Assembly (NCBI GenBank): GCA_002843035.1
Contig: PHEV01000008.1
Span: forward strand, 1-64,000
Length of the DNA stretch: 64,000 nt
Direction of reading: 5' to 3'
Source of the DNA: Actinobacteria bacterium HGW-Actinobacteria-5
Lineage (GTDB): Bacteria > Actinomycetota > Actinomycetes > Propionibacteriales > Propionibacteriaceae
Part shown: positions 1 through 64,000 of the stretch, piece after piece
Position numbering within the stretch: position 1 is the first letter of the stretch
Layout: each line of letters begins with the position of its first letter
Made by a program: the position numbers and the translations under genes
Notes under the pieces: model-generated
The model's database searches: none
Seen by the model: the letters and a program-made list of their open reading frames with translations, nothing else
Told to the model about the DNA's origin: nothing

Positions 1-1050
1 CGACGTGATCCAGCCCGCCATCGCCACCCGGCCGTAGCCCTCGCCCGCCGGGATTCGCCCCAGCAGCCGCAGCGCGTCCGACACCAGCGCAGCCTCGCCC
101 AGGCTGCGTCCCCGCGCCAGTCCGAACGCCGCCCCCAACACCGACTCCTCCGCCGCCCAGTCCACCCGGTCGAGCAGGTCGTGCGCCGACGGGTCCAGCC
201 ACAGCGCCCGTCGATCCGCAGCGAACTGGACGCACAGCGCCTCCGCGACATCCAGCTCGTCGCCGCGCCCGACGGCGTCGGCCGCGACCTCGTGCAGCAC
301 ACTCTCCGGGGACGGCACCCACTCCAGCGGAATCCGGCTCAGCCCGCGCGGGGTCTGCACGTCCAGGATCCGGCGACCCACCTCCGCCGTCACCGAGACC
401 ATCCCGTCGGTGAAGTCGACCACCACGTCCTCGGGCGCGCTCAGGCCGTAGTCGGCGACGTCACCCCACCACGACTCCTCCGCGTCCAGCTGGGTGTCGT
501 TCAGCCACGGCGGCAACCGCCCGGCCAGGTCGTCCAGCATCGGGTACCAGTCCGAGACCAGGGAAGTGGTCAGCCGCTCCCCTGCCGCCAGCTCCGCGCC
601 CGCGGGCGCCACCAGATAGTCCACGGACGCGCTGCTCTCAGCCGGATCGCCGAACTCCTCCAGGTAGCCCTGCTCCAGCCGCAGCCCCAGCACCGGGCCG
701 GCAGTGTGGGCGGGAGCCACCGCCAGCAGCGCGTTCACCCCGCTCCCCCAGCTCCACAGCGCGTACTCCGGCCCCGGACGCACCCGCAGCCGGTCCTCGA
801 CCACGTCCGGACGGTGCGCCTCCCGGGTGAGCACCCAGCGGCTGCGCCAGCCCTCCAGCACCGAGTGCCGCTGGAAGACCCGGCCCTCTGGCGTGGCCAG
901 CGTGTGCTCCACCTCGTCCGGCGCCTCGAACTCGGCCGGAGCGCCCTTCACCCCCAGCCACGCCAGCTCCACGACGAGATCCGGCCCGCGCAGCAGCCGG
1001 ACGGAGGTGCCGTCCGCGGCGACCCGCACCTCGGCCTCGCCCCAGTGCAT
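1..1050 (-). CDS. Unassigned protein, C-terminus beyond window edge
   Basis: This minus-strand frame is open for exactly 350 codons from an ATG at 1050 to the window edge, so it is absent from the ORF track, which lists only shadows here. Third codon positions are almost all G/C. The ATG overlaps the stop of nei (TGATG), so translation is probably coupled. The product starts MHWGEAEVRV; it is rich in Trp, acidic residues and beta-strand-like stretches, with no signal peptide or obvious membrane segment. I do not recognise a family: there is no nucleotide-binding loop, metal-binding motif or catalytic signature. The coupling to nei suggests co-expression rather than a shared pathway. The alternative of non-coding DNA is unlikely given the long open frame and codon bias. 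Confidence 0.72.
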   Translation of the reverse strand, partial: MHWGEAEVRVAADGTSVRLLRGPDLVVELAWLGVKGAPAEFEAPDEVEHTLATPEGRVFQRHSVLEGWRSRWVLTREAHRPDVVEDRLRVRPGPEYALWSWGSGVNALLAVAPAHTAGPVLGLRLEQGYLEEFGDPAESSASVDYLVAPAGAELAAGERLTTSLVSDWYPMLDDLAGRLPPWLNDTQLDAEESWWGDVADYGLSAPEDVVVDFTDGMVSVTAEVGRRILDVQTPRGLSRIPLEWVPSPESVLHEVAADAVGRGDELDVAEALCVQFAADRRALWLDPSAHDLLDRVDWAAEESVLGAAFGLARGRSLGEAALVSDALRLLGRIPAGEGYGRVAMAGWITS

Positions 1051-1904
1051 CACCGCCGGCGTTGGCATCTCGCGCACCAGTAGAGGTTACGACCCTCGAA
1101 GGCGCGGACGCTGACCTCGCGCCCGCAGACCAGGCAGGGCTGGCCGGCCCGGCGGTACACGTACACCTCGCCGCCATGCCGGTCCACCCGCGGCTCGCGG
1201 CCCATCGCCTCCGGCGTGTGCTCGGGACGCACCGTGTCGATCCGGCCGTGCCGAACCCCCAGCGGCATCAGCTCGACCAGGTCAGCCCAGATCCGCTGCC
1301 ACGCCCGGGCGGAGAGGGTGTTCCCCGGCGTGTCGGGATGGATCCGCTGCCGGTACAGCACCTCCGCCCGGTAGATGTTGCCGACCCCGGCCGCCACCCG
1401 CTGGTCCATCAGCAGCGACGCGATGCTGCGCCCCGAGCGGTGCACCCGCTGCCAGGCCCGCGCTGGATCGGCGTCCGCGCGCAGGGGGTCGGGGCCGAGC
1501 CCCGCGAGCAGACCCGCCACCTCGTCCGGGCCGATCAGCGCGCACGTCTGCGGGCCACGCAGTTCCGCCGCGTGCTGGTCGGTCTCGATCCGCAGCCGCA
1601 ACGTATCCGCACCCTCCACCGGACCCGGACGCACCCAGCGCAGCTTGCCGATCAGGCCGAGGTGGATGTGGACGAACGGGCCCGGCGAAGGGGGCCCGGC
1701 AGGCTCGAGGGGCGACACCGGGGTGGATCCGAAGTCGATCAGGAGGTGCTTGCCGTAGGCCTCGGCGGCGCGAAGCGTCGTCCCGTCCAGCAGCTCCGCG
1801 GCCGCGGCGAAGCGTCCCTGCGGGCTCGTGACGCGCACCGGCCGTCCGGCGAACGCGACCGTGAGTTCGTCGGCCAGGCGGTGAATCACGTGGCCTTCAG
1901 GCAT
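1050..1904 (-). CDS. nei: Nei/Fpg-family DNA glycosylase (endonuclease VIII type)
   Basis: Base-excision repair enzyme: it removes oxidised bases and cleaves the abasic site by beta/delta elimination in the cytoplasm. The start is placed at the ATG giving MPEGHVIHRL, because Pro2 and Glu3 after Met removal are the catalytic residues of this family; an SD-like GGAGGTGA lies just upstream. The 14 extra residues in the ORF track are upstream leader. The middle carries VHIHLGLIGKLRW and LLMDQRVAAGVGNIYRAE (helix-two-turn-helix region). The C-terminus has a four-Cys zinc finger (CLVCG...CARCQ). The length (284 aa) fits the family. It resembles actinobacterial Nei (mycobacterial Rv2464c type) more than Fpg/MutM by the PEGH start. 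The downstream gene starts inside its stop codon. Confidence 0.93.
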   Translation of the reverse strand: MPEGHVIHRLADELTVAFAGRPVRVTSPQGRFAAAAELLDGTTLRAAEAYGKHLLIDFGSTPVSPLEPAGPPSPGPFVHIHLGLIGKLRWVRPGPVEGADTLRLRIETDQHAAELRGPQTCALIGPDEVAGLLAGLGPDPLRADADPARAWQRVHRSGRSIASLLMDQRVAAGVGNIYRAEVLYRQRIHPDTPGNTLSARAWQRIWADLVELMPLGVRHGRIDTVRPEHTPEAMGREPRVDRHGGEVYVYRRAGQPCLVCGREVSVRAFEGRNLYWCARCQRRR

Positions 1905-1948
1905 GTCACCTCCGGGTGGAGAAGGGTCTCGGAGTCTACGCTGCACTC

Positions 1949-2134
1949 ATGAGCTCGACGCAGCGCCATCCCGAGCCCGAACGGGTCTTCGGCAGGGACG
2001 GCATCTCGGGCCTGGTCGACGCCCACCGGGCGCAGCGGGCCCGCGACGTGTCGCGTCCCACACCGTCTGACGAGGCCGCGGCGGAGGCCGCAGCGGACGC
2101 TGCGCTGGCGCGCCTGGACCGCGGACGTCATTGA
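1949..2134 (+). CDS. Small hydrophilic protein, predicted leaderless
   Basis: A 61-residue ORF beginning MSSTQRHPEPERVFGRDG, divergent from nei and upstream of pepN. It is highly charged, rich in Ala/Asp/Arg, with no membrane segment. The start at 1949 is chosen over the ORF-track start at 1916 because a TANNNT box (TACGCT, 1937-1942) sits exactly 6 nt before this ATG and there is no Shine-Dalgarno, the arrangement seen at many genes in this window. Codon usage is coding-like. Function unknown; it could be a short conserved actinobacterial protein. Confidence 0.6.
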   Translation: MSSTQRHPEPERVFGRDGISGLVDAHRAQRARDVSRPTPSDEAAAEAAADAALARLDRGRH

Positions 2135-2243
2135 ACCGGTGCCCACAGGGGTATGTTGTGTGCGCGCGTGCCGCCAGCGGCAGGCCCGCGCGTCCGTGAC
2201 AGCGAAGTACCCACCGTCCATCACCCCTACTCAGTGAGGTTGC

Positions 2244-4841
2244 ATGTACCCGGCAAACATCACCCGTGCTGAAGCCGCCACCCGCTCGGGCCAGATCGCC
2301 ACGCACAGCTACGACGTCACCGTGGACCTCTCCGGACGCGTCCCCGACGCCGGCGAGTACGACCCGACCGCGACCTTCGTGTCGTCCTCCACCGTGAGGT
2401 TCACCGGCAGCGGCGGCCCCAGCTGGATCAACCTGATCGCCGACCGCCTGCTCGCCGTCACCCTCGACGGCCGTCCGCTGCTGGAGGCGGAGCTCACCGA
2501 GCACAAGCTGCACTTCACCGCCGAGGCCGGCGAGCACGAGCTCACCGTCTCCGCCCTGTGCCGGTACAGCCGCACCGGCGAAGGCCTGCACCGCTTCGTC
2601 GACCCCGTCGACGACCAGGTGTACTGCTACACCCAGTTCGAGACCGCGGACGCCCGCCGCATGTATGCCTGCTTCGAGCAGCCCGACCTGAAGGCGACCT
2701 TCGCCCTCACCGTGATCGCGCCCGCCACCTGGACCGTGCTGTCCAACTCCCCGGAGGTCGAACCCACCCCGCTCGAGGACGGCCTGGCCCGCTGGGCCTT
2801 CGCCGCCACTCCCCCGATCTCCACCTACATCACCGCCCTGATCGCCGGGAACTTCCACACCGTCCGCGACAGCTACACCGGCCAGGGCGCGGAGATCCCG
2901 CTGTCGGTGTCGTGCCGGGCTTCCGTGGCACCGCACCTCGACGCCGAGCGCATCCTCGCCACCACCAAGGCCGGCTTCGAGGTCTTCGAGGAGCACTTCG
3001 GCAGGCCCTACCCCTTCGCCGACTACGCGCAGGTCTTCGTGCCGGAGTTCAACGCCGGCGCCATGGAGAACGCCGGGTGCGTGACCATCCGCGACGAGTA
3101 CCTGTACCGCTCCCGGGTCACCAACGCGTCCTACGAAGCGCGCGACAACACGATCCTGCACGAGCTCGCCCACATGTGGTTCGGCGACCTGGTCACGATG
3201 ACCTGGTGGGACGACCTGTGGCTGAACGAGTCGTTCGCCGAATGGGCGTCCCACTTCTGCCAGGCCGAGATCCGGGCGAAGGGCGCCGAGCGGGACGACC
3301 CGTGGGCGACCTTCGCCAACAGCCGCAAGAACTGGGCCTACCGGCAGGACCAGCTGCCGTCCACCCATCCGGTGGCCGCCGACATGGTCGACCTCGCCGC
3401 GGTGGAACTGAACTTCGACGGCATCACCTACGCCAAGGGCGCCTCCGTACTGCGGCAGCTGGTCGCGTTCGTCGGCCAGGACGCGTTCCTCGCCGGCGTG
3501 CGGGCCTACTTCGCGAAGCACGCGTGGGGCAACACCCAGCTGTCCGACCTGCTCGCAGCACTCACCGAGGCGTCCGGACGCGACCTGTCCCACTTCGCCG
3601 CCGAGTGGCTGCAGACCGCGGGGGTGAACACGATCTGGGCCGAATTCGCCCTCGACGAGGCAGGCAACTTCTCCCGGTTCGCGATCCGCCAGATCGCCCC
3701 CGCCGCGTGGCCCACCCTGCGGCACCACCGGCTCGCCGTCGGCCTGTACGCCGAGCAGGACGGACGGCTCGTCCGCGTCCATCGCGCCGAGGTGGACATC
3801 TCCGGAGAACTGACCGAGCTGCCCGAGCTGGTCGGCCAGCCGCGTGCGGCGCTGATCCTGCTCAACGACGACGACCTCAGCTACACCAAGATCCGGCTCG
3901 ACCCGCTGTCACTCACCACGGTGGTGAACGGCATCGGCAGGCTCGAGGACCCGCTCAGCCGCGCGCTGTGCTGGGGAGCCAGCTGGGACATGTGCCGCGA
4001 CGGTGAGCTGCCGGCGTCCGACTTCGTCTCGCTGGCGCTGTCCGGTGTCGGGGTGGAGACCGACCTCACCGCCGTGCAGGGCGTGCTGGCCCAGGCCCGC
4101 ACCGCGATCGACCTGTACGCGCCGCGCGAGAACCGGGTCGAGCTCAACGAACGGTTCGTGACCGGGCTCGCCCGGCTGCTCAAGGAGGCCGAGCCGGGCT
4201 CGGACCACCAGCTGGCCTTCGCAAGGGCGCTCGCCAACGCGGCCCGCTCCGATGCCGTCGTGCAACTCCTGCAGGCCTGGCTGGCCGGGAACGAGGCGCC
4301 GGCAGGACTCGCCGTCGACACCGACCTGCGCTGGCTGATCCTGACCAACCTCGCCCGCCTCGGCGTGGTCGGCGACGACACGATCGACGCCGAACTGGCG
4401 CGGGACGCGACCGCGCGGGGCGCCGAACAGGCCGCCGGCGCCAGGGCCGCCCAGCCCACACCCGCGGCGAAGGCGGCCGCGTGGCTGCTGGCCACCGAGG
4501 ACGACGACGTGCCCAACGAGACCCACTTCCAGGTCTGCATGCGCTTCTGGCAGTTCGAGCAGGACGAGGTACTGCGTCCCTACGTGCAGCGCTACCTCGC
4601 CGTCGCGAAGGCGATCTCGGAGGGCACCGACGGCTGGGCCGACCGGAGCTCGGCGATCAAGCAGCACGTGCTCGGCCGGCTCTTCCCGAGCCCGCTCGCC
4701 GACCGGGCGACGCTGCAGCTGGTCGACCAGTGGCTGCAGGCCACCCCGCTCAGCGACTCTGTGCTGCGCCAGGTGACCGAGCACCGCGACGACGCCGAGC
4801 GTGCCCTGCGCTGCCAGGAGGCTGCCCGGGCGCGGTCGTGA
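2244..4841 (+). CDS. pepN: Aminopeptidase N (M1 family zinc metallopeptidase)
   Basis: Cytoplasmic M1 aminopeptidase that trims N-terminal residues from peptides. It is 865 aa, the usual length of actinobacterial PepN. Visible M1 marks are the substrate-binding GAMENAG near residue 272, the zinc site HELAHMWFGD near residue 306, and the downstream Glu ligand in NESFAEW about 18 residues later. The N-terminal beta-sandwich and long helical C-terminal domain (about residues 530-865) are in the expected order. Start ATG with TCAGTGAGGT upstream. A possible promoter is TTGAAC (2131-2136) and TATGTT (2152-2157), with a short 15-nt spacer overlapping the end of the small upstream gene. It stands alone, with no operon partner downstream on the same strand. 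Confidence 0.95.
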   Translation: MYPANITRAEAATRSGQIATHSYDVTVDLSGRVPDAGEYDPTATFVSSSTVRFTGSGGPSWINLIADRLLAVTLDGRPLLEAELTEHKLHFTAEAGEHELTVSALCRYSRTGEGLHRFVDPVDDQVYCYTQFETADARRMYACFEQPDLKATFALTVIAPATWTVLSNSPEVEPTPLEDGLARWAFAATPPISTYITALIAGNFHTVRDSYTGQGAEIPLSVSCRASVAPHLDAERILATTKAGFEVFEEHFGRPYPFADYAQVFVPEFNAGAMENAGCVTIRDEYLYRSRVTNASYEARDNTILHELAHMWFGDLVTMTWWDDLWLNESFAEWASHFCQAEIRAKGAERDDPWATFANSRKNWAYRQDQLPSTHPVAADMVDLAAVELNFDGITYAKGASVLRQLVAFVGQDAFLAGVRAYFAKHAWGNTQLSDLLAALTEASGRDLSHFAAEWLQTAGVNTIWAEFALDEAGNFSRFAIRQIAPAAWPTLRHHRLAVGLYAEQDGRLVRVHRAEVDISGELTELPELVGQPRAALILLNDDDLSYTKIRLDPLSLTTVVNGIGRLEDPLSRALCWGASWDMCRDGELPASDFVSLALSGVGVETDLTAVQGVLAQARTAIDLYAPRENRVELNERFVTGLARLLKEAEPGSDHQLAFARALANAARSDAVVQLLQAWLAGNEAPAGLAVDTDLRWLILTNLARLGVVGDDTIDAELARDATARGAEQAAGARAAQPTPAAKAAAWLLATEDDDVPNETHFQVCMRFWQFEQDEVLRPYVQRYLAVAKAISEGTDGWADRSSAIKQHVLGRLFPSPLADRATLQLVDQWLQATPLSDSVLRQVTEHRDDAERALRCQEAARARS

Positions 4842-4909
4842 ACTGAGCTCTCGGGCCCTGCACTGTGATGCCGGGACCGTGCGGCTGCCGGCTCACGATC
4901 CGGCGGCGG

Positions 4910-5080
4910 CTACTCGCCTCGCTGCCGCCACGCCGGGCCCATGATCAGGGCCGTGAGCACGGCGCCGACGCCGAACGGGATGAAGATCGTCAGCGTGAGC
5001 ATCTCCAGAACCGTCGGATCCGTCACGGCAGGCCAACTGGGCAGGGTCTCCAGCGGGAGGAACGCGGGAACTGGAAGCAT
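4910..5080 (-). CDS. Small single-pass membrane protein
   Basis: A 56-residue reading frame starting MLPVPAFLPLETL and containing one hydrophobic segment (TLTIFIPFGVGAVLTALIMG) followed by a short basic tail ending WRQRGE. The ORF track merges it into a longer 194-residue frame that reads back through pyrR and is not credible. The ATG at 5080 is preceded by TACGGT exactly 6 nt away (5087-5092 on the plus strand numbering), the leaderless arrangement common in this window. Function unknown. It is divergent from pyrR, so the 5081-5177 gap probably holds both promoters. Confidence 0.55.
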   Translation of the reverse strand: MLPVPAFLPLETLPSWPAVTDPTVLEMLTLTIFIPFGVGAVLTALIMGPAWRQRGE

Positions 5081-5177
5081 GACCAAACCGTAGCCGACCT
5101 CGGATAGTCTGGCCGCTCGAAGACCGGTGGCACCTGTGCTGATGACCACCGATCCGAGAGCACACGAGGAGCGCTGC

Positions 5178-5789
5178 GTGGTTGACCCTGCACCCCGGGA
5201 GGTCTCGACAAGCTCGACCGACGGTTCGGGCCCGACCAGCGGTTCGGAGGAGAGTTCCCGCACCGTTGTCGATGCATCCGAACTGGCCCGATCACTGTCC
5301 AGGATCGCGCACGAGATCCTCGAGGCGAACCGTGGCGCGTCCGACCTGGTGCTGCTCGGCATCCCGACCCGCGGCGTCCACCTGGCCCGGCGGCTGGCGA
5401 GACTGATCGAGGGCATCGAGGGCAGCCCCGTCCGGGTGGGCGACCTCGACATCACGATGTACCGCGACGACCTGCGCAGCAACCCCACCCGCAACCCGGC
5501 CCGGACCTCGATCCCCGGCCGGATCGACGACGCCGTGGTGGTCCTGGTCGACGACGTGCTCTACTCCGGACGCACGATCGGCGCGGCGATCGACGCCCTG
5601 CGCGACCTCGGCCGGCCACGGGCCGTCCGGCTGGCCGTCCTGGTCGATCGGGGCCACCGCGAGTTGCCGGTGGCCGCCGACCACGTCGGACGGACCATCC
5701 AGACCGCGGCCGACGAACGCGTCCAGGTGCTCCTGACCGAGAAGGACGGGCACGACGCGGTCACCATCTCCCGGGGAGGCAACCGATGA
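5178..5789 (+). CDS. pyrR: PyrR: pyrimidine operon attenuator / uracil phosphoribosyltransferase
   Basis: PyrR binds UMP/UTP and pyr mRNA to control pyrimidine synthesis, and can have uracil phosphoribosyltransferase activity. The PRPP loop is [16 protein letters not shown]; the family features [14 protein letters not shown] and TMYRDDL are present. The start is placed at GTG 5178 because GAGGAG lies 6-11 nt upstream; the ORF-track ATG at 5127 has no such signal. From GTG the protein is 203 aa, longer than the usual 180-190: the first ~30 residues are low-complexity ([17 protein letters not shown]) and are encoded by a palindromic repeat (see separate entry). The stop overlaps the pyrB ATG (ATGA), so pyrR-pyrB-pyrC form one operon. 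Confidence 0.9.
5201..5219. repeat. Imperfect palindrome embedded in the pyrR 5' coding end
   Basis: GGTCTCGACAAGCTCGACC (19 bp; its reverse complement is GGTCGAGCTTGTCGAGACC) resembles a short palindromic element often seen between genes in GC-rich actinobacteria (from memory, not searched). Here it lies inside the coding sequence and encodes part of the low-complexity N-terminus of PyrR. Confidence 0.5.
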
Positions 5790-6724
5790 GGCACCTGCTC
5801 AGCTGCGCCGATCTCGACCTGGCCACCGCCACCGGCATCCTCGACCTCGCCGAGGAGATGCAGCAGGTGCAGTCGCGTCCGGTGAAGAAGCTGCCCGCCC
5901 TGCGCGGACGCACCATCGTCAACATCTTCTTCGAGGACTCGACCCGCACCCGCACGTCCTTCGAGATCGCCGGCAAGTGGCTGAGCGCCGACACCATCAA
6001 CGTCTCCGCCAAGGGGTCGTCGGTGAGCAAGGGCGAGTCGCTGCGAGACACCATGCTCACCCTCGACGCGATGGGGGTGGACTGCTTCGTGATCCGGCAC
6101 TCGTCCTCGGGCGCGGCCGCCCAGGTGGCCAGCTGGGTGCGCGCCCAGGTGGTCAACGCCGGCGACGGGCAGCACGAGCACCCCACCCAGGCGCTGCTGG
6201 ACGCCTACGCGATGCGCCAGCACTTCCGGACGGTCGGCGCCGAGGGCTTCGCCGGCAAGAAGATCGCCATCGTCGGCGACCTGCTGCACTCGCGGGTCGT
6301 GCGCAGCAACGTGCTGCTGCAGCACACCCTCGGGGGTGAGGTCGTGCTGGTCGCGCCCCCGACCCTGCTGCCCACCGGGGTGGAGAACTGGGGCTGCCAG
6401 ATCAGCGACGACCTGGACCCGGTGCTCGGCGAGGCCGACATCGTGATGATGCTGCGGGTGCAGCGCGAGCGGATGGCCGGCGGCTTCTTCCCCACCGAAC
6501 GCGAGTACACCGCGCGGTTCGGACTCACCGAGGAACGGCTCGCCGCGATGAAGCCCGACGCGGCGATCTGCCACCCCGGCCCGATGAACCGGGGCGTGGA
6601 GATCTCCAGCGCCGCCGCGGACGCCGCCAACTCGCTGGTTCTCGACCAGGTCGCCGCCGGCGTGGCGATCCGGATGAGCGTGTTGTACCACCTGCTGGGC
6701 TCGGACGAAGGAGCAGTGCATTGA
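5786..6724 (+). CDS. pyrB: Aspartate carbamoyltransferase catalytic subunit
   Basis: Carbamoylates aspartate, the second step of UMP synthesis. 312 aa, the normal catalytic-chain length. The carbamoyl-phosphate loop is [15 protein letters not shown] (about residues 49-63), and the [13 protein letters not shown] motif sits near residue 133. The ATG overlaps the pyrR stop by 4 bp, with CGGGGAGGC as ribosome binding site inside pyrR. The stop overlaps the TTG start of pyrC. No pyrI regulatory-subunit gene is next to it, as expected for a PyrR-controlled actinobacterial operon. Confidence 0.97.
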
Positions 6725-8004
6725 CCACCACGCCCACCGACCTCCTGATCACGGGCGCGACGCTCGCCGACGGGAGCCGGAGCGACCTGTACCTGTCCGG
6801 TGGGCTGATCGCCGACCCCGCGTCCGCGCCGGCCGGAGTGGAGCGGTTCGACGCGGACGGCCTGCTCGCCCTCCCCGGGCTGGTCGACCTGCACACCCAC
6901 CTGCGCGAGCCCGGACGTGAAGACGCAGAGACCGTCGACTCCGGCACCGCCGCGGCCGCGCGTGGCGGCTTCACCTGCGTCCACGCGATGGCCAACACCA
7001 ACCCGGTCACCGACACCGCCGAGGCCGCCGAGTACGTGGCCGGACTGGGCCAGCGGGAGGGCCACTGCGAGGTGCGCGTGGTCGGCGCGATCACCAAGGG
7101 GCTGGCCGGGGAAGAACTGGCCGAACTCGGCCTGATGGCCAACTCGGGCGCCCGGGTGCGGGTCTTCTCCGACGACGGCCGGTGCGTGGGCGACTCCCAG
7201 CTGATGCGCCGCGCGCTCAGCTACGTCCGCTCCTTCGACGGCGTGGTCGCCCAGCACTCCCAGGACACCCAGCTGGCCGGGCCCGGCGCCTGCTGCCACG
7301 AGTCGGAGTGGTCCGGACGCCTCGGCCTGCCCGGCTGGCCATCCCAGGCGGAGAGCATCATCGTTGCCCGCGACGTGCAGCTCGCCGAGCTCACCGACTC
7401 CCGCGTCCACGTCTGCCATGTGTCCACCGCGGAGAGCGTCGACATCGTGCGCTGGGCCAAGAAGCGCGGCATCAAGGTGACCGCGGAGGCCACCCCGCAC
7501 CACCTGCTGCTCGACACCCCACTGGTCGCCGGCTACGACACCACGTTCAAGGTCAACCCGCCGCTGCGCACCTCCGAGCACCTCGAGGCGGTGCGCGAGG
7601 CGCTGGCCGACGGCACGATCGACATCGTCGGCACCGACCACGCCCCGCACGCCCGCCAGGACAAGGACCACCCCTTCGACGTGGCGCTGCCCGGCATGAT
7701 CGGCCTGGAGCAGGCACTGTCGGTGGTGATGGAGGTCATGGTCAACACCGGGCGGATGGACTGGCCCACCGTCGTGGAGCGGATGTCGTCCGCGCCGGCC
7801 CGAATCGGGCAGGTGGCCGGCCAGGGCCGTCCGCTGGCCGTCGGGGAACCGGCGAACCTCGTGCTCGTGGACCCGTCCGCGCGGGCCGTCGTCGACCGGG
7901 ACGCGTCCCGCTCCCGCTCGCGGAACAACCCGTACCACGGACGCGAGCTGCCCGACCCCGTCGTGATGACGATCTGGAAGGGCGCAGCCACCTACCGCCG
8001 CTGA
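6721..8004 (+). CDS. pyrC: Dihydroorotase, multifunctional-complex type
   Basis: Cyclises carbamoyl-aspartate to dihydroorotate, the third step of UMP synthesis. 427 aa (class I, the long type). The metal-binding HxH is in [15 protein letters not shown] (about residue 58), the later histidines are in VCHVST and ATPHHL, and the catalytic Asp is in VGTDHAPH. The start is a TTG overlapping the pyrB stop (TTGA), so translation is coupled; no better start lies nearby. The operon ends here: the next gene is a LacI regulator after a 109-bp gap, so carA/carB, pyrD and pyrF must lie elsewhere. Confidence 0.96.
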
Positions 8005-8028
8005 TTCCGCGGCCGAGCCCGTCCCGCA

Positions 8029-8040
8029 TGAATCGATTCA
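8029..8040. promoter_or_regulatory. Candidate LacI-family operator
   Basis: TGAATCGATTCA is a perfect 12-bp palindrome with a central CG, the hallmark of LacI-family operators. It lies 73 bp upstream of the LacI-family start codon and just after pyrC. Autoregulation is inferred. No second copy was seen in the 105-bp gap before the alpha-glucosidase. Confidence 0.45.
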
Positions 8041-8113
8041 GCAGTTTGGGCGATTCTCCGGCATTCCGGCAGGCCCTGTGGTTATGCTCGGGCCAATTGC
8101 AGGAAGGACTCCG

Positions 8114-9112
8114 ATGACCGCACAACGGGCGAGCGTGAAGGACGTCGCGCAGCTGGCGGGGGTCTCGGTCGGCACCGTCTCGAACGTGCTGAACCGGCCC
8201 GAGTCGGTCACAGAGAAGACCCGCGTCAGGGTCGAGCAGGCGATGGCGCAGCTCAACTTCCACCGCAACGCGTCCGCACGGCAGTTGCGGGCGGGGGTGT
8301 CCCGCACCGTCGGCGTGATCGTGATGGACGTGGGCAACCCGTACTACACCGAACTCGCCCGCGGCATCGAGGACCGCCTCGCCGATGACGACCACACCCT
8401 GATCCTGTGCTCCTCCGACGAGGATCCGCAGCGGGAGGCGCAGTTCCTCCGGTTGCTCGCCGAGCAGGGCGTCCGCGGTGTGCTGGTCACGCCGACAGCC
8501 TCGACCACGCAGCGGCTCGGCGACCTGCGCCGGCTCGGCATCCCTTCGGTGCTGATGGACTCCCACAGCACCCAGCACACCTCCGTGGGCGTCGACCACG
8601 TCTCCGGCGGACGCCAGGCGATCAGCCACCTTCTCGACCAGGGCCACCGACGGATCCTCTACCTCGCCGGCCCGACCGACCTCCAGCAGACCCGGCACCG
8701 GCTGCGCGGCGCCATCGAGGCCGTCCAGGCCGCCGGGCTCGACCCGACCGACGTGCTGCGCGTCGTGAACCTGCCGAACCTGACGGCGAACGAGGGCCAG
8801 CGTGGCCTGATCGAGGCGCTGGACGACCCCGGCCCCGCACCGACGGCCGTTTTCGCCATGAACGACATTGTCGCCCTCGGCGCGATGCGGGAACTGCGGG
8901 TGCGCGGCCTGTCGATCCCCCGCGACATGGCCGTGGTCGGCTACGACGACCTGTACTTCGCCGCGGAACTGATGACCCCGCTGAGCTCGGTGCGCCAGCC
9001 GATGCGTCAGCTCGGCTGGGCCGCGGCCGACCTGCTGCTCACCGAGCACCCGCACACGGTCTTCCAGCCGGAGTTGATCGTCCGCGCGTCCTCGGACTTC
9101 CGTCGACCCTGA
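8114..9112 (+). CDS. LacI-family transcriptional regulator
   Basis: DNA-binding repressor/activator responding to a sugar. The N-terminal HTH and hinge read VKDVAQLAGVSVGTVSNVLN (residues 6-25), followed by the periplasmic-binding-protein-like sensor domain (SRTVGVIVMDVGNPYYTEL onward). The start is moved to ATG 8114 because AGGAAGGACT lies just upstream; the 12 extra ORF-track residues would break the usual short pre-HTH N-terminus. 332 aa, a normal length. The alpha-glucosidase downstream suggests a gluco-oligosaccharide effector, and the perfect palindrome at 8029-8040 is a candidate operator. The effector cannot be read from sequence. Confidence 0.93.
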   Translation: MTAQRASVKDVAQLAGVSVGTVSNVLNRPESVTEKTRVRVEQAMAQLNFHRNASARQLRAGVSRTVGVIVMDVGNPYYTELARGIEDRLADDDHTLILCSSDEDPQREAQFLRLLAEQGVRGVLVTPTASTTQRLGDLRRLGIPSVLMDSHSTQHTSVGVDHVSGGRQAISHLLDQGHRRILYLAGPTDLQQTRHRLRGAIEAVQAAGLDPTDVLRVVNLPNLTANEGQRGLIEALDDPGPAPTAVFAMNDIVALGAMRELRVRGLSIPRDMAVVGYDDLYFAAELMTPLSSVRQPMRQLGWAAADLLLTEHPHTVFQPELIVRASSDFRRP

Positions 9113-9217
9113 CGCGATCTGACCGCTGAAGCGCCCGAATGGGACGGGTGGGGCATCCGGGATGCGGAGAGCGGCGGGATCGCGACATCGTTCTTGCGTG
9201 CCCTAGGCTGCGGAACC

Positions 9218-10915
9218 GTGACCAGCACTGACCGCCCGTGGTGGCGCGACGCCGTCGTCTACCAGATCTACCCGCGCTCGTTCGCGGATGCGAACAACGA
9301 CGGCACCGGTGACGTACAGGGGATGGTCGAGCGGCTGGACTACCTGCAGTCCCTCGGCGTGAACGCGGTCTGGGTGAGCCCGTGGTACCCGTCCCCGATG
9401 GCGGACGGCGGCTACGACGTCGCCGACTACTGCGACATCTCGCCGATGTTCGGCACCCTCGACGATGCGGACGCCTTCCTCGCCTGCGCCCACGAGCGCG
9501 GTATCCGGGTGCTGATCGACCTCGTCCCGAACCACTGTGCCAACACGCACCCGGCCTTTCGGGCGGCGCTGTCGGCCGGCCCCGGCTCGCCGGAGCGCTC
9601 ACTGTTCCACTTCCGCGACGGCAGCGGGCCCGACGGCGCCGAGCCCCCCACCAACTGGGGCTCGCTGTTCGGCGGCTCGGCCTGGGAGCGGGTGGTCGGC
9701 CCGGACGGCCCCGAACAGTGGTACCTGCACATGTTCGCCCCCGAGCAGCCGGACTGGAACTGGGCCAACCCTGCGGTCGCGGAGTTCTTCGACGACGTGA
9801 TCCGGTTCTGGTTCGACCGGGGCGTGGACGGCCTGCGGGTCGACGTCGCCGACGGCCTCGCGAAGGACATGGACTACCCCGACACCCCGATCGACCCGGA
9901 GACCGGCCTCGGCCAGGCCACCTTCTACCCGGGCCACCCGTGGTGGAACCGTCCCGAACTGGACGCCATCCAGCGGCACTGGCGCGACATCGCCGACAGC
10001 TACGCCGAACGGGGCCTGGGCGAACGGATCTTCGTCTGCGAGTCCAACGTGAAGCCGCTGGACGCCCTGATGCGGTTCGTCGAACCCGGACGCATGCACA
10101 CCACCTTCAACTTCGACATGCTCTGGTGCGAGTGGGAGGCCGGTTCGCTGCGCGCGATGATCGACCGCAACCTGGTCGCCCACGCCGCCATCGGCGCCCC
10201 GACCACCTGGGTTCTCGGCAACCACGACTGCACCCGCGTGGTCACCCGCTACGGCAAGCCCGAGACCGGCAAGCCGTTCACCCTCGCGGGAACACCGCCG
10301 GAATGGCTGCACCGGTTCGCCGAGTACTTCTATCCGCTGCCCACCGACGCCGCACTCGGCCGGCGCCGCGCCCGGGCGGCAGCCCTGCTGGAGTTCGCGC
10401 TGCCCGGCCCGGCCTACATCTACCAGGGCGAGGAGCTGGGTCTGCCCGAGGTGGAGGACCTCCCCGACGAGGTGCGGGACGACCCCAGCTTCTTCCGCAC
10501 CAACGGCCGGATCGCCGGCAGGGATGGCTGCCGCGTACCCCTGCCGTGGTCGGGCACGAGGTCGCCCTACGGGTTCGGCGTGGACGCGGAGCCGTGGCTC
10601 CCCCAGCCCGCCGCGTGGGCGGACCTCAGCGTGGCCGCGCAGGACGGTGATCCGGACTCCACCCTTTCGCTGTACCGGCACGCGTTGGCGATCCGATCGG
10701 CGCACCCCGCGCTCGGCGACGGCACGCTGGCCTGGAGCGACGAGGTCCCCGGCCACGTCCTGTACTTCACCCGCGAGCCGGGCTTCGGGTGCCTGGTGAA
10801 CCTGTCGGCCGAGCCCGTCCCGCTGCCGGGCGGCGCACAGGTGCTGATCGCGTCCGGCCCTCTTGAGGACGGGCTGGTGCCCACCGACACCGCCGTCTGG
10901 CTCGACCTGCCCTAG
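9218..10915 (+). CDS. GH13 alpha-glucosidase
   Basis: Hydrolyses terminal alpha-glucosidic bonds of malto- or isomalto-oligosaccharides. It starts TDRPWWRDAVVYQIYPRSF, the classic GH13 oligo-1,6/alpha-glucosidase N-terminus. Conserved regions: LIDLVPNHCANTHP (region I), GLRVDVADGLAKD with the nucleophile Asp near residue 208 (II), the acid/base Glu in FVCESNV near residue 274 (III), and LGNHDCTRV near residue 337 (IV). There is no signal peptide, so it acts in the cytoplasm on imported sugars. GTG 9218 is preferred over TTG 9194; a TAGGCT box lies 8 nt upstream. 565 aa. The preceding LacI gene is its likely regulator. Substrate preference is not determinable here. Confidence 0.92.
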   Translation: MTSTDRPWWRDAVVYQIYPRSFADANNDGTGDVQGMVERLDYLQSLGVNAVWVSPWYPSPMADGGYDVADYCDISPMFGTLDDADAFLACAHERGIRVLIDLVPNHCANTHPAFRAALSAGPGSPERSLFHFRDGSGPDGAEPPTNWGSLFGGSAWERVVGPDGPEQWYLHMFAPEQPDWNWANPAVAEFFDDVIRFWFDRGVDGLRVDVADGLAKDMDYPDTPIDPETGLGQATFYPGHPWWNRPELDAIQRHWRDIADSYAERGLGERIFVCESNVKPLDALMRFVEPGRMHTTFNFDMLWCEWEAGSLRAMIDRNLVAHAAIGAPTTWVLGNHDCTRVVTRYGKPETGKPFTLAGTPPEWLHRFAEYFYPLPTDAALGRRRARAAALLEFALPGPAYIYQGEELGLPEVEDLPDEVRDDPSFFRTNGRIAGRDGCRVPLPWSGTRSPYGFGVDAEPWLPQPAAWADLSVAAQDGDPDSTLSLYRHALAIRSAHPALGDGTLAWSDEVPGHVLYFTREPGFGCLVNLSAEPVPLPGGAQVLIASGPLEDGLVPTDTAVWLDLP

Positions 10916-10923
10916 GCATCGGA

Positions 10924-10994
10924 TGGCCGAAAAGGAGAACCGTCCCCTTTTCGGCCAGGGTGGACGGAAAGGGGACGGTTCTCCTTTTCGGCCA
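10924..10994. repeat. Intergenic inverted repeat, GAACCGTCCCC family (copy 1)
   Basis: Two arms of 27 nt (10924-10950 and 10968-10994) are perfect inverted copies, containing GGAGAACCGTCCCC and its complement, with a 17-nt spacer. Within the left half, GGCCGAAAAG and CTTTTCGGCC form a second nested stem. It sits between two convergent genes (alpha-glucosidase and thioesterase) and could act as a bidirectional terminator in RNA. Related copies occur at five other gene ends in this window. Confidence 0.85.
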
Positions 10995-10999
10995 CCCGC

Positions 11000-11860
11000 T
11001 CAGACCGGATCAGCCGGCCAGCGCTCGGCGGCGGCAATCATCGACGCCGGCAGGGGCACCGGGCGTCCGGCGGAGTCACCGCAGACCAGGACGGTGCGGG
11101 TGCGGGTGAGCACGGCGTCCTCGAGCGGGTCCTCGACCTGGGCAACGATGGTCACCGACGTGCGGCCCACCCGCGCGATCGCGGAACGCACCCGGTACGG
11201 CTCGGAGCGGTGCGCGATCTGGCCCAGGTAGTCGACGTCCTGCCGCGCGACCATCCACAACTGGCCCTGCTCGGCCGCGGCGTGCATCCGGGTGGACGTG
11301 TCGTCGTCCGGGTTCATCCGGATTCGGGCCTCCGCGACGAAGTCGAACACCCGGACGTTGTTCACGTGGCCGTACGGGTCCAGGTCAGACCAGCGGACGC
11401 CGAAGTCGTAGGCGTGCGCACGCTCACCGACCTGCCAGCGGCCGAGCGAGGGCAGCGGCTCCAGGTCGACCGTCTGGGCGTTGAACCAGGACCGCTCCGC
11501 TCCGGTCATCCGCCGCGGTCGGCTCGCCGTGTAGTCATACAGGCAGAGGACGGAGCGGGCCCTCGCGAGCTGGCGCCCGTCCTGGAAGACCGCGTAGCCG
11601 AGCGTGAACCGGGCGGCACCGACCGTGCCGACGCTGAGGACCACCTCGACCGGCTCGACCGCGAAGGCGACCGGGCCGAGGTACTCGACCTGGTGGGAGA
11701 CCACCATCGTGGACGTGCCGAGCAGGTGCGCGTTCGGTCCCGACAGCAGCCAGCCGACCCGGGCCTCCTGCAGGTAGTCGGCGATGACAGCGTTGTTGAC
11801 GTGTCCCTGGGCGTCCAGGTCCACCCAGCGCAGCGGGACGCGGCTGACGTACCCGCTCAC
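11000..11860 (-). CDS. Double-hotdog acyl-CoA thioesterase
   Basis: Predicted to hydrolyse acyl-CoA thioesters. Two 4HBT hotdog domains lie in tandem: the first begins RWVDLDAQGHVNNAVIADYL (about residues 8-27), the second RWSDLDPYGHVNNVRVFDFV (about residues 163-182). Each keeps the D..GHVNN active-site signature of the YbgC/acyl-ACP thioesterase group. The ORF track starts far upstream in another gene; the real start is GTG 11860, which overlaps the acyl-CoA ligase stop (GTGA). 286 aa. The coupling implies the two proteins act on the same acyl-CoA pool, the ligase activating and the thioesterase releasing or proofreading. Confidence 0.88.
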   Translation of the reverse strand: MSGYVSRVPLRWVDLDAQGHVNNAVIADYLQEARVGWLLSGPNAHLLGTSTMVVSHQVEYLGPVAFAVEPVEVVLSVGTVGAARFTLGYAVFQDGRQLARARSVLCLYDYTASRPRRMTGAERSWFNAQTVDLEPLPSLGRWQVGERAHAYDFGVRWSDLDPYGHVNNVRVFDFVAEARIRMNPDDDTSTRMHAAAEQGQLWMVARQDVDYLGQIAHRSEPYRVRSAIARVGRTSVTIVAQVEDPLEDAVLTRTRTVLVCGDSAGRPVPLPASMIAAAERWPADPV

Positions 11861-13710
11861 TCGACCTCGACCGGGTCTTCCTCGTACAGCGACTCGACGA
11901 TCTCCGCGTAGCGCTCGGTGACCACCTTGCGGCGGATCTTCATGTTCGGCGTCACCCCGCCGTCGTCCACGCTGAACTCGCTCGGCAGGATGGCGAACCT
12001 CTTCACCGTCTCCCAGCGCTCCAGCTTGCCGTTGGCCGCACCCATGAACCGCTCGATCGTCTTGCGGAGCTCGGGGCTCTGGGTGAGTTCGGCATGGTCC
12101 AGGTCGGCGAGCTTGTGTCGGGCCGCCCACTTCGCGAGGTTGTCGCGGTCCAGGGTGAGCAGCGCGGAGATGTACTTGCGCCCGTCGCCGACGGCGACCA
12201 CCTGGGAGACGTACGGGATGGTCGCGGCGATCACACCCTCCACCTTCGCCGGCGCCACGTACTTCCCGCCGGAGGTCTTCATCAGGTCCTTCTTGCGGTC
12301 GGTGATGGTGAGGAAGCCGTCCGCGTCCAGCTTCCCGATGTCGCCGGTGTGGAACCAACCGTCCACCAGCGCCTCCGCGGTGCGCTCAGGGTCGTTGTGA
12401 TAGCCCTGCATCACCGCGGGTCCCTTGATCAGGATCTCGCCGTCGGCGGCGATCTTCAGCTCGGTTCCTGGCAGCACCGGCCCGACCGTCCCGATCCGCA
12501 CCGGCAGCGGCAGGTTCACGCAGCTCACCGCGCCGGTCTCGGTGAGCCCGTAGCCCTCCACGACCACGAGGCCGGCCGAGTAGAACCACGCCTGCACCTG
12601 CGAGCTCAGCTTCGCCGACCCGGAGACGAAGAAGTCGACGTTGCCGCCGACCCGGTCCTTCAGCTTGCTGAACACCAGGCGGTCGGCGACCGTGTACGCC
12701 AGGCTCATCGCCGGCGGCAGCGACTTCCCGGCGAGCCGGTACTCGCGGGACGCGCGCCCGACCGCGAACGCCCAGCGGGCGATCCGGCCCTTGACGCCGC
12801 GCCGGGGCGAGGACAGCATCACCGCGGCGCGCACCTTCTCGAAGATTCGCGGCGCGCCACACATGAAGTTCGGGTGCGTCTCGCCGAGACCGCTCACGAT
12901 GCGGTCGATCCTGCCGTCCACGGCAGTGCTGAAGCCGATGCCCAGCTGGATGGTCAGCAGGTCCTTGCCGAATACGTGTGACAGCGGAAGCCACAGGTAC
13001 TGCAGGGCGCTGGGGCTGATCAGCTCCAACTCGTTGAGCACGACCGCCTGGTAGACCCAGCAGCGGTGGGTGAGCTCGACGCCCTTGGGCATGCCGGTCG
13101 TGCCGGAGGTGTAGATCAGCGTGGCCAGATCGTCGATCCCGATGGACGCGATCGCCCGGTCGACCACTCCGGGGTCGGACGCCAGCAGCTCACGGCCCCG
13201 TTCAGCCAGCTGGTCGAGGGTGAGCACCCGCTCACCGTCGCCCTCGCCGTCGAAGAGGATGACGTGGCGGACCTGCGCCTCGGCCTCCGCCGAGGAGTCC
13301 AGCTTGGCGAGTTGCTCTTCGTTCTCCGCCACCAGGATCACCGAGCCGGAGTCGGTGACGATGTGCGCGAAGTCCCTGCCCTGGGTGTTCGGGTAGATCG
13401 TCGTGGTCGCACCGCCCGCGCAGTTGATGGCGTAGTCGGTGAGGATCCACTCGATCCGGGTGTTGGAGACGATCGCGACCCGTTGCTCACGCTGCAGGCC
13501 GAGGGCGAGCAGGCCGGCGGCGTAGGCGTCCACCCGGCTCCGGGTCTCGGTCCAGTCGATCGAAACCCACTGGTCATGGGCGTCCGGGTAGCGGAACGCC
13601 TCCTTCGCAGGGGTCTGCTCGACGCGCCAGCGGAACAGTGCCCCCGCGGACGGCGGTGCCGCCCCAACCAGTGCGTCGACGTCGATGCTCGAAGGTGCCA
13701 TTTCCCTCAC
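11857..13710 (-). CDS. Long-chain fatty-acid--CoA ligase (AMP-forming)
   Basis: Activates fatty acids to acyl-CoA via an acyl-adenylate. The P-loop-like A3 motif is LIYTSGTTGMPKGVELTH, the A5 motif VEGYGLTETGAVSCVN, the A7 motif GWFHTGDIGKLD, and the A8 hinge FLTITDRKKDLMKTSGGKYV. 617 aa, matching the FadD15-like group of large actinobacterial ligases, whose N-termini also begin MRE; this supports the GTG at 13710 over the ATG at 13701. The stop overlaps the GTG of the downstream thioesterase. Upstream 13711-13881 (171 bp) holds no gene and presumably the promoter. Confidence 0.93.
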   Translation of the reverse strand: MREMAPSSIDVDALVGAAPPSAGALFRWRVEQTPAKEAFRYPDAHDQWVSIDWTETRSRVDAYAAGLLALGLQREQRVAIVSNTRIEWILTDYAINCAGGATTTIYPNTQGRDFAHIVTDSGSVILVAENEEQLAKLDSSAEAEAQVRHVILFDGEGDGERVLTLDQLAERGRELLASDPGVVDRAIASIGIDDLATLIYTSGTTGMPKGVELTHRCWVYQAVVLNELELISPSALQYLWLPLSHVFGKDLLTIQLGIGFSTAVDGRIDRIVSGLGETHPNFMCGAPRIFEKVRAAVMLSSPRRGVKGRIARWAFAVGRASREYRLAGKSLPPAMSLAYTVADRLVFSKLKDRVGGNVDFFVSGSAKLSSQVQAWFYSAGLVVVEGYGLTETGAVSCVNLPLPVRIGTVGPVLPGTELKIAADGEILIKGPAVMQGYHNDPERTAEALVDGWFHTGDIGKLDADGFLTITDRKKDLMKTSGGKYVAPAKVEGVIAATIPYVSQVVAVGDGRKYISALLTLDRDNLAKWAARHKLADLDHAELTQSPELRKTIERFMGAANGKLERWETVKRFAILPSEFSVDDGGVTPNMKIRRKVVTERYAEIVESLYEEDPVEVE

Positions 13711-13881
13711 ATCCCCCGCTGGACTGTCTCCGCAGTCTATTGCGTAGGAACCGTGCCGCCGGGGATCCCGCTACGTACTCTCCGCAGTCGTTCGCGAGCA
13801 TTCGCCGGGTTCAGACCGGATCCGCCGTGCGCATCGCCGCAGCGCGCGAGCCCGGAGCCCGTGGTCGTCCGGGAGGTCGAA

Positions 13882-14652
13882 TCAGGAATGGGGGGTCAGG
13901 ATCTCCACCCCGCGGTCGGTGATCGCGACGGTGTGCTCCGAGTGGGCCGTGCGGCACCCGGTGGCGCTGCGCAGCGTCCAGCCGTCGTCGTCGGTGACCA
14001 GTCGGTCGGTGTCGCGCATCACCCACGGCTCGATCGCGAGCAGCAGCCCCGGCTGCAGGCGCAGGCCGCGTCCGGCGCGTCCGTCGTTGGGGATGTGCGG
14101 ATCCTGGTGCATGGTGCTGCCCACGCCGTGGCCGCCGAAATCGGTGTTGACCCGGTAGCCCGCCGCGCGCAGCACCGTCCCGATGGCCTCGGAGATGTCG
14201 CCGACCCGGGCTTTCGGCCCGGCTGCCGCGATGCCTGCGGCCAGCGCGGTGCGGGTGGCGTCGATCATCCGCTGGTCGGCCGGGTCGACCGGATCGCCCA
14301 CGATGAAGCTGGTGGCGGCGTCGGCGACACAGCCGTCAATGGACACCGCGAAGTCGAGGCTGAGCAGGTCGCCGTCCTGCAGCGTGTAGTCGTGCGGCAG
14401 GCCGTGCAGCACCGCATCGTTCACCGAAGTGCAGATCACCTTGCCGAACGGCCCGCGTCCGAACGGGGGCGCGTAGTCGACGTAGCACGACACGGCCCCG
14501 GCCGAGGCGATCAGTTCCCGGGCCCACTCGTCGATCTCGAGCAGGTTGGTGCCCACGCGGACCCGTCGACGGAGCTCGTCGAGGGTTCCCCCGACGAACC
14601 GTCCGGCCAACCGTGCGGCCATCAGTCCGCGCGCACTCAGCACTTCGATCAC
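13882..14652 (-). CDS. map: Methionine aminopeptidase, type I
   Basis: Removes the initiator methionine from nascent proteins. 256 aa. The dinuclear metal ligands are in the expected order: Asp in LLSLDFAV and the Asp of GCVADAATSF, His in GGHGVGSTMHQDPHIP, Glu in AIEPWV and Glu in SEHTVAIT. The start is GTG 14652 (VIEVLSARGL) with an SD-like AGGGGAAC just upstream. It lacks the N-terminal zinc/SH3 extension, so it is the short MetAP1a-like form. Monocistronic: it follows the acyl-CoA ligase promoter region and is preceded by a large inverted repeat. Whether another map gene lies elsewhere (near secY) cannot be seen here. Confidence 0.95.
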   Translation of the reverse strand: MIEVLSARGLMAARLAGRFVGGTLDELRRRVRVGTNLLEIDEWARELIASAGAVSCYVDYAPPFGRGPFGKVICTSVNDAVLHGLPHDYTLQDGDLLSLDFAVSIDGCVADAATSFIVGDPVDPADQRMIDATRTALAAGIAAAGPKARVGDISEAIGTVLRAAGYRVNTDFGGHGVGSTMHQDPHIPNDGRAGRGLRLQPGLLLAIEPWVMRDTDRLVTDDDGWTLRSATGCRTAHSEHTVAITDRGVEILTPHS

Positions 14653-14756
14653 GTAGTTCCCCTATCGGAGTTCCATCGGAGGGGGCGATCACGAGCCTAT
14701 CCCCACACCCGACCCGCGCGTCCACGAACGCCCGTGCGCAATCTGGACGAAAGGTG

Positions 14757-14853
14757 TGGACGGAAAGGGGACGGTTCTCCTTTCCGTCCAGCGCCGGCGA
14801 ATGGCCTGGTCGGAGGGTATGGACGGAAAGGAGAACCGTCCCCTTTTCGTCCA
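14757..14853. repeat. Intergenic inverted repeat, GAACCGTCCCC family (copy 2)
   Basis: Arms of 34 nt at 14757-14790 and 14820-14853 are inverted copies with 33 of 34 positions matching, separated by 29 bp. Each arm is itself nearly palindromic (TGGACGGAAAGG...CCGTCCA). It lies between divergent genes map and marR, so a terminator role alone does not explain it. Confidence 0.87.
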
Positions 14854-14890
14854 GTTGTTGAAATGTGAACTGAATTGATATCCTCTGCGG

Positions 14891-15349
14891 ATGACTACGC
14901 AGGTGGAGCCCCGCTGGTTGAGCGCCGAGCAGCAGCGGATCTGGCGGTCATTCCTGAACGGCGTCGCCCGGATCAACGACCGGCTGGACGCGGAGCTGCG
15001 TCCGTTCGGCCTCGACCTCGGCGAGTACGAGATCCTGGTGCACCTGTCCGAGTGCGAGCGGCACATGCTGCGCATGTCCGACCTCGCCGAACGGGTACGG
15101 CAGTCCCGGTCCCGGCTCACCCACACGATCTCGCGGATGGAGTCGAAGGGCCTGGTGCAGCGGGTCGCGTGCCCGTCCGACCGGCGCGGCGTGAACGCAA
15201 TCATGACTCCCGCGGGCTACCGGCTGCTGGTGGACGCCGCCCCCAGCCACGTCGAGTCGGTGCGCCGCGCGCTGGTGGATCGGGTCGACCCCGACGACTT
15301 CGAAGCGCTGGGCCGGGCCATGGAGGCGGTCTCCCGCGTGACAGACTGA
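14891..15349 (+). CDS. MarR-family transcriptional regulator
   Basis: Winged-helix regulator, 152 aa. The DNA-binding part reads LRMSDLAERVRQSRSRLTHT followed by the wing (MESKGLVQRVACPSDRRGVNA), with long helices on both sides for dimerisation. The ATG lies 6 nt after TATCCT (14879-14884), with TTGTTG 18 nt further upstream, so the mRNA is predicted leaderless; no Shine-Dalgarno is visible. The next gene starts 4 bp after its stop, so it is co-transcribed with the FAD/Fe-S dehydrogenase and may respond to that enzyme's substrate or to oxidative stress. The A/T-rich stretch 14855-14885 is the natural place for its operator. Confidence 0.9.
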   Translation: MTTQVEPRWLSAEQQRIWRSFLNGVARINDRLDAELRPFGLDLGEYEILVHLSECERHMLRMSDLAERVRQSRSRLTHTISRMESKGLVQRVACPSDRRGVNAIMTPAGYRLLVDAAPSHVESVRRALVDRVDPDDFEALGRAMEAVSRVTD

Positions 15350-15353
15350 GGCC

Positions 15354-18176
15354 GTGGCGGCCGCAGCGTTCACCGGGAAGGTGGCCGCGCTGGCGGCGGC
15401 CGGATTCGACCTGGACACGACGACGCTCACGCGAGCGCTCTACAGCAGCGACGCCTCGCTCTACCGGATAGCGCCGGCCGCCGTCGCGCGGCCGGGTTCC
15501 GTCGCCGAGCTGCGCGACCTCGTGGACGCGGCGCGCGACGCCCGCCTGCCCCTGACCAGCCGCGGCGCCGGCACGTCGATCGCCGGCAACGCGATCGGCG
15601 GCGGGCTGGTCGTCGACTGCTCCCGGCTGGACCGGATCACCGACATCGACCCCTCCGCACCGGCGGCGATCGTCGAACCCGGGGTGGTGCCCGCCCGACT
15701 GACCGCCGCAGCGTCCGGGCACGGGCTGCGCTTCGGACCCGACCCGTCGACGGCCGACCGGTGCACCGTCGGCGGCATGATCGGCAACAACGCCTGTGGC
15801 GCCCGGGCGCTGGGCTATGGCCGCACCGCCGACAACGTGCTCGGCCTCGATGTGATCACCGGCAGCGGCGAGCGTCTCGCTCTCGCGTCCGGCAGCGGCC
15901 CCGGCGACTCCCCCTCCCTGGCCGCCCTGCACGACCTCGTGCAGGCCAACCTCGGCGTGATCCGCACCGAGTTCGGCCGGTTCCCGCGCCAGGTCTCCGG
16001 CTACAGCCTCGAGCACCTGCTCCCCGAACACGGGTTCGACGTGGCCCGCTTCCTGGCCGGCTCGGAAGGGACGCTCGCCGTCGTCACCGGCGCCCGGCTG
16101 CGGCTCGTCGCCGACCTCCCGCACGCCGCGCTCGTCGTGATCGGCTACCCGGACATGGCGTCCGCCGCCGACGCCACGCCCCGGGTGCTGCCGTTCCGCC
16201 CCACCGCCGTCGAGGGCCTCGACCGGCGGATCGTGGAGGTGGTCCGGCGCCGGCTCGGAGCCTCCGCCGTGCCGCCGCTGCCCGCCGGCGAGGGCTGGCT
16301 GTTCATCGAGCTCACCGATGCCGATCCCGACGACCTCGCCGGGCGGGCGGCGGCGGTGCTGGCGGCCGCGGGAGGGCTCGACGCGGAGGTGGTCACCGAC
16401 CGGGCGCTGGCGTCGAGGCTGTGGCGGATCCGCGCGGACGGGGCCGGGCTGGCCGCGGTCGGCCTCGCGAAACCCGCTCACGCCGGGTGGGAGGACGCCG
16501 CAGTCCCGCCCGAAGCACTGGGGGCCTACCTGCGCGACTTCGACGCCCTGCTCGCCGCCCACGGCCTGCACGGACTGCCGTACGGCCACTTCGGCGAGGG
16601 CTGCGTGCATGTCCGGATCGACTTCGAGCTGTCCTCTCCGAATGGCGTCGCAGGCTACCGGTCGTTCGTGGAGGCGGCCGCCCAACTGGCCGCCGGCTAT
16701 GGCGGATCGTGCTCGGGCGAACACGGGGACGGCCGCGCCCGCTCGGAGCTGCTGGGCCGGATGTACTCCTCCCAGGCGCTGGCACTGTTCGCGGCGGTGA
16801 AGCACATCTTCGACCCCGACAACCTGCTCAACCCGGGGGTGCTGGTCGATCCGCGTCCCCTGGACGCCGACCTGCGGCTCCCTGCGGCGGTCGGCTCGCG
16901 GCTGCCCCGGCTCGACGTCGGCTTCACCGCGGCCGCGCACCGGTGCACCGGGGTGGGCAAGTGCCTGGCCGACACGGGCGGGGTGATGTGCCCGTCCTAC
17001 CAGGCCACCGGACGCGAGCAGGACTCCACCCGGGGCCGCGCCCGCGTGCTGCAGGAGATGGTGAACGGCACCCTCGTCACCGGCGGCTGGCGGGCACCGC
17101 AGGTGCAGGAGGCGCTCGACCTGTGCCTGTCCTGCAAGGCCTGTGCCAGCGAGTGCCCGACCGGCACCGACGTGGCCGCACTGAAGTCGCGCGTGCTGGC
17201 CGAGGCGTACCGGTTCCGGCCCCGGCCCCGCAGCCACTACACGCTCGGCTGGCTGCCCACCTGGGGACGCCTGGCCACCGGCGTGCCGGGGCTCGCCGCC
17301 GTCGTGAACGGCCTGCTCGCCGCTCCGGGCATCGGGCGGGCCGCCACCTGGCTCGCCGGGGTGGATGAACGTCGGGCGCTGCCGCGGTTCAACCGGAGGG
17401 CAGCCCGATTCGGTGAGGGGCGCGCGGCCCGCTCACCCGAAGGGCGAGCCCTGGTGGTCTGGGTGGACTCGTTCACCGACACGCTCGACGCCACCCGGCT
17501 GGACGCCGTGCTGCGCGTGCTGGTCGAGGCAGGGTTCGCCCCCACGGTGCTGCGCCGCACGGCCTGTTGCGGGCTGCCCTGGATCACCACCGGGCAGCGC
17601 GCTCACGCCGCCCGCCTGATCCGGGGATCGCTGGACGTGTTGCATCCGATCGTCGCTGCCGGGACGCCGGTGCTGGGGCTGGAACCGTCCTGTACGGCGG
17701 TGTGGCGCAGCGACGCGTCCGACCTGGTGGACGACCCGCGAGTGGCCGAGGTTGCGGCCGGCGTCCGCACGCTCGCCGAATTGCTGACCGAAAGCGACTG
17801 GACGCCTCCGGACCTCACCGGCACCACCGTGGTCGCCCAGCCACACTGCCACCACTCGGCGGTGCTGGGTTGGGCGGCCGATGAGCGCCTGCTCGCCCGC
17901 ACCGGCGCCCGGGTCGTGACGGTCTCCGGCTGTTGCGGCCTGGCCGGCAACTTCGGTGTCGAGCGTGGCCACTACGAGACGTCCGTGGCGGTCGCGAACA
18001 CGCACCTGCTGCCGGCGGTGGAGGCTGCCGGTCCCGACGCCGTCCTGCTCGCCGACGGATTCTCCTGCCGCCTCCAGCTCGCCGACCTGGCGGGACGCCG
18101 GGCCCTGACGCTCGCCGAACTCCTCAGCTCCCGCAGAGCCGACGTGTCACAGTCTCCGCACGCCGCCGCCCGCTGA
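15354..18176 (+). CDS. FAD/Fe-S D-2-hydroxyacid dehydrogenase (YdiJ-like)
   Basis: Membrane-associated or cytoplasmic flavoprotein predicted to oxidise a D-2-hydroxyacid (D-lactate, glycolate or D-2-hydroxyglutarate) and pass electrons on through Fe-S centres. Domains in order: FAD-binding PCMH domain (about residues 30-230; TSRGAGTSIAGNAIGGG), FAD-oxidase C-terminal domain (to about 500), a ferredoxin-like 4Fe-4S domain with two Cys clusters (CTGVGKCLADTGGVMCP near 530; CLSCKACASECP near 590), and two CCG domains (CCGLPW near 738; CCGLAGNFG near 860). This fused layout matches E. coli YdiJ (about 1018 aa) rather than the separate GlcD/GlcF chains. GTG start, 4 bp after marR. Substrate uncertain. 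Confidence 0.88.
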   Translation: MAAAAFTGKVAALAAAGFDLDTTTLTRALYSSDASLYRIAPAAVARPGSVAELRDLVDAARDARLPLTSRGAGTSIAGNAIGGGLVVDCSRLDRITDIDPSAPAAIVEPGVVPARLTAAASGHGLRFGPDPSTADRCTVGGMIGNNACGARALGYGRTADNVLGLDVITGSGERLALASGSGPGDSPSLAALHDLVQANLGVIRTEFGRFPRQVSGYSLEHLLPEHGFDVARFLAGSEGTLAVVTGARLRLVADLPHAALVVIGYPDMASAADATPRVLPFRPTAVEGLDRRIVEVVRRRLGASAVPPLPAGEGWLFIELTDADPDDLAGRAAAVLAAAGGLDAEVVTDRALASRLWRIRADGAGLAAVGLAKPAHAGWEDAAVPPEALGAYLRDFDALLAAHGLHGLPYGHFGEGCVHVRIDFELSSPNGVAGYRSFVEAAAQLAAGYGGSCSGEHGDGRARSELLGRMYSSQALALFAAVKHIFDPDNLLNPGVLVDPRPLDADLRLPAAVGSRLPRLDVGFTAAAHRCTGVGKCLADTGGVMCPSYQATGREQDSTRGRARVLQEMVNGTLVTGGWRAPQVQEALDLCLSCKACASECPTGTDVAALKSRVLAEAYRFRPRPRSHYTLGWLPTWGRLATGVPGLAAVVNGLLAAPGIGRAATWLAGVDERRALPRFNRRAARFGEGRAARSPEGRALVVWVDSFTDTLDATRLDAVLRVLVEAGFAPTVLRRTACCGLPWITTGQRAHAARLIRGSLDVLHPIVAAGTPVLGLEPSCTAVWRSDASDLVDDPRVAEVAAGVRTLAELLTESDWTPPDLTGTTVVAQPHCHHSAVLGWAADERLLARTGARVVTVSGCCGLAGNFGVERGHYETSVAVANTHLLPAVEAAGPDAVLLADGFSCRLQLADLAGRRALTLAELLSSRRADVSQSPHAAAR

Positions 18177-18251
18177 GAGTCTGACGACTCGGCGGTGCGG
18201 CGCGGCTGTCATAGACTGGGCGCCGCTCCACACTCCTCGAGGAAGATCCGC

Positions 18252-19934
<1,683 letters not shown>

Positions 19935-20003
19935 TCCTCGCCGTCGGATCCCGATCGCCGGTCGGGGCGCTGGTGCACTCCGGCCGGTCGGGGGGACACC
20001 TGG

Positions 20004-20687
20004 CTACAGCTCGACGCCCTCGACGAGCGGGGCGCCGTTGAGCGCCACGATCCGCTGGGCGGCGATGATGGCGACGTCGAAGCCCTCGTCGGGATTCCTG
20101 ATCAGCCGTTCGGTGGCGATGGCATGCGTGCGGATCGCAGGATTCCTGTGCAGCCGTCCCCGCTCGATGACCGTCGTCGCGCCGTCGCCGAGCATGGCCA
20201 GGGCGCGGCTCAGACTCCGCTGCGTCACGCGGTCGCCCCGCCCGAACTGCGTCGAGAGGAACTCGGCGAGCCCTGCGGCCTCGTCCGGCGGCACCAGCGT
20301 GGCCGCCGCGCGCCACGCGGTCCGGGCCACCTCGTCCTCGGCGTCAGCGAGGAGTTCGGTGGTGATCGCGGGCCACGCGCGTCGATCACCCAGCTTGGAC
20401 AGCGTGTGCAACGCCTGGCTCCGAGCCTGGGGAAAGGCCGAGTGCAGCTCCGGCAGGACCCGCTCCAGCGTGCGCGACCGGTCGTGCTGGACCAGTGCCC
20501 AGGTGAGCATGTCGCGCACGAAGAAGTCCGGTTCCACCGCGAACCGGGTCACGATCGGATCGATGTAGGCATCGTGGGGACGCAGGCCCGCAGCCATCGC
20601 GGTCTGCAACCTGGCGGACGCCGAGTCCGCCGCCAGGGCCAGCCTCAGCCTGTCCACCACCAGCGGATCGATGTCTTGATGGGTCAT
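20004..20687 (-). CDS. HEAT-repeat-like protein
   Basis: 227-residue all-helical protein made of about five repeats in the style of HEAT/PBS lyase repeats (for example MLTWALVQHDRSRTLERVLP, QALHTLSKLGDRRAWPAITT, RTAWRAAATLVP). No signal peptide or membrane segment, so cytoplasmic; such proteins usually mediate protein contacts. The start is ATG 20687, preceded by GGAGGTGGTCGTG; the ORF track extends into the ssb gene and is wrong. It lies 98 bp downstream of the ssb paralogue on the same strand, so it may be co-transcribed with it. Partner unknown. Confidence 0.82.
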   Translation of the reverse strand: MTHQDIDPLVVDRLRLALAADSASARLQTAMAAGLRPHDAYIDPIVTRFAVEPDFFVRDMLTWALVQHDRSRTLERVLPELHSAFPQARSQALHTLSKLGDRRAWPAITTELLADAEDEVARTAWRAAATLVPPDEAAGLAEFLSTQFGRGDRVTQRSLSRALAMLGDGATTVIERGRLHRNPAIRTHAIATERLIRNPDEGFDVAIIAAQRIVALNGAPLVEGVEL

Positions 20688-20785
20688 CACGACCACCTCC
20701 GCGTCCAGTGGAAACCCTGCCGTAGCGTCAAGGTCAAGCGACGCGCTGATCAGGAGCCGATCGCCCGGGGGCGAGGTGGCCTTGC

Positions 20786-21250
20786 TCAGGCTGCATCCTC
20801 CCCCGGCTTCGGCTCGCCGTCGTCGACGGCGTCCTGCTCCTCGGTGGCCAGGATGAGCTCGCCGATGTTCACCTCCTGGTCGTCCGCCGCCGCCGCCCTG
20901 GTCGACTTCCGGAACACCGAGGTGCCCCGGGACAGGTCGTGGCCGACCGACTGCGCGTCCAGCCGGAGCCGCTCGTGCCGCACCCCCTGCGGGTCTGTCC
21001 ACCGCTCGGTGCGCAGCCTGCCTACGACCACCACCGGATCGCCCTTGCCGAGGCTCGACTTCACGTTCAGCGCCAACGCCTTGGTGCAGACGACCCCCAG
21101 CCAGGTGGTCTCGTCGTCGCCCCACTGCCCGCCCCGCCACAACCGCGGCGTGCAGGCGAGCCGGAAGCTGGCGTACGTGACCCCTTCCCGGAACTCCTTC
21201 ACCTCCACCTCGCTGCCCACGTTGCCGGTGATCCAGACCGCTGCCTCCAT
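20786..21250 (-). CDS. Single-stranded DNA-binding protein paralogue
   Basis: OB-fold SSB, 154 aa: MEAAVWITGNVGSEVEVKEF, then YASFRLACTPR and WLGVVCTKALALNVKSSLGKGDPVVVVGRL cover the ssDNA-binding strands. Start ATG 21250 with GAGGGAATCGGC upstream; the ORF track runs on for 327 bogus residues. The C-terminal tail is acidic but ends DGEPKPGEDAA, without the DDDIPF-type tip that recruits repair and replication partners, so this is more like an SsbB-type accessory paralogue than the essential SSB. The HEAT-like gene follows after 98 bp. Confidence 0.88.
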   Translation of the reverse strand: MEAAVWITGNVGSEVEVKEFREGVTYASFRLACTPRLWRGGQWGDDETTWLGVVCTKALALNVKSSLGKGDPVVVVGRLRTERWTDPQGVRHERLRLDAQSVGHDLSRGTSVFRKSTRAAAADDQEVNIGELILATEEQDAVDDGEPKPGEDAA

Positions 21251-21548
21251 GCCGATTCCCTCCGTCGATGTCGGTGGTGAGTATCGGCACCCGGCCCCGG
21301 TACGGTTCAGGCAACATCGCGTCCTGTGGATGACCGACCGCCTGTGGACAGGGCTGGACGGGATCACCCCACGAGGGCTATGTGCGGGGACGCGGAGCAC
21401 GTCGGCATCGCCGCGTCGCTCACCCTCGGCATCCTCGAGGTCGGCTTCCGACAACTCGACCGTGGCGCCCCCGCTGGCGACGGTCTCCGAACTCGCCGAG
21501 CGCGCCTCGGCGAGCCTCGCCGCCGGCCTCACCTGACCAGGCGCGCTC
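21251..21548. other. 298-bp intergenic region, no convincing gene
   Basis: Several short frames are open here on both strands, but none combines a start signal with recognisable protein. It holds the ssb promoter region and, near 21500, the strong hairpin listed separately. Codon bias is ambiguous, so a decayed gene cannot be excluded. Confidence 0.5.
21492..21514 (-). terminator. Hairpin downstream of the esterase gene
   Basis: CTCGCCGAG-CGCGC-CTCGGCGAG is a perfect 9-bp stem with a 5-nt loop, 35 bp beyond the esterase stop codon in the direction of its transcription. There is no T-tract, which is usual for candidate terminators in GC-rich actinobacteria. Confidence 0.5.
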
Positions 21549-22481
21549 CTACACCTTCGGGTGATCGGCGAAGAACGCCCAGATCGTCGCGGTGGCGGAC
21601 AGCGCCCGGGACGGCGGATCGGCTCCCGGATAGCCCTTGCTGGACGAGCCCGGCCACTGGTGCCCGGCGCCGGCGATGACGACCAGCTCGACGACGCGAC
21701 CGTGCGGGCAGGTCGCCACCGACGTGCTGACCTCACCCCCCGCTGAACTCCGGAACGCGCCGCAGGAGTCCCGCAGGCGCCAGGCGTCCACCACGTCCGC
21801 GACCGGTGGCCCAGTGATCCGGGCGACACCGACGCCCGGCGTGCCGTCCAGCCGCACATGGGTGTCGGCAGCCCCGTGTATGTGCAGCAGCGAGACCGGC
21901 TTCGCGTCCGCGCAGTCGACCAGCTGGTTTCCCGCGACCGGGGCGACAGCCGCGAACAGGTCGCTCTCGCAGGCCAGCCGGTAGACCATGATCGCGCCGT
22001 TCGACATTCCCGTGGCGTAGATCCGGGCCGGGTCGATTGCGACCTCCGCGCCGATCCGGGCGACCATTGCCTCGATGAAGGCCACGTCGTCGACACCCTG
22101 CCGCCCGGGCTGTCCGCAGCAGTCACCCCCGCCATTCCAGGCCCGGTTGACCCCGTCGGGGTAGGCGACCAGGAAGCCGGCGTTGTCGGCCTGCGCGTCC
22201 CAGCCGTAGGCGGCCTCGGCCTGCGCCCCACTCCCGAATCCTCCGTGCAGCATCACCACCAGCGGGTAGCCCGAAGCCGGGGCGGCGACGTCCGGACGGT
22301 GCAGCGCGAAGGTGCGCTGGCGTCCGCCGGACTCCAGCTGTTCGTGCGTCGTGCCGACCGCCGGGCTGGACGGACCGGACGTCGGCGTCCCACTCGACGA
22401 GGAACTGGGACGCAGCGTCCCGCACCCGCTCACCATCAACACGATGAGCAGGGCGACGGCGGGGATCACTCTGGCTGGCAT
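21549..22481 (-). CDS. Lipoprotein esterase, PHB-depolymerase/LpqC-like
   Basis: Predicted cell-surface esterase of the alpha/beta-hydrolase (CE1-like) group. A lipobox signal, LIVLMVSGC, ends at Cys21, so it is lipid-anchored, followed by a Ser/Thr/Pro linker. The fold shows LVVMLHGGFGSG (oxyanion region), the nucleophile elbow GMSNGAIMVYRLAC, LLHIHGAADTHV (Asp region) and AGAGHQWPG (catalytic His). It resembles mycobacterial LpqC. Start ATG 22481: TATCGT lies 7 nt upstream, another predicted leaderless start. 310 aa. A strong hairpin follows the stop. Substrate (polyester, feruloyl or short acyl ester) is not readable. Confidence 0.87.
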   Translation of the reverse strand: MPARVIPAVALLIVLMVSGCGTLRPSSSSSGTPTSGPSSPAVGTTHEQLESGGRQRTFALHRPDVAAPASGYPLVVMLHGGFGSGAQAEAAYGWDAQADNAGFLVAYPDGVNRAWNGGGDCCGQPGRQGVDDVAFIEAMVARIGAEVAIDPARIYATGMSNGAIMVYRLACESDLFAAVAPVAGNQLVDCADAKPVSLLHIHGAADTHVRLDGTPGVGVARITGPPVADVVDAWRLRDSCGAFRSSAGGEVSTSVATCPHGRVVELVVIAGAGHQWPGSSSKGYPGADPPSRALSATATIWAFFADHPKV

Positions 22482-22601
22482 GATCCCGACGATAGGGATC
22501 CGGCTCCGCGTGGCGAAGTGTTCGGCCCGGACCTCCAGCAACCTGCCAGCCAACCCGGGCGAACCTGCAGGGTGCCCCCGCGGGGCGTCCGCCCGGGAAG
22601 A

Positions 22602-22625
22602 TGGACCGAGTTCGGAACCGTCCCC
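22602..22625. repeat. Solo half-site of the GAACCGTCCCC repeat family (copy 3)
   Basis: TGGACCGAGTTCGGAACCGT followed by CCCC is identical to the first 24 nt of the right arm of the 43 kb copy, but here no inverted partner is present. It lies just past the stop of the downstream GTPase gene. Confidence 0.75.
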
Positions 22626-22635
22626 GTTCGTTGTT

Positions 22636-24210
22636 CTACGCTGCGGCGGCCTTCCGGACGGCGTCCCTGGCCCTGGCATAGCGGTCGAGTTCGGCCTGGA
22701 CGGGGTCGAGCACCGCCTCGGCCACCACCGCGCCGACCGCGGCGTCGAGGCTCTTCCGGGCCACCCGGGCGTGCCCGTTCGCCCCGATCTCGACCAGGGC
22801 CCGCCCGAGTACGCCGAGCAACACCCCGCCGAGCACGCCGCCGACCAGCAGCCAGGTGGGCACCGGCACGTGGTACCAGAGCACCTGCGGCAACGGCGGG
22901 AACCCGAGCCAGGCCAGCACCGGTCCCGAGAACAACCAGACCACCCCGACCACGCCGAACAGCGCCCACCACCAGGTTCCCCGCCGCACGGACAGGTCGG
23001 TGCCGGCGATCGCGGCATCCAGCCGGTCGAACAGCAAGGACTCGCGCCCGTGGGCGGCCAGCCGCACCGCGTCGGCCCAGCCGCGCGGCAGCCCGTCCGA
23101 GGCGCCGTCGGCCAGCTCGCGCAGCCCCTGTTCGGCCCGCGCCCGCTGCACCGAGGTCGCCTTCGGCAGCGAGGTGCGGTTCACCTCGGTGGGGCTGTGC
23201 TCTCCCGGCTTCAGGTCGAGTCGCAGCTTCTTCAGCGGGTCCGGACGCAGCCGCGCGAACCAGGTCACGAACGGCCAGCCGGTCGCCACCGAACCCCGGC
23301 GCCGCCACGCCCTGCGCACCCCGTCCACCACCACGGGGACGCCGGCAGCTTCGCCCAGGCCCCGGATCGCCCGCTCCCTCAGCTTCGTGTCGAGCACCGG
23401 CACCGCTCCGCCGCCCAGGTCGTCGCCGAGCGTCCGCGCCGCCACGCCCACGTCCGCGGACAACCGGCGGACCATCGCCTGCTTCGCTGCCACGGTACGA
23501 GCCAGCGCCTCCCGCAGTTCCTTGACGCCGGTCTCGCGCAGAGCGGACGTGGCCATGATCGGAGTGGCCCGCAAGCCCTCCGAGTCGAGCAGCCGACGCA
23601 GGTCGCTCAGGCACCTGTCCAGTTCCTCCGGCGCAAGCCGATCGGACTGGTTCAGCACGACCATCATCACCTCCGCATACGGCGCCAGCCGCTTGAGGTA
23701 GCCGTCGTGCAACGCGGCGTCCGCGTACTTCTCCGGGTCGACCACCCAGATCAGCGCGTCGACGAGGTCGACCAGGCGGTCCACCGCGAGCCGGTGGGAG
23801 ACCTCGGTGGAGTCGTGGTCGGGAAGGTCCAGCAGCACCAGGTCGGACAGTTCGTGCGGGCCGGACGGCACCAGGTGGCGGCCGGTCACGTCGAGCCAGT
23901 CCAGCAACTCGTGCGGCAACTCGCTCCCCCAGCTCACTGCCATCGCCTTCGAGGTGGTCGGACGCCGCACCGCCACCCGTGCGAGGTCGGTGCGGGTGAG
24001 CGCGTTGAAAAGGCTCGACTTGCCCGAGCCGGTGGCTCCCGCGAGTGCGACCACGGTGTAGCTGCCGCTGAACGCGACCCGGGCTCCGGCCCGGTCCAGC
24101 ACGGCCCGCGCCTTCTCCAGCACCGCGGCGTCCGCCCGCCCTTCGGCCGCCGCGACGGCCTCACCGAGCGCCCGCACGCGCGGAGCGAGCCGGTCCTCCG
24201 CCGCGCTCAC
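22636..24210 (-). CDS. Membrane-anchored GTPase (second of a coupled pair)
   Basis: Predicted dynamin-like or YfjP-like GTPase of the cell membrane. G1 is ALAGATGSGKSSLFNALT (about residues 55-72), G3 LVLLDLPDHDST near residue 125, and the G4-like motif VVLNQSDRLAP near residue 190. Two transmembrane segments lie near residues 405-465 (WWALFGVVGVVWLFSGPVLA and TWLLVGGVLGGVLLGVLG). 524 aa. The ATG overlaps the stop of the preceding GTPase (ATGA), so the two are made together, reminiscent of the paired DynA/DynB of Streptomyces that help septum closure. That parallel is inference from arrangement only; sequence identity to DynA/B was not tested. Confidence 0.8.
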   Translation of the reverse strand: MSAAEDRLAPRVRALGEAVAAAEGRADAAVLEKARAVLDRAGARVAFSGSYTVVALAGATGSGKSSLFNALTRTDLARVAVRRPTTSKAMAVSWGSELPHELLDWLDVTGRHLVPSGPHELSDLVLLDLPDHDSTEVSHRLAVDRLVDLVDALIWVVDPEKYADAALHDGYLKRLAPYAEVMMVVLNQSDRLAPEELDRCLSDLRRLLDSEGLRATPIMATSALRETGVKELREALARTVAAKQAMVRRLSADVGVAARTLGDDLGGGAVPVLDTKLRERAIRGLGEAAGVPVVVDGVRRAWRRRGSVATGWPFVTWFARLRPDPLKKLRLDLKPGEHSPTEVNRTSLPKATSVQRARAEQGLRELADGASDGLPRGWADAVRLAAHGRESLLFDRLDAAIAGTDLSVRRGTWWWALFGVVGVVWLFSGPVLAWLGFPPLPQVLWYHVPVPTWLLVGGVLGGVLLGVLGRALVEIGANGHARVARKSLDAAVGAVVAEAVLDPVQAELDRYARARDAVRKAAAA

Positions 24211-26117
24211 GAGTGCTCCCCGGGGTCGAGGATCTCGCCCTCGACGGTGGCCGACGGCTCGGCGGCCACGGTCTCGGCGGCCACGGTCTCGGCGGCCACG
24301 GACTCTGCGGCCACGGACTCGGCCAGCTCGGCCGGACCCTGCGGCCGCCCGGTCGGGAGCAACGGCCTGCCGGTTCCGGCCGGAAGCACCCGGGCCTGCG
24401 GCACCGGGGCACCAGAGGACCGCAGCCCGTGGCGCGCTGCGTCGACCTCGGCGGCGGCGGCAAGCACCTCGCCGGCCTGCTCGGGTCGCACGTCCACGGC
24501 GTCCAGGGCCGCCAGGTAGCGGGAGAGTTCGATGGCGAGCAGCGCCTCCACCCGGGCGTCCAGATCGGCCTTGGCCTTCTTCGCGAGCCGCCGGACGGCG
24601 TCCTCACCGAAGATCGCCTCCAGCACGCGCTGGGCGAGGATCGCGGTACCGCCGGCCACCCCGAGCTCGGCCCCGACCAGTCCGCCGGTCTGGCTGAACA
24701 CGAGGATCATCAGCGCCACGCCGACACCGTTGACGCCCAGCGCCCAGAAGCGGGCCGTCGACTTCTTCGCAGCCCCCTCGGTGGAGACCAGGTCGAGCAC
24801 GTCGCCCTGCCAGTCGCGGATCGCCCGCGCCGCCGCGCCCGGGTAGTCGTCGGACGCACGCCCCAGGTCACCCGCCCCGGACGCGAGCACCTGGCGTCCG
24901 GCGGGATGGGCCTGCCAGGCGGACTCGACCCGCCGGGCCGCGGCCTCACCCTCCTCGCGGATCAGCACCTCGAGCCCGGACTCGACGGCAGCCTTCACCT
25001 CGATCGCCTGCTTCGGCTCCCCCTTCACCGCGGCCACGACCCGGTCACGGAGCCAGCCGATCTTCTGCTCGACCGCACGGAAGAACTCGCCGGTGCCGAC
25101 GAAGTCGTGCCAGCGGGCAAGCACCTCGCCGCGCAGCAGCGTGCCGTCCGCGGTCTGCACGCCCACGCTGCGGACCGCCTCGGCGAAGGTCGTCTCGGCG
25201 TCGGCCCGCAGTGTCTCCAGGCTGACCACCTGCTCCTCGATCGCCGTGGCCACTGCCGGCGCCCCGGAGGCCAGCGCGCCGATCGCCCCGTCGAGGGTCT
25301 GCAGCACGACCTCGCTGCGGCTGACCGCGTCGGCGGCGAGCCCGGCCAGCCAGTCCCGGATCGGCGCGACCGCGGCGTCGGGCAGCAGGCCGTCCGCGTC
25401 CACCTCGGTCTCGGGGACGGCGAAGAGCGGCGATCGGCCCAGACCACGCTGCCCCATCATCTGGCCGAGGTGGGCGGGCACCTCGTCCATCGCCGCCGGA
25501 GGTATGCGGTCGAGCACCACGGCCACGACAGCGTGCCGCTCGGCCGCGGAGCGCAGGTAGTCCCACGGCACCGCGTCGGCGTAGCGGGCAGCGCTGGTGA
25601 CGAACAGCCACAGGTCGGCGGCGGCGAGGAGCTGGCCGGCCAGGGCCCGGTTCTCGGCGACGACCGAGTCGATGTCGGGTGCATCGAGAATGGCGAGGCC
25701 CCGGGGCATGGAGCGCTCGGGTACGACCTCCAGCGTGCGGGGGTCGTGGGCGGTGCCGGTGCTGCGGGCCAGGCCGGGCAGGATCGCCTCCGAGGCGAAC
25801 CAGGCGGCGTCGGCGGGGTGGTGCACGAGCACGGGCGAGCGGGTGGTCGGCCGGATCACGCCGGACGCACTCACCTCGCGGCCGAGCAGGGTGTTCACCA
25901 GCGTGGACTTCCCGGCTCCGGTCGAGCCCCCGATCACCGCGAGCAGCGGCGCGTCCAGGCGGGCCAGGCGCGGGAGCACGTAGTCGTCGAGCTGGGCCAC
26001 CCAGCGCCGGGCACGATCTCGGGCATCGGCGGAAGCGGGCAGGTCCAGGGGGAGCCGGACGCCGGACAGCGCGTCCCGCAGGTGTTCCAGGGAAGCGGAC
26101 AGCGTGTCAGCGTCCAT
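24207..26117 (-). CDS. Membrane GTPase (first of a coupled pair)
   Basis: GTPase with G1 AVIGGSTGAGKSTLVNTLLG (about residues 62-81) and G3 GLAILDAPDIDSV near residue 145. A hydrophobic segment (ALGVNGVGVALMILVFSQTG) lies near residue 460, followed by a Gly/Ala-rich segment that may be a second membrane span. The start is ATG 26117 after GGGGAGGGAGCG; the ORF-track start is 15 nt earlier. 636 aa. The C-terminus is low-complexity and contains four 15-bp tandem repeats encoding AAESV/AAETV units. Overlap with the next GTPase gene implies fixed stoichiometry. Possible roles are membrane remodelling or septation. Confidence 0.8.
   Translation of the reverse strand: MDADTLSASLEHLRDALSGVRLPLDLPASADARDRARRWVAQLDDYVLPRLARLDAPLLAVIGGSTGAGKSTLVNTLLGREVSASGVIRPTTRSPVLVHHPADAAWFASEAILPGLARSTGTAHDPRTLEVVPERSMPRGLAILDAPDIDSVVAENRALAGQLLAAADLWLFVTSAARYADAVPWDYLRSAAERHAVVAVVLDRIPPAAMDEVPAHLGQMMGQRGLGRSPLFAVPETEVDADGLLPDAAVAPIRDWLAGLAADAVSRSEVVLQTLDGAIGALASGAPAVATAIEEQVVSLETLRADAETTFAEAVRSVGVQTADGTLLRGEVLARWHDFVGTGEFFRAVEQKIGWLRDRVVAAVKGEPKQAIEVKAAVESGLEVLIREEGEAAARRVESAWQAHPAGRQVLASGAGDLGRASDDYPGAAARAIRDWQGDVLDLVSTEGAAKKSTARFWALGVNGVGVALMILVFSQTGGLVGAELGVAGGTAILAQRVLEAIFGEDAVRRLAKKAKADLDARVEALLAIELSRYLAALDAVDVRPEQAGEVLAAAAEVDAARHGLRSSGAPVPQARVLPAGTGRPLLPTGRPQGPAELAESVAAESVAAETVAAETVAAEPSATVEGEILDPGEHS
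24261..24320. repeat. Four tandem 15-bp repeats inside a GTPase gene
   Basis: GGCGGCCACGGTCTC occurs twice, then GGCGGCCACGGACTC and TGCGGCCACGGACTC, back to back and in frame. They encode a run of AAETV/AAESV units near the C-terminus. Unit loss or gain would change protein length by five residues without a frameshift. Confidence 0.9.
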
Positions 26118-26135
26118 CGCTCCCTCCCCCACGCC

Positions 26136-27554
26136 CTAGCCCTTCGGCGGCCCCCAGGTGGGGTCGACAGCCGAGTATCCAGGCGATCCTATCGGCGGCT
26201 GGCCGACCGGTGCTGGCCAGTTGCCGCCGATTCCTGCCGGGCCGGGGTAGGACGGGGGCACGTAGGTGACCGGCCTGGGCCGGCGCAGCCGCGGCAGGCT
26301 CAGCTTCAGTCCCCGCGGGTCGTCGATCGCGACACCCCGCAGGCCCTTCGCCTGCTCCACCAGGTACCGGGCGCGCACCGTGGCCGCCTCGTCGTAGATC
26401 CCGCGCACCTGGCCGTCCCGCAGGTAGGCGAGCTCGGTGAGGGTCCGTTCCAGCCGCACGGTCGCGCTGAACACCTTCCAGCCCCGGGTGGCCGCCACCA
26501 TCACCGCCCACCAGCGCAGCCGCTGCCGGGCGAACACCACCGGGTCGCTCGCCGGCAGCCAGCCGAGCTGTGCATAGTCGCCGAGCCGGTTGGCGAGCAC
26601 CTTGCCCTGCGCGAGAACCTGGCGCACGACGTAGATGACCGCTCCGAGCACCATCGGCAGGGCGACCACGATGTAGAGGATCCGCTGACCCAGCCCGTTG
26701 TTGAGGCTGACCTGGGAGTTGAAGACCATGTGCAGCAGCGCGGCCGCGCCGTACCCGACCAGCGGGGCCAGCACCCGCACCACCTTGCTCCGGGTGCGCA
26801 GCGCGACCGCCACGCCGATGCCGGTCATCATCGTGAACAGCGGGTGTCCGAAGCAGGTCCAGAAACCGCGCAGCCAGACCAGGTCGTTGACCGCGGCAGC
26901 GGCGTCCCCGACGCTGATGTTCTGCGAGGAGTACATGATCGCGCGGGCGTAGTAGATGATGTTCTCCGTGAACGCGAAACCGGCCGCTGACAAGCCGGCG
27001 AGCACGATCATCGAGACCTTCGACGTGAGCCGGTAGCGCGCAAGGATCGCGATCAGGAACAACACCGACGCCTTCGCGGCCTCCTCTACGAAGGGAGCCA
27101 CGAAGATCGCAGCCCTGGCGCTGGTGGCCGGGTCACCGTTGCCGGTGACGGCCAGCTGCTGGGCGGCCCAGGTGTTCACGTGCAGTGAGATGAAGGTGGC
27201 GATCGCCGCACCCCAGCCCAGCACCAGGTACCAGACCACCAGCCGCTGCGGACGGTAGCGGTCCGCCCAGATGAACACGATCGTCCAGAAGGCGAGCGTT
27301 GGCAGGGCGTACCACGCAGCCGAGCGGATGGCAGCGGTGTTGATCCCCTGGATCACCCCGCCCTCCACCGGGATGTCGGCGGTGAGCATCAGGTACTGCG
27401 AGAGCAGCGCGACGAGGAACACGACGCTCAGCGCGACCACGGCCCACGTCCACCAGGAGGTGAGCAGTCGTCGCGGCAGCGGGACGGAGGTGTCGGCGTC
27501 CGGCAGCGGCAGGTCGTTGCGTCGCCTGGCGAGGTCGGCCACCGGATCCGTCAT
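26136..27554 (-). CDS. PrsW-family intramembrane protease
   Basis: Polytopic membrane protein of the PrsW/CAAX-protease-related superfamily, which in Bacillus cleaves an anti-sigma factor. The family motifs are in order: PFVEEAAKASVLF (EExxK) near residue 148, FAFTENIIYYARA near 190, and CFGHPLFTMMTG near 225. About eight hydrophobic segments occupy residues 30-330, followed by a basic cytoplasmic tail ending in a Pro/Gly-rich stretch. The start is ATG 27554; TACGCT lies 7 nt upstream, a leaderless-type start. 472 aa. It precedes the GTPase pair on the same strand (19 bp gap), so they may form one transcript. Substrate unknown. Confidence 0.85.
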   Translation of the reverse strand: MTDPVADLARRRNDLPLPDADTSVPLPRRLLTSWWTWAVVALSVVFLVALLSQYLMLTADIPVEGGVIQGINTAAIRSAAWYALPTLAFWTIVFIWADRYRPQRLVVWYLVLGWGAAIATFISLHVNTWAAQQLAVTGNGDPATSARAAIFVAPFVEEAAKASVLFLIAILARYRLTSKVSMIVLAGLSAAGFAFTENIIYYARAIMYSSQNISVGDAAAAVNDLVWLRGFWTCFGHPLFTMMTGIGVAVALRTRSKVVRVLAPLVGYGAAALLHMVFNSQVSLNNGLGQRILYIVVALPMVLGAVIYVVRQVLAQGKVLANRLGDYAQLGWLPASDPVVFARQRLRWWAVMVAATRGWKVFSATVRLERTLTELAYLRDGQVRGIYDEAATVRARYLVEQAKGLRGVAIDDPRGLKLSLPRLRRPRPVTYVPPSYPGPAGIGGNWPAPVGQPPIGSPGYSAVDPTWGPPKG

Positions 27555-27754
27555 GGTGCCCAGCGTACAAACTCGGCGAAGCACTCACCGACTGGCGGAC
27601 GGGGCGCGCGAGGCGTACAGTCGGGCCCCTTCCAGAGCCTGCTGTCAGCTGGCCGCCCGTCGGGCGCACCCGCCGGGCAGGGTGCATCGCACCCGCCATT
27701 TCCCTTTGTCGGACGCAGCAGCGCTGCGCGCCGTCCGCAGCCCGAGGAGGAGCC

Positions 27755-29782
27755 GTGCCCGAAGACGCCGTGTTGCACGCCGAGCGAGACCACCTGGAGC
27801 GCTCGCACTCAGCGCTCGCAGCGATGCGGGCTCGCGCCGCCGACTGGACGACCGCGATCGGCGGCGACCACGTGTCCACCCAGTTCCTGCGCCAGCAGCT
27901 GTACCGGCGGCGGGAGTCGCTGGCCGACGACCCGGACGTGCCGCTGTTCTTCGGCCGGATCGACTACGCCACGGCCCTCGGCGCAGAGGCTGACGAGGTC
28001 TTCCACATCGGGCGCCGCCACGTCGAGGCTGCCATCGGCGGCGACCCGCTGGTGATGGACTGGCGGGCCCCGATGGCGCTGCCGTTCTACCGGGCGCGTC
28101 CCGGTGAGCCGATGGGCGTGGAACTGCGCCGCCGGTTCGGCTTCCACCACGGCGCGATCACCGCCTACGAGGACGAACACCTCGCCGACGCCCACTCCAC
28201 CAGCACGTCGGCGCTGCTCGAGGCCGAGATCGAGCGTCCCCGCACCGGCCCGATGCGCGACATCGTCGCCACCATCCAGCCCGATCAGGACGTGCTCGTC
28301 CGCACCGACCTCGACACCTCGCTGGCCATCCAGGGAGCGCCCGGCACCGGCAAGACGGCGGTCGGCCTGCACCGCGCCGCGTACCTGCTCTACGCCTACC
28401 GGGAGCGACTGTCGCGTTCGGGGGTGCTGGTGCTCGGGCCGAACGATTCGTTCCTCGGCTACATCGGCGACGTGCTGCCGGCGCTCGGGGAGATCGACGC
28501 GACCCAGGAGACGATCGCCTCGCTGGTGGCCACCGCGTCCGGGCTGTCCGTGCAGGGCGTCGACGCGGCTGAGGTCGCGGTGCTGAAGGGCGATGCCCGG
28601 CTCGCGGAGGTACTGCGACGATTCGTCTGGGGGCAGCTGAGCGCTCCGTCCGCCGTGCTGGAGGTGCCGTGGGGCCACCGCCGCTGCCGGCTCCAGCCGC
28701 GCACCGTGGCGGAGGTGATGGTGTCGATCGCGAAGCAGGGCGTCCGCTACGAGGCCGGGCGGGCGATGCTGCCACAACGGCTGGCGCACCACGTGCTGCT
28801 GCAACTGGAGGAGGCGGGCGAGGCCACCGACGACCGCGTCCAGGCCGGGGTGGCCCGGTCGCGTCCGGTGGTCGACGCGGCGAAGCAGTTGTGGCCGAAA
28901 CTCTCCGCGCCGCTGGTGGTGCACACGCTGCTGACCGAGCCCGACGCCCTGGCCCGGGCTGCGAACGGCGTGCTCGACGCCGAGGAACAGGCCCTCCTGC
29001 TGAGCCCGGCACGATCGGTGCGTTCGCGCCGCTGGACGCTGGCTGAACTGGTGCTGGTGGACGAGGCGGCCGACCTGATCAGCCGGGTGCCGAGCCTGGG
29101 CCACGTGATCGTGGACGAGGCGCAGGACCTGTCGGCGATGATGCTCCGAGCCGCGGGACGGCGGGCCAGTACCGGTTCGGTGACGCTGCTCGGCGACCTC
29201 GCCCAGGCCACCACGGCGTGGGGCGTCCGCGACTGGCCTGCGGCCCTGGCGCACGTCGGCCACGCGGAGGCCTCGGTCACCGAACTGGTCGAGGGCTTCC
29301 GGGTGCCGGGTGCGGTGATCGACTACGCGGCCCGGCTGCTTCCCCAGATCGCGCCGGGACTCACTCCCCCGCACTCGATCCGGCACGCCCGCGGCGAACT
29401 CGACGTCGTGGCAACCGAACCGCTCGGTGCGGTGGCCGCGACCGTCGCCGGGCTGCTGGACCGGGAGGGCACGCTGGGCGTGATCGTCCCGTCCGGCTGG
29501 GTCGGAGCGGTCGATGCGGCGCTCACAGGGCTCGACCACCGCGTCCTCGGCGACGACGCGGCCGATCCCGACCAGTTCGTCCGGGTCGAGGTCGTGGACG
29601 CCGTGCTCGCCAAGGGACTGGAGTTCGACCACGTCCTGCTACTCGAGCCCGCCCGTCTCGTCGCCGACGAGCCCGACCATCTCACCGGCCTGCGCCGCCT
29701 CTATGTCTGCCTCACCCGCGCAGTGACCAGCCTGACCATCCTGCACGCGGACCCTTTGCCCGAGGAACTGGGCCACCCCTGA
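27755..29782 (+). CDS. HelD/HelR-like superfamily 1 helicase
   Basis: SF1 ATPase of the UvrD-like group. Walker A is GAPGTGKTAVGLHRAAYLLY near residue 195, and motif II HVIVDEAQDLSAMMLRAAGR near residue 449. The N-terminal coiled-coil region (residues 1-50) and the strong FFGRIDY...GRRHVEAAIGGDPLVMDWRAP block are typical of HelD/HelR, which bind RNA polymerase and release it from stalled complexes; HelR in Streptomyces gives rifamycin tolerance. It is 675 aa, within the range of actinobacterial HelD. GTG start with CGAGGAGGAG 4 nt upstream. I saw no obvious rifamycin-associated element upstream. It could instead be a generic UvrD-like helicase. Confidence 0.87.
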   Translation: MPEDAVLHAERDHLERSHSALAAMRARAADWTTAIGGDHVSTQFLRQQLYRRRESLADDPDVPLFFGRIDYATALGAEADEVFHIGRRHVEAAIGGDPLVMDWRAPMALPFYRARPGEPMGVELRRRFGFHHGAITAYEDEHLADAHSTSTSALLEAEIERPRTGPMRDIVATIQPDQDVLVRTDLDTSLAIQGAPGTGKTAVGLHRAAYLLYAYRERLSRSGVLVLGPNDSFLGYIGDVLPALGEIDATQETIASLVATASGLSVQGVDAAEVAVLKGDARLAEVLRRFVWGQLSAPSAVLEVPWGHRRCRLQPRTVAEVMVSIAKQGVRYEAGRAMLPQRLAHHVLLQLEEAGEATDDRVQAGVARSRPVVDAAKQLWPKLSAPLVVHTLLTEPDALARAANGVLDAEEQALLLSPARSVRSRRWTLAELVLVDEAADLISRVPSLGHVIVDEAQDLSAMMLRAAGRRASTGSVTLLGDLAQATTAWGVRDWPAALAHVGHAEASVTELVEGFRVPGAVIDYAARLLPQIAPGLTPPHSIRHARGELDVVATEPLGAVAATVAGLLDREGTLGVIVPSGWVGAVDAALTGLDHRVLGDDAADPDQFVRVEVVDAVLAKGLEFDHVLLLEPARLVADEPDHLTGLRRLYVCLTRAVTSLTILHADPLPEELGHP

Positions 29783-30350
29783 CCCGTGTCGCGATCCGGC
29801 CGCCCGACCCGTCCCACCTGCCACAGGCGCCACACCCGGCAACTCACGCGGCCAGATGCCGTCACCGGTTAGCCTCCTGGTGTGGCCGATCGCTGGGAAC
29901 CCACCACCGCCCGGTGCGCCCGACCAGGATGACGGCTGGGGGAATCCCGCCGTCGCCCGGACTGGAGACGTCGCCCGGGTCGTGCTCCACGGCGGCTCCG
30001 AGGCTGTCGGCTGGACGACGTGTTCGAGAGGTCGGCTCCCGGCATCCAGGTGGTCACCGCGGGCCAGGTCGCGCGCGGGAAGCTGTTGGGCGCCTGGTGC
30101 TGGTCGCGCTGGACAGCGTGGCACACCCAGTTCGACCACCACCCGCCACTGGGCCAGCGCCCCGGAGGCCGGCCGGTGAGGCGGTTGGCCTCCGGGCAGG
30201 GCAACGCAGCACTCCCCGGCCCGACGGCCTGATCTTGGTGACGCCATTCGACCGCTTGAGGCCCTGACTGTGACTCCAGTGGCAGGTGTGACCGCGGCGG
30301 CGGCTGGATCGCGCCACCGGCCGGTCTGTCCCCACCCGGCAGGCGGTCAG
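29783..30350. other. 568-bp region with no intact gene
   Basis: Between the helicase stop and the end of the minus-strand operon there is no complete recognisable gene. Short plus-strand frames have coding-like third-position GC but switch frame in the middle (see the pseudogene entry). No tRNA or hairpin with a T-tract was seen. Confidence 0.55.
29856..30232 (+). pseudogene. Possible frameshifted gene remnant
   Basis: One frame (VWPIAGNPPPPGAPDQDDGW... to about 30005) has strong G/C third-position bias. The bias then moves to another frame (LDDVFERSAPGIQVVTAGQV...WHTQFDHHPPLGQR) that stops at 30232. The join near 30000-30020 would need one frameshift. The product is not recognised. Chance bias in GC-rich DNA is the alternative. 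Confidence 0.3.
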
Positions 30351-30935
30351 CTACGGCCTGCGCGCGAAAACCAGCCAGGCGAGCACCGCCAGCGCAGCGC
30401 CGCCGGCCACAACGGCCGGGCCGAGCGGCTGGCCCGCGAGCGGGAGCACGAGTGCACCGACCGCCACCGTGCCACCCACGAAGGCCAGCCCCCGCGGCAG
30501 GCCGCGGGCCAGCGCGGCCCACTCGACGCGGGCGGTCCACGAGACCCGCTGCGCCCACCAACCCAGCCGGACGGACGCGTACCCGAGCGGGATCAGCCCG
30601 AGCACGACGGGGTCGAACGGACCGTGGCCGTCCAGCGCCAGGAACAGTCCGGACGCCACCACCGCGACGAGCGCCATCGACGGGGACGGCCAGACCGCGA
30701 TCACTGCGACGCAGATCCAGACCAGCGTCCAGGCGACCCCGGCGTCCATCGCCAGCCGACCGGTCGCGATCAGGAGCAGCAGCCCCGACGCAAGCGAGGT
30801 CGCTGCACGCAGCACCCAACCCGGGACCGTCCGGCCGAGCACCACACCGATCCGGGGCAGTGGCCGGGCCTCGGGGTCCGGCAGGTCGCGCAGCAGCGGC
30901 AGCTCCGCGCGCAAGGTCAGCAGCCACGTCCTCAT
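30351..30935 (-). CDS. Polytopic membrane protein, last gene of the MoxR/DUF58 operon
   Basis: 194-residue protein starting MRTWLLTLRAELPLLRDLPD, with about four to six hydrophobic segments (SLASGLLLLIATG, AWTLVWICVAVIAVWP, MALVAVVASGLFLAL, GLAFVGGTVAVGALVLPLAG, AVVAGGAALAVLAWLVF). The start ATG 30935 overlaps the stop of the DUF58 gene (ATGA); the ORF track runs 292 residues too long. Its place in the operon suggests a role in the same envelope-associated complex. No named family recognised. Confidence 0.82.
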   Translation of the reverse strand: MRTWLLTLRAELPLLRDLPDPEARPLPRIGVVLGRTVPGWVLRAATSLASGLLLLIATGRLAMDAGVAWTLVWICVAVIAVWPSPSMALVAVVASGLFLALDGHGPFDPVVLGLIPLGYASVRLGWWAQRVSWTARVEWAALARGLPRGLAFVGGTVAVGALVLPLAGQPLGPAVVAGGAALAVLAWLVFARRP

Positions 30936-32221
30936 CGCCAGTCCCGCTTCCGTGCGGCGACCCGGGCGAGTGCATCGAGGCCTGCCGCGGCCTCTGCCCT
31001 CCCGGAGGCGGCCCAGTGCACGATCGGGACGCCTTCCCGCGCGAGCCGGTCGAGGCGCAGCTCGCGCTCCATTCGCACGATCCGCCACGCGATCGCCAGG
31101 CGCGGGTCGCTGGCCGGGCGCACGTCCGGCAGCGTGTCGACGACCACCACCGGGTGCCCGAGGCCGCGCCAGGTGCGAACGAGTTGCGCCGAGGCGTCGT
31201 CCAGCACCGTGCTGAACAGGTAGATCAGCGCGTCCGCCGACACCTGCGGCGGACGCAGCCGCGCGCTCGGCTCCCCCACCGGGTGCGAGAGCGCGAGCCC
31301 GTGCAGGATCCGGCGCAGGTGGCGCCGTCCGGACGCCGGCGGCAGCGGTCGCGCGTCCAGCGCGAGGTCGACCAGGCCCACCCGGTCGCCGTGCTCGACG
31401 AGCGCACGGGCGATGCTGGCGGCCGCGTGCCGGGCGAGGTCGAGCGAGGTCGCCTCGTCCACCCGCTGCTCGCCGAAGTGGCGCCACGTGCGCGGGTCGG
31501 TGCCGACGTCGTCGCGGGAGTCGAGCACCAGCATCACCGCGGCCTCCGCGTCGGCGAACGTACGCCGAACGTAGAGCGTCTCCAGGTTCGGCGAACGCCG
31601 CGCGGTGGCCCGCCAGTCGATCCGCCGGAGCCGGTCGCCCGGTGCGAACGGGTGGATGTCGCGCAACTCGCCCCCGTCGCCGAACCGGCGTGAGCGCCGC
31701 GGGCCGGTGAGTCCGCGCAGGTTCCGCGGCACGGGCACGTGCGCCAGAGGCATGGAGGACGGCAGGACGAGCCGCCGGGTGCCGCCGACGGTGACGGGAT
31801 CGTGCTCCCACTCCCCCGCGTAGCTGCGCACGTCGGCGATCGCCGTCTCCTGCGGGCCGGTCCGCACCGAGGCGAGCCGGAGGTCGACGGCTCGCGAGCC
31901 GTCCGGCGGCACCCGGGCAACGAACTCGGCCGTCCGGTGCCCGGCTGCGGACACCCGGACGTGCGCGAGGTCACCCCCGCTGATCCTGATCGTGGACGCC
32001 ACACCGGCTTCGGTCTCCGGGTCCGGCGGATCCTCGGCGACGGCGTGCGCGCCGGAAGGAGGCCGGGTGCGGGAGAACACCGTGGCCAGCAGCATCGGCA
32101 CCCCGAGCAGCGCGACGTCAGGACGGCCGAGCGCCAGCCCCGCGATCAGCAGGACGACGCCGGCGACGGCCGCCGCTTCGGGCAGGCCGCCCACCCGCCA
32201 TCCCGGCGCGTCCGGCGGCAT
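30932..32221 (-). CDS. DUF58 domain protein (MoxR partner)
   Basis: DUF58 proteins have a von Willebrand A-like fold and travel with MoxR ATPases in putative chaperone complexes. Two transmembrane segments lie near residues 13-50 (AVAGVVLLIAGLALG, VALLGVPMLLATVF). The DUF58 core reads RRFGDGGELRDIHPFAPGDR and then LRRIDWRATARR near residues 200-230, followed by MLVLDSRDDVG, the degenerate metal-site strand. The start ATG 32221 overlaps the moxR stop (TGATG). 429 aa. Context: DUF4129, a small membrane protein, MoxR, DUF58, membrane protein, all coupled by overlaps, the standard actinobacterial order. Confidence 0.9.
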   Translation of the reverse strand: MPPDAPGWRVGGLPEAAAVAGVVLLIAGLALGRPDVALLGVPMLLATVFSRTRPPSGAHAVAEDPPDPETEAGVASTIRISGGDLAHVRVSAAGHRTAEFVARVPPDGSRAVDLRLASVRTGPQETAIADVRSYAGEWEHDPVTVGGTRRLVLPSSMPLAHVPVPRNLRGLTGPRRSRRFGDGGELRDIHPFAPGDRLRRIDWRATARRSPNLETLYVRRTFADAEAAVMLVLDSRDDVGTDPRTWRHFGEQRVDEATSLDLARHAAASIARALVEHGDRVGLVDLALDARPLPPASGRRHLRRILHGLALSHPVGEPSARLRPPQVSADALIYLFSTVLDDASAQLVRTWRGLGHPVVVVDTLPDVRPASDPRLAIAWRIVRMERELRLDRLAREGVPIVHWAASGRAEAAAGLDALARVAARKRDWR

Positions 32222-33192
32222 CAGGACTGTCGCACGGTCGTGGGGCCCGGCACGGACGCGAGCAGGTCGGCCACGACCGCCTCGGGCCGACGTCCGGACG
32301 CCCACGCCGTCGCGGTCAGCGTGAGCCGGTGGGAGAGCACGGGGACGGCGACCTGCTTCACGTCCTCGGGCAGCACCACGTCGCGCCCGTCGAGCACGGC
32401 GACCGCGCGCGCGAGCAGCACGAGGTTCTGGGATCCCCGCGGCGAGGCGCCCACTTCGAGGGCGGGGTGGCGCCGGGTCGCCGCGGCGAGGTCGACGCAG
32501 TAGGTGATCACGTCCGGGTCGACCGGCATGGCCTCCACCCCGGCCTGCATCGCCAGCACGGTGGCCGAGTCGACGACCCGCGACACCGGCGCCGCCTCCT
32601 GCTGCCGGGCGATCCGCCGGGCGAGCACCTCGCTCTCACCGTCCCGGGTCGGGTAGCCGACCGCCAGGCGCACCATGAACCGGTCCAGCTGTGCCTCGGG
32701 CAGCGGGTAGGTGCCCTCGTACTCGACCGGGTTCGAGGTCGCAACCACGTGGAACGGCAGGGTGAGCGGACGGCTCGCGCCCTCGACCGTGACCTGCCGC
32801 TCGGCCATCGCCTCGAGCAGTGCGGACTGGGTCTTGGGCGCCGTCCGGTTGATCTCGTCAGCCAGGAACAGTCCGGTGAACACCGGGCCGGGCCTGAAGC
32901 TGAAGTCGCCGCGCTGCGGATCCCACACGCTCGAACCGGTGATGTCGCTGGGGAGCAGGTCGGGCGTGCACTGCAGGCGCGCGAAGTCGAGCCCGAGTGC
33001 CGTGGCCAGGCTCCGCGCGGCGAGCGTCTTGCCGGTGCCGGGCACGTCCTCGAACAGCACGTGGCCGCCCGCGAGGATCGTGGCAAGAGCGATCGGAAGC
33101 GTCTCGCGCATCCCCACGACAGCGGTGCCGACCTCGGCGAGGATCGCCTGCCCGAGCCGGGCGACCTCGGCGACCGGCATGGTGTTCGTCAT
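32221..33192 (-). CDS. MoxR-family AAA+ ATPase
   Basis: AAA+ ATPase thought to act as a chaperone for metal or cofactor insertion or for complex assembly with DUF58/VWA partners. Walker A is FEDVPGTGKTLAARSLA near residue 50, Walker B LFLADEINRTAPKTQSALLE near residue 110, sensor 1 VVATSNPVEYEGTYPLPEAQ, and the arginine-finger region LDRFMVRL. 323 aa, the normal length. ATG start overlapping the stop of the upstream small membrane protein (ATGA). It and its neighbours form a five-gene coupled operon. Confidence 0.94.
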   Translation of the reverse strand: MTNTMPVAEVARLGQAILAEVGTAVVGMRETLPIALATILAGGHVLFEDVPGTGKTLAARSLATALGLDFARLQCTPDLLPSDITGSSVWDPQRGDFSFRPGPVFTGLFLADEINRTAPKTQSALLEAMAERQVTVEGASRPLTLPFHVVATSNPVEYEGTYPLPEAQLDRFMVRLAVGYPTRDGESEVLARRIARQQEAAPVSRVVDSATVLAMQAGVEAMPVDPDVITYCVDLAAATRRHPALEVGASPRGSQNLVLLARAVAVLDGRDVVLPEDVKQVAVPVLSHRLTLTATAWASGRRPEAVVADLLASVPGPTTVRQS

Positions 33193-33668
33193 CGGGTGGT
33201 CCTTTCGTCACGAAGCCTGTCGATCGCGTCGAGCCAGGTCTGCAGGGTGCGGGCGGTGGGGCGTTGCCCTGAGGCGAGCCCTGCGACCACGGATGCGCCG
33301 AGCAGCCGCTCCACGTCGCCCCTCCGGGCGGGGTCGGCGGGGTCCACGCCGAGGAGCGCGAGCCGGGCCGCGGCGAGGTCGCGCGCCCGCCGGACGATCC
33401 GGTCGCTGGCCCTCCGATCCTCACCGAACACCTGCCAGGACAGGTCGCTCACCGCGTCCCGCCCGCCGGCGCGGTGGCCGAACGAGTGGCTCGGCCACTC
33501 CGCTTCGAGCGGCGGCGGCCGACGTCCCTGGAGCAGGACGACGGCCAGCAACAGGAACGCGCACAGCGCGGCATGGGTGGGATCGAGGATGCCGCCGAAC
33601 CCGAGCGCAGCACACAGCGCGACCGCGAGCACGCCGCGGATGGCGAGGCCGCGAACCGAGGTGGTCAT
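33189..33668 (-). CDS. Small two-TM membrane protein of the MoxR operon
   Basis: 159 residues. Two hydrophobic helices at the N-terminus (GLAIRGVLAVALCAALGFGG and AALCAFLLLAVVLLQG), then a soluble helical domain rich in Arg/Asp (residues 60-159). Both ends overlap neighbours by 4 bp (ATGA), so it is translated with DUF4129 and MoxR. I do not recognise a named family; small membrane proteins are often found at this position in such operons. Confidence 0.8.
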   Translation of the reverse strand: MTTSVRGLAIRGVLAVALCAALGFGGILDPTHAALCAFLLLAVVLLQGRRPPPLEAEWPSHSFGHRAGGRDAVSDLSWQVFGEDRRASDRIVRRARDLAAARLALLGVDPADPARRGDVERLLGASVVAGLASGQRPTARTLQTWLDAIDRLRDERTTR

Positions 33669-34333
33669 GACGAAGCCTCTTCCCGGTGGCTGTCCTGGAC
33701 GACGTCGAGCGCCGAAGCGATCCGCGCGAGTGCCCCACGGGCGCTGCCGACGTCCTGCGGCGTGACCGGGCCGGAGGTGAATCTCGCCCGGTGGTAGAGC
33801 CCGCGCAGCACCGCGACGGCGTCCGCGGGGGCGGACGTGCGCGCGAGCAGTTCCGTGGTGAACTCGGTCGCGGTCTGGGCGGGATCGCGTCCGGCGCCCT
33901 GGAGTTCCGCCTCGTCCTCGAGTGCCACCCAGGCAGCGATCACGGCGTCCCGGGGTTGCCGGGTGCCTGCGAGGTGCGCCTCGGCGCGGGCGACCGCTGT
34001 GGCCAGGGAGGTGATGTCGACGCCAACCACCTCGCCGGGCACGTCGGAGCCGTCCAGCCGGTCGGGCTCGGTGAGGTCCTCCTCAGGCCGCCAGGCGGCG
34101 CGCAGCCGCCGGACCAGCCAGCCGATCGCGAGTGCGGCCAGTGCAACCACGATCACCGTGAACAGGGCGAGCATGGCCTTCTCGAGCGTCTCGGCGACCG
34201 GAAGGTCGCGCTGGGGCGGCTCCTGCGGCGGGAGCGTCATCGGCGTGGTCGTCGGGACGGGCCGGTCGCGGTTGCCGATCGTGAACGGGGGGACGGTAAC
34301 GACCCACGGTGTGGCGGATGCGGCCCCGAGCAC
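33665..34333 (-). CDS. DUF4129-domain membrane protein, 5' end possibly frameshifted
   Basis: First gene of the MoxR operon. The C-terminal DUF4129 domain (about residues 120-222: AVIAAWVALEDEAELQG, DPAQTATEFTTELLAR, LRGLYHRARFTSGPVTPQDV) is clear, preceded by one membrane helix (AMLALFTVIVVALAALAIGWLV). The GTG at 34333 cuts into a hydrophobic export signal: the in-frame DNA upstream reads RGGVIAAIVLAVLGAASA but then hits a stop. An ATG at 34373 leads into that signal in a frame off by one, so removing one C at 34366-34367 would give a natural start. This is either a real 1-nt insertion or a sequencing error; the gene may be silent or use the short start. Confidence 0.72.
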   Translation of the reverse strand: MLGAASATPWVVTVPPFTIGNRDRPVPTTTPMTLPPQEPPQRDLPVAETLEKAMLALFTVIVVALAALAIGWLVRRLRAAWRPEEDLTEPDRLDGSDVPGEVVGVDITSLATAVARAEAHLAGTRQPRDAVIAAWVALEDEAELQGAGRDPAQTATEFTTELLARTSAPADAVAVLRGLYHRARFTSGPVTPQDVGSARGALARIASALDVVQDSHREEASS

Positions 34334-34373
34334 GGCCAGGACGATCGCGGCGATGACGCCGCCACGGATTCAT

Positions 34374-34616
34374 CGCTGCACCCGGTTGCACGCCCACATT
34401 CTCGCCCAGACTCCGCACGAGAGGGCGGAAGGCCACCGCGCTTCCCCGGTCATCTGCGTCGATGTCGCGGGCCCGGGCGGCTTCGGGCGGGGTGGAGGCG
34501 AGTGTGCTGCCCGTCGGAGCGGCGTCCAGCCACAGCCTGGCCGTCGCGGTGCCCGGGGGCGAGGCATCGTGCGGTACCGCCACCGCGATCGTCCGCCGGA
34601 CAGCCAGCGGAAGTGC
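34374..34616. other. Intergenic region between DUF4129 and tetR
   Basis: 243 bp before the TetR operator. A minus-strand frame (reading ALPLAVRRTIAVAVPHDASP... ) has G/C third-position bias but no start signal, no stop before the DUF4129 gene and no known match, so it may be a vestige. The promoter of the MoxR operon should lie here; I could not identify it. Confidence 0.4.
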
Positions 34617-34668
34617 TCAAACTGTACGGTTCGGTTTGACAACGATCAAACCAGACCGTACGGTTTGA
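34617..34668. promoter_or_regulatory. Double TetR operator overlapping the tetR promoter
   Basis: Two 23-nt arms (34617-34639 and 34646-34668) are inverted copies with 20 of 23 positions matching, separated by 6 nt. Both begin TCAAAC and end GTTTGA, and share GTACGGT; the right arm contains the perfect 10-bp palindrome ACCGTACGGT. It covers the -35 and -10 boxes completely, so a TetR dimer (or two) bound here would block RNA polymerase. Confidence 0.85.
34636..34664 (+). promoter_or_regulatory. tetR-export operon promoter (leaderless)
   Basis: TTGACA (34636-34641), a 17-nt spacer and TACGGT (34659-34664). The start codon lies 7 nt after the -10 box and no Shine-Dalgarno fits between, so transcription should begin at or within a base of the ATG. 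Confidence 0.75.
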
Positions 34669-34671
34669 TTC

Positions 34672-35292
34672 ATGCCGACGGCGACGGACAGGCGGCGAGC
34701 CGCGAAACGGGAGCAGATCACCTCTGCGGCCCGCAAGCTGTTCCTCAGCCAGGGCTTCAACGGCACCTCGATGGACGCGGTCACCGCAGAGGCCGGGGTG
34801 AGCAAGCAGACGCTGTACGCCTACTTCCCCACCAAGCTCGACCTGCTCGCCGACGTGCTCTACGCCGGCATGAAGGAGCTCGTCCTGGTGCCACCGACGC
34901 CCAACGAGATCAACAGCCTCGACGACCTCCGCGAGCACCTGATCGCCTTCGCCTCCCGCCTCACCAACAGCCTGCTGCAGCCCGAGACCATCGCGCTGAT
35001 GCGGCTCGTGCTCGGCGAGGTGTTCCACGTCCCCGAACTGCGCAAGACCTTCCGGGAGGCCCTGCCCGGCCAGGTGCTCGCCCGCACCGAGGCCATGCTG
35101 CGCCAGGCGGACGCCCGCGGGATCCTCCGGATCGACGACCCCGAACTGGGTTCGCGGATGTTCGTCGGCCCGGTGATGACCTATGTCGCCCTGGACGGCT
35201 TCCTCAGCGCCAACCCCTCCCCGCCGCCCGAGCACGCACGCCTGGTCCGGCTGGTCGACGCCTTCCTCGCCAGCATGGGAGCCCAGCCGTGA
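34672..35292 (+). CDS. TetR-family regulator of the export operon
   Basis: 206-aa repressor. The N-terminal HTH reads REQITSAARKLFLSQGFNGT then MDAVTAEAGVSKQTLYAYFP (residues 13-53), followed by the helical ligand-binding domain. It is the first gene of a seven-gene set and overlaps the next gene by 4 bp (GTGA), so it controls its own operon. The inverted operator lies directly over the promoter and ends 3 nt before the ATG. The gene order (TetR, HlyD adaptor, ATPase, permeases) parallels E. coli cecR-ybhGFSR, whose products affect sensitivity to cefoperazone and chloramphenicol, so a drug or lipophilic toxin ligand is plausible. Confidence 0.93.
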   Translation: MPTATDRRRAAKREQITSAARKLFLSQGFNGTSMDAVTAEAGVSKQTLYAYFPTKLDLLADVLYAGMKELVLVPPTPNEINSLDDLREHLIAFASRLTNSLLQPETIALMRLVLGEVFHVPELRKTFREALPGQVLARTEAMLRQADARGILRIDDPELGSRMFVGPVMTYVALDGFLSANPSPPPEHARLVRLVDAFLASMGAQP

Positions 35293-36551
35293 CCGCCCGA
35301 CGCTACGCCGCCCTGGCCACCGGTCTCGTCCTGCTCGCCGGCTGCGCATCCGCCCCGTCCGGGGTGGTCGTCTCCGGCACGGTCGACGACACCCTGACGA
35401 CGGTCACCGTGCCGAACCTCGCCGTCCCCGCGGTGAACCTGGACGCCGGTTTCACCGACGTCACCGGCGCCTACAACCCGGTCACCGGGCGGACGTCGAA
35501 CCAGTACTCCGGGGTGGGCACCACCTACAGCATCGGCACGACCGCGCGACTGGCTGCCGTGAAGGTCAGCCAGGGCGACACCGTGAAGGCGGGCGACGTG
35601 GTCGCCACCATCGACCCCGCACCGCTCCAGGCCCAGCTGGCCGCGGCGAAGGCGGATGCGGCGGTCGCCTCGGCCCAGCCCGACCTGCTCGGCGACGCGA
35701 TCGACACCACCTACGACAACCAGGCCACCATCGCCGACAACCGGGCGAAGGTGGTCGACGCGATCAGCACGTTGACGAAGGCCAAGGCGAAGCTGGTCAA
35801 GGCGCGCAGGACCATCGACAAGAACCTGCCCAAGGCGAAGGCCGGGCTCGCGCAGGTCGAAGCCGCGATCGCGCAGATCCCGGCCGGCGTCCCCGTCCCT
35901 GATGAGTTGCTCGCCCAGAAGCAGGCGCTCACCGCCGCGATCAAGAAGATGACGGCGGGACTGAAGCAGATCAAGGCCGCCCTGCCCAAGCTCGACAAGG
36001 GACTGCGGCAGGCCCGGGCCGGGTTGAAGAAGCTCGACGACGCCAAGGCCAAGATCGTCGACGCCCGCGGCACCCTGGAGGGGCTGCAGGACGTGGCCAC
36101 GATCCAGGCAGGCGCGATGCAGGTGCCAATCGAGCTCGCACGGGTTCAGCTCGGACTGACGAACCTCGTCGCGCCGGTGAACGGCGTGGTCGTCCAGGCC
36201 GCCTCGACCGGAGACGCGCTGGCACCCGGAGCCACCGTGGTGAGCATTCGCGAGTCCGCGCCCAGCACCCTCACCGCCTGGCTTTCGGGCACCCAGCTCG
36301 CCCAGATCTGCGACGGCGACTCCGCGTCCATCGCCGGCGACTGGACGACAACCACCGTTCCGGCCACCGTGACCCGGATCGGCACGAGTTGGCAGTACCC
36401 ACCGACCTCGGTAGCCACGGACGAGGTCCACCTCACCCGCGCGGTCGAGGTCCAGTTCACAGCCACCGGACAGCTGCCCGCAGGTGTTCCGGTGGAGATC
36501 ACCATCGCCGGCTGCCGCCCTGCGGCCGGCACCGACACGACGAACGGTTGA
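35289..36551 (+). CDS. Lipoprotein HlyD-type export adaptor
   Basis: Membrane-fusion-type protein. Starting at GTG 35289 (overlap GTGA with tetR) it has a lipobox signal (LATGLVLLAGC, Cys near residue 19), so it is lipid-anchored outside the membrane. A biotinyl-lipoyl-like half (VKVSQGDTVKAGDVVATIDP) is followed by a long alpha-hairpin coiled coil rich in Lys/Ala (about residues 120-275), then the second lipoyl half (LTNLVAPVNGVVVQAASTGD) and a beta-barrel. 420 aa. The ORF track adds 484 false residues. Together with the next gene it gives this operon two different adaptors. Confidence 0.87.
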   Translation: MTARRYAALATGLVLLAGCASAPSGVVVSGTVDDTLTTVTVPNLAVPAVNLDAGFTDVTGAYNPVTGRTSNQYSGVGTTYSIGTTARLAAVKVSQGDTVKAGDVVATIDPAPLQAQLAAAKADAAVASAQPDLLGDAIDTTYDNQATIADNRAKVVDAISTLTKAKAKLVKARRTIDKNLPKAKAGLAQVEAAIAQIPAGVPVPDELLAQKQALTAAIKKMTAGLKQIKAALPKLDKGLRQARAGLKKLDDAKAKIVDARGTLEGLQDVATIQAGAMQVPIELARVQLGLTNLVAPVNGVVVQAASTGDALAPGATVVSIRESAPSTLTAWLSGTQLAQICDGDSASIAGDWTTTTVPATVTRIGTSWQYPPTSVATDEVHLTRAVEVQFTATGQLPAGVPVEITIAGCRPAAGTDTTNG

Positions 36552-36556
36552 CGAAC

Positions 36557-37363
36557 ATGGCAGGCGATACGAAGCGCAAGCACCCGCCGATCCCGGTGAT
36601 CGTGGCGGTCCTGCTCCTGGTGATCGGGGGCGGCGCGTGGTGGTGGTGGAGTTCGACCCAGCCCAGCGCCGCAGCGGACAGCAACCGGCTCACCGGCACG
36701 GTCGAGGCCGGCCAGTACCAGGTCACCCCCGGAATCGCTGGCCGGATCACCTCGGTCAAGGTCAGCGAGGGCGACCAGGTCACGAAGGACGACGTGCTGG
36801 TCACGCTCGACCAGTCCGCGGTGAAGCTACAGATCCAGCAGGCCCAGCAGGGCGTGGACGCGGCGAAGGCTGCCGTGAAGAACGCAAAGGACGACAAGAA
36901 GAAGGGCGACGCGACCGCCGCCGACGTCACCGCAGCGAAGGCCCGGCAGAAGCAGGCCGAGGCGGCCGTCAAGCTGGCGAAGGTGCAGCTCGGCTACACC
37001 ACCGTCACCTCGCCCGCCACCGGCACGGTCGTGTCGGTGACCAGCAATGTCGGCCAGAACGCTGCTCCCGGCAAGGCGCTGCTGACGATCCTCGACCCCA
37101 CCGACCTGTTCATCAGGGTGTTCGTGCCCGAGACCGGGATCGGCGACGTGAAGGTCGGCCAGTCCGCGTCCGTGACCACCGACTCCAGCACCGGGACGTT
37201 CACCGGCACCGTCAGCTTCATCGCCAGCGAGTCCGAGTTCACCCCGAACAACGTGCAGACCAAGGACCAGCGCACCAAGCTCGTCTACGAGGTGCGGGTG
37301 AAGGTCTCCGACTCCTCCGGCACCCTCAAGGCCGGCATGCCGGTGGACGTGGCTCTGGGCTGA
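36557..37363 (+). CDS. HlyD-type export adaptor with N-terminal membrane anchor
   Basis: 268 aa, starting at ATG 36557 (MAGDTKRKHPPIPV). One N-terminal transmembrane helix (VIVAVLLLVIGGGAWWWW), a lipoyl half (ITSVKVSEGDQVTKDDVLVT), a short charged coiled coil (residues 90-150), the second lipoyl half (YTTVTSPATGTVVSVTSNVG) and a beta-barrel. It corresponds best to E. coli YbhG. It lies 5 bp after the lipoprotein adaptor and 3 bp before the first ATPase gene. Two adaptors with different anchors in one operon is unusual; they may form a heteromer. Confidence 0.9.
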   Translation: MAGDTKRKHPPIPVIVAVLLLVIGGGAWWWWSSTQPSAAADSNRLTGTVEAGQYQVTPGIAGRITSVKVSEGDQVTKDDVLVTLDQSAVKLQIQQAQQGVDAAKAAVKNAKDDKKKGDATAADVTAAKARQKQAEAAVKLAKVQLGYTTVTSPATGTVVSVTSNVGQNAAPGKALLTILDPTDLFIRVFVPETGIGDVKVGQSASVTTDSSTGTFTGTVSFIASESEFTPNNVQTKDQRTKLVYEVRVKVSDSSGTLKAGMPVDVALG

Positions 37364-37366
37364 GCC

Positions 37367-38335
37367 ATGACCGCAACCACCACGCCGCAGGGAGTCGGCG
37401 CGATCCGCGCCCACGCCCTGCGCCGGACCTTCGGTGAGGTCGTCGCCGTCGCGGAGGTCGACCTCGACATCCCCGCCGGCGCCGTGTTCGGCCTGCTCGG
37501 CCCGGACGGGGCCGGCAAGTCCACGCTGATCCGGATGCTCGCGACCGTGCTCCGTCCCGACTCCGGAACCGCGGAGGTGTTCGGCCACTCCGTGACCGCC
37601 GAACGGGACCAGGTCACCCCGCGGATCGGCTACATGTCCCAACGGTTCTCGATGTATCCCGATCTGTCGGTTATGGAAAACCTGGAGTTCTTCGCGACCG
37701 TCCGCGGCGTTGGCCGGGCCGATCGCCGGACCCGAGCCAAGGCCCTGCTGGAGAGCATGGGGCTGGACGAGTTCACCACCCGGCAGGCCCAGTTCCTCTC
37801 CGGCGGGATGAAGCAGAAGCTGATGCTCGCCACCACCTTGATGCACGAACCCGATCTGCTCCTGCTCGACGAGCCCACCACCGGCGTCGACCCCGTCTCC
37901 CGGCGCGAGTTCTGGCGAATCCTCGCCGGGCTGCACCGCGAGGGCAGGACGGTCCTGGTCGCTACCCCCTACATGGACGAGGCCGAGCGTTGCACCCAGG
38001 TCGCGTTCCTCGACCGCGGCCGGATCCAGCGCTCCGGCAGTCCCGACGAGATCAAGGCCCAGGTGCCCGGGCAGCTGCTCGAGGTGTCCCTGCCCGAACC
38101 GCGCGCGGCGATGGCGGTCCTTGCGGACGTGCCCGGAGTCACCTCGGTGCACCTGCTCGGCGATGTCGTCCGCGTGCTCTGGGACGCCGACGCTGACCCC
38201 GAAGCCGCCCTGACCGGCGCCCTGGCCGCCGCAGGGCGGTCCGGTCGCGTCCGCGAGGTCGCCCCCGACATGGAGACGGTGTTCGCCTACCTCGCCGAGG
38301 CGTCCGGGGCTGCCGACGAGGAGCAGGCGTCATGA
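37367..38335 (+). CDS. ABC-2 export ATPase 1
   Basis: 322-aa ATPase. Walker A LLGPDGAGKSTLIRML (Asp in place of the usual Asn), Q-loop YMSQRFSMYPDL, signature LSGGMKQKLMLATTLM, Walker B LLLLDEPTTGVDPVSR. It corresponds to the N-terminal half of E. coli YbhF, which is a fused double ATPase; here the halves are separate genes at either end of the permease pair. The stop overlaps the permease start (ATGA). No membrane segment. It presumably pairs with ATPase 2 to drive the two permeases. Confidence 0.93.
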   Translation: MTATTTPQGVGAIRAHALRRTFGEVVAVAEVDLDIPAGAVFGLLGPDGAGKSTLIRMLATVLRPDSGTAEVFGHSVTAERDQVTPRIGYMSQRFSMYPDLSVMENLEFFATVRGVGRADRRTRAKALLESMGLDEFTTRQAQFLSGGMKQKLMLATTLMHEPDLLLLDEPTTGVDPVSRREFWRILAGLHREGRTVLVATPYMDEAERCTQVAFLDRGRIQRSGSPDEIKAQVPGQLLEVSLPEPRAAMAVLADVPGVTSVHLLGDVVRVLWDADADPEAALTGALAAAGRSGRVREVAPDMETVFAYLAEASGAADEEQAS

Positions 38336-39477
38336 GGAGCGCACTGGTCCGGATCGGCGCGATCGTGCGCAAGGAGTTCCGCCACCTCGCCCGGGATCCG
38401 CGGATGCTGCTGGCCGTCGTGATCACGCCGGTGATCCAGCTGCTGCTGTTCGCCTACGCGATCAGCTTCGACGTCGAGAACGTCCCGACCATCGTGATCG
38501 ACCTCGACCAGACCCAGACCAGCCGCACCTACGTCGAGCGGTACGAGGCATCCACCTTCTTCGACGTGGTCGCACACGGCGGCACGATGGCCCAGGTCGA
38601 CGCCGCGTTCGACGCGAACTCCGCCCGGGTGGCGGTCGTGATCCCGGCCGGCTTCGCCCGCACCCTGGCCAGCGGAGAGGCGGCCCAGGTGGCCGTGCTG
38701 ATCGACGGCAGCGAGCCGACCGCGGCCAAGGTCTCGCAGGCCTACTCGGTGGCGCTCAACCAGCTCTACAGCCAGCAGCTGACCCGCCAGTGGGCCGACC
38801 AGCAGGGGCTCGACCTGTCCAGCCTGGGCACGCTCGAACCGCGAATCCGCACCTGGTACAACCCCGAGCGCAAGTCGTCGGACTTCCTGATCCCGGGCCT
38901 GATGGTGGTCATCCTCGCCATCGTCACCGTGCAGCAGACCGCGGTGACGCTGGTCCGCGAGCGCGACCAGGGCACCCAGGAGCAGCTCGAGGTGAGCCCG
39001 ATGCGCCAGATCGAACTGATGATCGGCAAGCTGCTGCCCTGGACGCTGATCGCGTTCGCGGACATGGCGCTGATCACGGGGCTGGGGCGCTCCATCTTCG
39101 GCGTCCCGTTGCGGGGTGACTTCTGGACGCTGGCGCTCGGGTCGGCGCTGTTCGTGTTCGCCTCCCTCGGCATGGGGCTGGTGATCTCGGCGATCGCGCC
39201 GAGCCTGGACACGGCGAACATCCTCGCGATGCTGATTGCCTTCCTGCCGGCCTTCCTGCTCTCCGGCTTCGCGTTCGCCCTGGACCAGATCCCGGTGTTC
39301 CTGCAGTGGGTGAGCTATCTGTTCCCCGCGCGGTTCATGGTGACGATCTCGCGCGGAGTCTTCCTGAAGGGCGCGGGCTTCATGGAACTGTGGCCCGAAC
39401 TGGCCGCACTCACCGTGTACGCGCTGGTGATGCTCGTGATCTCTTCAGTCCTCTACGGCAGGAGGTCCGCGCGATGA
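38332..39477 (+). CDS. ABC-2 permease 1 (YbhS/YbhR-like)
   Basis: 381 aa. One N-terminal membrane helix (LLAVVITPVIQLLLFAYAIS), a large extracytoplasmic domain (residues 45-180) and five C-terminal helices (LIPGLMVVILAIVTVQQTAV, LIAFADMALITGL, ALGSALFVFASLGMGLVISA and following). The ABC-2 motif ERDQGTQEQLEVSPM is present. ATG overlaps the upstream ATPase stop, and its stop overlaps the next permease start, so the whole set is translationally coupled. It likely forms a heterodimer with permease 2. Confidence 0.92.
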   Translation: MRSALVRIGAIVRKEFRHLARDPRMLLAVVITPVIQLLLFAYAISFDVENVPTIVIDLDQTQTSRTYVERYEASTFFDVVAHGGTMAQVDAAFDANSARVAVVIPAGFARTLASGEAAQVAVLIDGSEPTAAKVSQAYSVALNQLYSQQLTRQWADQQGLDLSSLGTLEPRIRTWYNPERKSSDFLIPGLMVVILAIVTVQQTAVTLVRERDQGTQEQLEVSPMRQIELMIGKLLPWTLIAFADMALITGLGRSIFGVPLRGDFWTLALGSALFVFASLGMGLVISAIAPSLDTANILAMLIAFLPAFLLSGFAFALDQIPVFLQWVSYLFPARFMVTISRGVFLKGAGFMELWPELAALTVYALVMLVISSVLYGRRSAR

Positions 39478-40595
39478 GTGCCCGGCGAATCCGGCTGCTG
39501 ATCTGGAAGGAATTCACCCAGCTGCGCCGCGATCCACTCCTGATCCGGTTGCTGCTGGTCATGCCCGTCCTGCAGCTGATCCTGTTCGGCTACGTGGTGG
39601 CCGTGGACATCCGCAACCTCGCCACGGCGGTGGTGGACCTCGACCAGACGTCCACCTCGCGCAAGCTCGAGGCCGCCTTCTCCGGCTCGGGCTACTTCAC
39701 GATCACGCAGACCCCCGCGACCGAGGACGACCTGCGTCCGCTGCTCGACCGCGGCACCGTCAAGGTCGCGCTGGTCATCCCGGAGGGCACCCAGGACCGG
39801 CTCGACCGCGGCGAGACCGCGCCGATCGGGATCATCGTCGACGGCTCGGACTCGCAGATCTCCGCCGTCGGTAGCGGGTACGCGTCCCAGATCATCGCGC
39901 AGTTCAACGCCGACCGGATGACCGAGCAGGGCGTGAGCGTCACTGCTCCGGGCATCGACGCGCAGGTACGGGTGATGTTCAACCCGACCCTCGATCCGGT
40001 GAACACGATGATCCCCGGCCTGATCGCGGCGATCATGATGATCTCGCTGATGGCGATCATGAGTCAGGCGGTGGTGAAGGAGCGGGAGTCGGGGACGCTG
40101 GAGCAGATGTTTGTCACGCCGATCCACGCCACCGAGTACCTGATCGGAAAGCTCACCCCGTACGCGGCCCTCGCGACGGCGCAGATGCTGCTGGTCGCCG
40201 CCGGCGGACTGTTCTGGTTCCGGGTGCCCTTCAACGGGAACTTCTGGGTCGTGCTGGTGGGGCTGGCCCTGTTCATGCTCACCTGCATCGGGCTGGGCCT
40301 GCTGGTCTCGCTGGTGTCGAGAACCCGGCACCAGGCACAGCAGGCGGTGATGTTCATCATGATCCCGACGATGGTGCTGTCCGGGTTCATCTTCCCGATC
40401 CAGTCGATGCCGGCGATCATCCAGCCCCTGACGAACCTGATCCCGCTGACCTGGGCGCTGGAAGTGCTGCGTGGCGCCTTCGTGAAGGGCAGCGGGTTCG
40501 AGGCGCTGGCCGTCCCCATGATCGTGCTGGCCGGGTTCGCCGTGGTGATCTTCGGCGCGTCCATCGTCGCCACCCGACGCCGGATCGCCGAGTGA
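39474..40595 (+). CDS. ABC-2 permease 2 (YbhR-like)
   Basis: 373 aa from ATG 39474 (MSARRIRLLIWKEFTQLRRD), overlapping the stop of permease 1; the ORF-track start at 39306 is too far upstream. Same layout as permease 1: first helix LLLVMPVLQLILFGYVVAVD, large outer domain, then IPGLIAAIMMISLMAIMSQA, the ERESGTLEQMFVTPI loop and further helices. The two permeases share family and motifs, consistent with an ancient duplication giving a heterodimer. Confidence 0.92.
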   Translation: MSARRIRLLIWKEFTQLRRDPLLIRLLLVMPVLQLILFGYVVAVDIRNLATAVVDLDQTSTSRKLEAAFSGSGYFTITQTPATEDDLRPLLDRGTVKVALVIPEGTQDRLDRGETAPIGIIVDGSDSQISAVGSGYASQIIAQFNADRMTEQGVSVTAPGIDAQVRVMFNPTLDPVNTMIPGLIAAIMMISLMAIMSQAVVKERESGTLEQMFVTPIHATEYLIGKLTPYAALATAQMLLVAAGGLFWFRVPFNGNFWVVLVGLALFMLTCIGLGLLVSLVSRTRHQAQQAVMFIMIPTMVLSGFIFPIQSMPAIIQPLTNLIPLTWALEVLRGAFVKGSGFEALAVPMIVLAGFAVVIFGASIVATRRRIAE

Positions 40596-40605
40596 GGAGG
40601 CACGG

Positions 40606-41610
40606 ATGAGTGAGACGCCCGACAGGGTCCCCGAGGAGCCGCGAGGAACGAGCGGCGCCACCTCGGGCCCTGCACCCGACACCGAACCTGCCATCTCCCT
40701 GCGCGGCCTGACCAAGACCTTCGGCGACTTCACCGCGGTGGACGGCATCGACCTGGACGTGCCGCGCGGCCAGATCTTCGGCTTCCTCGGCCCGAACGGG
40801 TCGGGCAAGACCACGACGATCCGGATGCTGACCGGGACCCTGCGTCCGAAGGCGGGACAGGCTCGCGTCCTCGGCGTCGACGTGGTGCGGCACCCTGACC
40901 GGGTGAAGCGGCGGATCGGCTACATGAGCCAGAAGTTCGCCCTGTTCGAGGACATGACCGTCGAGGAGAACCTGAGGTTCTATGCCGGCGTCTACGACCT
41001 CGACCCGCAGGTGTTCGCCGCCCAGCGGGAGTACGTGCTGCGGATGGCCGATCTGGTCGGACGCGAGGACGAGCTCACCCGCAACCTTTCCGTCGGCTGG
41101 CGCCAGCGGCTGGCGCTGGGGGCGGCCACGATCCACGAGCCCGAACTGCTGTTCCTGGACGAGCCGACCTCCGGCGTCGACCCGGTGGCCCGACGGCAGT
41201 TCTGGGACCTGCTCTACGACCTGGCCAGCCGGGGCGTGACCCTGTTCGTGACCACGCACTACATGGACGAGGCCGCGCACTGCAACCGGCTGGCGTTCAT
41301 CTACCGAGGCCGGATCATCGCCGACGGCAGCCCCGCGGAGATCCGCGCCGACCACATGGAGCAGCGGATCTTCGACATCACCACCCGCTACGCGGACGCG
41401 GTGCTCCCCCAGCTCGAGAACGACCCCGAGATCGAGGAGGCGTACCTGTCCGGGGCGTCCCTGCACGCGGTGGTGTCCGCGTCCTCGACGCTCACCGACG
41501 CGTCCCTCCGGCAGCGCCTGGTCGCCGCCGGATGCCCCGACACCGTGGTGGCCGAGGTCGACCCGTCCATCGAGGACGTGTTCGTCAACCTGGTCGCCCG
41601 GCAGCGCTGA
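40606..41610 (+). CDS. ABC-2 export ATPase 2, with altered signature motif
   Basis: 334 aa. Walker A FLGPNGSGKTTTIRML, Walker B LFLDEPTSGVDPVAR and the H-loop TTHYMDEAAH are normal, but the ABC signature reads LSVGWRQRLALGAA in place of LSGGQ, losing the second Gly and the Gln. In a heterodimeric exporter one composite site is often degenerate, so this subunit may be the less active partner of ATPase 1. The first ~28 residues (ETPDRVPEEPRGTSGATSG) are low-complexity and lie on an inverted repeat in the DNA. ATG with GAGTGAGGAGGCACGG upstream. It is the last gene of the operon. Confidence 0.91.
   Translation: MSETPDRVPEEPRGTSGATSGPAPDTEPAISLRGLTKTFGDFTAVDGIDLDVPRGQIFGFLGPNGSGKTTTIRMLTGTLRPKAGQARVLGVDVVRHPDRVKRRIGYMSQKFALFEDMTVEENLRFYAGVYDLDPQVFAAQREYVLRMADLVGREDELTRNLSVGWRQRLALGAATIHEPELLFLDEPTSGVDPVARRQFWDLLYDLASRGVTLFVTTHYMDEAAHCNRLAFIYRGRIIADGSPAEIRADHMEQRIFDITTRYADAVLPQLENDPEIEEAYLSGASLHAVVSASSTLTDASLRQRLVAAGCPDTVVAEVDPSIEDVFVNLVARQR
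40630..40667. repeat. Inverted repeat inside the 5' end of ATPase 2
   Basis: CCCGAGG (40630-40636) and CCTCGGG (40661-40667) bracket a region with an inner GCCGC/GCGGC pair. It encodes the low-complexity N-terminal extension. It looks like a palindromic intergenic element absorbed into the coding sequence. Confidence 0.4.
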
Positions 41611-41680
41611 ACGGAAAGGGAACCGTCCCCTTCCCGTTCACCAGGTCCGTCCCCATTCCCGTTCAGGGACGGGGCAGCAG
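41608..41680. repeat. Intergenic inverted repeat, GAACCGTCCCC family (copy 4)
   Basis: 41608-41640 is a near-palindrome (TGAACGG...CCGTTCA) containing GGGAACCGTCCCC. A second, degraded unit with CCGTCCCC and GGGACGG follows to 41680, running into the end of the M50B gene. It overlaps the stop codon of ATPase 2 and lies between convergent genes. Confidence 0.75.
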
Positions 41681-42367
41681 TCCGGCCAGCAGCCAGGTCG
41701 CGCCCAGCAGCAGTGCGCCGACGGTGAGCACGAGCCACAGCAGCGTCCACACCACCCGCGGCACGTGCGTGAGGCCCGCGAGCTGGGCGGCATCCGAACC
41801 CGGAGACCGGGAGACCAACAGCTCGACCACCGGCCGCGGTGCTGACAGGAGAAGGAGCCACGCGAGCCCGGTGGCCAGCCAGCCCGCCATGGTCGGCGTC
41901 GCGTACCAGGAGACGAAGCCGACCAGGACGCCGGTGGCGAGCACGACCAGAGCGCCATAGAGATTGCGCAGCTTGATCAGCATGAGCGCGAGCAGCAGGA
42001 CGAGCAGCCACAGCAGCCCGACGGCGTAGCCGGCGCCGGCGAGCCACGCGGCGCCCAGTCCCACGACAGACGCGGCGGGGTAGCCGGCGAAGAGCACGGC
42101 CACCATGCCGGGCCCGGTCGGACGACCGCGGCTGAGGGTGAGCCCGGAGGTGTCGGAATGCAGGCGGATGCCGCTGAGTTTGCGTCCCACCAGCAGCGCG
42201 ACGACGGCGTGGCCGGCTTCGTGGCAGACCGTCACCAGCATTCGCACCGGGGGCCAGACGAGCAGCACGAGTGCCACCGCGATTGCGGCGATCACCGCGG
42301 AGACGGTCGGGGCCGGTGGCGGGTGGGCAGCAAGGGCCCGCGTCCAGAGCTCGCCGAGCACGTCCAT
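41663..42367 (-). CDS. M50B-type membrane metalloprotease
   Basis: 234-residue polytopic membrane protein. The zinc-binding HEAGH is at residues 49-53 (TVCHEAGHAVVALLVG) inside the second hydrophobic segment. Further helices are AGAGYAVGLLWLLVLLLALM, YGALVVLATGVLVGFVSW, MAGWLATGLAWLLLLSA and WTLLWLVLTVGALLLGATW. The RNLYG segment is at the position of the third metal ligand in Peptidase_M50B proteins. Start ATG 42367. Substrate unknown; site-2-like proteases often cleave anti-sigma factors. The last codons overlap the edge of a repeat element. Confidence 0.85.
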   Translation of the reverse strand: MDVLGELWTRALAAHPPPAPTVSAVIAAIAVALVLLVWPPVRMLVTVCHEAGHAVVALLVGRKLSGIRLHSDTSGLTLSRGRPTGPGMVAVLFAGYPAASVVGLGAAWLAGAGYAVGLLWLLVLLLALMLIKLRNLYGALVVLATGVLVGFVSWYATPTMAGWLATGLAWLLLLSAPRPVVELLVSRSPGSDAAQLAGLTHVPRVVWTLLWLVLTVGALLLGATWLLAGLLPRP

Positions 42368-42494
42368 GCCCTCGTTCCTACCACGGGGACGCGAGTCGAC
42401 CGCCGAACCGCCGGGATGTGGCGGGTGGGGCGATCGGGACGCATCGAGTGGCCAGATCGCGTCATGAGCCTGTCGCGGCAGGCAGGATGGGCCT

Positions 42495-43157
42495 GTGTTG
42501 CGAATGGCGATGTGGTGGGCGCTCGACTATCTGTGGGCAGCGCTGGTCTGGGCCAGCACGCTCTTCGCCCCACCAACTCCCGACCACTACGCCCAGGGCA
42601 CCGGACGGACGGTGGTGGTACTCCCCGGGGTCTACGAGAACTGGGCCTTCCTGCGTCCGCTGATCGTGCCGCTGCACCGTCGCGGATACCGGGTGCACGT
42701 GGTCGCCGAGCTGGGCTACAACCGATCCCCGATCGCGGACGGTGCGGCGGCGGTGCTCGACCTGCTCGCCGTTCGCGACCTGCGTGACGTGGTGCTGGTC
42801 GGCCACAGCAAGGGCGGGCTGATCGGCAAGCTCGCGATGCTGGGTGACACGGACGGACGGATCTCCTCGCTGGTCACGATCTGCACGCCGTTCCACGGCT
42901 CGAGCCGTGCCCGGCTGCTGCCGCTGCCGAGTGTCACTCCGTTGGCGCCGGGTCACCCCGGCCTGGTGGCACTGGGCGACCCCCACCCGGTGAACGCCCG
43001 GATCACTTCCCTGGCCACCACCTTCGACGAGCACGTCCCCGAGGGCAGCGAACTCCCCGGCGCGTGCAACGTGACGCTTGACGTGCCCGGCCACTTCCTC
43101 CCGATCGGTCACCCGAAGGTGCTGGCCGAGGTGCTCGCCGTGCTGGAGCGACCCTGA
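42495..43157 (+). CDS. Alpha/beta-hydrolase, lipase/esterase-like
   Basis: 220 aa. VVLPGVYENWAFLRPL near residue 40 is the oxyanion/cap region, VVLVGHSKGGLIGKLAMLG near residue 98 the nucleophile elbow (Ser in GHSKG), and VPGHFLPIGHPKVLAEV near residue 197 supplies the catalytic His; an Asp is available in TTFDEHVPEGS. A hydrophobic N-terminus (WWALDYLWAALVWASTLFA) may anchor it in the membrane. GTG start. It is alone; a perfect 32-nt inverted repeat follows its stop. Likely an esterase, PGAP1-like or triacylglycerol-lipase-like; substrate unknown. Confidence 0.83.
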   Translation: MLRMAMWWALDYLWAALVWASTLFAPPTPDHYAQGTGRTVVVLPGVYENWAFLRPLIVPLHRRGYRVHVVAELGYNRSPIADGAAAVLDLLAVRDLRDVVLVGHSKGGLIGKLAMLGDTDGRISSLVTICTPFHGSSRARLLPLPSVTPLAPGHPGLVALGDPHPVNARITSLATTFDEHVPEGSELPGACNVTLDVPGHFLPIGHPKVLAEVLAVLERP

Positions 43158-43168
43158 CGGGCACCCGG

Positions 43169-43242
43169 ACCGGATTGGGGACGGTTCCGAACTCGGTCCA
43201 CTACGCAGAATGGACCGAGTTCGGAACCGTCCCCAATCCGGT
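43169..43242. repeat. Perfect 32-nt inverted repeat, GAACCGTCCCC family (copy 5)
   Basis: Arms 43169-43200 and 43211-43242 are perfectly complementary over 32 nt with a 10-nt loop, including GGACGGTTCCGAACTCGG. It sits exactly between two convergent genes (esterase and nitroreductase, whose stop is 5 bp away), so in RNA it would be a very strong bidirectional hairpin. Confidence 0.92.
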
Positions 43243-43246
43243 TCGG

Positions 43247-43846
43247 TCAGACGAGGCTGACGGCCTGGTCGAAGCCAAGCCGGGGGTTGCGCGGGAAGGA
43301 GCCGTCATCGGCGACGTGGCCGATGTTCACGACCATGATCGTGTGCAGGGACGTGCCGGCGAAGAACTCCGCGTCGATCCCGGCGGCGTTGATGCCGCCC
43401 ATCGGGCCGGCGTCCAGGCCGGTAGCCCGGACCGCGAGGATGAAGCCGCCGGCGGCGAGCCACGCATTGTTGGTGGCCATCGCACGCCGAAGCTCGTCGT
43501 TCGCGGCGAACCGCTCACGCGCACCCTGGGACTGCGGGTTGACCACCGGCAGATGCACGTGGAAGTCGGTGTCCGCAGCGAGGATGGCCACGACGGGAGC
43601 GGACGCCGACTTCGCCCGGTTGCCCTCGGCGAGCAGCGGCAGCAGCCGGGCCCTGGCGGCCTCGGAGCGGACGAAGGTGATCCGCAGCGGCTGGCTGTTC
43701 AGCGCGGTGGGCGTGTACTTGGCAAGTTCGTAGATGCGGGCGAGCTGTTCATCGGAGACCTCTTCCGGGGTGAACCGGTAGGCGGTGTGCATGTCGGTGA
43801 AGATGCTCTCCGCGGTCTGCGATGGGGCGGTGGTCTCGGTGGTCAC
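43247..43846 (-). CDS. Nitroreductase-family protein, RutE/HadB-like
   Basis: 199-aa flavin reductase. It matches the layout of malonic semialdehyde reductase RutE: an N-terminal FTDMHTAYRFTPEEVSDEQL, YTPTALNSQPLRITFVRS (FMN site), AMATNNAWLAAGGFILAVRA, GLDAGPMGGINAAGID and a final VNIGHVADDGSFPRNPRLGF. The rest of a rut operon is not present, so the substrate could be malonic semialdehyde or a nitro/enone compound. GTG 43846 with GGAAG upstream. Divergent from the broken MFS gene. Confidence 0.88.
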   Translation of the reverse strand: MTTETTAPSQTAESIFTDMHTAYRFTPEEVSDEQLARIYELAKYTPTALNSQPLRITFVRSEAARARLLPLLAEGNRAKSASAPVVAILAADTDFHVHLPVVNPQSQGARERFAANDELRRAMATNNAWLAAGGFILAVRATGLDAGPMGGINAAGIDAEFFAGTSLHTIMVVNIGHVADDGSFPRNPRLGFDQAVSLV

Positions 43847-44075
43847 GTACGTCGCTTCCAGAAGTAGTTGAGAGCTGAACTATATCACCGTGGTAGCGCA
43901 AACCCAATCGCGACTCGGTTTGACGCGAGAGGCCCGGACTGATGGAATTGCTGCATCCCCGACGCCGCGGTCCAGCCTGGCTGGCCGAGGTGGAGGCCTG
44001 CCCTCCAACGTTCGCCCTCCGACGCCTGCGGAACGGGATCTTCCCAACGTCGTTCCTAGCCAGCGGAGTAATCCC

Positions 44076-45244
44076 GTGTACAGGCAATTCCTTGCCCGCC
44101 CGACGCACGAACGTGCGCGCGTCGTTCTGCTGTGCGCCTTCGCGCTCAGCGGAGTGATCTCGTTCTCGTGGCTGGCACGCATCCCGAGCGTCCGGGACGG
44201 GCTGGGACTGGACGCCATCGAACTCGGCGGCATCCTGCTGGTCGGCTCGATCGGCGCACTCGCCACCGTTTTCGCGTCCTCTGCGATCGTGGCCCGGTTC
44301 GGCAGCGCCCGCGTGTTCGGGGTCGGGACCGTCGTGATGAGTGCGGGCTTCACCCTGATGGGGATCGGCCCCGCGCTGGCGTCCCTGTGGGTCTTCGGCG
44401 TGGGCATCGTGATCAACGGCATCGGGGGCGCCCTGCTGAACGTCCCGATGAACGTGGAATCGGCCCGGATCGAGCAGGCCTACCGCAGGGCCGTGATCCC
44501 CCACTTCCACGCTGCGTTCTCCGTGGGAGCGGTCGCGGGATCGGCACTCGGCGCGGCCTGCGCGTCGCTCGGCATCCCCGTGGCGATCCAGTTCGCGGTC
44601 GTCGGGGTGGCCGTCGGCGCCCTCCGCCTCGCCGCGCTCGCAGCGGGCATGGTGATGCCCGGCGCGGCCGTCCACCGCTCCCGGACGCCCAGGCCCTCGA
44701 CCTCCGCGATGTCCGCCTGGACGGAACGCCGCACCCTCCTGATCGGCGTGGTGGCCTTCGCCGCAGCGCTGAGCGAGGGCGCGGCCAACAACTGGCTCTC
44801 GCTGGCCTTCGTCGACGGCTTCCGTTCCACCGAGGCCTTCGGCGGAATCGTGCTCGCGATCTTCATCGGCTGCATGACGATCGTCCGGATCATCGGCACC
44901 CGGGCGATCGACCGGCTTGGACGCGTTGCCAGCCTGCAGCTCTCCGGACTGTTCGGCATCCTCGGGGTCAGCCTGTTCGGGCTGGCCAACCTCCCGCAGG
45001 TCGCCCTGATCGGGGTGGCGCTGTGGGGTGTCGGCGCGGCGCTGTGCTTCCCGATCGCGGTCGCGGCGGAGCCCCACTGATCGGCGTGGTCGCCTCAGCC
45101 CTCGGCGGTACCCAGCACGCGCTGCTCGTGGTGCTGGTGGCGATCCTGGCCAGCCTCCTGGTCTCGCACCAGGTCGGGCCCGTGCTCACCCGGGTGGCCG
45201 ATCCTCGGGAGGCGCTGGACGCGGAGTCGGTGCCCGCGGCCTGA
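44076..45244 (+). pseudogene. MFS transporter broken by deletion and frameshift
   Basis: The main frame from GTG 44076 (VYRQFLARPTHERARVVLLC, with GCGGAGTAA upstream) encodes ten good membrane segments of a fucose-permease/YbjJ-like MFS protein, ending abnormally at 45080 in ...LCFPIAVAAEPH. The usual last part continues in the next frame: APLIGVVASALGGTQHALLV...VSHQVGPVLTRVADPREALD, up to 45244. Normally about 25 residues (a DDPR...-type loop and helix 11) lie between FPIAVAA and the PPLIG motif, so a deletion with loss of frame has occurred near 45070. The truncated product is unlikely to transport. The ORF track start at 43890 has no support. Confidence 0.78.
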
Positions 45245-45306
45245 GCGTCAGCGGGTCGGCATCACGCCGTAACGTGGCTGTCAGATTCCTCCGCTAATCT
45301 CCCGCC

Positions 45307-46023
45307 ATGCCGAGGGCAGTGCGCGCGACGATCGTTCAGCCGGACCCGCATGTGCCGGTGGACCGATTCGGCCCCTGGCTGGCGAGCAACCGGGTGCTGG
45401 TGCGCGCGGTTCCGCTGTGGCTGCGCGATGTGCCCAAGGTCGGCGACCTGGGCGACGGCCTGCTCGTACTCGGCGGCATCATGAGTGCCCACGACGGTGC
45501 CGAGTACTCGTGGCTGGAGCCGCTCAAGCAGCTGATGGTCGACGCGGTGGACGCCGAAATCCCCACGCTCGCGATCTGCCTGGGCCACCAGTTGCTGGCC
45601 GAGGCCTTCGGTGGCCAGGTGACGGTCTCGCACCCGGGCGGCGGCGAGCACGGTGCCTACCCCGTGACCTGGCACGAGGCGGCCTCCGGCGACCCGTTGC
45701 TGGGTCGGCTCGCGGAGGGCGGACGCACGCTGCTCGCCGAGTCCCACTCCGACGCGGTCACCAGGCTCCCGGACGGGGCGGTGCAGCTGGCCAGCACCGA
45801 GCGGTACCCCAACCAGGCCTTCCGGGTCGGCTCGGCCGTCGGGGTGCAGTTCCATCCCGAGGCGTCCCCCGACCTGATGGGGCGCTGGGCTGAACTCACC
45901 GGTGGCGACGCCCGCACGATGCGACGCTCGATGCACGCTCAGGACACCGAGATCTCCCGCAACGGGCGGCTGCTCGCACAGGCGTTCTGCGGTCAGTTGC
46001 GCGCGAAGGCCCTGGCCGCCTGA
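45307..46023 (+). CDS. Class I glutamine amidotransferase-like protein
   Basis: 238 aa. The nucleophile motif is LAICLGHQLLAEAFGG near residue 97 and the His/Glu pair is VGVQFHPEASPDL near residue 182, so the catalytic triad is complete. LVLGGIMSAHD near residue 57 is the oxyanion loop. It is a stand-alone GATase1 of the GuaA-N/YfeJ-like group; such proteins may act on gamma-glutamyl compounds or supply ammonia to an unlinked partner. The ATG lies 6 nt after TAATCT (45295-45300), with no Shine-Dalgarno, so it is predicted leaderless. Confidence 0.87.
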   Translation: MPRAVRATIVQPDPHVPVDRFGPWLASNRVLVRAVPLWLRDVPKVGDLGDGLLVLGGIMSAHDGAEYSWLEPLKQLMVDAVDAEIPTLAICLGHQLLAEAFGGQVTVSHPGGGEHGAYPVTWHEAASGDPLLGRLAEGGRTLLAESHSDAVTRLPDGAVQLASTERYPNQAFRVGSAVGVQFHPEASPDLMGRWAELTGGDARTMRRSMHAQDTEISRNGRLLAQAFCGQLRAKALAA

Positions 46024-46072
46024 TATCAGGCCCGGATGGCCTATGGTGGTCGCCAGCAACCCGGGAGCCTGA

Positions 46073-46504
46073 ATGATCCGCCTACTGCCCTTCGTCGTCG
46101 AAGCCGTGATCCTCGTGTTCTGCCTGATCGACGCGATCCTTGCCGACGATTCGAGGGTGCGGAACCTGCCCAAGTGGGGCTGGATCCTCCTGATCATCGT
46201 CATCCCGCTGGTCGGCGGCATCGCCTGGCTCGTCGCCGGCCGCCCGGTGAACGCGCCACCAAGACAGGTGCCGTGGCCCTCCCGTACCGCCGGCTACCCG
46301 GAGACGGAGCGTCCGGCCCACCTGCGGCCGAAGGCCCCCGACGACGACCCCGAGTTCCTGGCGAGCCTGAAGAAGTCGAACTCCGACCATGAGCGCATGC
46401 TCAAGCAGTGGGAGGACGACCTGCGCCGCCGCGAGGAGGACCTGCGCAAGCAGTCCGATGCGGGCCCGGACGCCACGCCGGACGCAGGCCCGGACGAACG
46501 CTGA
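46073..46504 (+). CDS. PLDc_N-domain membrane protein
   Basis: 143 aa. Two N-terminal membrane helices with the PLDc_N motif: VEAVILVFCLIDAILADDSR, then LPKWGWILLIIVIPLVGGIAWLVAGRP. This domain normally precedes phospholipase D catalytic domains, but here it is followed only by a hydrophilic charged tail with a short coiled coil (DHERMLKQWEDDLRRREEDL) and a DAGPDATPDAGPDER end. No catalytic HKD motif. ATG with CCCGGGAGCC upstream. Role unknown. Confidence 0.83.
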   Translation: MIRLLPFVVEAVILVFCLIDAILADDSRVRNLPKWGWILLIIVIPLVGGIAWLVAGRPVNAPPRQVPWPSRTAGYPETERPAHLRPKAPDDDPEFLASLKKSNSDHERMLKQWEDDLRRREEDLRKQSDAGPDATPDAGPDER

Positions 46505-46534
46505 CCCGGCCCCGCTACCGAATCGGCGAGTACC

Positions 46535-47476
46535 TCACCCGGTCACGGCCGGCTCGGACTCGGACAGCGCGGAAGGCGGCACGGGTTCGGTCGGGACAGG
46601 TGGACGCCGGGCGCCGACCAGGACGCCGGCGACGACCACGATGCCGCCGAGCAGTTCGAGCCAGGTGGGACGCTCGCCCAGCGCCAGCGCGGCGGTGAGG
46701 ATGCCGACCACGGGCACCAGCATCGAGAACGGCGCCACGACGCCGGCGGGGTGCCGGGCCAGCAGCCACGTCCAGATCCCTGAACCGACCGCGGTCGCGA
46801 TGATGCAGGTGTAGGCCAGCCCCACCCACGCGGGCAGCGCGGACGCGCTCAGCGAACCCGCCAGCGCCGTCCAGATCTGCCCCGGCCCTTCGAAGACCAG
46901 CGACAGCGCGAGCATCGGCACCGGCACGACCACGGACATCCACAAGGTCAGATGCAGCGGGTTCGGCGGCTGGGCCAGCCTGCTGGCGAGGTTGCCGAAC
47001 GCCCAGCCGAGCCCGCCGGCGAGCACGAGCAGGAACGGCACCAGCGCTGCGGCCTGGGCGCGGGAGGCCCCGACGAGGGCCATGCCGAGGATCGCCACCG
47101 CGATCCCCAGCCACTGGCGTCCGCGCACCCGCTCACCGAGCAGCAGCGCGCCGAGGATCAGGGTGAACGGTGCGGACGCCTGCAGCACGAGGGAGGCGAG
47201 GCCGGTAGGCATCCCGGCCGCCATGCCCCAGTAGAGGAACGTGAACTGGGCCACACCGAAGCCGAGGCCGTAGCCCACCAGCCAACGCAGACGAACCTGC
47301 GGCCGGGGCACGAACAGCAGGGTCGGTACGGCGATCAGGGCGAACCGCAGCGCGACCAGGAAGAAAGGCGGGAACTGGCCGAGCGAGGCATGGATCGCCA
47401 GGAAGTTCACGCCCCACAGCGCGGCCACGATGACGGCGAGCAGGCGATGACGAACAGGCACCACACCATCGTCCAC
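46535..47476 (-). CDS. EamA-family transporter
   Basis: Ten-helix drug/metabolite transporter, 313 aa, with two repeated EamA domains: LLAVIVAALWGVNFLAIHAS... and WAFGNLASRLA...SGIWTWLLARHPAGVVAPFS. The HASLGQFPPFFLVALRFALI and QASAPFTLILGALLLGE segments fit E. coli EamA (O-acetylserine/cysteine exporter) and YdeD-like proteins. GTG start at 47476. It is divergent from a LysR regulator, with 56 bp between, a classical exporter-regulator pair. A cysteine-pathway substrate would fit the sulfur genes 2-7 kb away but is inference. Confidence 0.9.
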   Translation of the reverse strand: MDDGVVPVRHRLLAVIVAALWGVNFLAIHASLGQFPPFFLVALRFALIAVPTLLFVPRPQVRLRWLVGYGLGFGVAQFTFLYWGMAAGMPTGLASLVLQASAPFTLILGALLLGERVRGRQWLGIAVAILGMALVGASRAQAAALVPFLLVLAGGLGWAFGNLASRLAQPPNPLHLTLWMSVVVPVPMLALSLVFEGPGQIWTALAGSLSASALPAWVGLAYTCIIATAVGSGIWTWLLARHPAGVVAPFSMLVPVVGILTAALALGERPTWLELLGGIVVVAGVLVGARRPPVPTEPVPPSALSESEPAVTG

Positions 47477-47532
47477 GAAGTTTTCTTGAAGTACCAGCGC
47501 ATGATTGTGAATCTTTACTTTAGGCTGGCTTC
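47477..47532. promoter_or_regulatory. EamA-LysR divergent regulatory region
   Basis: Only 56 bp, clearly more A/T-rich than its surroundings (ATGATTGTGAATCTTTACTT), typical of a LysR binding and promoter region. TAGGCT (47521-47526) lies exactly 6 nt before the lysR ATG, so that mRNA is predicted leaderless. GAAGTA and TACTTT form a loose inverted pair that may be the LysR box. Confidence 0.5.
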
Positions 47533-48432
47533 ATGGATGTGCGACACCTCGAGCTGCTCCGCGAACTGGCCGACCGCGGCACGGTCACGGCCGTGGCCGA
47601 GGCGACCTTCCGCTCGCCATCGGCGGTGAGCCAGCAGCTGCGCAGCGCCGAGCGCGCGTTCGGCACGGCGCTGGTCGAGCCGGACGGACGTGGACTGCGG
47701 CTCACCGCGGCCGGACGGCTGCTGGCCGAGGGAGCGGTGGGAGTGGCGACCGAACTCGGACGGCTGCAGCGCGGGCTGGACGACCTGCGCGGCCACCCGT
47801 CCGGCGTGGTGCGGATCGCGGGCCTGCCGAGCGCCGTGGAGTTCCTGGTGCCGGGTCTGGTCTCGCGGCTGGCCGGCACCGACGTCGAGGTGGAGCTCAC
47901 CGACGAGGACGTCGCCGAGGCGGACTTCGCGTCCCGGGCGGCCGACCACGACCTGGTGATCGGGCACAGCCTCGCCGACGTACCCGCCGGCTCCGACCGC
48001 CTGCTTACCCGCGTCCTCGCCCACGAGCCGCTCGACGTGGCCCTGCCGGCGTCCCACCGACTGGCCGGGCTCCCCGCACTCACCGCAGCCGACCTCGCGG
48101 GCGAGCGCTGGATCGGGGTGCCCCTGGGCTTCCCCTTCGACACGGTGCGGATCGCGATCGAGAACCGCGCCGGAGTGGCGCTGCAGATCGTGCAGCGGAT
48201 CCGCGACAACCGGGTCGTCGAGGCACTGGTCGCGGCCGGGGTGGCCTGCGCCCTGCTGCCGCGATTCACCACCCGCCCGCGGGCGGGGGTCGTGCTGGTC
48301 CCCCTGACCGACGTGCGCTCGGTGCGCTCGATCGTCGCGCTGGGTCGTCCGGACCGGCTCGAGCGCGCCGCCGTCCGGCTGGCCCTGGGCGCGCTGGTCG
48401 AGAGCGGCCGGGACGCCGAAACCACGCGCTAG
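47533..48432 (+). CDS. LysR-family regulator (EamA partner)
   Basis: 299 aa. The N-terminal HTH reads LELLRELADRGTVTAVAEATFRSP then SAVSQQLRSAERAFG (residues 6-43), followed by the co-inducer-binding domain with its two lobes (GVVRIAGLPSAVEFLVPGL, VLAHEPLDVALPASHRLAG, RDNRVVEALVAAGVACALLP). It is divergent from the EamA exporter and presumably controls it when the exported metabolite builds up. No Shine-Dalgarno; -10 box 6 nt before the ATG. Its effector cannot be read from sequence. Confidence 0.91.
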   Translation: MDVRHLELLRELADRGTVTAVAEATFRSPSAVSQQLRSAERAFGTALVEPDGRGLRLTAAGRLLAEGAVGVATELGRLQRGLDDLRGHPSGVVRIAGLPSAVEFLVPGLVSRLAGTDVEVELTDEDVAEADFASRAADHDLVIGHSLADVPAGSDRLLTRVLAHEPLDVALPASHRLAGLPALTAADLAGERWIGVPLGFPFDTVRIAIENRAGVALQIVQRIRDNRVVEALVAAGVACALLPRFTTRPRAGVVLVPLTDVRSVRSIVALGRPDRLERAAVRLALGALVESGRDAETTR

Positions 48433-48461
48433 CCTCGTCCGCGGCAGCGAAGGGAGCCTCC

Positions 48462-49295
48462 ATGGAGCAAAAGACGATCGTGATCACGGGCGCCAGCGAC
48501 GGTGTCGGCGCGGCAGCGGCGCGCGAACTGGCCGGACGCGGAGCGCAGGTGGTCCTGGTCGGCCGGTCGCCGCAGAAGACGACCGCGCTCGCCGAGGAGC
48601 TCGGAGCCCCCCACCACCTGGCCGACTTCGCCTCCCTGGCCCAGGTGCGACGGCTCGCGGCAGAGCTGGACGCCGCCTACCCGCGGATCGACGTGCTCGC
48701 GAACAACGCCGGCGGCATCATGGGGTCGAAGCGGAAGGTCACCGAGGACGGCAACGAACTCACCTTCCAGGTGAACCACCTGGCCGGGTTCCTGCTCACC
48801 ACGCTGCTGATGGACAAGCTCATTGCGAGCCGGGCGTGCGTGATCCAGACCTCCAGCGTCGCCGCCCGGCTGGCCGGACGCGTCGAGCTCGACAACCTGC
48901 AGCTCGAACACGGCTACTCGGCCCAGAGCGCCTACGGGGCGAGCAAGCTGGAGAACATCCTGTTCACCAGGGAGCTGCACCGGCGCTTCCACGACCAGGG
49001 CATCAGCGCGGCGGCCTTCCACCCGGGGGTGGTCGGCACGAACTTCGCCCTGGACACCGACAGCCCGATGCGCTTCTTCTACGCCGCCGGGTTCCTCCGG
49101 AGGCTGTTCACGATCACCCCCGACCGCGGCGCCGACCAGCTCGTCTGGCTGGCCGACGGCACGCCCGGCACCACCTGGCAGTCCGGTGGCTACTACGAGA
49201 AGCGCAAGCCCGGCCACACCGCAGCCCAGGCCGACGACGCCGAGACTGCTCGCCGGCTCTGGGATGCGTCCGCGCGCCTGGTCGGCCCGGCCTGA
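48462..49295 (+). CDS. Short-chain dehydrogenase/reductase
   Basis: 277 aa. The cofactor loop is IVITGASDGVGAAAARELAG (TGxxxGxG, residues 7-26), the NNAG motif is LANNAGGIMG, the catalytic Ser is in VIQTSSVAARLAG and the catalytic pair YGASK lies near residue 164. VGRSPQK after the second strand suggests NADP(H). It resembles retinol-dehydrogenase/WW-domain-type SDRs. ATG with GAAGGGAGCCTCC. It lies 29 bp after lysR on the same strand, so both may be on one transcript. Substrate unknown. Confidence 0.88.
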   Translation: MEQKTIVITGASDGVGAAAARELAGRGAQVVLVGRSPQKTTALAEELGAPHHLADFASLAQVRRLAAELDAAYPRIDVLANNAGGIMGSKRKVTEDGNELTFQVNHLAGFLLTTLLMDKLIASRACVIQTSSVAARLAGRVELDNLQLEHGYSAQSAYGASKLENILFTRELHRRFHDQGISAAAFHPGVVGTNFALDTDSPMRFFYAAGFLRRLFTITPDRGADQLVWLADGTPGTTWQSGGYYEKRKPGHTAAQADDAETARRLWDASARLVGPA

Positions 49296-49298
49296 CGC

Positions 49299-50093
49299 TC
49301 AGCCCTGCTGGGCCTTGGCCAGCGCCGCCTCGAACGGGCCGGCGTGGTAGGGATCACCGTCGAACAGCGTGCCATTGATCTTGATCGTCGGGGTGCCCTG
49401 GATCGTGGGCAGCCGGTTCGCGGTCAGCTCGTCCAGCCACGCAACGTACTTCTGGTCGGCGAAGCTGGAGACCACGTCCGCAGGTACGCCCACGCCGGCG
49501 GCAAGATCGGCGATCTGCTGATCGCTCAGCCCGGTGGAGTTCTCCGCCGGCTGGTTCTGGTACAGCGCCTGGTAGAAGGCCAGCGCCGCCGAAGGGTCGG
49601 CGTTGGCGACCGTCGCAAACGCGTTGGCAGCCCTGGTCGAGTACTTGGTCCCCTGCGAGGCGTCGTCGAGGAAGTTGAGCGGGAAGATCTCCAGCTTCAC
49701 TCCGCCCGAGGCGACGGCCTGGCTGAGCACACTGCCGTTGGCGCGGTCGAATTCGCCGCAGTAGGGGCAGATGAAGTCGGTGTAGATGGTCACCGTGGTG
49801 GGCGCCGAGGCGTTGCCCAACACGATGGCGCCGGAGGCGTCCACCGCGCTGGGCGCACTCGCCGTGGTCTGGGCGACCGGCACGCTCGCGGCGGTCGAGG
49901 CTCGCGAGGAGCCCATCGCGAGGCCGATGGCGGCAACCACCCCAACGATGGCGGCCGCGGCGACGACTGCGATGCCGACGCGGACGGCGACGGTGCGACG
50001 GCGTGCCGCTTGTTGCTCGGCCAGGCGTTGCTGGCGCAGGGAGTCGCGGCGGTTGCCTGCCACGGGAGGCGGGGTCGGGTTCTGTTTGGTCAT
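49299..50093 (-). CDS. DsbA-like membrane-anchored thiol oxidoreductase, copy 1
   Basis: Predicted to introduce or isomerise disulfides in exported proteins. Starts at ATG 50093 after GAAGGACAG. A cytoplasmic basic N-terminus (DSLRQQRLAEQQAARRRTVA) leads into one membrane helix (VGIAVVAAAAIVGVVAAIGL), then a Ser/Ala linker and a DsbA/thioredoxin-like domain with active site CPYC (TIYTDFICPYCGEFD) and cis-Pro region QGTPTIKING. 264 aa. It is a clear paralogue of copy 2 (51425-52198). The upstream neighbours are a two-TM cysteine protein and VKOR, which would reoxidise it. Confidence 0.92.
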   Translation of the reverse strand: MTKQNPTPPPVAGNRRDSLRQQRLAEQQAARRRTVAVRVGIAVVAAAAIVGVVAAIGLAMGSSRASTAASVPVAQTTASAPSAVDASGAIVLGNASAPTTVTIYTDFICPYCGEFDRANGSVLSQAVASGGVKLEIFPLNFLDDASQGTKYSTRAANAFATVANADPSAALAFYQALYQNQPAENSTGLSDQQIADLAAGVGVPADVVSSFADQKYVAWLDELTANRLPTIQGTPTIKINGTLFDGDPYHAGPFEAALAKAQQG

Positions 50094-50176
50094 GGGGCTG
50101 TCCTTCACTGAGGCGGGGATCTCCGCCGGTAGACGTCTGTTGGCGGCGAGAGCCGCCCGGGCGCGATGGCGCGCGG

Positions 50177-50194
50177 TCGCGCTGCGGAGCGCGA
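50177..50194 (-). terminator. Hairpin between the membrane-protein and DsbA genes, copy 1
   Basis: TCGCGCT-GCGG-AGCGCGA, a perfect 7-bp stem with a 4-nt loop, 14 nt beyond the stop of the upstream gene. No T-tract. The equivalent position in the second copy (52290-52311) also has a perfect hairpin, so an attenuator or mRNA-stability role between the two genes is likely. Confidence 0.5.
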
Positions 50195-50207
50195 GGGTCG
50201 AGTCAGG

Positions 50208-50678
50208 TCAGGAAAGGCAGGACGGAGGGCCGCGGCGCGGGTTCTCCCGCGTCCGGATGACGCCCGGGTACCCGGTCTGGATACGCACCGGCGCCGGCTG
50301 GCGCTGCGGCACCACCAGCCCGGAGAGCTGCACCAGCGCGGCGGCGAGCACCCGGCCGGTAGCGTCGGAGAGCCGACGGGAACCCCGCACCAGGAGCGCG
50401 CCGGCGAGGATCAGCGCAGGGAGCAGCACGAGCTGTACGAGCAGCGTGGCCGCGATCACCAGCGTCCAGCTCACCACCGGGGTGGGCGCGCTCACGCAGG
50501 CCGCACCGGAGGTGTTCGGGATCCACTGGTAGAGCGGGTGGCCGCTGTCGAAGCAGGCCACCACACTGACTCTGGGCAGGCGGAGCAGCAGCGGGACCAG
50601 TGCGAGCACCGTGAGCACACCCGCAGCGAGGCGCGACCGGATCCCCGGACGAGGCAACCACTGCCGAACGCTCTGCAC
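50208..50678 (-). CDS. Uncharacterised two-TM protein with conserved cysteines, copy 1
   Basis: 156 aa, GTG start with TATCGT 7 nt upstream, so it may have its own leaderless promoter. Helix 1 is LAAGVLTVLALVPLLLRLP; then an outer loop VACFDSGHPLYQWIPNTSGAACVSAP with Cys42 and Cys61; then helix 2 (TLVIAATLLVQLVLLPALIL), an Arg-rich stretch, and a tail ending TRENPRRGPPSCLS with Cys154. The paralogue at 52318-52794 keeps all three cysteines (42, 64, 157), the HPLYQWIP motif and the tail motif. I know no family name. The cysteine pair facing DsbA and VKOR suggests a redox partner or a substrate/tether of DsbA. Confidence 0.85.
   Translation of the reverse strand: MQSVRQWLPRPGIRSRLAAGVLTVLALVPLLLRLPRVSVVACFDSGHPLYQWIPNTSGAACVSAPTPVVSWTLVIAATLLVQLVLLPALILAGALLVRGSRRLSDATGRVLAAALVQLSGLVVPQRQPAPVRIQTGYPGVIRTRENPRRGPPSCLS
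50234..50253 (-). other. Hairpin inside the 3' coding end of the two-TM gene, copy 1
   Basis: GCGCGGG-TTCT-CCCGCGT, a stem of 6-8 bp with a TTCT loop, at the codons of the conserved tail motif. The other copy has a perfect 8-bp version at the same place, with over 20 identical bases. Confidence 0.45.
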
Positions 50679-50757
50679 GGGAGGAACGATACCCGCCCGC
50701 GCCAGCGCGACACCTGTCCCCTTGCGGGTGATACTGCGCCCGGTCGAGGGCGGGCCG

Positions 50758-51432
50758 TCAGGTCATCAGCGGCGCGTATTTCGTGACGATCATCGTCACC
50801 ACCGCCATCAGCCAGACCGCAACCGCGAGCGCATCGAGGTCCGCGGCGACGAACCGTCGCGCCGCCCTGCTGGCCCGCTCGGGCAGGAACAGATTGCCGT
50901 CGCGGATGTTCACGTGGGTGAGCGAGGTGAACACCAGCGTCGTCGACAGGGTGACCAGCAGGCACCAGGGACACAGTGCACCAATCACGAAGTACGCCTG
51001 GAAGAACAACCAGTAGGCGAACACGACCCCGAGGGTGTACACGACCTGCGCGGACAGCATGAACCATCGCGGGAACCGGACTCCGCCCAGGCTCGCCACG
51101 GCGATCGTGATCACGACCGGCTCGGCGACCAGGCCCAGAAACGCGTTCGGGAAGCCGAACAGGCTCGCCTGCCACGACACGCCGACCGTCCCACAGCTGA
51201 TCACCGAGCTGATGTTGCACGACAGTGCGGCCTGCGGATCCGCCGCCAGGAGCACCGCGTCCACGGACAGCACGAAGGACGCGAGCAGGCTCAGGCACGC
51301 CGAGGCCAGCATGGTGGTGAAGATCCAGGCGTTCGACTGCCGCACCCGGCGGAGACCGCCGAGGACGGACCGGTGGGCATCGCCGACGACCCGGTCCTGA
51401 TCAGGAGCCACAGTGGCCGACCGCTCACGCAC
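50758..51432 (-). CDS. VKOR-family disulfide oxidase (DsbB-equivalent)
   Basis: Membrane quinone-linked oxidase that reoxidises DsbA-type proteins; actinobacteria use VKOR in place of DsbB. Four to five helices. The loop cysteines are in LSCNISSVISCGTV, and the active site CPWC is in VIGALCPWCLLVTLST. The start is uncertain: GTG 51432 overlaps the DsbA copy 2 stop by 8 bp and fits coupling; the ORF track uses GTG 51465, and GTG 51411 is also possible. About 224 aa. It lies between the two membrane-protein/DsbA pairs, so one oxidase probably serves both. Confidence 0.93.
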   Translation of the reverse strand: MRERSATVAPDQDRVVGDAHRSVLGGLRRVRQSNAWIFTTMLASACLSLLASFVLSVDAVLLAADPQAALSCNISSVISCGTVGVSWQASLFGFPNAFLGLVAEPVVITIAVASLGGVRFPRWFMLSAQVVYTLGVVFAYWLFFQAYFVIGALCPWCLLVTLSTTLVFTSLTHVNIRDGNLFLPERASRAARRFVAADLDALAVAVWLMAVVTMIVTKYAPLMT

Positions 51433-52198
51433 CGGCGGCCCGACTGATCGCGGCAGCCAGCGCACCCGCGCTGTACAGGTCCCCGCTGAACACCTGACCG
51501 TTGACCTTCACCGTCGGCGTCCCCGTGACGCCGGAGTCGAAGGCCTGGTTGGTGATCTGATCCACCCACGGCACGTACTGCTGCGTGGCGAAGGTCGCCG
51601 AGACGGAGTCGGGCACCCCGGCCTGGCGCGCGAACTCCACCAGCTGTGCGTCGGTGAGTCCTGCCGAGCCCTCCGCGGGCTGGTTCGCGTAGAGCAGCCG
51701 GTCGAAGTTCCAGGCGAGCGTGGGATCGGTGTTCGCGACGGTGACGAACGCGTTCGCGGCGCGGGTGGAGTACTTCGTGCCCGACGACTGCGGATCGAGG
51801 AACGACATCGGGTGGATCTCGAGCTTCGCGATGCCTGCGTCCACGGCGGCGGTGAGGTCGTCGCCGTTCACCCGCTCGAACGTCCCGCAGTAAGGGCACA
51901 TGAAGTCGGCATAGATGGTGACCGTGACGGGCGCGTCAGGGTTGCCGATCACGACGGCTCCGCTGTCAGTGGCACCCATCGGGGTGACGAGCGACCCGGA
52001 GGCGGTCCCTGCGGAGCCCGGCCGGGCGACCGCCCAGACAATGACGCAGAGAAGCACGGCGATGACGGCGAATCCGGTGGCCCAGGCGGCCTTGATGACG
52101 AGGCCGGTGCGTCGCGCTGCGCGCGCGTCGGCCTCCTGTTGCCGGCGAAGGGCCTCGCGCCGGTCAGTGGTGGACGTACTTCTCCTGGTGGATGACAT
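51425..52198 (-). CDS. DsbA-like membrane-anchored thiol oxidoreductase, copy 2
   Basis: 257 aa from ATG 52198 (MSSTRRSTSTTDRREALRRQ), with GAAGAAACC upstream; the ORF track adds 29 false residues. Same layout as copy 1: basic cytoplasmic N-terminus, one membrane helix (ATGFAVIAVLLCVIVWAVA), short linker, DsbA-like domain with active site CPYC (TIYADFMCPYCGTFE) and cis-Pro region VTGTPTVKVNG. A Cys lies within the membrane helix here, not in copy 1. Its stop overlaps the VKOR start. The two DsbA proteins are similar throughout but diverged enough to have different substrates. Confidence 0.92.
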   Translation of the reverse strand: MSSTRRSTSTTDRREALRRQQEADARAARRTGLVIKAAWATGFAVIAVLLCVIVWAVARPGSAGTASGSLVTPMGATDSGAVVIGNPDAPVTVTIYADFMCPYCGTFERVNGDDLTAAVDAGIAKLEIHPMSFLDPQSSGTKYSTRAANAFVTVANTDPTLAWNFDRLLYANQPAEGSAGLTDAQLVEFARQAGVPDSVSATFATQQYVPWVDQITNQAFDSGVTGTPTVKVNGQVFSGDLYSAGALAAAISRAAGA

Positions 52199-52289
52199 GG
52201 TTTCTTCGATTCCGGGCGACGGGCGCCCTGCCAGAGTGGTGAGGGAGGGGACGGCGACCAGGCCGTCCGGCGCGCACAGGCGCAAGGAA

Positions 52290-52311
52290 GCCGCGCCGGG
52301 TGCGGCGCGGC
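52290..52311 (-). terminator. Hairpin between the membrane-protein and DsbA genes, copy 2
   Basis: GCCGCGCC-GGGTGC-GGCGCGGC, a perfect 8-bp stem with a 6-nt loop, 7 nt beyond the stop of the two-TM gene. No T-tract. It corresponds in position to 50177-50194. Confidence 0.5.
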
Positions 52312-52317
52312 GCTACA

Positions 52318-52794
52318 TCACAGGCAGGTCGGAGGCCCGCGACGCGGGTTCTCCCGCGTCCGGGTCGCACCGGTGAATCGCGTTCGGACCGGGACGGCCA
52401 CCGGCCGCCGGCCCGGGACCAGGACCGCGCCGAGCTGCACCAGGGCTGCCGCCAAGACGCGATCCACGATCGCGGCGAGACGGCGGACCGCCCGCAGCAG
52501 CATCGCGCCGACCAGAAGCAGTGCCGGCAGCAGAGCGAGCTGGACGATCAGCGTGGCACCGATCATCAGGGTCCAGCCGAGCACCGGCGCGGGGGCGCTG
52601 ACGCAGTGCACCCCGGCGGCGAAATCGCTCGTCGGGATCCACTGGTACAGCGGGTGCGTGCCGTCGAAGCACGCCACCACAATCACCCTGGGCAGGCGCA
52701 GCAGAGGCGGCACCAGCACGAGCACGGTGAGCAGGGCGGCGACGAGCCGCGTCCGGATTCCCGGACGGGGCGACCACCGCCGAAGCCTTTGCAT
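52318..52794 (-). CDS. Uncharacterised two-TM protein with conserved cysteines, copy 2
   Basis: 158 aa, starting MQRLRRWSPRPGIRTRL at ATG 52794 with TATGGT 6 nt upstream (leaderless type); it is the first gene of the five-gene thiol operon. Helices LVAALLTVLVLVPPLL and LMIGATLIVQLALLPALLLVG enclose an outer loop ACFDGTHPLYQWIP...HCVSAP with Cys42 and Cys64. The C-terminal motif TRENPRRGPPTCL places Cys157 next to the end. Conservation between copies is strongest at the N-terminus, the loop and the tail, weakest in the linker, which argues for functional constraint. No family recognised. Confidence 0.87.
   Translation of the reverse strand: MQRLRRWSPRPGIRTRLVAALLTVLVLVPPLLRLPRVIVVACFDGTHPLYQWIPTSDFAAGVHCVSAPAPVLGWTLMIGATLIVQLALLPALLLVGAMLLRAVRRLAAIVDRVLAAALVQLGAVLVPGRRPVAVPVRTRFTGATRTRENPRRGPPTCL
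52341..52360 (-). other. Hairpin inside the 3' coding end of the two-TM gene, copy 2
   Basis: GACGCGGG-TTCT-CCCGCGTC, a perfect 8-bp stem with a TTCT loop, over the codons of the conserved tail motif RTRENPRRG. It could be an RNA signal, or simply reflect the conserved Arg/Pro codons. Confidence 0.45.
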
Positions 52795-52874
52795 GGGTGA
52801 ACCATACCTGCGGGGTTCCTCATCCGTGGACGCGGGAGTCGTCTGGTCTACCGAGCCCGTGTTAGCCTCCTCGC
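52795..52874. promoter_or_regulatory. Divergent promoters of the thiol operon and the cysteine operon
   Basis: 80 bp between two opposite start codons. Leftward, TATGGT (52801-52806, minus strand) lies 6 nt before the two-TM gene; rightward, TAGCCT (52863-52868) lies 6 nt before the leader-peptide ATG. Neither has a Shine-Dalgarno, so both mRNAs are predicted leaderless. The shared region allows joint control of disulfide formation and cysteine synthesis. Confidence 0.6.
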
Positions 52875-52958
52875 ATGCACACCAGCCGCAGGCTCGCCGT
52901 ATCGCTGAGCTACCCGCGCGCCCTTTCGTGCATGTGTTGTTGTCACAGCCTGGCCTGA
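52875..52958 (+). CDS. Cysteine-rich regulatory leader peptide
   Basis: A 27-codon ORF too short for the track: it begins MHTSRRLAVSLSYPRAL, then SCMCCCHSLA and stop. Four of five consecutive codons (19-23) encode Cys, three being TGT in a row, a rare choice in a genome this GC-rich. It is predicted leaderless (TAGCCT 6 nt upstream). In mycobacteria, short leaderless ORFs with a CCC motif control downstream sulfur genes by ribosome stalling when cysteine is scarce. Here the downstream operon ends in serine acetyltransferase, the first enzyme of cysteine synthesis, which makes the same mechanism very likely. Peptide function itself is not expected. Confidence 0.78.
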   Translation: MHTSRRLAVSLSYPRALSCMCCCHSLA

Positions 52959-53053
52959 CCGCAGCCGCCTGAACGCCGCGTCCACCAGCGGCGACACCCT
53001 TCTCCTGTGCGCCCGCTGCGCGACCCCGACCGCCCGACACCAGAGGACCAACC
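52959..53053 (+). promoter_or_regulatory. Candidate cysteine attenuator
   Basis: 95 nt between the leader stop and the DUF4395 start. A perfect 6-bp hairpin CGCCGC-GTCCACCA-GCGGCG (52974-52993) begins 15 nt after the leader stop. TCCTGTG (53003-53009) can pair with the ribosome-binding CAGAGGA (53041-53047) at 6 of 7 positions and so mask it. A ribosome stalled on the Cys codons could change this folding. The pairing is by eye, not computed. Confidence 0.5.
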
Positions 53054-53527
53054 ATGCCCAGCACGACCACCACACCTCCGCTCGTGACCGCCCGGATCGA
53101 CCCGCGCGGCCCCCGCTTCGCCGCCGCCGTCACCTCCGTGGTGCTGGCGGGCACGCTGCTCGCCGGCCCGCAGCTCGGGCTGCCGCTGCTTGCCGTCCAG
53201 GCGTTTGCCTTCGGCGCCGGCGCCCTGCTCGGCCTGCGCTACCAGCCCTATGGCTGGGTCTTCCGCCACTACATCCGCCCGCGGCTGGAGGAACCGGCCG
53301 ACCTCGAGGACGAGCGTCCGCCACGTTTCGCGCAGGCTGTCGGCTTCGGCTTCGCCCTGCTCGCCATCGCGGGTGCGCTCGCCAGCCTGGACGCCCTGTT
53401 CTATGTCGCGGCGGGCTTCGCGCTGGGCGCCGCCCTGCTGAACGCCGTGTTCGACTTCTGCCTCGGCTGCGAGCTGTACCTGTTCGGTATGCGCCTGCGG
53501 GGCCGCCGGGCAGGGGGCTCCCGGTGA
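53054..53527 (+). CDS. DUF4395 membrane protein
   Basis: 157 aa, about four hydrophobic segments (FAAAVTSVVLAGTLLAGPQL, LPLLAVQAFAFGAGALLGLR, AQAVGFGFALLAIAGALASL, AAGFALGAALLNAVFDFCLG). Family marks are IDPRGPRFAAAVT, QPYGWVFRHYIRPRLEEP and the Cys pair FDFCLGCELY. DUF4395 proteins are commonly encoded beside a thioredoxin-like protein and sulfurtransferases in actinobacteria; the function is not established. RBS CAGAGGACC 6 nt before the ATG, possibly masked in the attenuator. The stop overlaps the next start by 4 bp. Confidence 0.9.
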   Translation: MPSTTTTPPLVTARIDPRGPRFAAAVTSVVLAGTLLAGPQLGLPLLAVQAFAFGAGALLGLRYQPYGWVFRHYIRPRLEEPADLEDERPPRFAQAVGFGFALLAIAGALASLDALFYVAAGFALGAALLNAVFDFCLGCELYLFGMRLRGRRAGGSR

Positions 53528-54744
53528 CCGGGCTGTGGGTGGTCGGCGCGACCGTCCTGCTCGCGCTCGGCTTCGGCCTCTTCCGCCGGGCCACGGACGG
53601 ACGGATCGCGTCGGCCGTCCCCGCACGCGAGGGCGACCTCGGCCCGTCCCGGCTCGGCCGTCCCCTGGGTGAGCGGGCCACGTTCGTCCAGTTCTCCTCG
53701 GAGGTCTGCGCTCCGTGCCGGGCCACCAGCCGCCTCCTCGGCGAGCTGGTCGACCAGGAGCCCGGCGTCGCGCACGTCGAGCTCGACGCCGCGGAGCACC
53801 TCGACCTGGCCAGGGAACTGGGAATCTCCCGTACTCCCACGGTGTTGTTGCTCGACAGTGAGGGAGCGGTGCGCCACCGGATCGTCGGCGCCCCCCGCAG
53901 GCCGGACGTGCTGCGGGCCTTGCAGAACATCCTCGAAGGAACGAAGGCACCCGATATGACCACCACCCATCGCGACGACGTGTGGAGCCGCATCCGCACC
54001 GAGGTCCGAGCCGATGCGCAGGCCGAGCCCGCCCTGGCGAGCTTCCTGCACACCAACGTGCTCTCGCACTCCCGGCTCGAGGACGCCCTGAGTTTCATCC
54101 TGGCCAGCAAGCTGGGCAGCGAGACGATCACCTCGCTCAGCCTGCGCGAACTGATCCGGCGCGCCTTCGACGACGACCGGGCGATCAGCGTCGCCGTCCG
54201 CGAGGACCTGCGGGCAGTACTCAGCCGCGACCCGGCGTGCCGGGGCTACTCGATGCCGCTGCTGTATTTCAAGGGCTTCCACGCCCTGCAGGCCTACCGC
54301 GTGGCGCACTACTACTGGACCCACGACCGCCCCGCCCTGGCCCTGTACCTGCAGAGCCGGATCTCGGAGGTGTTCGCCGTCGACATCCACCCCGGCGCCC
54401 GGATCGGGAAGGGGATCATGTTCGACCACGCCACGTCCGTGGTGATCGGCGAGACTGCGGTCGTCGAGGACGACTTCTCGATGCTGCACGAGGTCACCCT
54501 CGGCGGCACCGGCAAGGTCGGCGGCGACCGGCACCCGAAGATCGGCAAGGGTGTGATGATCGGTGCCGGCGCCAAGGTGCTCGGCAACATCCGGGTCGGC
54601 GAGGGCGCCCGGATCGGTGCCGGCTCCGTGGTGCTGGAGGACGTCCCGCCGTACACAACGGTGGCCGGCGTCCCCGCGCGTCCGGTCAGCTACCCGGAGA
54701 ACGCCCACCCGGCCCTGGACGACCTGGACACCATCGAGCGCTGA
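53524..54744 (+). CDS. cysE: Membrane-anchored thioredoxin fused to serine O-acetyltransferase (CysE)
   Basis: A 406-aa fusion. Residues 1-25 form a membrane helix (VVGATVLLALGFGLF). Residues 45-140 are a thioredoxin domain with active site CAPC (Cys62, Cys65; VQFSSEVCAPCRATSRLL) and the cis-Pro region SRTPTVLLL. From Met145 the sequence is a full CysE: the helical domain (EVRADAQAEPALASF, LLYFKGFHALQAYRVAHYYW), the left-handed beta helix with VDIHPGARIGKGI and the catalytic His in DHATS, and GGTGKVGGDRHPKIGKGVMI. There is no stop between domains; GAAGGAACGAAGG before Met145 (ATG 53956) could also give CysE alone. The tail lacks the terminal Ile used by E. coli CysE to bind CysK. Start GTG overlapping DUF4395. 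Confidence 0.93.
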   Translation: MTGLWVVGATVLLALGFGLFRRATDGRIASAVPAREGDLGPSRLGRPLGERATFVQFSSEVCAPCRATSRLLGELVDQEPGVAHVELDAAEHLDLARELGISRTPTVLLLDSEGAVRHRIVGAPRRPDVLRALQNILEGTKAPDMTTTHRDDVWSRIRTEVRADAQAEPALASFLHTNVLSHSRLEDALSFILASKLGSETITSLSLRELIRRAFDDDRAISVAVREDLRAVLSRDPACRGYSMPLLYFKGFHALQAYRVAHYYWTHDRPALALYLQSRISEVFAVDIHPGARIGKGIMFDHATSVVIGETAVVEDDFSMLHEVTLGGTGKVGGDRHPKIGKGVMIGAGAKVLGNIRVGEGARIGAGSVVLEDVPPYTTVAGVPARPVSYPENAHPALDDLDTIER

Positions 54745-55049
54745 CCCGGTTCCGCCCCGCGCGTGCCCTGCGACCGTTGCGCCGGACGCGGGCACTCCGG
54801 GGACGGTTCCCTTCCCGTTCACGTGGTCCGTCCCCATTACCGTTCACGGGCACTCGGGGACGGTTCCCTTCCCGTTCACCTGATCCGTCCCCATTACCAT
54901 TCACGCAGCTACACCCCTTGTCAGGAAGCTGAACGAAAAGGGGACCGTCCCTGTGAACCGAAGGGGACACACCCGGTGAACGGGAGAGGAACCGTCCCCG
55001 CAAGCCCGGGCGATCGTGGGGGACGGAGTCGTCCGGATAGGGTCAGGGC
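54745..55049. repeat. Tandem and inverted repeat array, GAACCGTCCCC family (copy 6)
   Basis: The 305-bp gap after cysE is mostly repeat. Two direct units starting GGGGACGGTTCCCTTCCCGT lie at 54799 and 54856 (57-bp period), each followed by TCCGTCCCCATTACC. From 54933 come inverted parts (AAAAGGGGACCGTCCC, GAGGAACCGTCCCC to about 54999). No gene is visible. The promoter of the permease gene (TAGGGT at 55038-55043) is at the right end. Confidence 0.85.
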
Positions 55050-56303
55050 ATGGCATCCGGGGACGCCAGCCTGAAGCGCCGCCTCGGCCTGGGCGGCGCT
55101 CTGGTGATCGGGCTCGGCTCGATGATCGGGGCCGGGGTGTTCGTGGTGTTCGCACCCGCCGCCGCCGCGGCAGGGCACACGCTGCTGATCGGCCTGGCGC
55201 TGGCGGCGGTGGTCGCCTACCTCAACGCGATGGCGTCCGCGCAGCTCGCCACCGCCTACCCGACCTCCGGCGGCACCTACGTGTACGGCCGCGAGCGGCT
55301 CGGCGAGTGGTGGGGCTTCACCGCCGGCTGGGGCTTCGTCGTCGGCAAGACCGCCTCCGCCGCCGCAATGGCACTGGCCTTCGCTGCCTACGTGGTGCCC
55401 ACGCCGGGACTGGTGCAACGCCTGGTCGCCGCCCTCGCCGTGCTGGCCCTCGGCGGGGTGAACGTCCTCGGCGTCCACCGCACCGCGTGGGTCACTGCGG
55501 TGCTGGTGACGCTCACCCTGGCCAGCCTCATGCTGGTCATCCTGGTGGGCTGGCCCGGCACGGGCCAGGGGCTGCCGTCGCTGGCATGCCTGGTCTGCGT
55601 GGACAACTGGTACGGGACGATCCAGTCGGCCGGCCTGCTGTTCTTCGCGTTCGCCGGATATGCCCGGATCGCGACCCTCGGCGAGGAGGTCGTCGATCCG
55701 CGCCGGACGATCCCCCGCGCAATCCTGCTGGCACTGGCCATCACGGTGCTGGTCTACGCCGGCATCGGCATCGCGACCTTGTCGGCTCTGGGCCCCGAAC
55801 GGCTCGCCGCGTCCACCGCACCATTGCGGGACGTGATGGTGGCGGCCGGGTTCGGCGCTCTCGCGCCCGTCGTCCAGGTGGGCGCGGCACTCGCCAGCCT
55901 CGGCGCCCTGCTGACCCTGATGGCCGGAATCGCCCGGACGGTCCTGGCGATGGGACGCAACCAAGACCTGCCCGGCTGGCTGGCCACGGTCCACCCCCGC
56001 TTCTCGACCCCGCACCACGCCGAACTGGTACTGGCCGGCGTGATCGCGGTCGTGGCGCTGGCCACGGACCTGCGCAACGCGATCGGCTTCTCCTCGCTGT
56101 GCGTACTGGTCTACTACGCGATCGCCAACGCCGCCGCGTTCACCCAGGTCGGCGCGACCCGGCTGTGGCCCAGGGAGCTCAACGTGGCCGGCATGCTCGG
56201 CTGCCTGCTGCTTGCCGCCACACTGCCCTGGCAGTCGGTGGTGACCGGTGTCGGCGTGCTCGGGCTCGGCCTGCTCGGGCGCCGGCTGGTCCGCGCGGCC
56301 TGA
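55050..56303 (+). CDS. APC-superfamily amino-acid permease
   Basis: 417 aa, about 12 membrane helices. The first helix carries the APC signature LVIGLGSMIGAGVFVVFA; the consensus YPTSGGTYVYGRERLGEWWG follows. It is shorter than typical 450-500 aa permeases at the C-terminus, but the core is complete. The ATG lies 6 nt after TAGGGT (55038-55043), a leaderless-type start. It stands alone after the repeat array. Closest in style to the YhdG/CAT-type basic or neutral amino-acid transporters; substrate unknown. Proximity to cysE makes a sulfur amino acid conceivable, but nothing in the sequence shows this. Confidence 0.88.
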   Translation: MASGDASLKRRLGLGGALVIGLGSMIGAGVFVVFAPAAAAAGHTLLIGLALAAVVAYLNAMASAQLATAYPTSGGTYVYGRERLGEWWGFTAGWGFVVGKTASAAAMALAFAAYVVPTPGLVQRLVAALAVLALGGVNVLGVHRTAWVTAVLVTLTLASLMLVILVGWPGTGQGLPSLACLVCVDNWYGTIQSAGLLFFAFAGYARIATLGEEVVDPRRTIPRAILLALAITVLVYAGIGIATLSALGPERLAASTAPLRDVMVAAGFGALAPVVQVGAALASLGALLTLMAGIARTVLAMGRNQDLPGWLATVHPRFSTPHHAELVLAGVIAVVALATDLRNAIGFSSLCVLVYYAIANAAAFTQVGATRLWPRELNVAGMLGCLLLAATLPWQSVVTGVGVLGLGLLGRRLVRAA

Positions 56304-56351
56304 CCGCCCGGTGGCGTCCGACGGCTCGTCCGAGGGCTGACCGGGCCGGCG

Positions 56352-56462
56352 CCAACCCTCAACCCAACCCTGAACGCACACTTGAGGCTTCTCAGGAACA
56401 AATCACCTAGTCAGAGGCCTACTGCTGGCAGAAGGGTAAACACCAACCCTCAAGCGAACCCT
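56352..56462 (+). promoter_or_regulatory. Two direct-repeat boxes upstream of the cell-wall hydrolase
   Basis: CCAACCCTCAACCCAACCCT (56352-56371) and CCAACCCTCAAGCGAACCCT (56443-56462) match at 18 of 20 positions and are 91 bp apart, the second ending 36 bp before the start codon. Each contains AACCCT hexamers spaced 12 bp apart, the pattern of OmpR-family response regulators such as MtrA, which controls peptidoglycan hydrolases in actinobacteria. The regulator is inferred only from layout. Confidence 0.5.
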
Positions 56463-56497
56463 TGCTTCCCCCGTAGCACCTCGGTACCAAAGCACCT

Positions 56498-58951
56498 GTG
56501 AAGGTTGCGACGAGAGTGCTATCCGTGACGGTTGGGCTTGCCCTTGCGCTGGGTACTGCCCTGGTTCAATCCCCGGCCGCGAGTGCGTCGGTCTCGTCCA
56601 GCACCAAGACCAAATTCATCTCCAGCCTGGTCAGCGTCGCGCAGAAGACGCAGAACAAGTTCGGCGTCCCGGCGTCGGTGCTGATCGCCCAGGCCATCGA
56701 GGCGTCCGACTGGGGGACCTCCTCGGTCGTGTCCAAGGCGAAGAACTACTTCAACACGCCCTGCAGCGCCACCATGACGGCCAGCCAGTTCGCCCAGCTC
56801 GCCGACGACCAGGTGGGCAAGCCGTACGTGCTCGGCGCCGAGACCGCGATCAGCGACCCGAACCCGCCGAAGTTCGACTGCTCCGAGCTGGTCCAGTGGC
56901 TCTTCGGACGCTCCGGCAACCCGATCACCGACCTCGCCGCCTCGCAGTACAACGTGACCAAGAAGGTCTCCGGGTCCCCGAAAGTGGGCGACCTGGTCTT
57001 CCTGCGCAACAACCCGGCCCGGTCCAACGGCATCGGCCATGTCGCGGTGCTGACCAAGAAGCTCAGCAACGGGGACTGGCGGATCATCGAGGCCCGCGGG
57101 CATGCCTACGGCGTCGTCCGCTCCACCCTCAGCTACTGGAAGTCGCGCTCCTACTACGCCGGACTGCGCCGCTACCCCTCGTTCACCCTCGCCAACGGTG
57201 ACAGCGTGACCGCATCCGCCTCCGGCATCTACAAGTCCGGCTGCACCACGATCGGCTCGACGACCTACTCGAAGTTCTCCTCGATGACCAACTCGTTCTA
57301 CGGCAACGCCTCGGCCATCACCAGCGATTCCGCCTACGCCGACGCCCGCAAGGTCATGTCGAGCATCCCCAAGTTCGTCGACGAGCTCGCCAAGGTCGTC
57401 CAGCCGAAGGACGCCAGCGGCTACGCCAAGACCCTCGACGACCTGATCGCCAGCTACAACCTCACCGACTACGACGTCGTCCCGATCGGTCTCGTCCTCG
57501 AGTCCGGTGACAGCGGCTTCCGGGTCTCAGCCCTGCAGAACCTGCTGAAGGCTGCCGGGTACAGCACCAGCATCACGGGCAAGTACGACTCCGCCACCGT
57601 CTCCGCGGTGAAGAAGTTCCAGAAGGCGAAGGGGCTCACCGTGGACGGCCAGTCCGGCCGTTACACCCTGACCGCCCTGTTCTCCAAGCTCAGTTCGGGC
57701 ACCAGCGGCACGCTGACCAGCGCCCTCAACGCACTGCTCGGTGGGCTCGGCTACAGCACAACCAGCGGCAGCTCGTTCGGTTCGGCCACCCTGGCCTCCC
57801 TGAAGTCCTTCCAGGCCACCGCCGGACGCAGCCCGAGCGGGAACGTCGACGCCAACACCTGGGCCGCGCTGTTCATGGCCCTGGACTCCAGCCAGCCCGC
57901 GGTCTCCGGCACGGCCAAGGTCGGCCAGACCCTCACCGTCGACGCCGGCACCTGGGGCCCCGGCACCGTGGCCCTGTCCTACCAGTGGTACCGCGACTCG
58001 TCGGCGATCGGCGGGGCGGACGGCACCAGCTATGCCGTGCAGGCGGACGACGCAGGCTCGAAGCTGTCGGTCGAGGTCAGCGGGCTCAAGACCGGCTACA
58101 CCGTGACCGCACGCACGTCGGCGGCCACCAGCATGGTCGACAACGCGTCCTTCACGGCGACCCCCGATCCCACCGTCAGCGGCACCGCGAAGATCGGTCA
58201 GACCCTCACGGCCAGCGCGGGAACATGGAAGCCGACCCCGGCCAAGCTCACCTACCAGTGGCTGCGCGGCGGCAAGGCGATCTCCGGAGCGACGAAGTCC
58301 AGCTACACGGTGCTGGTGGATGACGCCGGCGCCAAGCTCTCCGTCGCGGTCACCGGCAGCAAGGACGGGTACACCTCGGTCACCACCACATCGGACGCGA
58401 CGAGCGCCGTCAGTGGCGCCGTCTCGGGATCGACCCCGAAGATCAGCGGAACCGCGACGGTCGACAGCACGCTGAAGGCGTCCGCGGGGACGTGGGGGCC
58501 ATCCGGGGTGAAGCTGGCCTACCAGTGGTACCGCGGCGCCGACGCGATCGACGGCGCGACCGCGACCAGCTACAAGGTGACCGCGCAGGATTCGGGCAAC
58601 CAGCTCTCTGTACGGGTCACCGGCTCCCTCGACGGCTACGCCGCGGTCACCAAGGCCTCCGCGCCGCTCGCCGTCGGCAAGCTCACCTTCACCAGCACCT
58701 ACACTCCGAAGATCAGCGGCACCGCGAAGGTGGGCAAGAAGCTCGTGATCGTGCGCGGCGTGTGGAAGCCGGGACCGGTCACCTACCGCTACCAGTGGTA
58801 CCGCGGGTCGTCGAAGATCGCGGGCGCCACCGGCAAGAGCTACACGCTCAAGTCCTCCGACAAGGGCAAGACGATCAAGGTCAAGCTGGTCGTGTCCAAG
58901 TGGTACTACTCGACGGTCACGAAGGTCAGCAAGAGCGTCAAGGTCTCCTGA
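56498..58951 (+). CDS. Secreted cell-wall hydrolase: NlpC/P60 nested in a glucosaminidase domain
   Basis: 817 aa. A Sec signal peptide ends near residue 30 (SPAASASVS). Residues 36-90 are the N-half of a GH73-like glucosaminidase (KFGVPASVLIAQAIEASDWG, KAKNYFNTPC). Residues 95-225 are NlpC/P60 with catalytic Cys128 (FDCSELVQWLFG) and His181 (GIGHVAVL). Residues 235-325 look like the returning C-half of GH73 (KFSSMTNSFYGN...YAKTLDDLIASYNLTDYD). Two peptidoglycan-binding domains follow (about 330-395 and 398-460), then four Ig-like repeats of ~85 residues (SGTAKVGQTLTVDAGTWGP...YQWYR). It should cleave cross-bridge peptides outside the membrane. The usual GH73 ESGWG reads EASDWG, so glucosaminidase activity is doubtful. 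Confidence 0.87.
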   Translation: MKVATRVLSVTVGLALALGTALVQSPAASASVSSSTKTKFISSLVSVAQKTQNKFGVPASVLIAQAIEASDWGTSSVVSKAKNYFNTPCSATMTASQFAQLADDQVGKPYVLGAETAISDPNPPKFDCSELVQWLFGRSGNPITDLAASQYNVTKKVSGSPKVGDLVFLRNNPARSNGIGHVAVLTKKLSNGDWRIIEARGHAYGVVRSTLSYWKSRSYYAGLRRYPSFTLANGDSVTASASGIYKSGCTTIGSTTYSKFSSMTNSFYGNASAITSDSAYADARKVMSSIPKFVDELAKVVQPKDASGYAKTLDDLIASYNLTDYDVVPIGLVLESGDSGFRVSALQNLLKAAGYSTSITGKYDSATVSAVKKFQKAKGLTVDGQSGRYTLTALFSKLSSGTSGTLTSALNALLGGLGYSTTSGSSFGSATLASLKSFQATAGRSPSGNVDANTWAALFMALDSSQPAVSGTAKVGQTLTVDAGTWGPGTVALSYQWYRDSSAIGGADGTSYAVQADDAGSKLSVEVSGLKTGYTVTARTSAATSMVDNASFTATPDPTVSGTAKIGQTLTASAGTWKPTPAKLTYQWLRGGKAISGATKSSYTVLVDDAGAKLSVAVTGSKDGYTSVTTTSDATSAVSGAVSGSTPKISGTATVDSTLKASAGTWGPSGVKLAYQWYRGADAIDGATATSYKVTAQDSGNQLSVRVTGSLDGYAAVTKASAPLAVGKLTFTSTYTPKISGTAKVGKKLVIVRGVWKPGPVTYRYQWYRGSSKIAGATGKSYTLKSSDKGKTIKVKLVVSKWYYSTVTKVSKSVKVS

Positions 58952-58973
58952 CCAACGCCGCCGGCAGGAGCCG

Positions 58974-59606
58974 TCACCAGTTGGTGCCGGCGCACTTCGC
59001 GACGATGGTGAACGGCAGGATCTCCGTGCGCGTCTTGCCCTTCCTGGTCTCCTTCGACTGCAGCTTCCCGGAGGCGGTGTAGGTGCTGCCGGAGGTGCTC
59101 AGCTTGGCCGAGGTGCCCTTGACCGTCTCCGAGGAGGAGTAGGCCAGCTCCCAGGCGAAGCCCTCGGAGTCCTCGGCGAAGCTCGCCGTCACACCGACGA
59201 GGTCCTTCTTCGCCGCGTCGAGCACCAAGGTGGCCTCCACCTTGCCGTAGAAGTCGTTGTTGTTGTCGGCCAGCATGATCGTGGGGCCGGAGTCACCCGT
59301 CGCACAGGTGCCCGTGAGCGCCTTGGAGACCTCCCCGAAGATGGCCATGCTGCCGGTCGCCTTCACGCCCGCGTTGGAGGGAGTCTCGGACGGTGTGGCC
59401 GAGTTCGTCGACCCAGTGGGGGCCGCGGACGTCGGCGGGCTCGACGGCGTGATCGTCTGGATCGGCTTGGGCGTGAAGTCCGAGCCGCCCGCCTGCACGC
59501 ACGCGGCGAGGCTCACCGCCAGACCGGCTCCGAGGACGACGGCGATCGCCCTCCCCCAACGTCCCGCGATACCTCGGCCCGCGGCCCTGCGCTCCTGATC
59601 TGCCAC
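58974..59606 (-). CDS. Lipoprotein, possibly LpqH-like
   Basis: 210 aa from GTG 59606 (VADQERRAAGRG). The lipobox LAVSLAAC gives a lipid-anchored Cys, followed by a Pro/Ser/Thr linker (SSPPTSAAPTGSTNSATPSE) and a beta-rich domain of about 125 residues with one Cys near its start (LTGTCATGD) and one near its end (IVAKCAGTNW), probably a disulfide. This resembles the mycobacterial 19-kDa LpqH/LppE type, but similarity was judged by layout only. It is convergent with the hydrolase gene (22-bp gap). Confidence 0.75.
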   Translation of the reverse strand: MADQERRAAGRGIAGRWGRAIAVVLGAGLAVSLAACVQAGGSDFTPKPIQTITPSSPPTSAAPTGSTNSATPSETPSNAGVKATGSMAIFGEVSKALTGTCATGDSGPTIMLADNNNDFYGKVEATLVLDAAKKDLVGVTASFAEDSEGFAWELAYSSSETVKGTSAKLSTSGSTYTASGKLQSKETRKGKTRTEILPFTIVAKCAGTNW

Positions 59607-59679
59607 GGTCTCAATGGTCCAACCTCGACCCAGGCATGCCCGTGGCGACGCGCCACGGGGGATCAAACTCGTACCAGGG

Positions 59680-60720
59680 TCAGTGCGAGGACAGCGCAAC
59701 CACGCCCGCGATGGCGATCACGACCAGCGTGGACAGCGTGGCCAGCAGCACCGGTCGTCCGCCCGTGCGGCGCAGGACCGCGCGGTGCACCGAAGTGCCG
59801 AGGGCGAACATCGCGGCAGCCAGCAGCCAGGACTGGCCGAACTTCGCCACCGCGAGCACGCTCTCCGGCACCACGCCGAGGCTGCGCACCAGGACCATCA
59901 CCAGGAAGGCTGCGACGAACAAGGGCACCAGGGGCGGGCGGGTCCGGCCGGCGTCGACGGCCTCGCTGCGCTGCCGCCAGGAGACCACGCCCAGGACGGG
60001 TGCGAGCATGAGCACCCGGGCCAGCTTCACCACCACTGCCACTTTCAGCGCCGCCGGTCCGATGATCCCGGCCGCGGCGACCACCTGCGCGACCTCGTGG
60101 GTGGAGCCTCCCGTCCAGATGCCCGCGGTGCGGGGGTCAAGGCCGAGCACGGCGCTCAGCGTCGGCATCACCGCGATCATCAGGGTGCCGAACACGACGA
60201 CGAGCGCTACCGCCGCGGCGGCCTCCTCATCCTTGCGCTTGGTGAGCACGCCCTCCATGCCGGCGACGGCTGCCGCTCCGCAGATGGAGAAGCCGGCCGC
60301 GATCAGCAGGGTCTGGGTACGGTCGATCCGCAACAGCCGGCCGAGTCCGAGGGTGACCGCGATAGTGCCGCCAACGATCGCGACAACGCCGACCACCACC
60401 GTCCAGCCGAGGGCGAGGATGTCGCCCAGCACGAGCTGGAGGCCCAGCAGCACGACCCCGAGGCGCAGCAACCGGCGCGACGAGACCGCCAGCCCCGGCG
60501 CGAGCACGTCCGGCACCCCGCCCGGCAGGAGATTCGCCAGCACCGCGCCGATCAGGATCGCGACGAGCATCGGGCTGAGCGCGGGCACGAGCAGATTCAG
60601 GCCCACGGCCAGGGCGGCTCCGAGCAGCGACACCACCAATCCGGGAGTGATCCGCCGCTCGCCGCGCAGTGCGGGTGCGGGTGCGGGTGCGGGTGCGCTG
60701 ACGGTTCCAGAGTCTGGCAT
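59680..60720 (-). CDS. YeiH/UPF0324 family membrane transporter
   Basis: 346 aa, about ten helices. Family features are LLRLGVVLLGLQLVLGDI, FSICGAAAVAGMEGVL (SICG motif), WTGGSTHEVAQVVAAAG and KFGQSWLLAAAMFALG. YeiH homologues are annotated as putative sulfate or sulfonate exporters, with limited direct evidence. ATG 60720 with TAGGCT 6 nt upstream. The N-terminus contains an Ala-Pro run encoded by a hexanucleotide repeat. Divergent from a LysR regulator, as yeiH is near yeiE in E. coli, where YeiE responds to sulfite. This fits the sulfur theme of the cysE region 5 kb away. Confidence 0.9.
   Translation of the reverse strand: MPDSGTVSAPAPAPAPALRGERRITPGLVVSLLGAALAVGLNLLVPALSPMLVAILIGAVLANLLPGGVPDVLAPGLAVSSRRLLRLGVVLLGLQLVLGDILALGWTVVVGVVAIVGGTIAVTLGLGRLLRIDRTQTLLIAAGFSICGAAAVAGMEGVLTKRKDEEAAAAVALVVVFGTLMIAVMPTLSAVLGLDPRTAGIWTGGSTHEVAQVVAAAGIIGPAALKVAVVVKLARVLMLAPVLGVVSWRQRSEAVDAGRTRPPLVPLFVAAFLVMVLVRSLGVVPESVLAVAKFGQSWLLAAAMFALGTSVHRAVLRRTGGRPVLLATLSTLVVIAIAGVVALSSH
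60669..60698. repeat. Hexanucleotide repeat in yeiH
   Basis: GTGCGG repeated four times plus GTGCGC, encoding the (Ala-Pro)n run near the YeiH N-terminus. Copy-number change would keep frame. Confidence 0.85.
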
Positions 60721-60796
60721 GACCTCAGCCTATGAATGTTCTGGATATGCCAGAAGACGGCGATTCCGCATCACAGTGATACGTTCTTGATATGGC
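60721..60796. promoter_or_regulatory. yeiH-lysR divergent regulatory region with two LysR-like sites
   Basis: GTTCTGGATATGCC (60738-60751) and GTTCTTGATATGGC (60783-60796) match at 12 of 14 positions, 45 bp apart. The first also forms the inverted repeat TTCTGG-ATATG-CCAGAA (60739-60755). The second covers the lysR start codon, which suits autorepression. Both genes have a -10 box 6 nt before their start codon (TAGGCT for yeiH, TACGTT at 60780-60785 for lysR). Confidence 0.6.
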
Positions 60797-61736
60797 TGAT
60801 CTGGCTTCAGGGCTCCAGCACTACCCGGCGGTGGGCGACCTGGTCGTGCTCGTCGCCGTGGCAGAGCAGCGCGGCGTCTCGGCCGCGGCTCGCGTCCTGG
60901 GAATCCCGCAGCCGAATGCGAGCAGGGCGCTGCGGCGGCTGGAGGGCCAGCTCGGGCTGACCCTGGTCGAGCGGACGCCCCGGGGTTCCGCGCTGACCGC
61001 AGACGGCGCCGTCGTGGTCGACTGGGCGCGCCAGGTGGTCGAGGACTACGAACAGCTGGCCAGCGGCGCGGCCGCGCTCGGACACACCCACCGGGCGCAG
61101 CTCCGGATCGCGGCCAGCCAGACGATCGCCGAGGGACTCCTCCCCCGCTGGCTGGCCGCGCTGCGCACCGAGGATCCGCAGGCACAGGTGGCACTGACGG
61201 TGACGAACTCCGCAGAGGTGGGCCGTCTGGTCAGCGGTGGCGACGTGCTCGGCTTCGTGGAGAGCCCCGCGCTCCCCGCCACGATCACCGTTCCGGTCGG
61301 GCACTGCACGATCAGCACCGACCGGCTGATCGTGGTCGTGGATCCGGGCCACGACTGGGCTCGCCGGACCCGCCCGGTCAGCCTCGCCGAGCTCGCGTCC
61401 ACCCCGCTGGTGGTGCGCGAGTCGGGCTCGGGCACCCGGGTGAGCTTCGAGCAGGCGCTGGCCGGGCTCACCCTCGCCGCTCCCGCCCTCGAGCTGGCCA
61501 GCAACGTCGCGGTGCGGATCGCTGTGGCCGCGGGCGCCGGACCAGCCGTTCTCAGCGAGCACGCCGTGCAGGCGGCCGTGGCGTCCGGCGAACCGCGGGC
61601 CGTGATGGTCGAGGGCCTGCTGGTCGAGCGCCCGCTCCAGGCCGTCTGGGCGGAGGGCCAGCCTCCGGGGGCGAGCGCGGCCCGGCTCGTCGAGCTCGCC
61701 ATCGCTGCCGAAGCCGGGCGGATCCCGGGCGACTGA
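60792..61736 (+). CDS. LysR-family regulator (YeiH partner)
   Basis: 314 aa. HTH VGDLVVLVAVAEQRGVSAAA then RVLGIPQPNASRALRRLEGQ (residues 14-53), then the effector domain (AQLRIAASQTIAEGLLPRWL, GHCTISTDRLIVVVDPGHDW, LVVRESGSGTRVSFEQALAG). The RESGSGTR segment is the anion-binding loop found in CysB/CbbR/YeiE-type LysR proteins, suiting an oxyanion such as sulfite or sulfate. Divergent from yeiH with two matching sites between them. The mRNA is predicted leaderless. Confidence 0.91.
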   Translation: MADLASGLQHYPAVGDLVVLVAVAEQRGVSAAARVLGIPQPNASRALRRLEGQLGLTLVERTPRGSALTADGAVVVDWARQVVEDYEQLASGAAALGHTHRAQLRIAASQTIAEGLLPRWLAALRTEDPQAQVALTVTNSAEVGRLVSGGDVLGFVESPALPATITVPVGHCTISTDRLIVVVDPGHDWARRTRPVSLAELASTPLVVRESGSGTRVSFEQALAGLTLAAPALELASNVAVRIAVAAGAGPAVLSEHAVQAAVASGEPRAVMVEGLLVERPLQAVWAEGQPPGASAARLVELAIAAEAGRIPGD

Positions 61737-61788
61737 GGCCGGCTCGCCGCACCCCGCGCAACCCTGGCGGGCGGTCGTGCTCACGCGG

Positions 61789-62937
61789 TCAGTGGGTACG
61801 CGTGTCGGACAGGAACCAGCCCGACGGGCCCAGCGTCGTGTCCAGCCGCGGAACGTACTGGTCGAAGTAGACCCGGGCGATCAGCTCCCTGCGGCTGCGC
61901 ACGCCCGCCTTCTCGAACACCGACTTGAGGTGGTCCTGCACCGTGTACGCGGACAGGAACAGCTGCGCGGCGATGTCCTTGGTGTCGAGACCCTGGAGCA
62001 CCAGCTGGGTGATGTCCCGCTCCCGCGGCGTGAGCCCGAACGCCGCCACCACCAGTGGCACGATCTCGGGTGGACGCGCCTCCTCGATGGTCACGACCAC
62101 GTCCCCGCTGGGTCCGTCCGCGTTGCCCAGCGGCGCGGCGTGCAGCACCAGCCAGGTGCCGTTCGCCGCGCGGATGCGGGTGCGGGGCGGAACGCTCGAG
62201 ACGCCCTTCGCGTAGCGCCGGGCCGCACCGACCAGCGAGCCGACCAGGCCGGTCGTCCCGCCGTCGAGCGGACTGGACGTGGTGAGCTGGTCCAGCCTGT
62301 CGGCCGCGCCCGCGGACGCCTGGGACACCTGGTTCGTGGAGTCGACGATCAGCACGATCGGGCCGGGCAGGCTCATCGGGGCCTCCCCGGCGAGGGTGGC
62401 GAGAAGGCCGCTGCGCATGCCGAGGGCGAGGCTGCCGCTCAGCGAGGCGAGGTAGCCGACCTCGTCGGTGTCGAAGGGCTGGTCGCCCTGCTGGCGGAAC
62501 AGCGCGACACCGGCCCACCACTGGCCGCGGTCGTCGAGGCAGATCGCGCGCAGCTCGTCGGCGTAGCCGAATCGGGGAATCATGAACTCCTGCAGGCGCA
62601 GGGAACGGTCCGGGTCTCCCACCGTGCGAGCCTGCAGGCCGGCCGCCAGCACCCCGTCATCGAGCATGCGGGAGAACGAGGTCGGTTCCGGCTCACCGTA
62701 CTCGAGCAGCCCCCAGTCGCGGTCGTGCTCGTTGACCCCGCGCAGGCTGCCGAGCTTGCGGGTGCCGGTGAGCAGTCCGGTGCTCGGGTCGATCGAGCCG
62801 ATACACACCGCGTCGAACGGGACGGCGCGCTGCAGGGAGGCCATCGACTCCTCCACGAAGGAGTCGAGATCGAGGCCCGCGCGCGCGAGCACCTCCACGT
62901 CCCTGCGGACACGCTCCGCCGCCAGTGCCCTCCCCAC
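61789..62937 (-). CDS. LuxR-type regulator with GAF-like sensor
   Basis: 382 aa from GTG 62937 (the ORF track runs 319 residues too far upstream). The N-terminal ~150 residues look like a GAF domain (SLQRAVPFDAVCIGSIDPST), then a PAS-like part (LPGPIVLIVDSTNQVSQASA). The C-terminal LuxR HTH is FGLTPRERDITQLVLQGLDT then AAQLFLSAYTVQDHLKSVFE (about residues 302-345). No receiver domain, so it responds to a ligand rather than phosphorylation. Divergent from the FAD oxidase, which it probably controls. Start codon choice is uncertain. Confidence 0.87.
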   Translation of the reverse strand: MGRALAAERVRRDVEVLARAGLDLDSFVEESMASLQRAVPFDAVCIGSIDPSTGLLTGTRKLGSLRGVNEHDRDWGLLEYGEPEPTSFSRMLDDGVLAAGLQARTVGDPDRSLRLQEFMIPRFGYADELRAICLDDRGQWWAGVALFRQQGDQPFDTDEVGYLASLSGSLALGMRSGLLATLAGEAPMSLPGPIVLIVDSTNQVSQASAGAADRLDQLTTSSPLDGGTTGLVGSLVGAARRYAKGVSSVPPRTRIRAANGTWLVLHAAPLGNADGPSGDVVVTIEEARPPEIVPLVVAAFGLTPRERDITQLVLQGLDTKDIAAQLFLSAYTVQDHLKSVFEKAGVRSRRELIARVYFDQYVPRLDTTLGPSGWFLSDTRTH

Positions 62938-63096
62938 GGGACGAGTCTGCCGGGAACGCCCGGACCGGACCATCCCACAAAGCTGGGAACTCCTACCACC
63001 CCGACCCGGTGGGAGCCCGGATTCCCCGGCCACGCGGGATCGTGGCGAACCCTCCCCGCACGGCAGATTCGTCCTCACCAAACCAAGGAGAGAACC
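62938..63096. promoter_or_regulatory. luxR-FAD oxidase divergent region
   Basis: 159 bp. An inverted repeat CTACCACC-CCGACCC-GGTGGGAG (62993-63015, 7 of 8 pairs) is the best candidate operator for the LuxR-type protein. AAGGAGAGAACC is the ribosome binding site of the oxidase gene. Confidence 0.4.
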
Positions 63097-64000
63097 ATGA
63101 TCGAATCCACCATCGCCCCGGCGGAATCGCTGCGGGGATTGTGTGGCGGCCGCGTCTTCCTGCCCGGCGATCCCGGCTACGACGCGGCACGCACCCCCTG
63201 GAACGTGGCCGTGCAGCAACTCCCCGCCGCGGTCGCGGTGCCGACCAGTGCCGAGGAGGTCGCCGAGGTCGTCCGCGCCGCTGCGGCCGCGGGCCTGCGG
63301 GTCGCCCCCCAGAGCACAGGGCACAACCCCGGTCCGCTCGCGGGACGGCTCGAGAACACGGTGCTGCTGCGACTGTCCGACTTCACCGGCGTGAGCGTCG
63401 ACCAGGAACGCAGGGTGGCGCGCGTCCTCGGGGGCACCGTCTGGCAGGACGTCGTCGAGGCCGCCGCCGCACACGGCCTCGCAGTGATGCACGGCAGCTC
63501 GCCCGATGTCGGGGTCGCGGGGTTCACCCTCGGCGGCGGGCTGTCCTGGTACGCGCGCAGCGCCGGCCTCACCTGCAACCACGTGATCGCCGCAGAGGTG
63601 GTGCTCGCCGACGGCACCCTGGTGCGCGCGGACTCCGAGCACAACTCGGCGCTCTTCTGGGCCCTGCGCGGCGGGAGCGGGAACTTCGGCGTGGTCACCG
63701 CGCTGGAACTGCGCCTGCTGCCGATCGCGGACGCCTACGCGGGCATGCTGCTGTGGGACGGCGCCCGGGCGGCTGTCGTCTGCCGGGCCTGGGCGGACTG
63801 GACGCACGGCCTGGCCGAGGAGGTCACCACCTCGCTGCGGTTGCTCAGCCTGCCGCCGCTGCCGGAACTGCCCGAGTTCATCCGGGGCCGGCAACTGGTC
63901 GTGGTGGACGGAGCGGTGCTCGCCTCCGATCAGCGGGCTGCGGAACTGCTCGCCCCGCTGCGGGCGCTGCAGCCGGAGCTGGACACGTTCGCCCGGGTAC
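63097..64000 (+). CDS. FAD-linked oxidase (PCMH/BBE-like), truncated by window end
   Basis: 301 codons are visible, with no stop before the edge, so it is not in the ORF track. Starts MIESTIAPAESL at ATG 63097 with AAGGAG upstream. PCMH-type FAD domain: VAVPTSAEEVAEVVRAA, then VAPQSTGHNPGP with His76 where BBE-like oxidases attach FAD covalently, and FTLGGGLSWYARSAGL. The second covalent residue, Cys in the usual CPxVG, is Ser135 here (GSSPDVGVAGF), so a single His link is expected. ALRGGSGNFGVVTALELRL is the family end of the domain. It may oxidise an alcohol, sugar or amine; regulated by the divergent LuxR protein. Confidence 0.9.
   Translation, partial: MIESTIAPAESLRGLCGGRVFLPGDPGYDAARTPWNVAVQQLPAAVAVPTSAEEVAEVVRAAAAAGLRVAPQSTGHNPGPLAGRLENTVLLRLSDFTGVSVDQERRVARVLGGTVWQDVVEAAAAHGLAVMHGSSPDVGVAGFTLGGGLSWYARSAGLTCNHVIAAEVVLADGTLVRADSEHNSALFWALRGGSGNFGVVTALELRLLPIADAYAGMLLWDGARAAVVCRAWADWTHGLAEEVTTSLRLLSLPPLPELPEFIRGRQLVVVDGAVLASDQRAAELLAPLRALQPELDTFARV

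Follow-up and report, generated by a model that had tools for sequence, protein, structure and literature searches.

Our analyses indicate, with high probability, that a 27-codon upstream open reading frame (uORF) preceding genes for a DUF4395 protein, a thioredoxin and the serine acetyltransferase CysE is a leaderless leader sensing charged tRNA-Cys and controlling all three genes, and that it was historically a cysE leader between which and cysE the DUF4395 and thioredoxin genes have since been interposed. The locus lies in the window, i.e. the whole stretch of DNA analysed here, comprising the first 64,000 nucleotides of contig PHEV01000008.1 of Actinobacteria bacterium HGW-Actinobacteria-5 (Propionibacteriaceae). 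Cysteine-responsive, ribosome-mediated attenuation by the uORF is well supported by comparison with related genomes; its transcription start, the stalling and the cysteine response are what we infer from the sequence. In the proposed mechanism, the leaderless uORF would be translated and the ribosome would stall at its Cys codons when charged tRNA-Cys is low, so that under cysteine shortage stalling would raise DUF4395, thioredoxin and serine acetyltransferase. The elements of the locus, all on the forward strand, are the following:

52863-52868, forward strand: -10 box TAGCCT of a predicted leaderless-type promoter, spaced 6 nt from the uORF ATG
52875-52958, forward strand: leader uORF of cysE type, 27 codons, peptide MHTSRRLAVSLSYPRALSCMCCCHSLA, with homology to solo-cysE leaders
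52929-52943, forward strand: Cys codons 19 and 21-23 (TGC ATG TGT TGT TGT), predicted stall site
52959-53053, forward strand: C-rich spacer (C 0.49, G 0.25) from uORF stop to DUF4395 start, candidate readout region
52974-52993, forward strand: perfect hairpin CGCCGC-gtccacca-GCGGCG (6-bp stem, 8-nt loop) without a U-tract
53042-53047, forward strand: Shine-Dalgarno sequence AGAGGA of DUF4395, whose ATG is at 53054
53054-53527, forward strand: DUF4395 protein (PF14340, E 8.8e-39), 157 aa
53524-54744, forward strand: in-frame fusion of thioredoxin and CysE (SATase) in one reading frame, 406 aa

The uORF, which runs from an ATG at 52875 to a TGA at 52956-52958, had been proposed in an initial annotation of this DNA, and its main components were found as described there: a 27-codon frame with Cys at codon 19 (TGC) and codons 21, 22 and 23 (all TGT), close to the stop, a -10 box 6 nt ahead of the start codon, a perfect hairpin with a 6-bp stem behind the stop, and the DUF4395-thioredoxin-CysE operon beginning 95 nt downstream, thioredoxin and CysE being here one fused frame. 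The GTG start of thioredoxin overlaps the DUF4395 stop. The fusion is peculiar to this genome, the two proteins being encoded by separate genes in six relatives, and it may be genuine or result from an indel in the assembly; a possible internal CysE start is the ATG at 53956, preceded by AAGGA. No other ORF on either strand of the window combines a leaderless-type -10 box with a close Cys cluster, and the Cys-codon pattern is unique across the whole genome. The start context, a TANNNT motif 6-7 nt upstream of the ATG, keeps its spacing in relatives.

Conservation was assessed upstream of DUF4395 by accepting as a uORF any frame of 8-60 codons with at least two Cys codons, within 350 nt of DUF4395, whose ATG or GTG was preceded by a TANNNT motif ending 4-8 nt before it. 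The set comprised 108 loci from Propionibacteriaceae, Nocardioides, Kribbella, Streptomyces-type and other actinobacteria, which are mutually related, so that species counts do not represent independent events. A leaderless Cys-rich uORF was found in 75 of these loci, against a mean of 2.0 (maximum 7) in dinucleotide shuffles and none on the reverse strand; uORFs with at least three Cys numbered 30, against 0.9 (maximum 3) in the shuffles. The peptides diverge strongly among groups, with promoter spacing and terminal Cys codons kept. The window is rich in short ORFs, as would be expected if the uORF were a chance frame in GC-rich DNA, but this explanation is refuted by the conservation across families, the promoter spacing and the comparison with shuffles, and we assign it a negligible probability. 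The search of relatives suggested with the initial proposal shows the uORF as first ORF of the operon in seven operon-type genomes and a Cys uORF before cysE at 10 of 13 solo loci. The predicted Cys-sensing leader in front of the operon gains support from its relatives, with the solo cysE genes that carry a Cys leader of their own providing an independent link to cysE.

The origin of the leader was examined in 20 genomes of the genus (Propionicimonas-type Propionibacteriaceae) with a long cysE, seven of which have the uORF-DUF4395-Trx-CysE arrangement and keep the CMCCC-type peptide, and 13 of which have cysE elsewhere. A leaderless Cys uORF directly before a separate cysE within the same genus is new here: it was found in 10 of the 13 (e.g. 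MQISPRLAQSLSLACALLRCCRG, MHSCPRVSAIAESVRALRCCCCG, MSARTEVIVPIGMNRRVLCCCCC), and uORFs with at least three Cys were observed in nine of the 13, against 0.08 expected. No Cys leader was detected at the solo cysE of G004, G021 and G042 (L161, L187, L190). G004 and G042 have in common an upstream stretch, TATACAGGCGCACACACGCCTTG, perhaps another control element. Three other solo loci, L158, L159 and L189 (genomes G007, G008 and G022), seem to contain an extra small ORF that follows the Cys leader, is preceded by an SD-like stretch of its own and ends near the cysE start.

In several solo-cysE genomes DUF4395 has a separate and different Cys leader (e.g. MSASVYTARCQGCQRARMCCRRP). We compared leader coding DNA, stripped of the ATG and the Cys run and scored against codon shuffles, and supplemented this by peptide comparison and DNA alignment. 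The window leader matched the cysE leader of G007 and G008 with z about 9, and the operon-clade leaders as a group matched it with z 6.1-11.6 (p<0.001); this strong homology is limited to these two solo genomes. No match was obtained between operon-clade leader DNA and DUF4395 leaders (all p>=0.08). Descent of the window leader from a diverged Ms5788A- or DUF4395-type leader was accordingly rejected, the sequence homology being to the cysE leader.

Solo cysE loci are flanked by a LysR gene on one side and an NlpC/P60 gene on the other, and relatives of these two genes flank the window locus, LysR upstream (47524-48411) and NlpC/P60 downstream (56498-58951). The leader homology and these matching flanks suggest that DUF4395-Trx was inserted behind the cysE leader, ahead of cysE itself; this would be the simplest history, a disulfide-bond gene block and a permease being added on either side. 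As DUF4395-Trx now lies between leader and cysE, a single sensor, originally that of cysE, would govern DUF4395, thioredoxin and cysE throughout the operon clade.

Leaders of this kind have precedents in mycobacteria. Both M. smegmatis and M. tuberculosis have an Ms5788A-type Cys leader upstream of cysA2/Msmeg_5788, and ribosomes occupy it in the former (Shell 2015, PMC4633059), where polycysteine leaders also attenuate according to PMC9031893 and PMC13236596, which cite Canestrari 2020. The window uORF resembles these leaders in its predicted leaderless start, its Cys run near the stop and its place as first ORF of a sulfur or cysteine operon, and Ms5788A-type leaders elsewhere stand, as it does, directly before DUF4395. 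It differs in lacking the LTKRRAVDxCR core and in being homologous to a cysE leader, and its operon contains cysE instead of cysA2/sseC. The leaders described by Seliverstov 2005 (PMC1262725, in the part available) from Mycobacterium, Bifidobacterium longum and Propionibacterium acnes, the last belonging to the same family as the window, likewise have Cys runs near the stop and no obvious terminator; they precede the cys operon or cbs, and that part names neither cysE nor DUF4395. In Rhodobacterales, uORFC-8-2 upstream of cysS (PMC8632094) shares the tandem Cys codons and acts through ribosome-mediated attenuation, but with an intrinsic terminator bearing a U run and with UGC dominant, whereas the window leader type has no U-tract and UGU dominates. 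The window uORF is almost certainly a cysteine sensor of the kind known from mycobacteria, with cysE as a new target.

Two NCBIfam models describe known leaders, NF042933 (Ms5788A, curated cut-off 45 bits) and NF042934 (cis_reg_atten, 27 bits). Leaders of the LTKRRAVDxCRxxSSLCR type before DUF4395 match both below the cut-offs. Six genomes above the NF042933 cut-off were checked; in two of them (L131 and L132, e.g. MSARLEPMLTKRRAVDLCRVAGCCCCCCSC) DUF4395 follows the leader directly, and in the stretch searched in the other four our query found no DUF4395. Of 149 genomes in the order, 92 have an NF042933 match; among the matches listed, none is from the genus of the window and only one from its family. 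The window peptide matched no NCBIfam model (NF042933 not even at E 10, and NF042934 not at all), and NF042933 had no match in the window's own genome. When individual sulfur-gene loci of that genome were located by search, including a sulfite/nitrite reductase-like gene and cysK, a second leaderless uORF, MFEPTFVVTALENNRAGSMCCAC, ending in MCCAC, was found on contig C254 (locus L148), 96 nt upstream of the sulfite/nitrite reductase-like gene, and none with Cys codons at the cysK locus.

The peptide is very Cys-rich and adjoins redox genes, and leaderless uORFs may raise downstream translation (PMC4633059), so that the uORF might instead serve translational coupling or encode a small functional protein, for instance a metal- or redox-binding one, and not monitor tRNA charging. 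Across classes, however, little is common to the peptides beyond Cys codons close to their end, a similar promoter spacing and a position before sulfur genes. Because these are mainly what is shared, codon sensing fits better than a protein function, and we regard coupling or a small protein as improbable.

As to the readout, an attenuator of the trp type was considered and rejected, since no U-tract terminator follows the uORF: the only match of an intrinsic terminator scan overlaps the Cys codons inside it, the hairpin at 52974-52993 lacks a U run, and TTTT is absent from all seven operon-clade spacers. No Rfam family was found at the leader, whole-leader folding was not better than that of shuffles (z +0.61), and consensus folding of the clade leader, in an alignment in which two rows duplicate two others, gave an unconvincing 16 pairs with one changed on both sides.

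Translational attenuation, as the mycobacterial system is described, would have the spacer hide the DUF4395 ribosome binding site (RBS) until stalling at the Cys codons makes it accessible. The initial annotation had likewise noted a sequence able to pair with the RBS, and a short pairing can indeed form with the stretch TCTCCT at 53001-53006, confined to a 4-bp UCCU:AGGA core. Yet the RBS is not more hidden than expected by chance, since its opening cost of 3.4 kcal/mol is below the mean for shuffled spacers (5.0 +/- 1.5), and across the operon clade it is also slightly lower (mean z -0.75). With a ribosome modelled at each codon, the Cys-codon position opened the RBS no more than the stop position, and the further suggestion that stalling relieves RBS sequestration finds no support in folding or opening energies. 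Complementarity between the Cys tract and the post-stop sequence, which speaks for this reading, exceeds shuffles in DUF4395 leaders from the rest of the Propionibacteriaceae (mean z -1.59, se 0.26, n=9) and is weaker in the operon clade (z -0.85, se 0.47); solo cysE leaders and Ms5788A-like leaders do not show it. We therefore hold translational attenuation to be doubtful.

Alternatively, when cysteine is present the ribosome would end at 52958 and Rho would load on the C-rich untranslated spacer; when cysteine is short, a ribosome held up on the Cys codons would stay near RNA polymerase and block the Rho step. Consistent with this, no U-tract terminator is present, all but two of 58 spacers have more C than G (56 of 58; mean 0.42 vs 0.28) where the DNA upstream of the promoter is balanced, and PMC1262725 weakly proposed Rho for cys leaders of mycobacteria and P. 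acnes. The C bias is, however, not specific, because DUF4395 coding DNA is C-rich too (0.40 vs 0.32), and the spacer would scarcely be shielded by a ribosome stalled upstream of it. This scheme strikes us as a serious possibility at somewhat under even chances, and we slightly prefer a Rho-type readout to translational control.

The choice of Cys codons shows a regularity of its own. In 59 distinct DUF4395 leaders, TGT accounts for 90 of 157 Cys codons, compared with 15 of 221 in the DUF4395, Trx and CysE genes of the same loci (Fisher p 4e-28, an overstatement given the relatedness among species). Of the 59 leaders, which come from several families, 53 have TGT as their final Cys codon, against about 93% TGC and 7% UGU in the genes, and 53 have TGC as their first. 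Solo cysE leaders have 29 TGT and 15 TGC. Because the complementarity between Cys tract and post-stop sequence is confined to some groups, an explanation of the TGT bias through decoding is an attractive possibility. A broader reading, which we advance tentatively and consider rather unlikely, is that the Cys leader works as a portable sensor and that ending on UGU is a decoding choice making stalling more sensitive to tRNA-Cys charging, and not the product of a fixed RNA structure. If so, new genes, such as DUF4395-Trx, here fused to CysE, would come to respond to cysteine once inserted downstream of the leader and upstream of cysE. The UGU regularity opens the question of the best-sensing Cys codon to a direct codon-swap test.

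By these results, cysteine attenuation would reach the committed step in cysteine biosynthesis, cysE, within a family whose leaders of this kind go unmarked by any NCBIfam model. Among the sister genomes the same genes follow different Cys leaders, and related leaders precede different first genes, a natural experiment in which the leader's own contribution is testable. A cysteine-linked operon also offers a possible context for DUF4395, which our literature search found linked to cysteine in no paper.

The surroundings of the operon have features of their own. The disulfide-bond gene block at 49299-52795, on the minus strand and divergent from the cysteine leader, encodes two DsbA-like proteins and VKOR, and contains what seems to be a duplicated unit of a small membrane protein plus DsbA; a DsbA relative occupies the equivalent place in the relatives L032, L035 and L037. 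Between cysE and an amino acid permease gene lies a 57-nt tandem repeat (CGGGGACGGTTCCCTTCCCGTTCAC...) at 54798-54905, with an inverted copy at 54963-55008.
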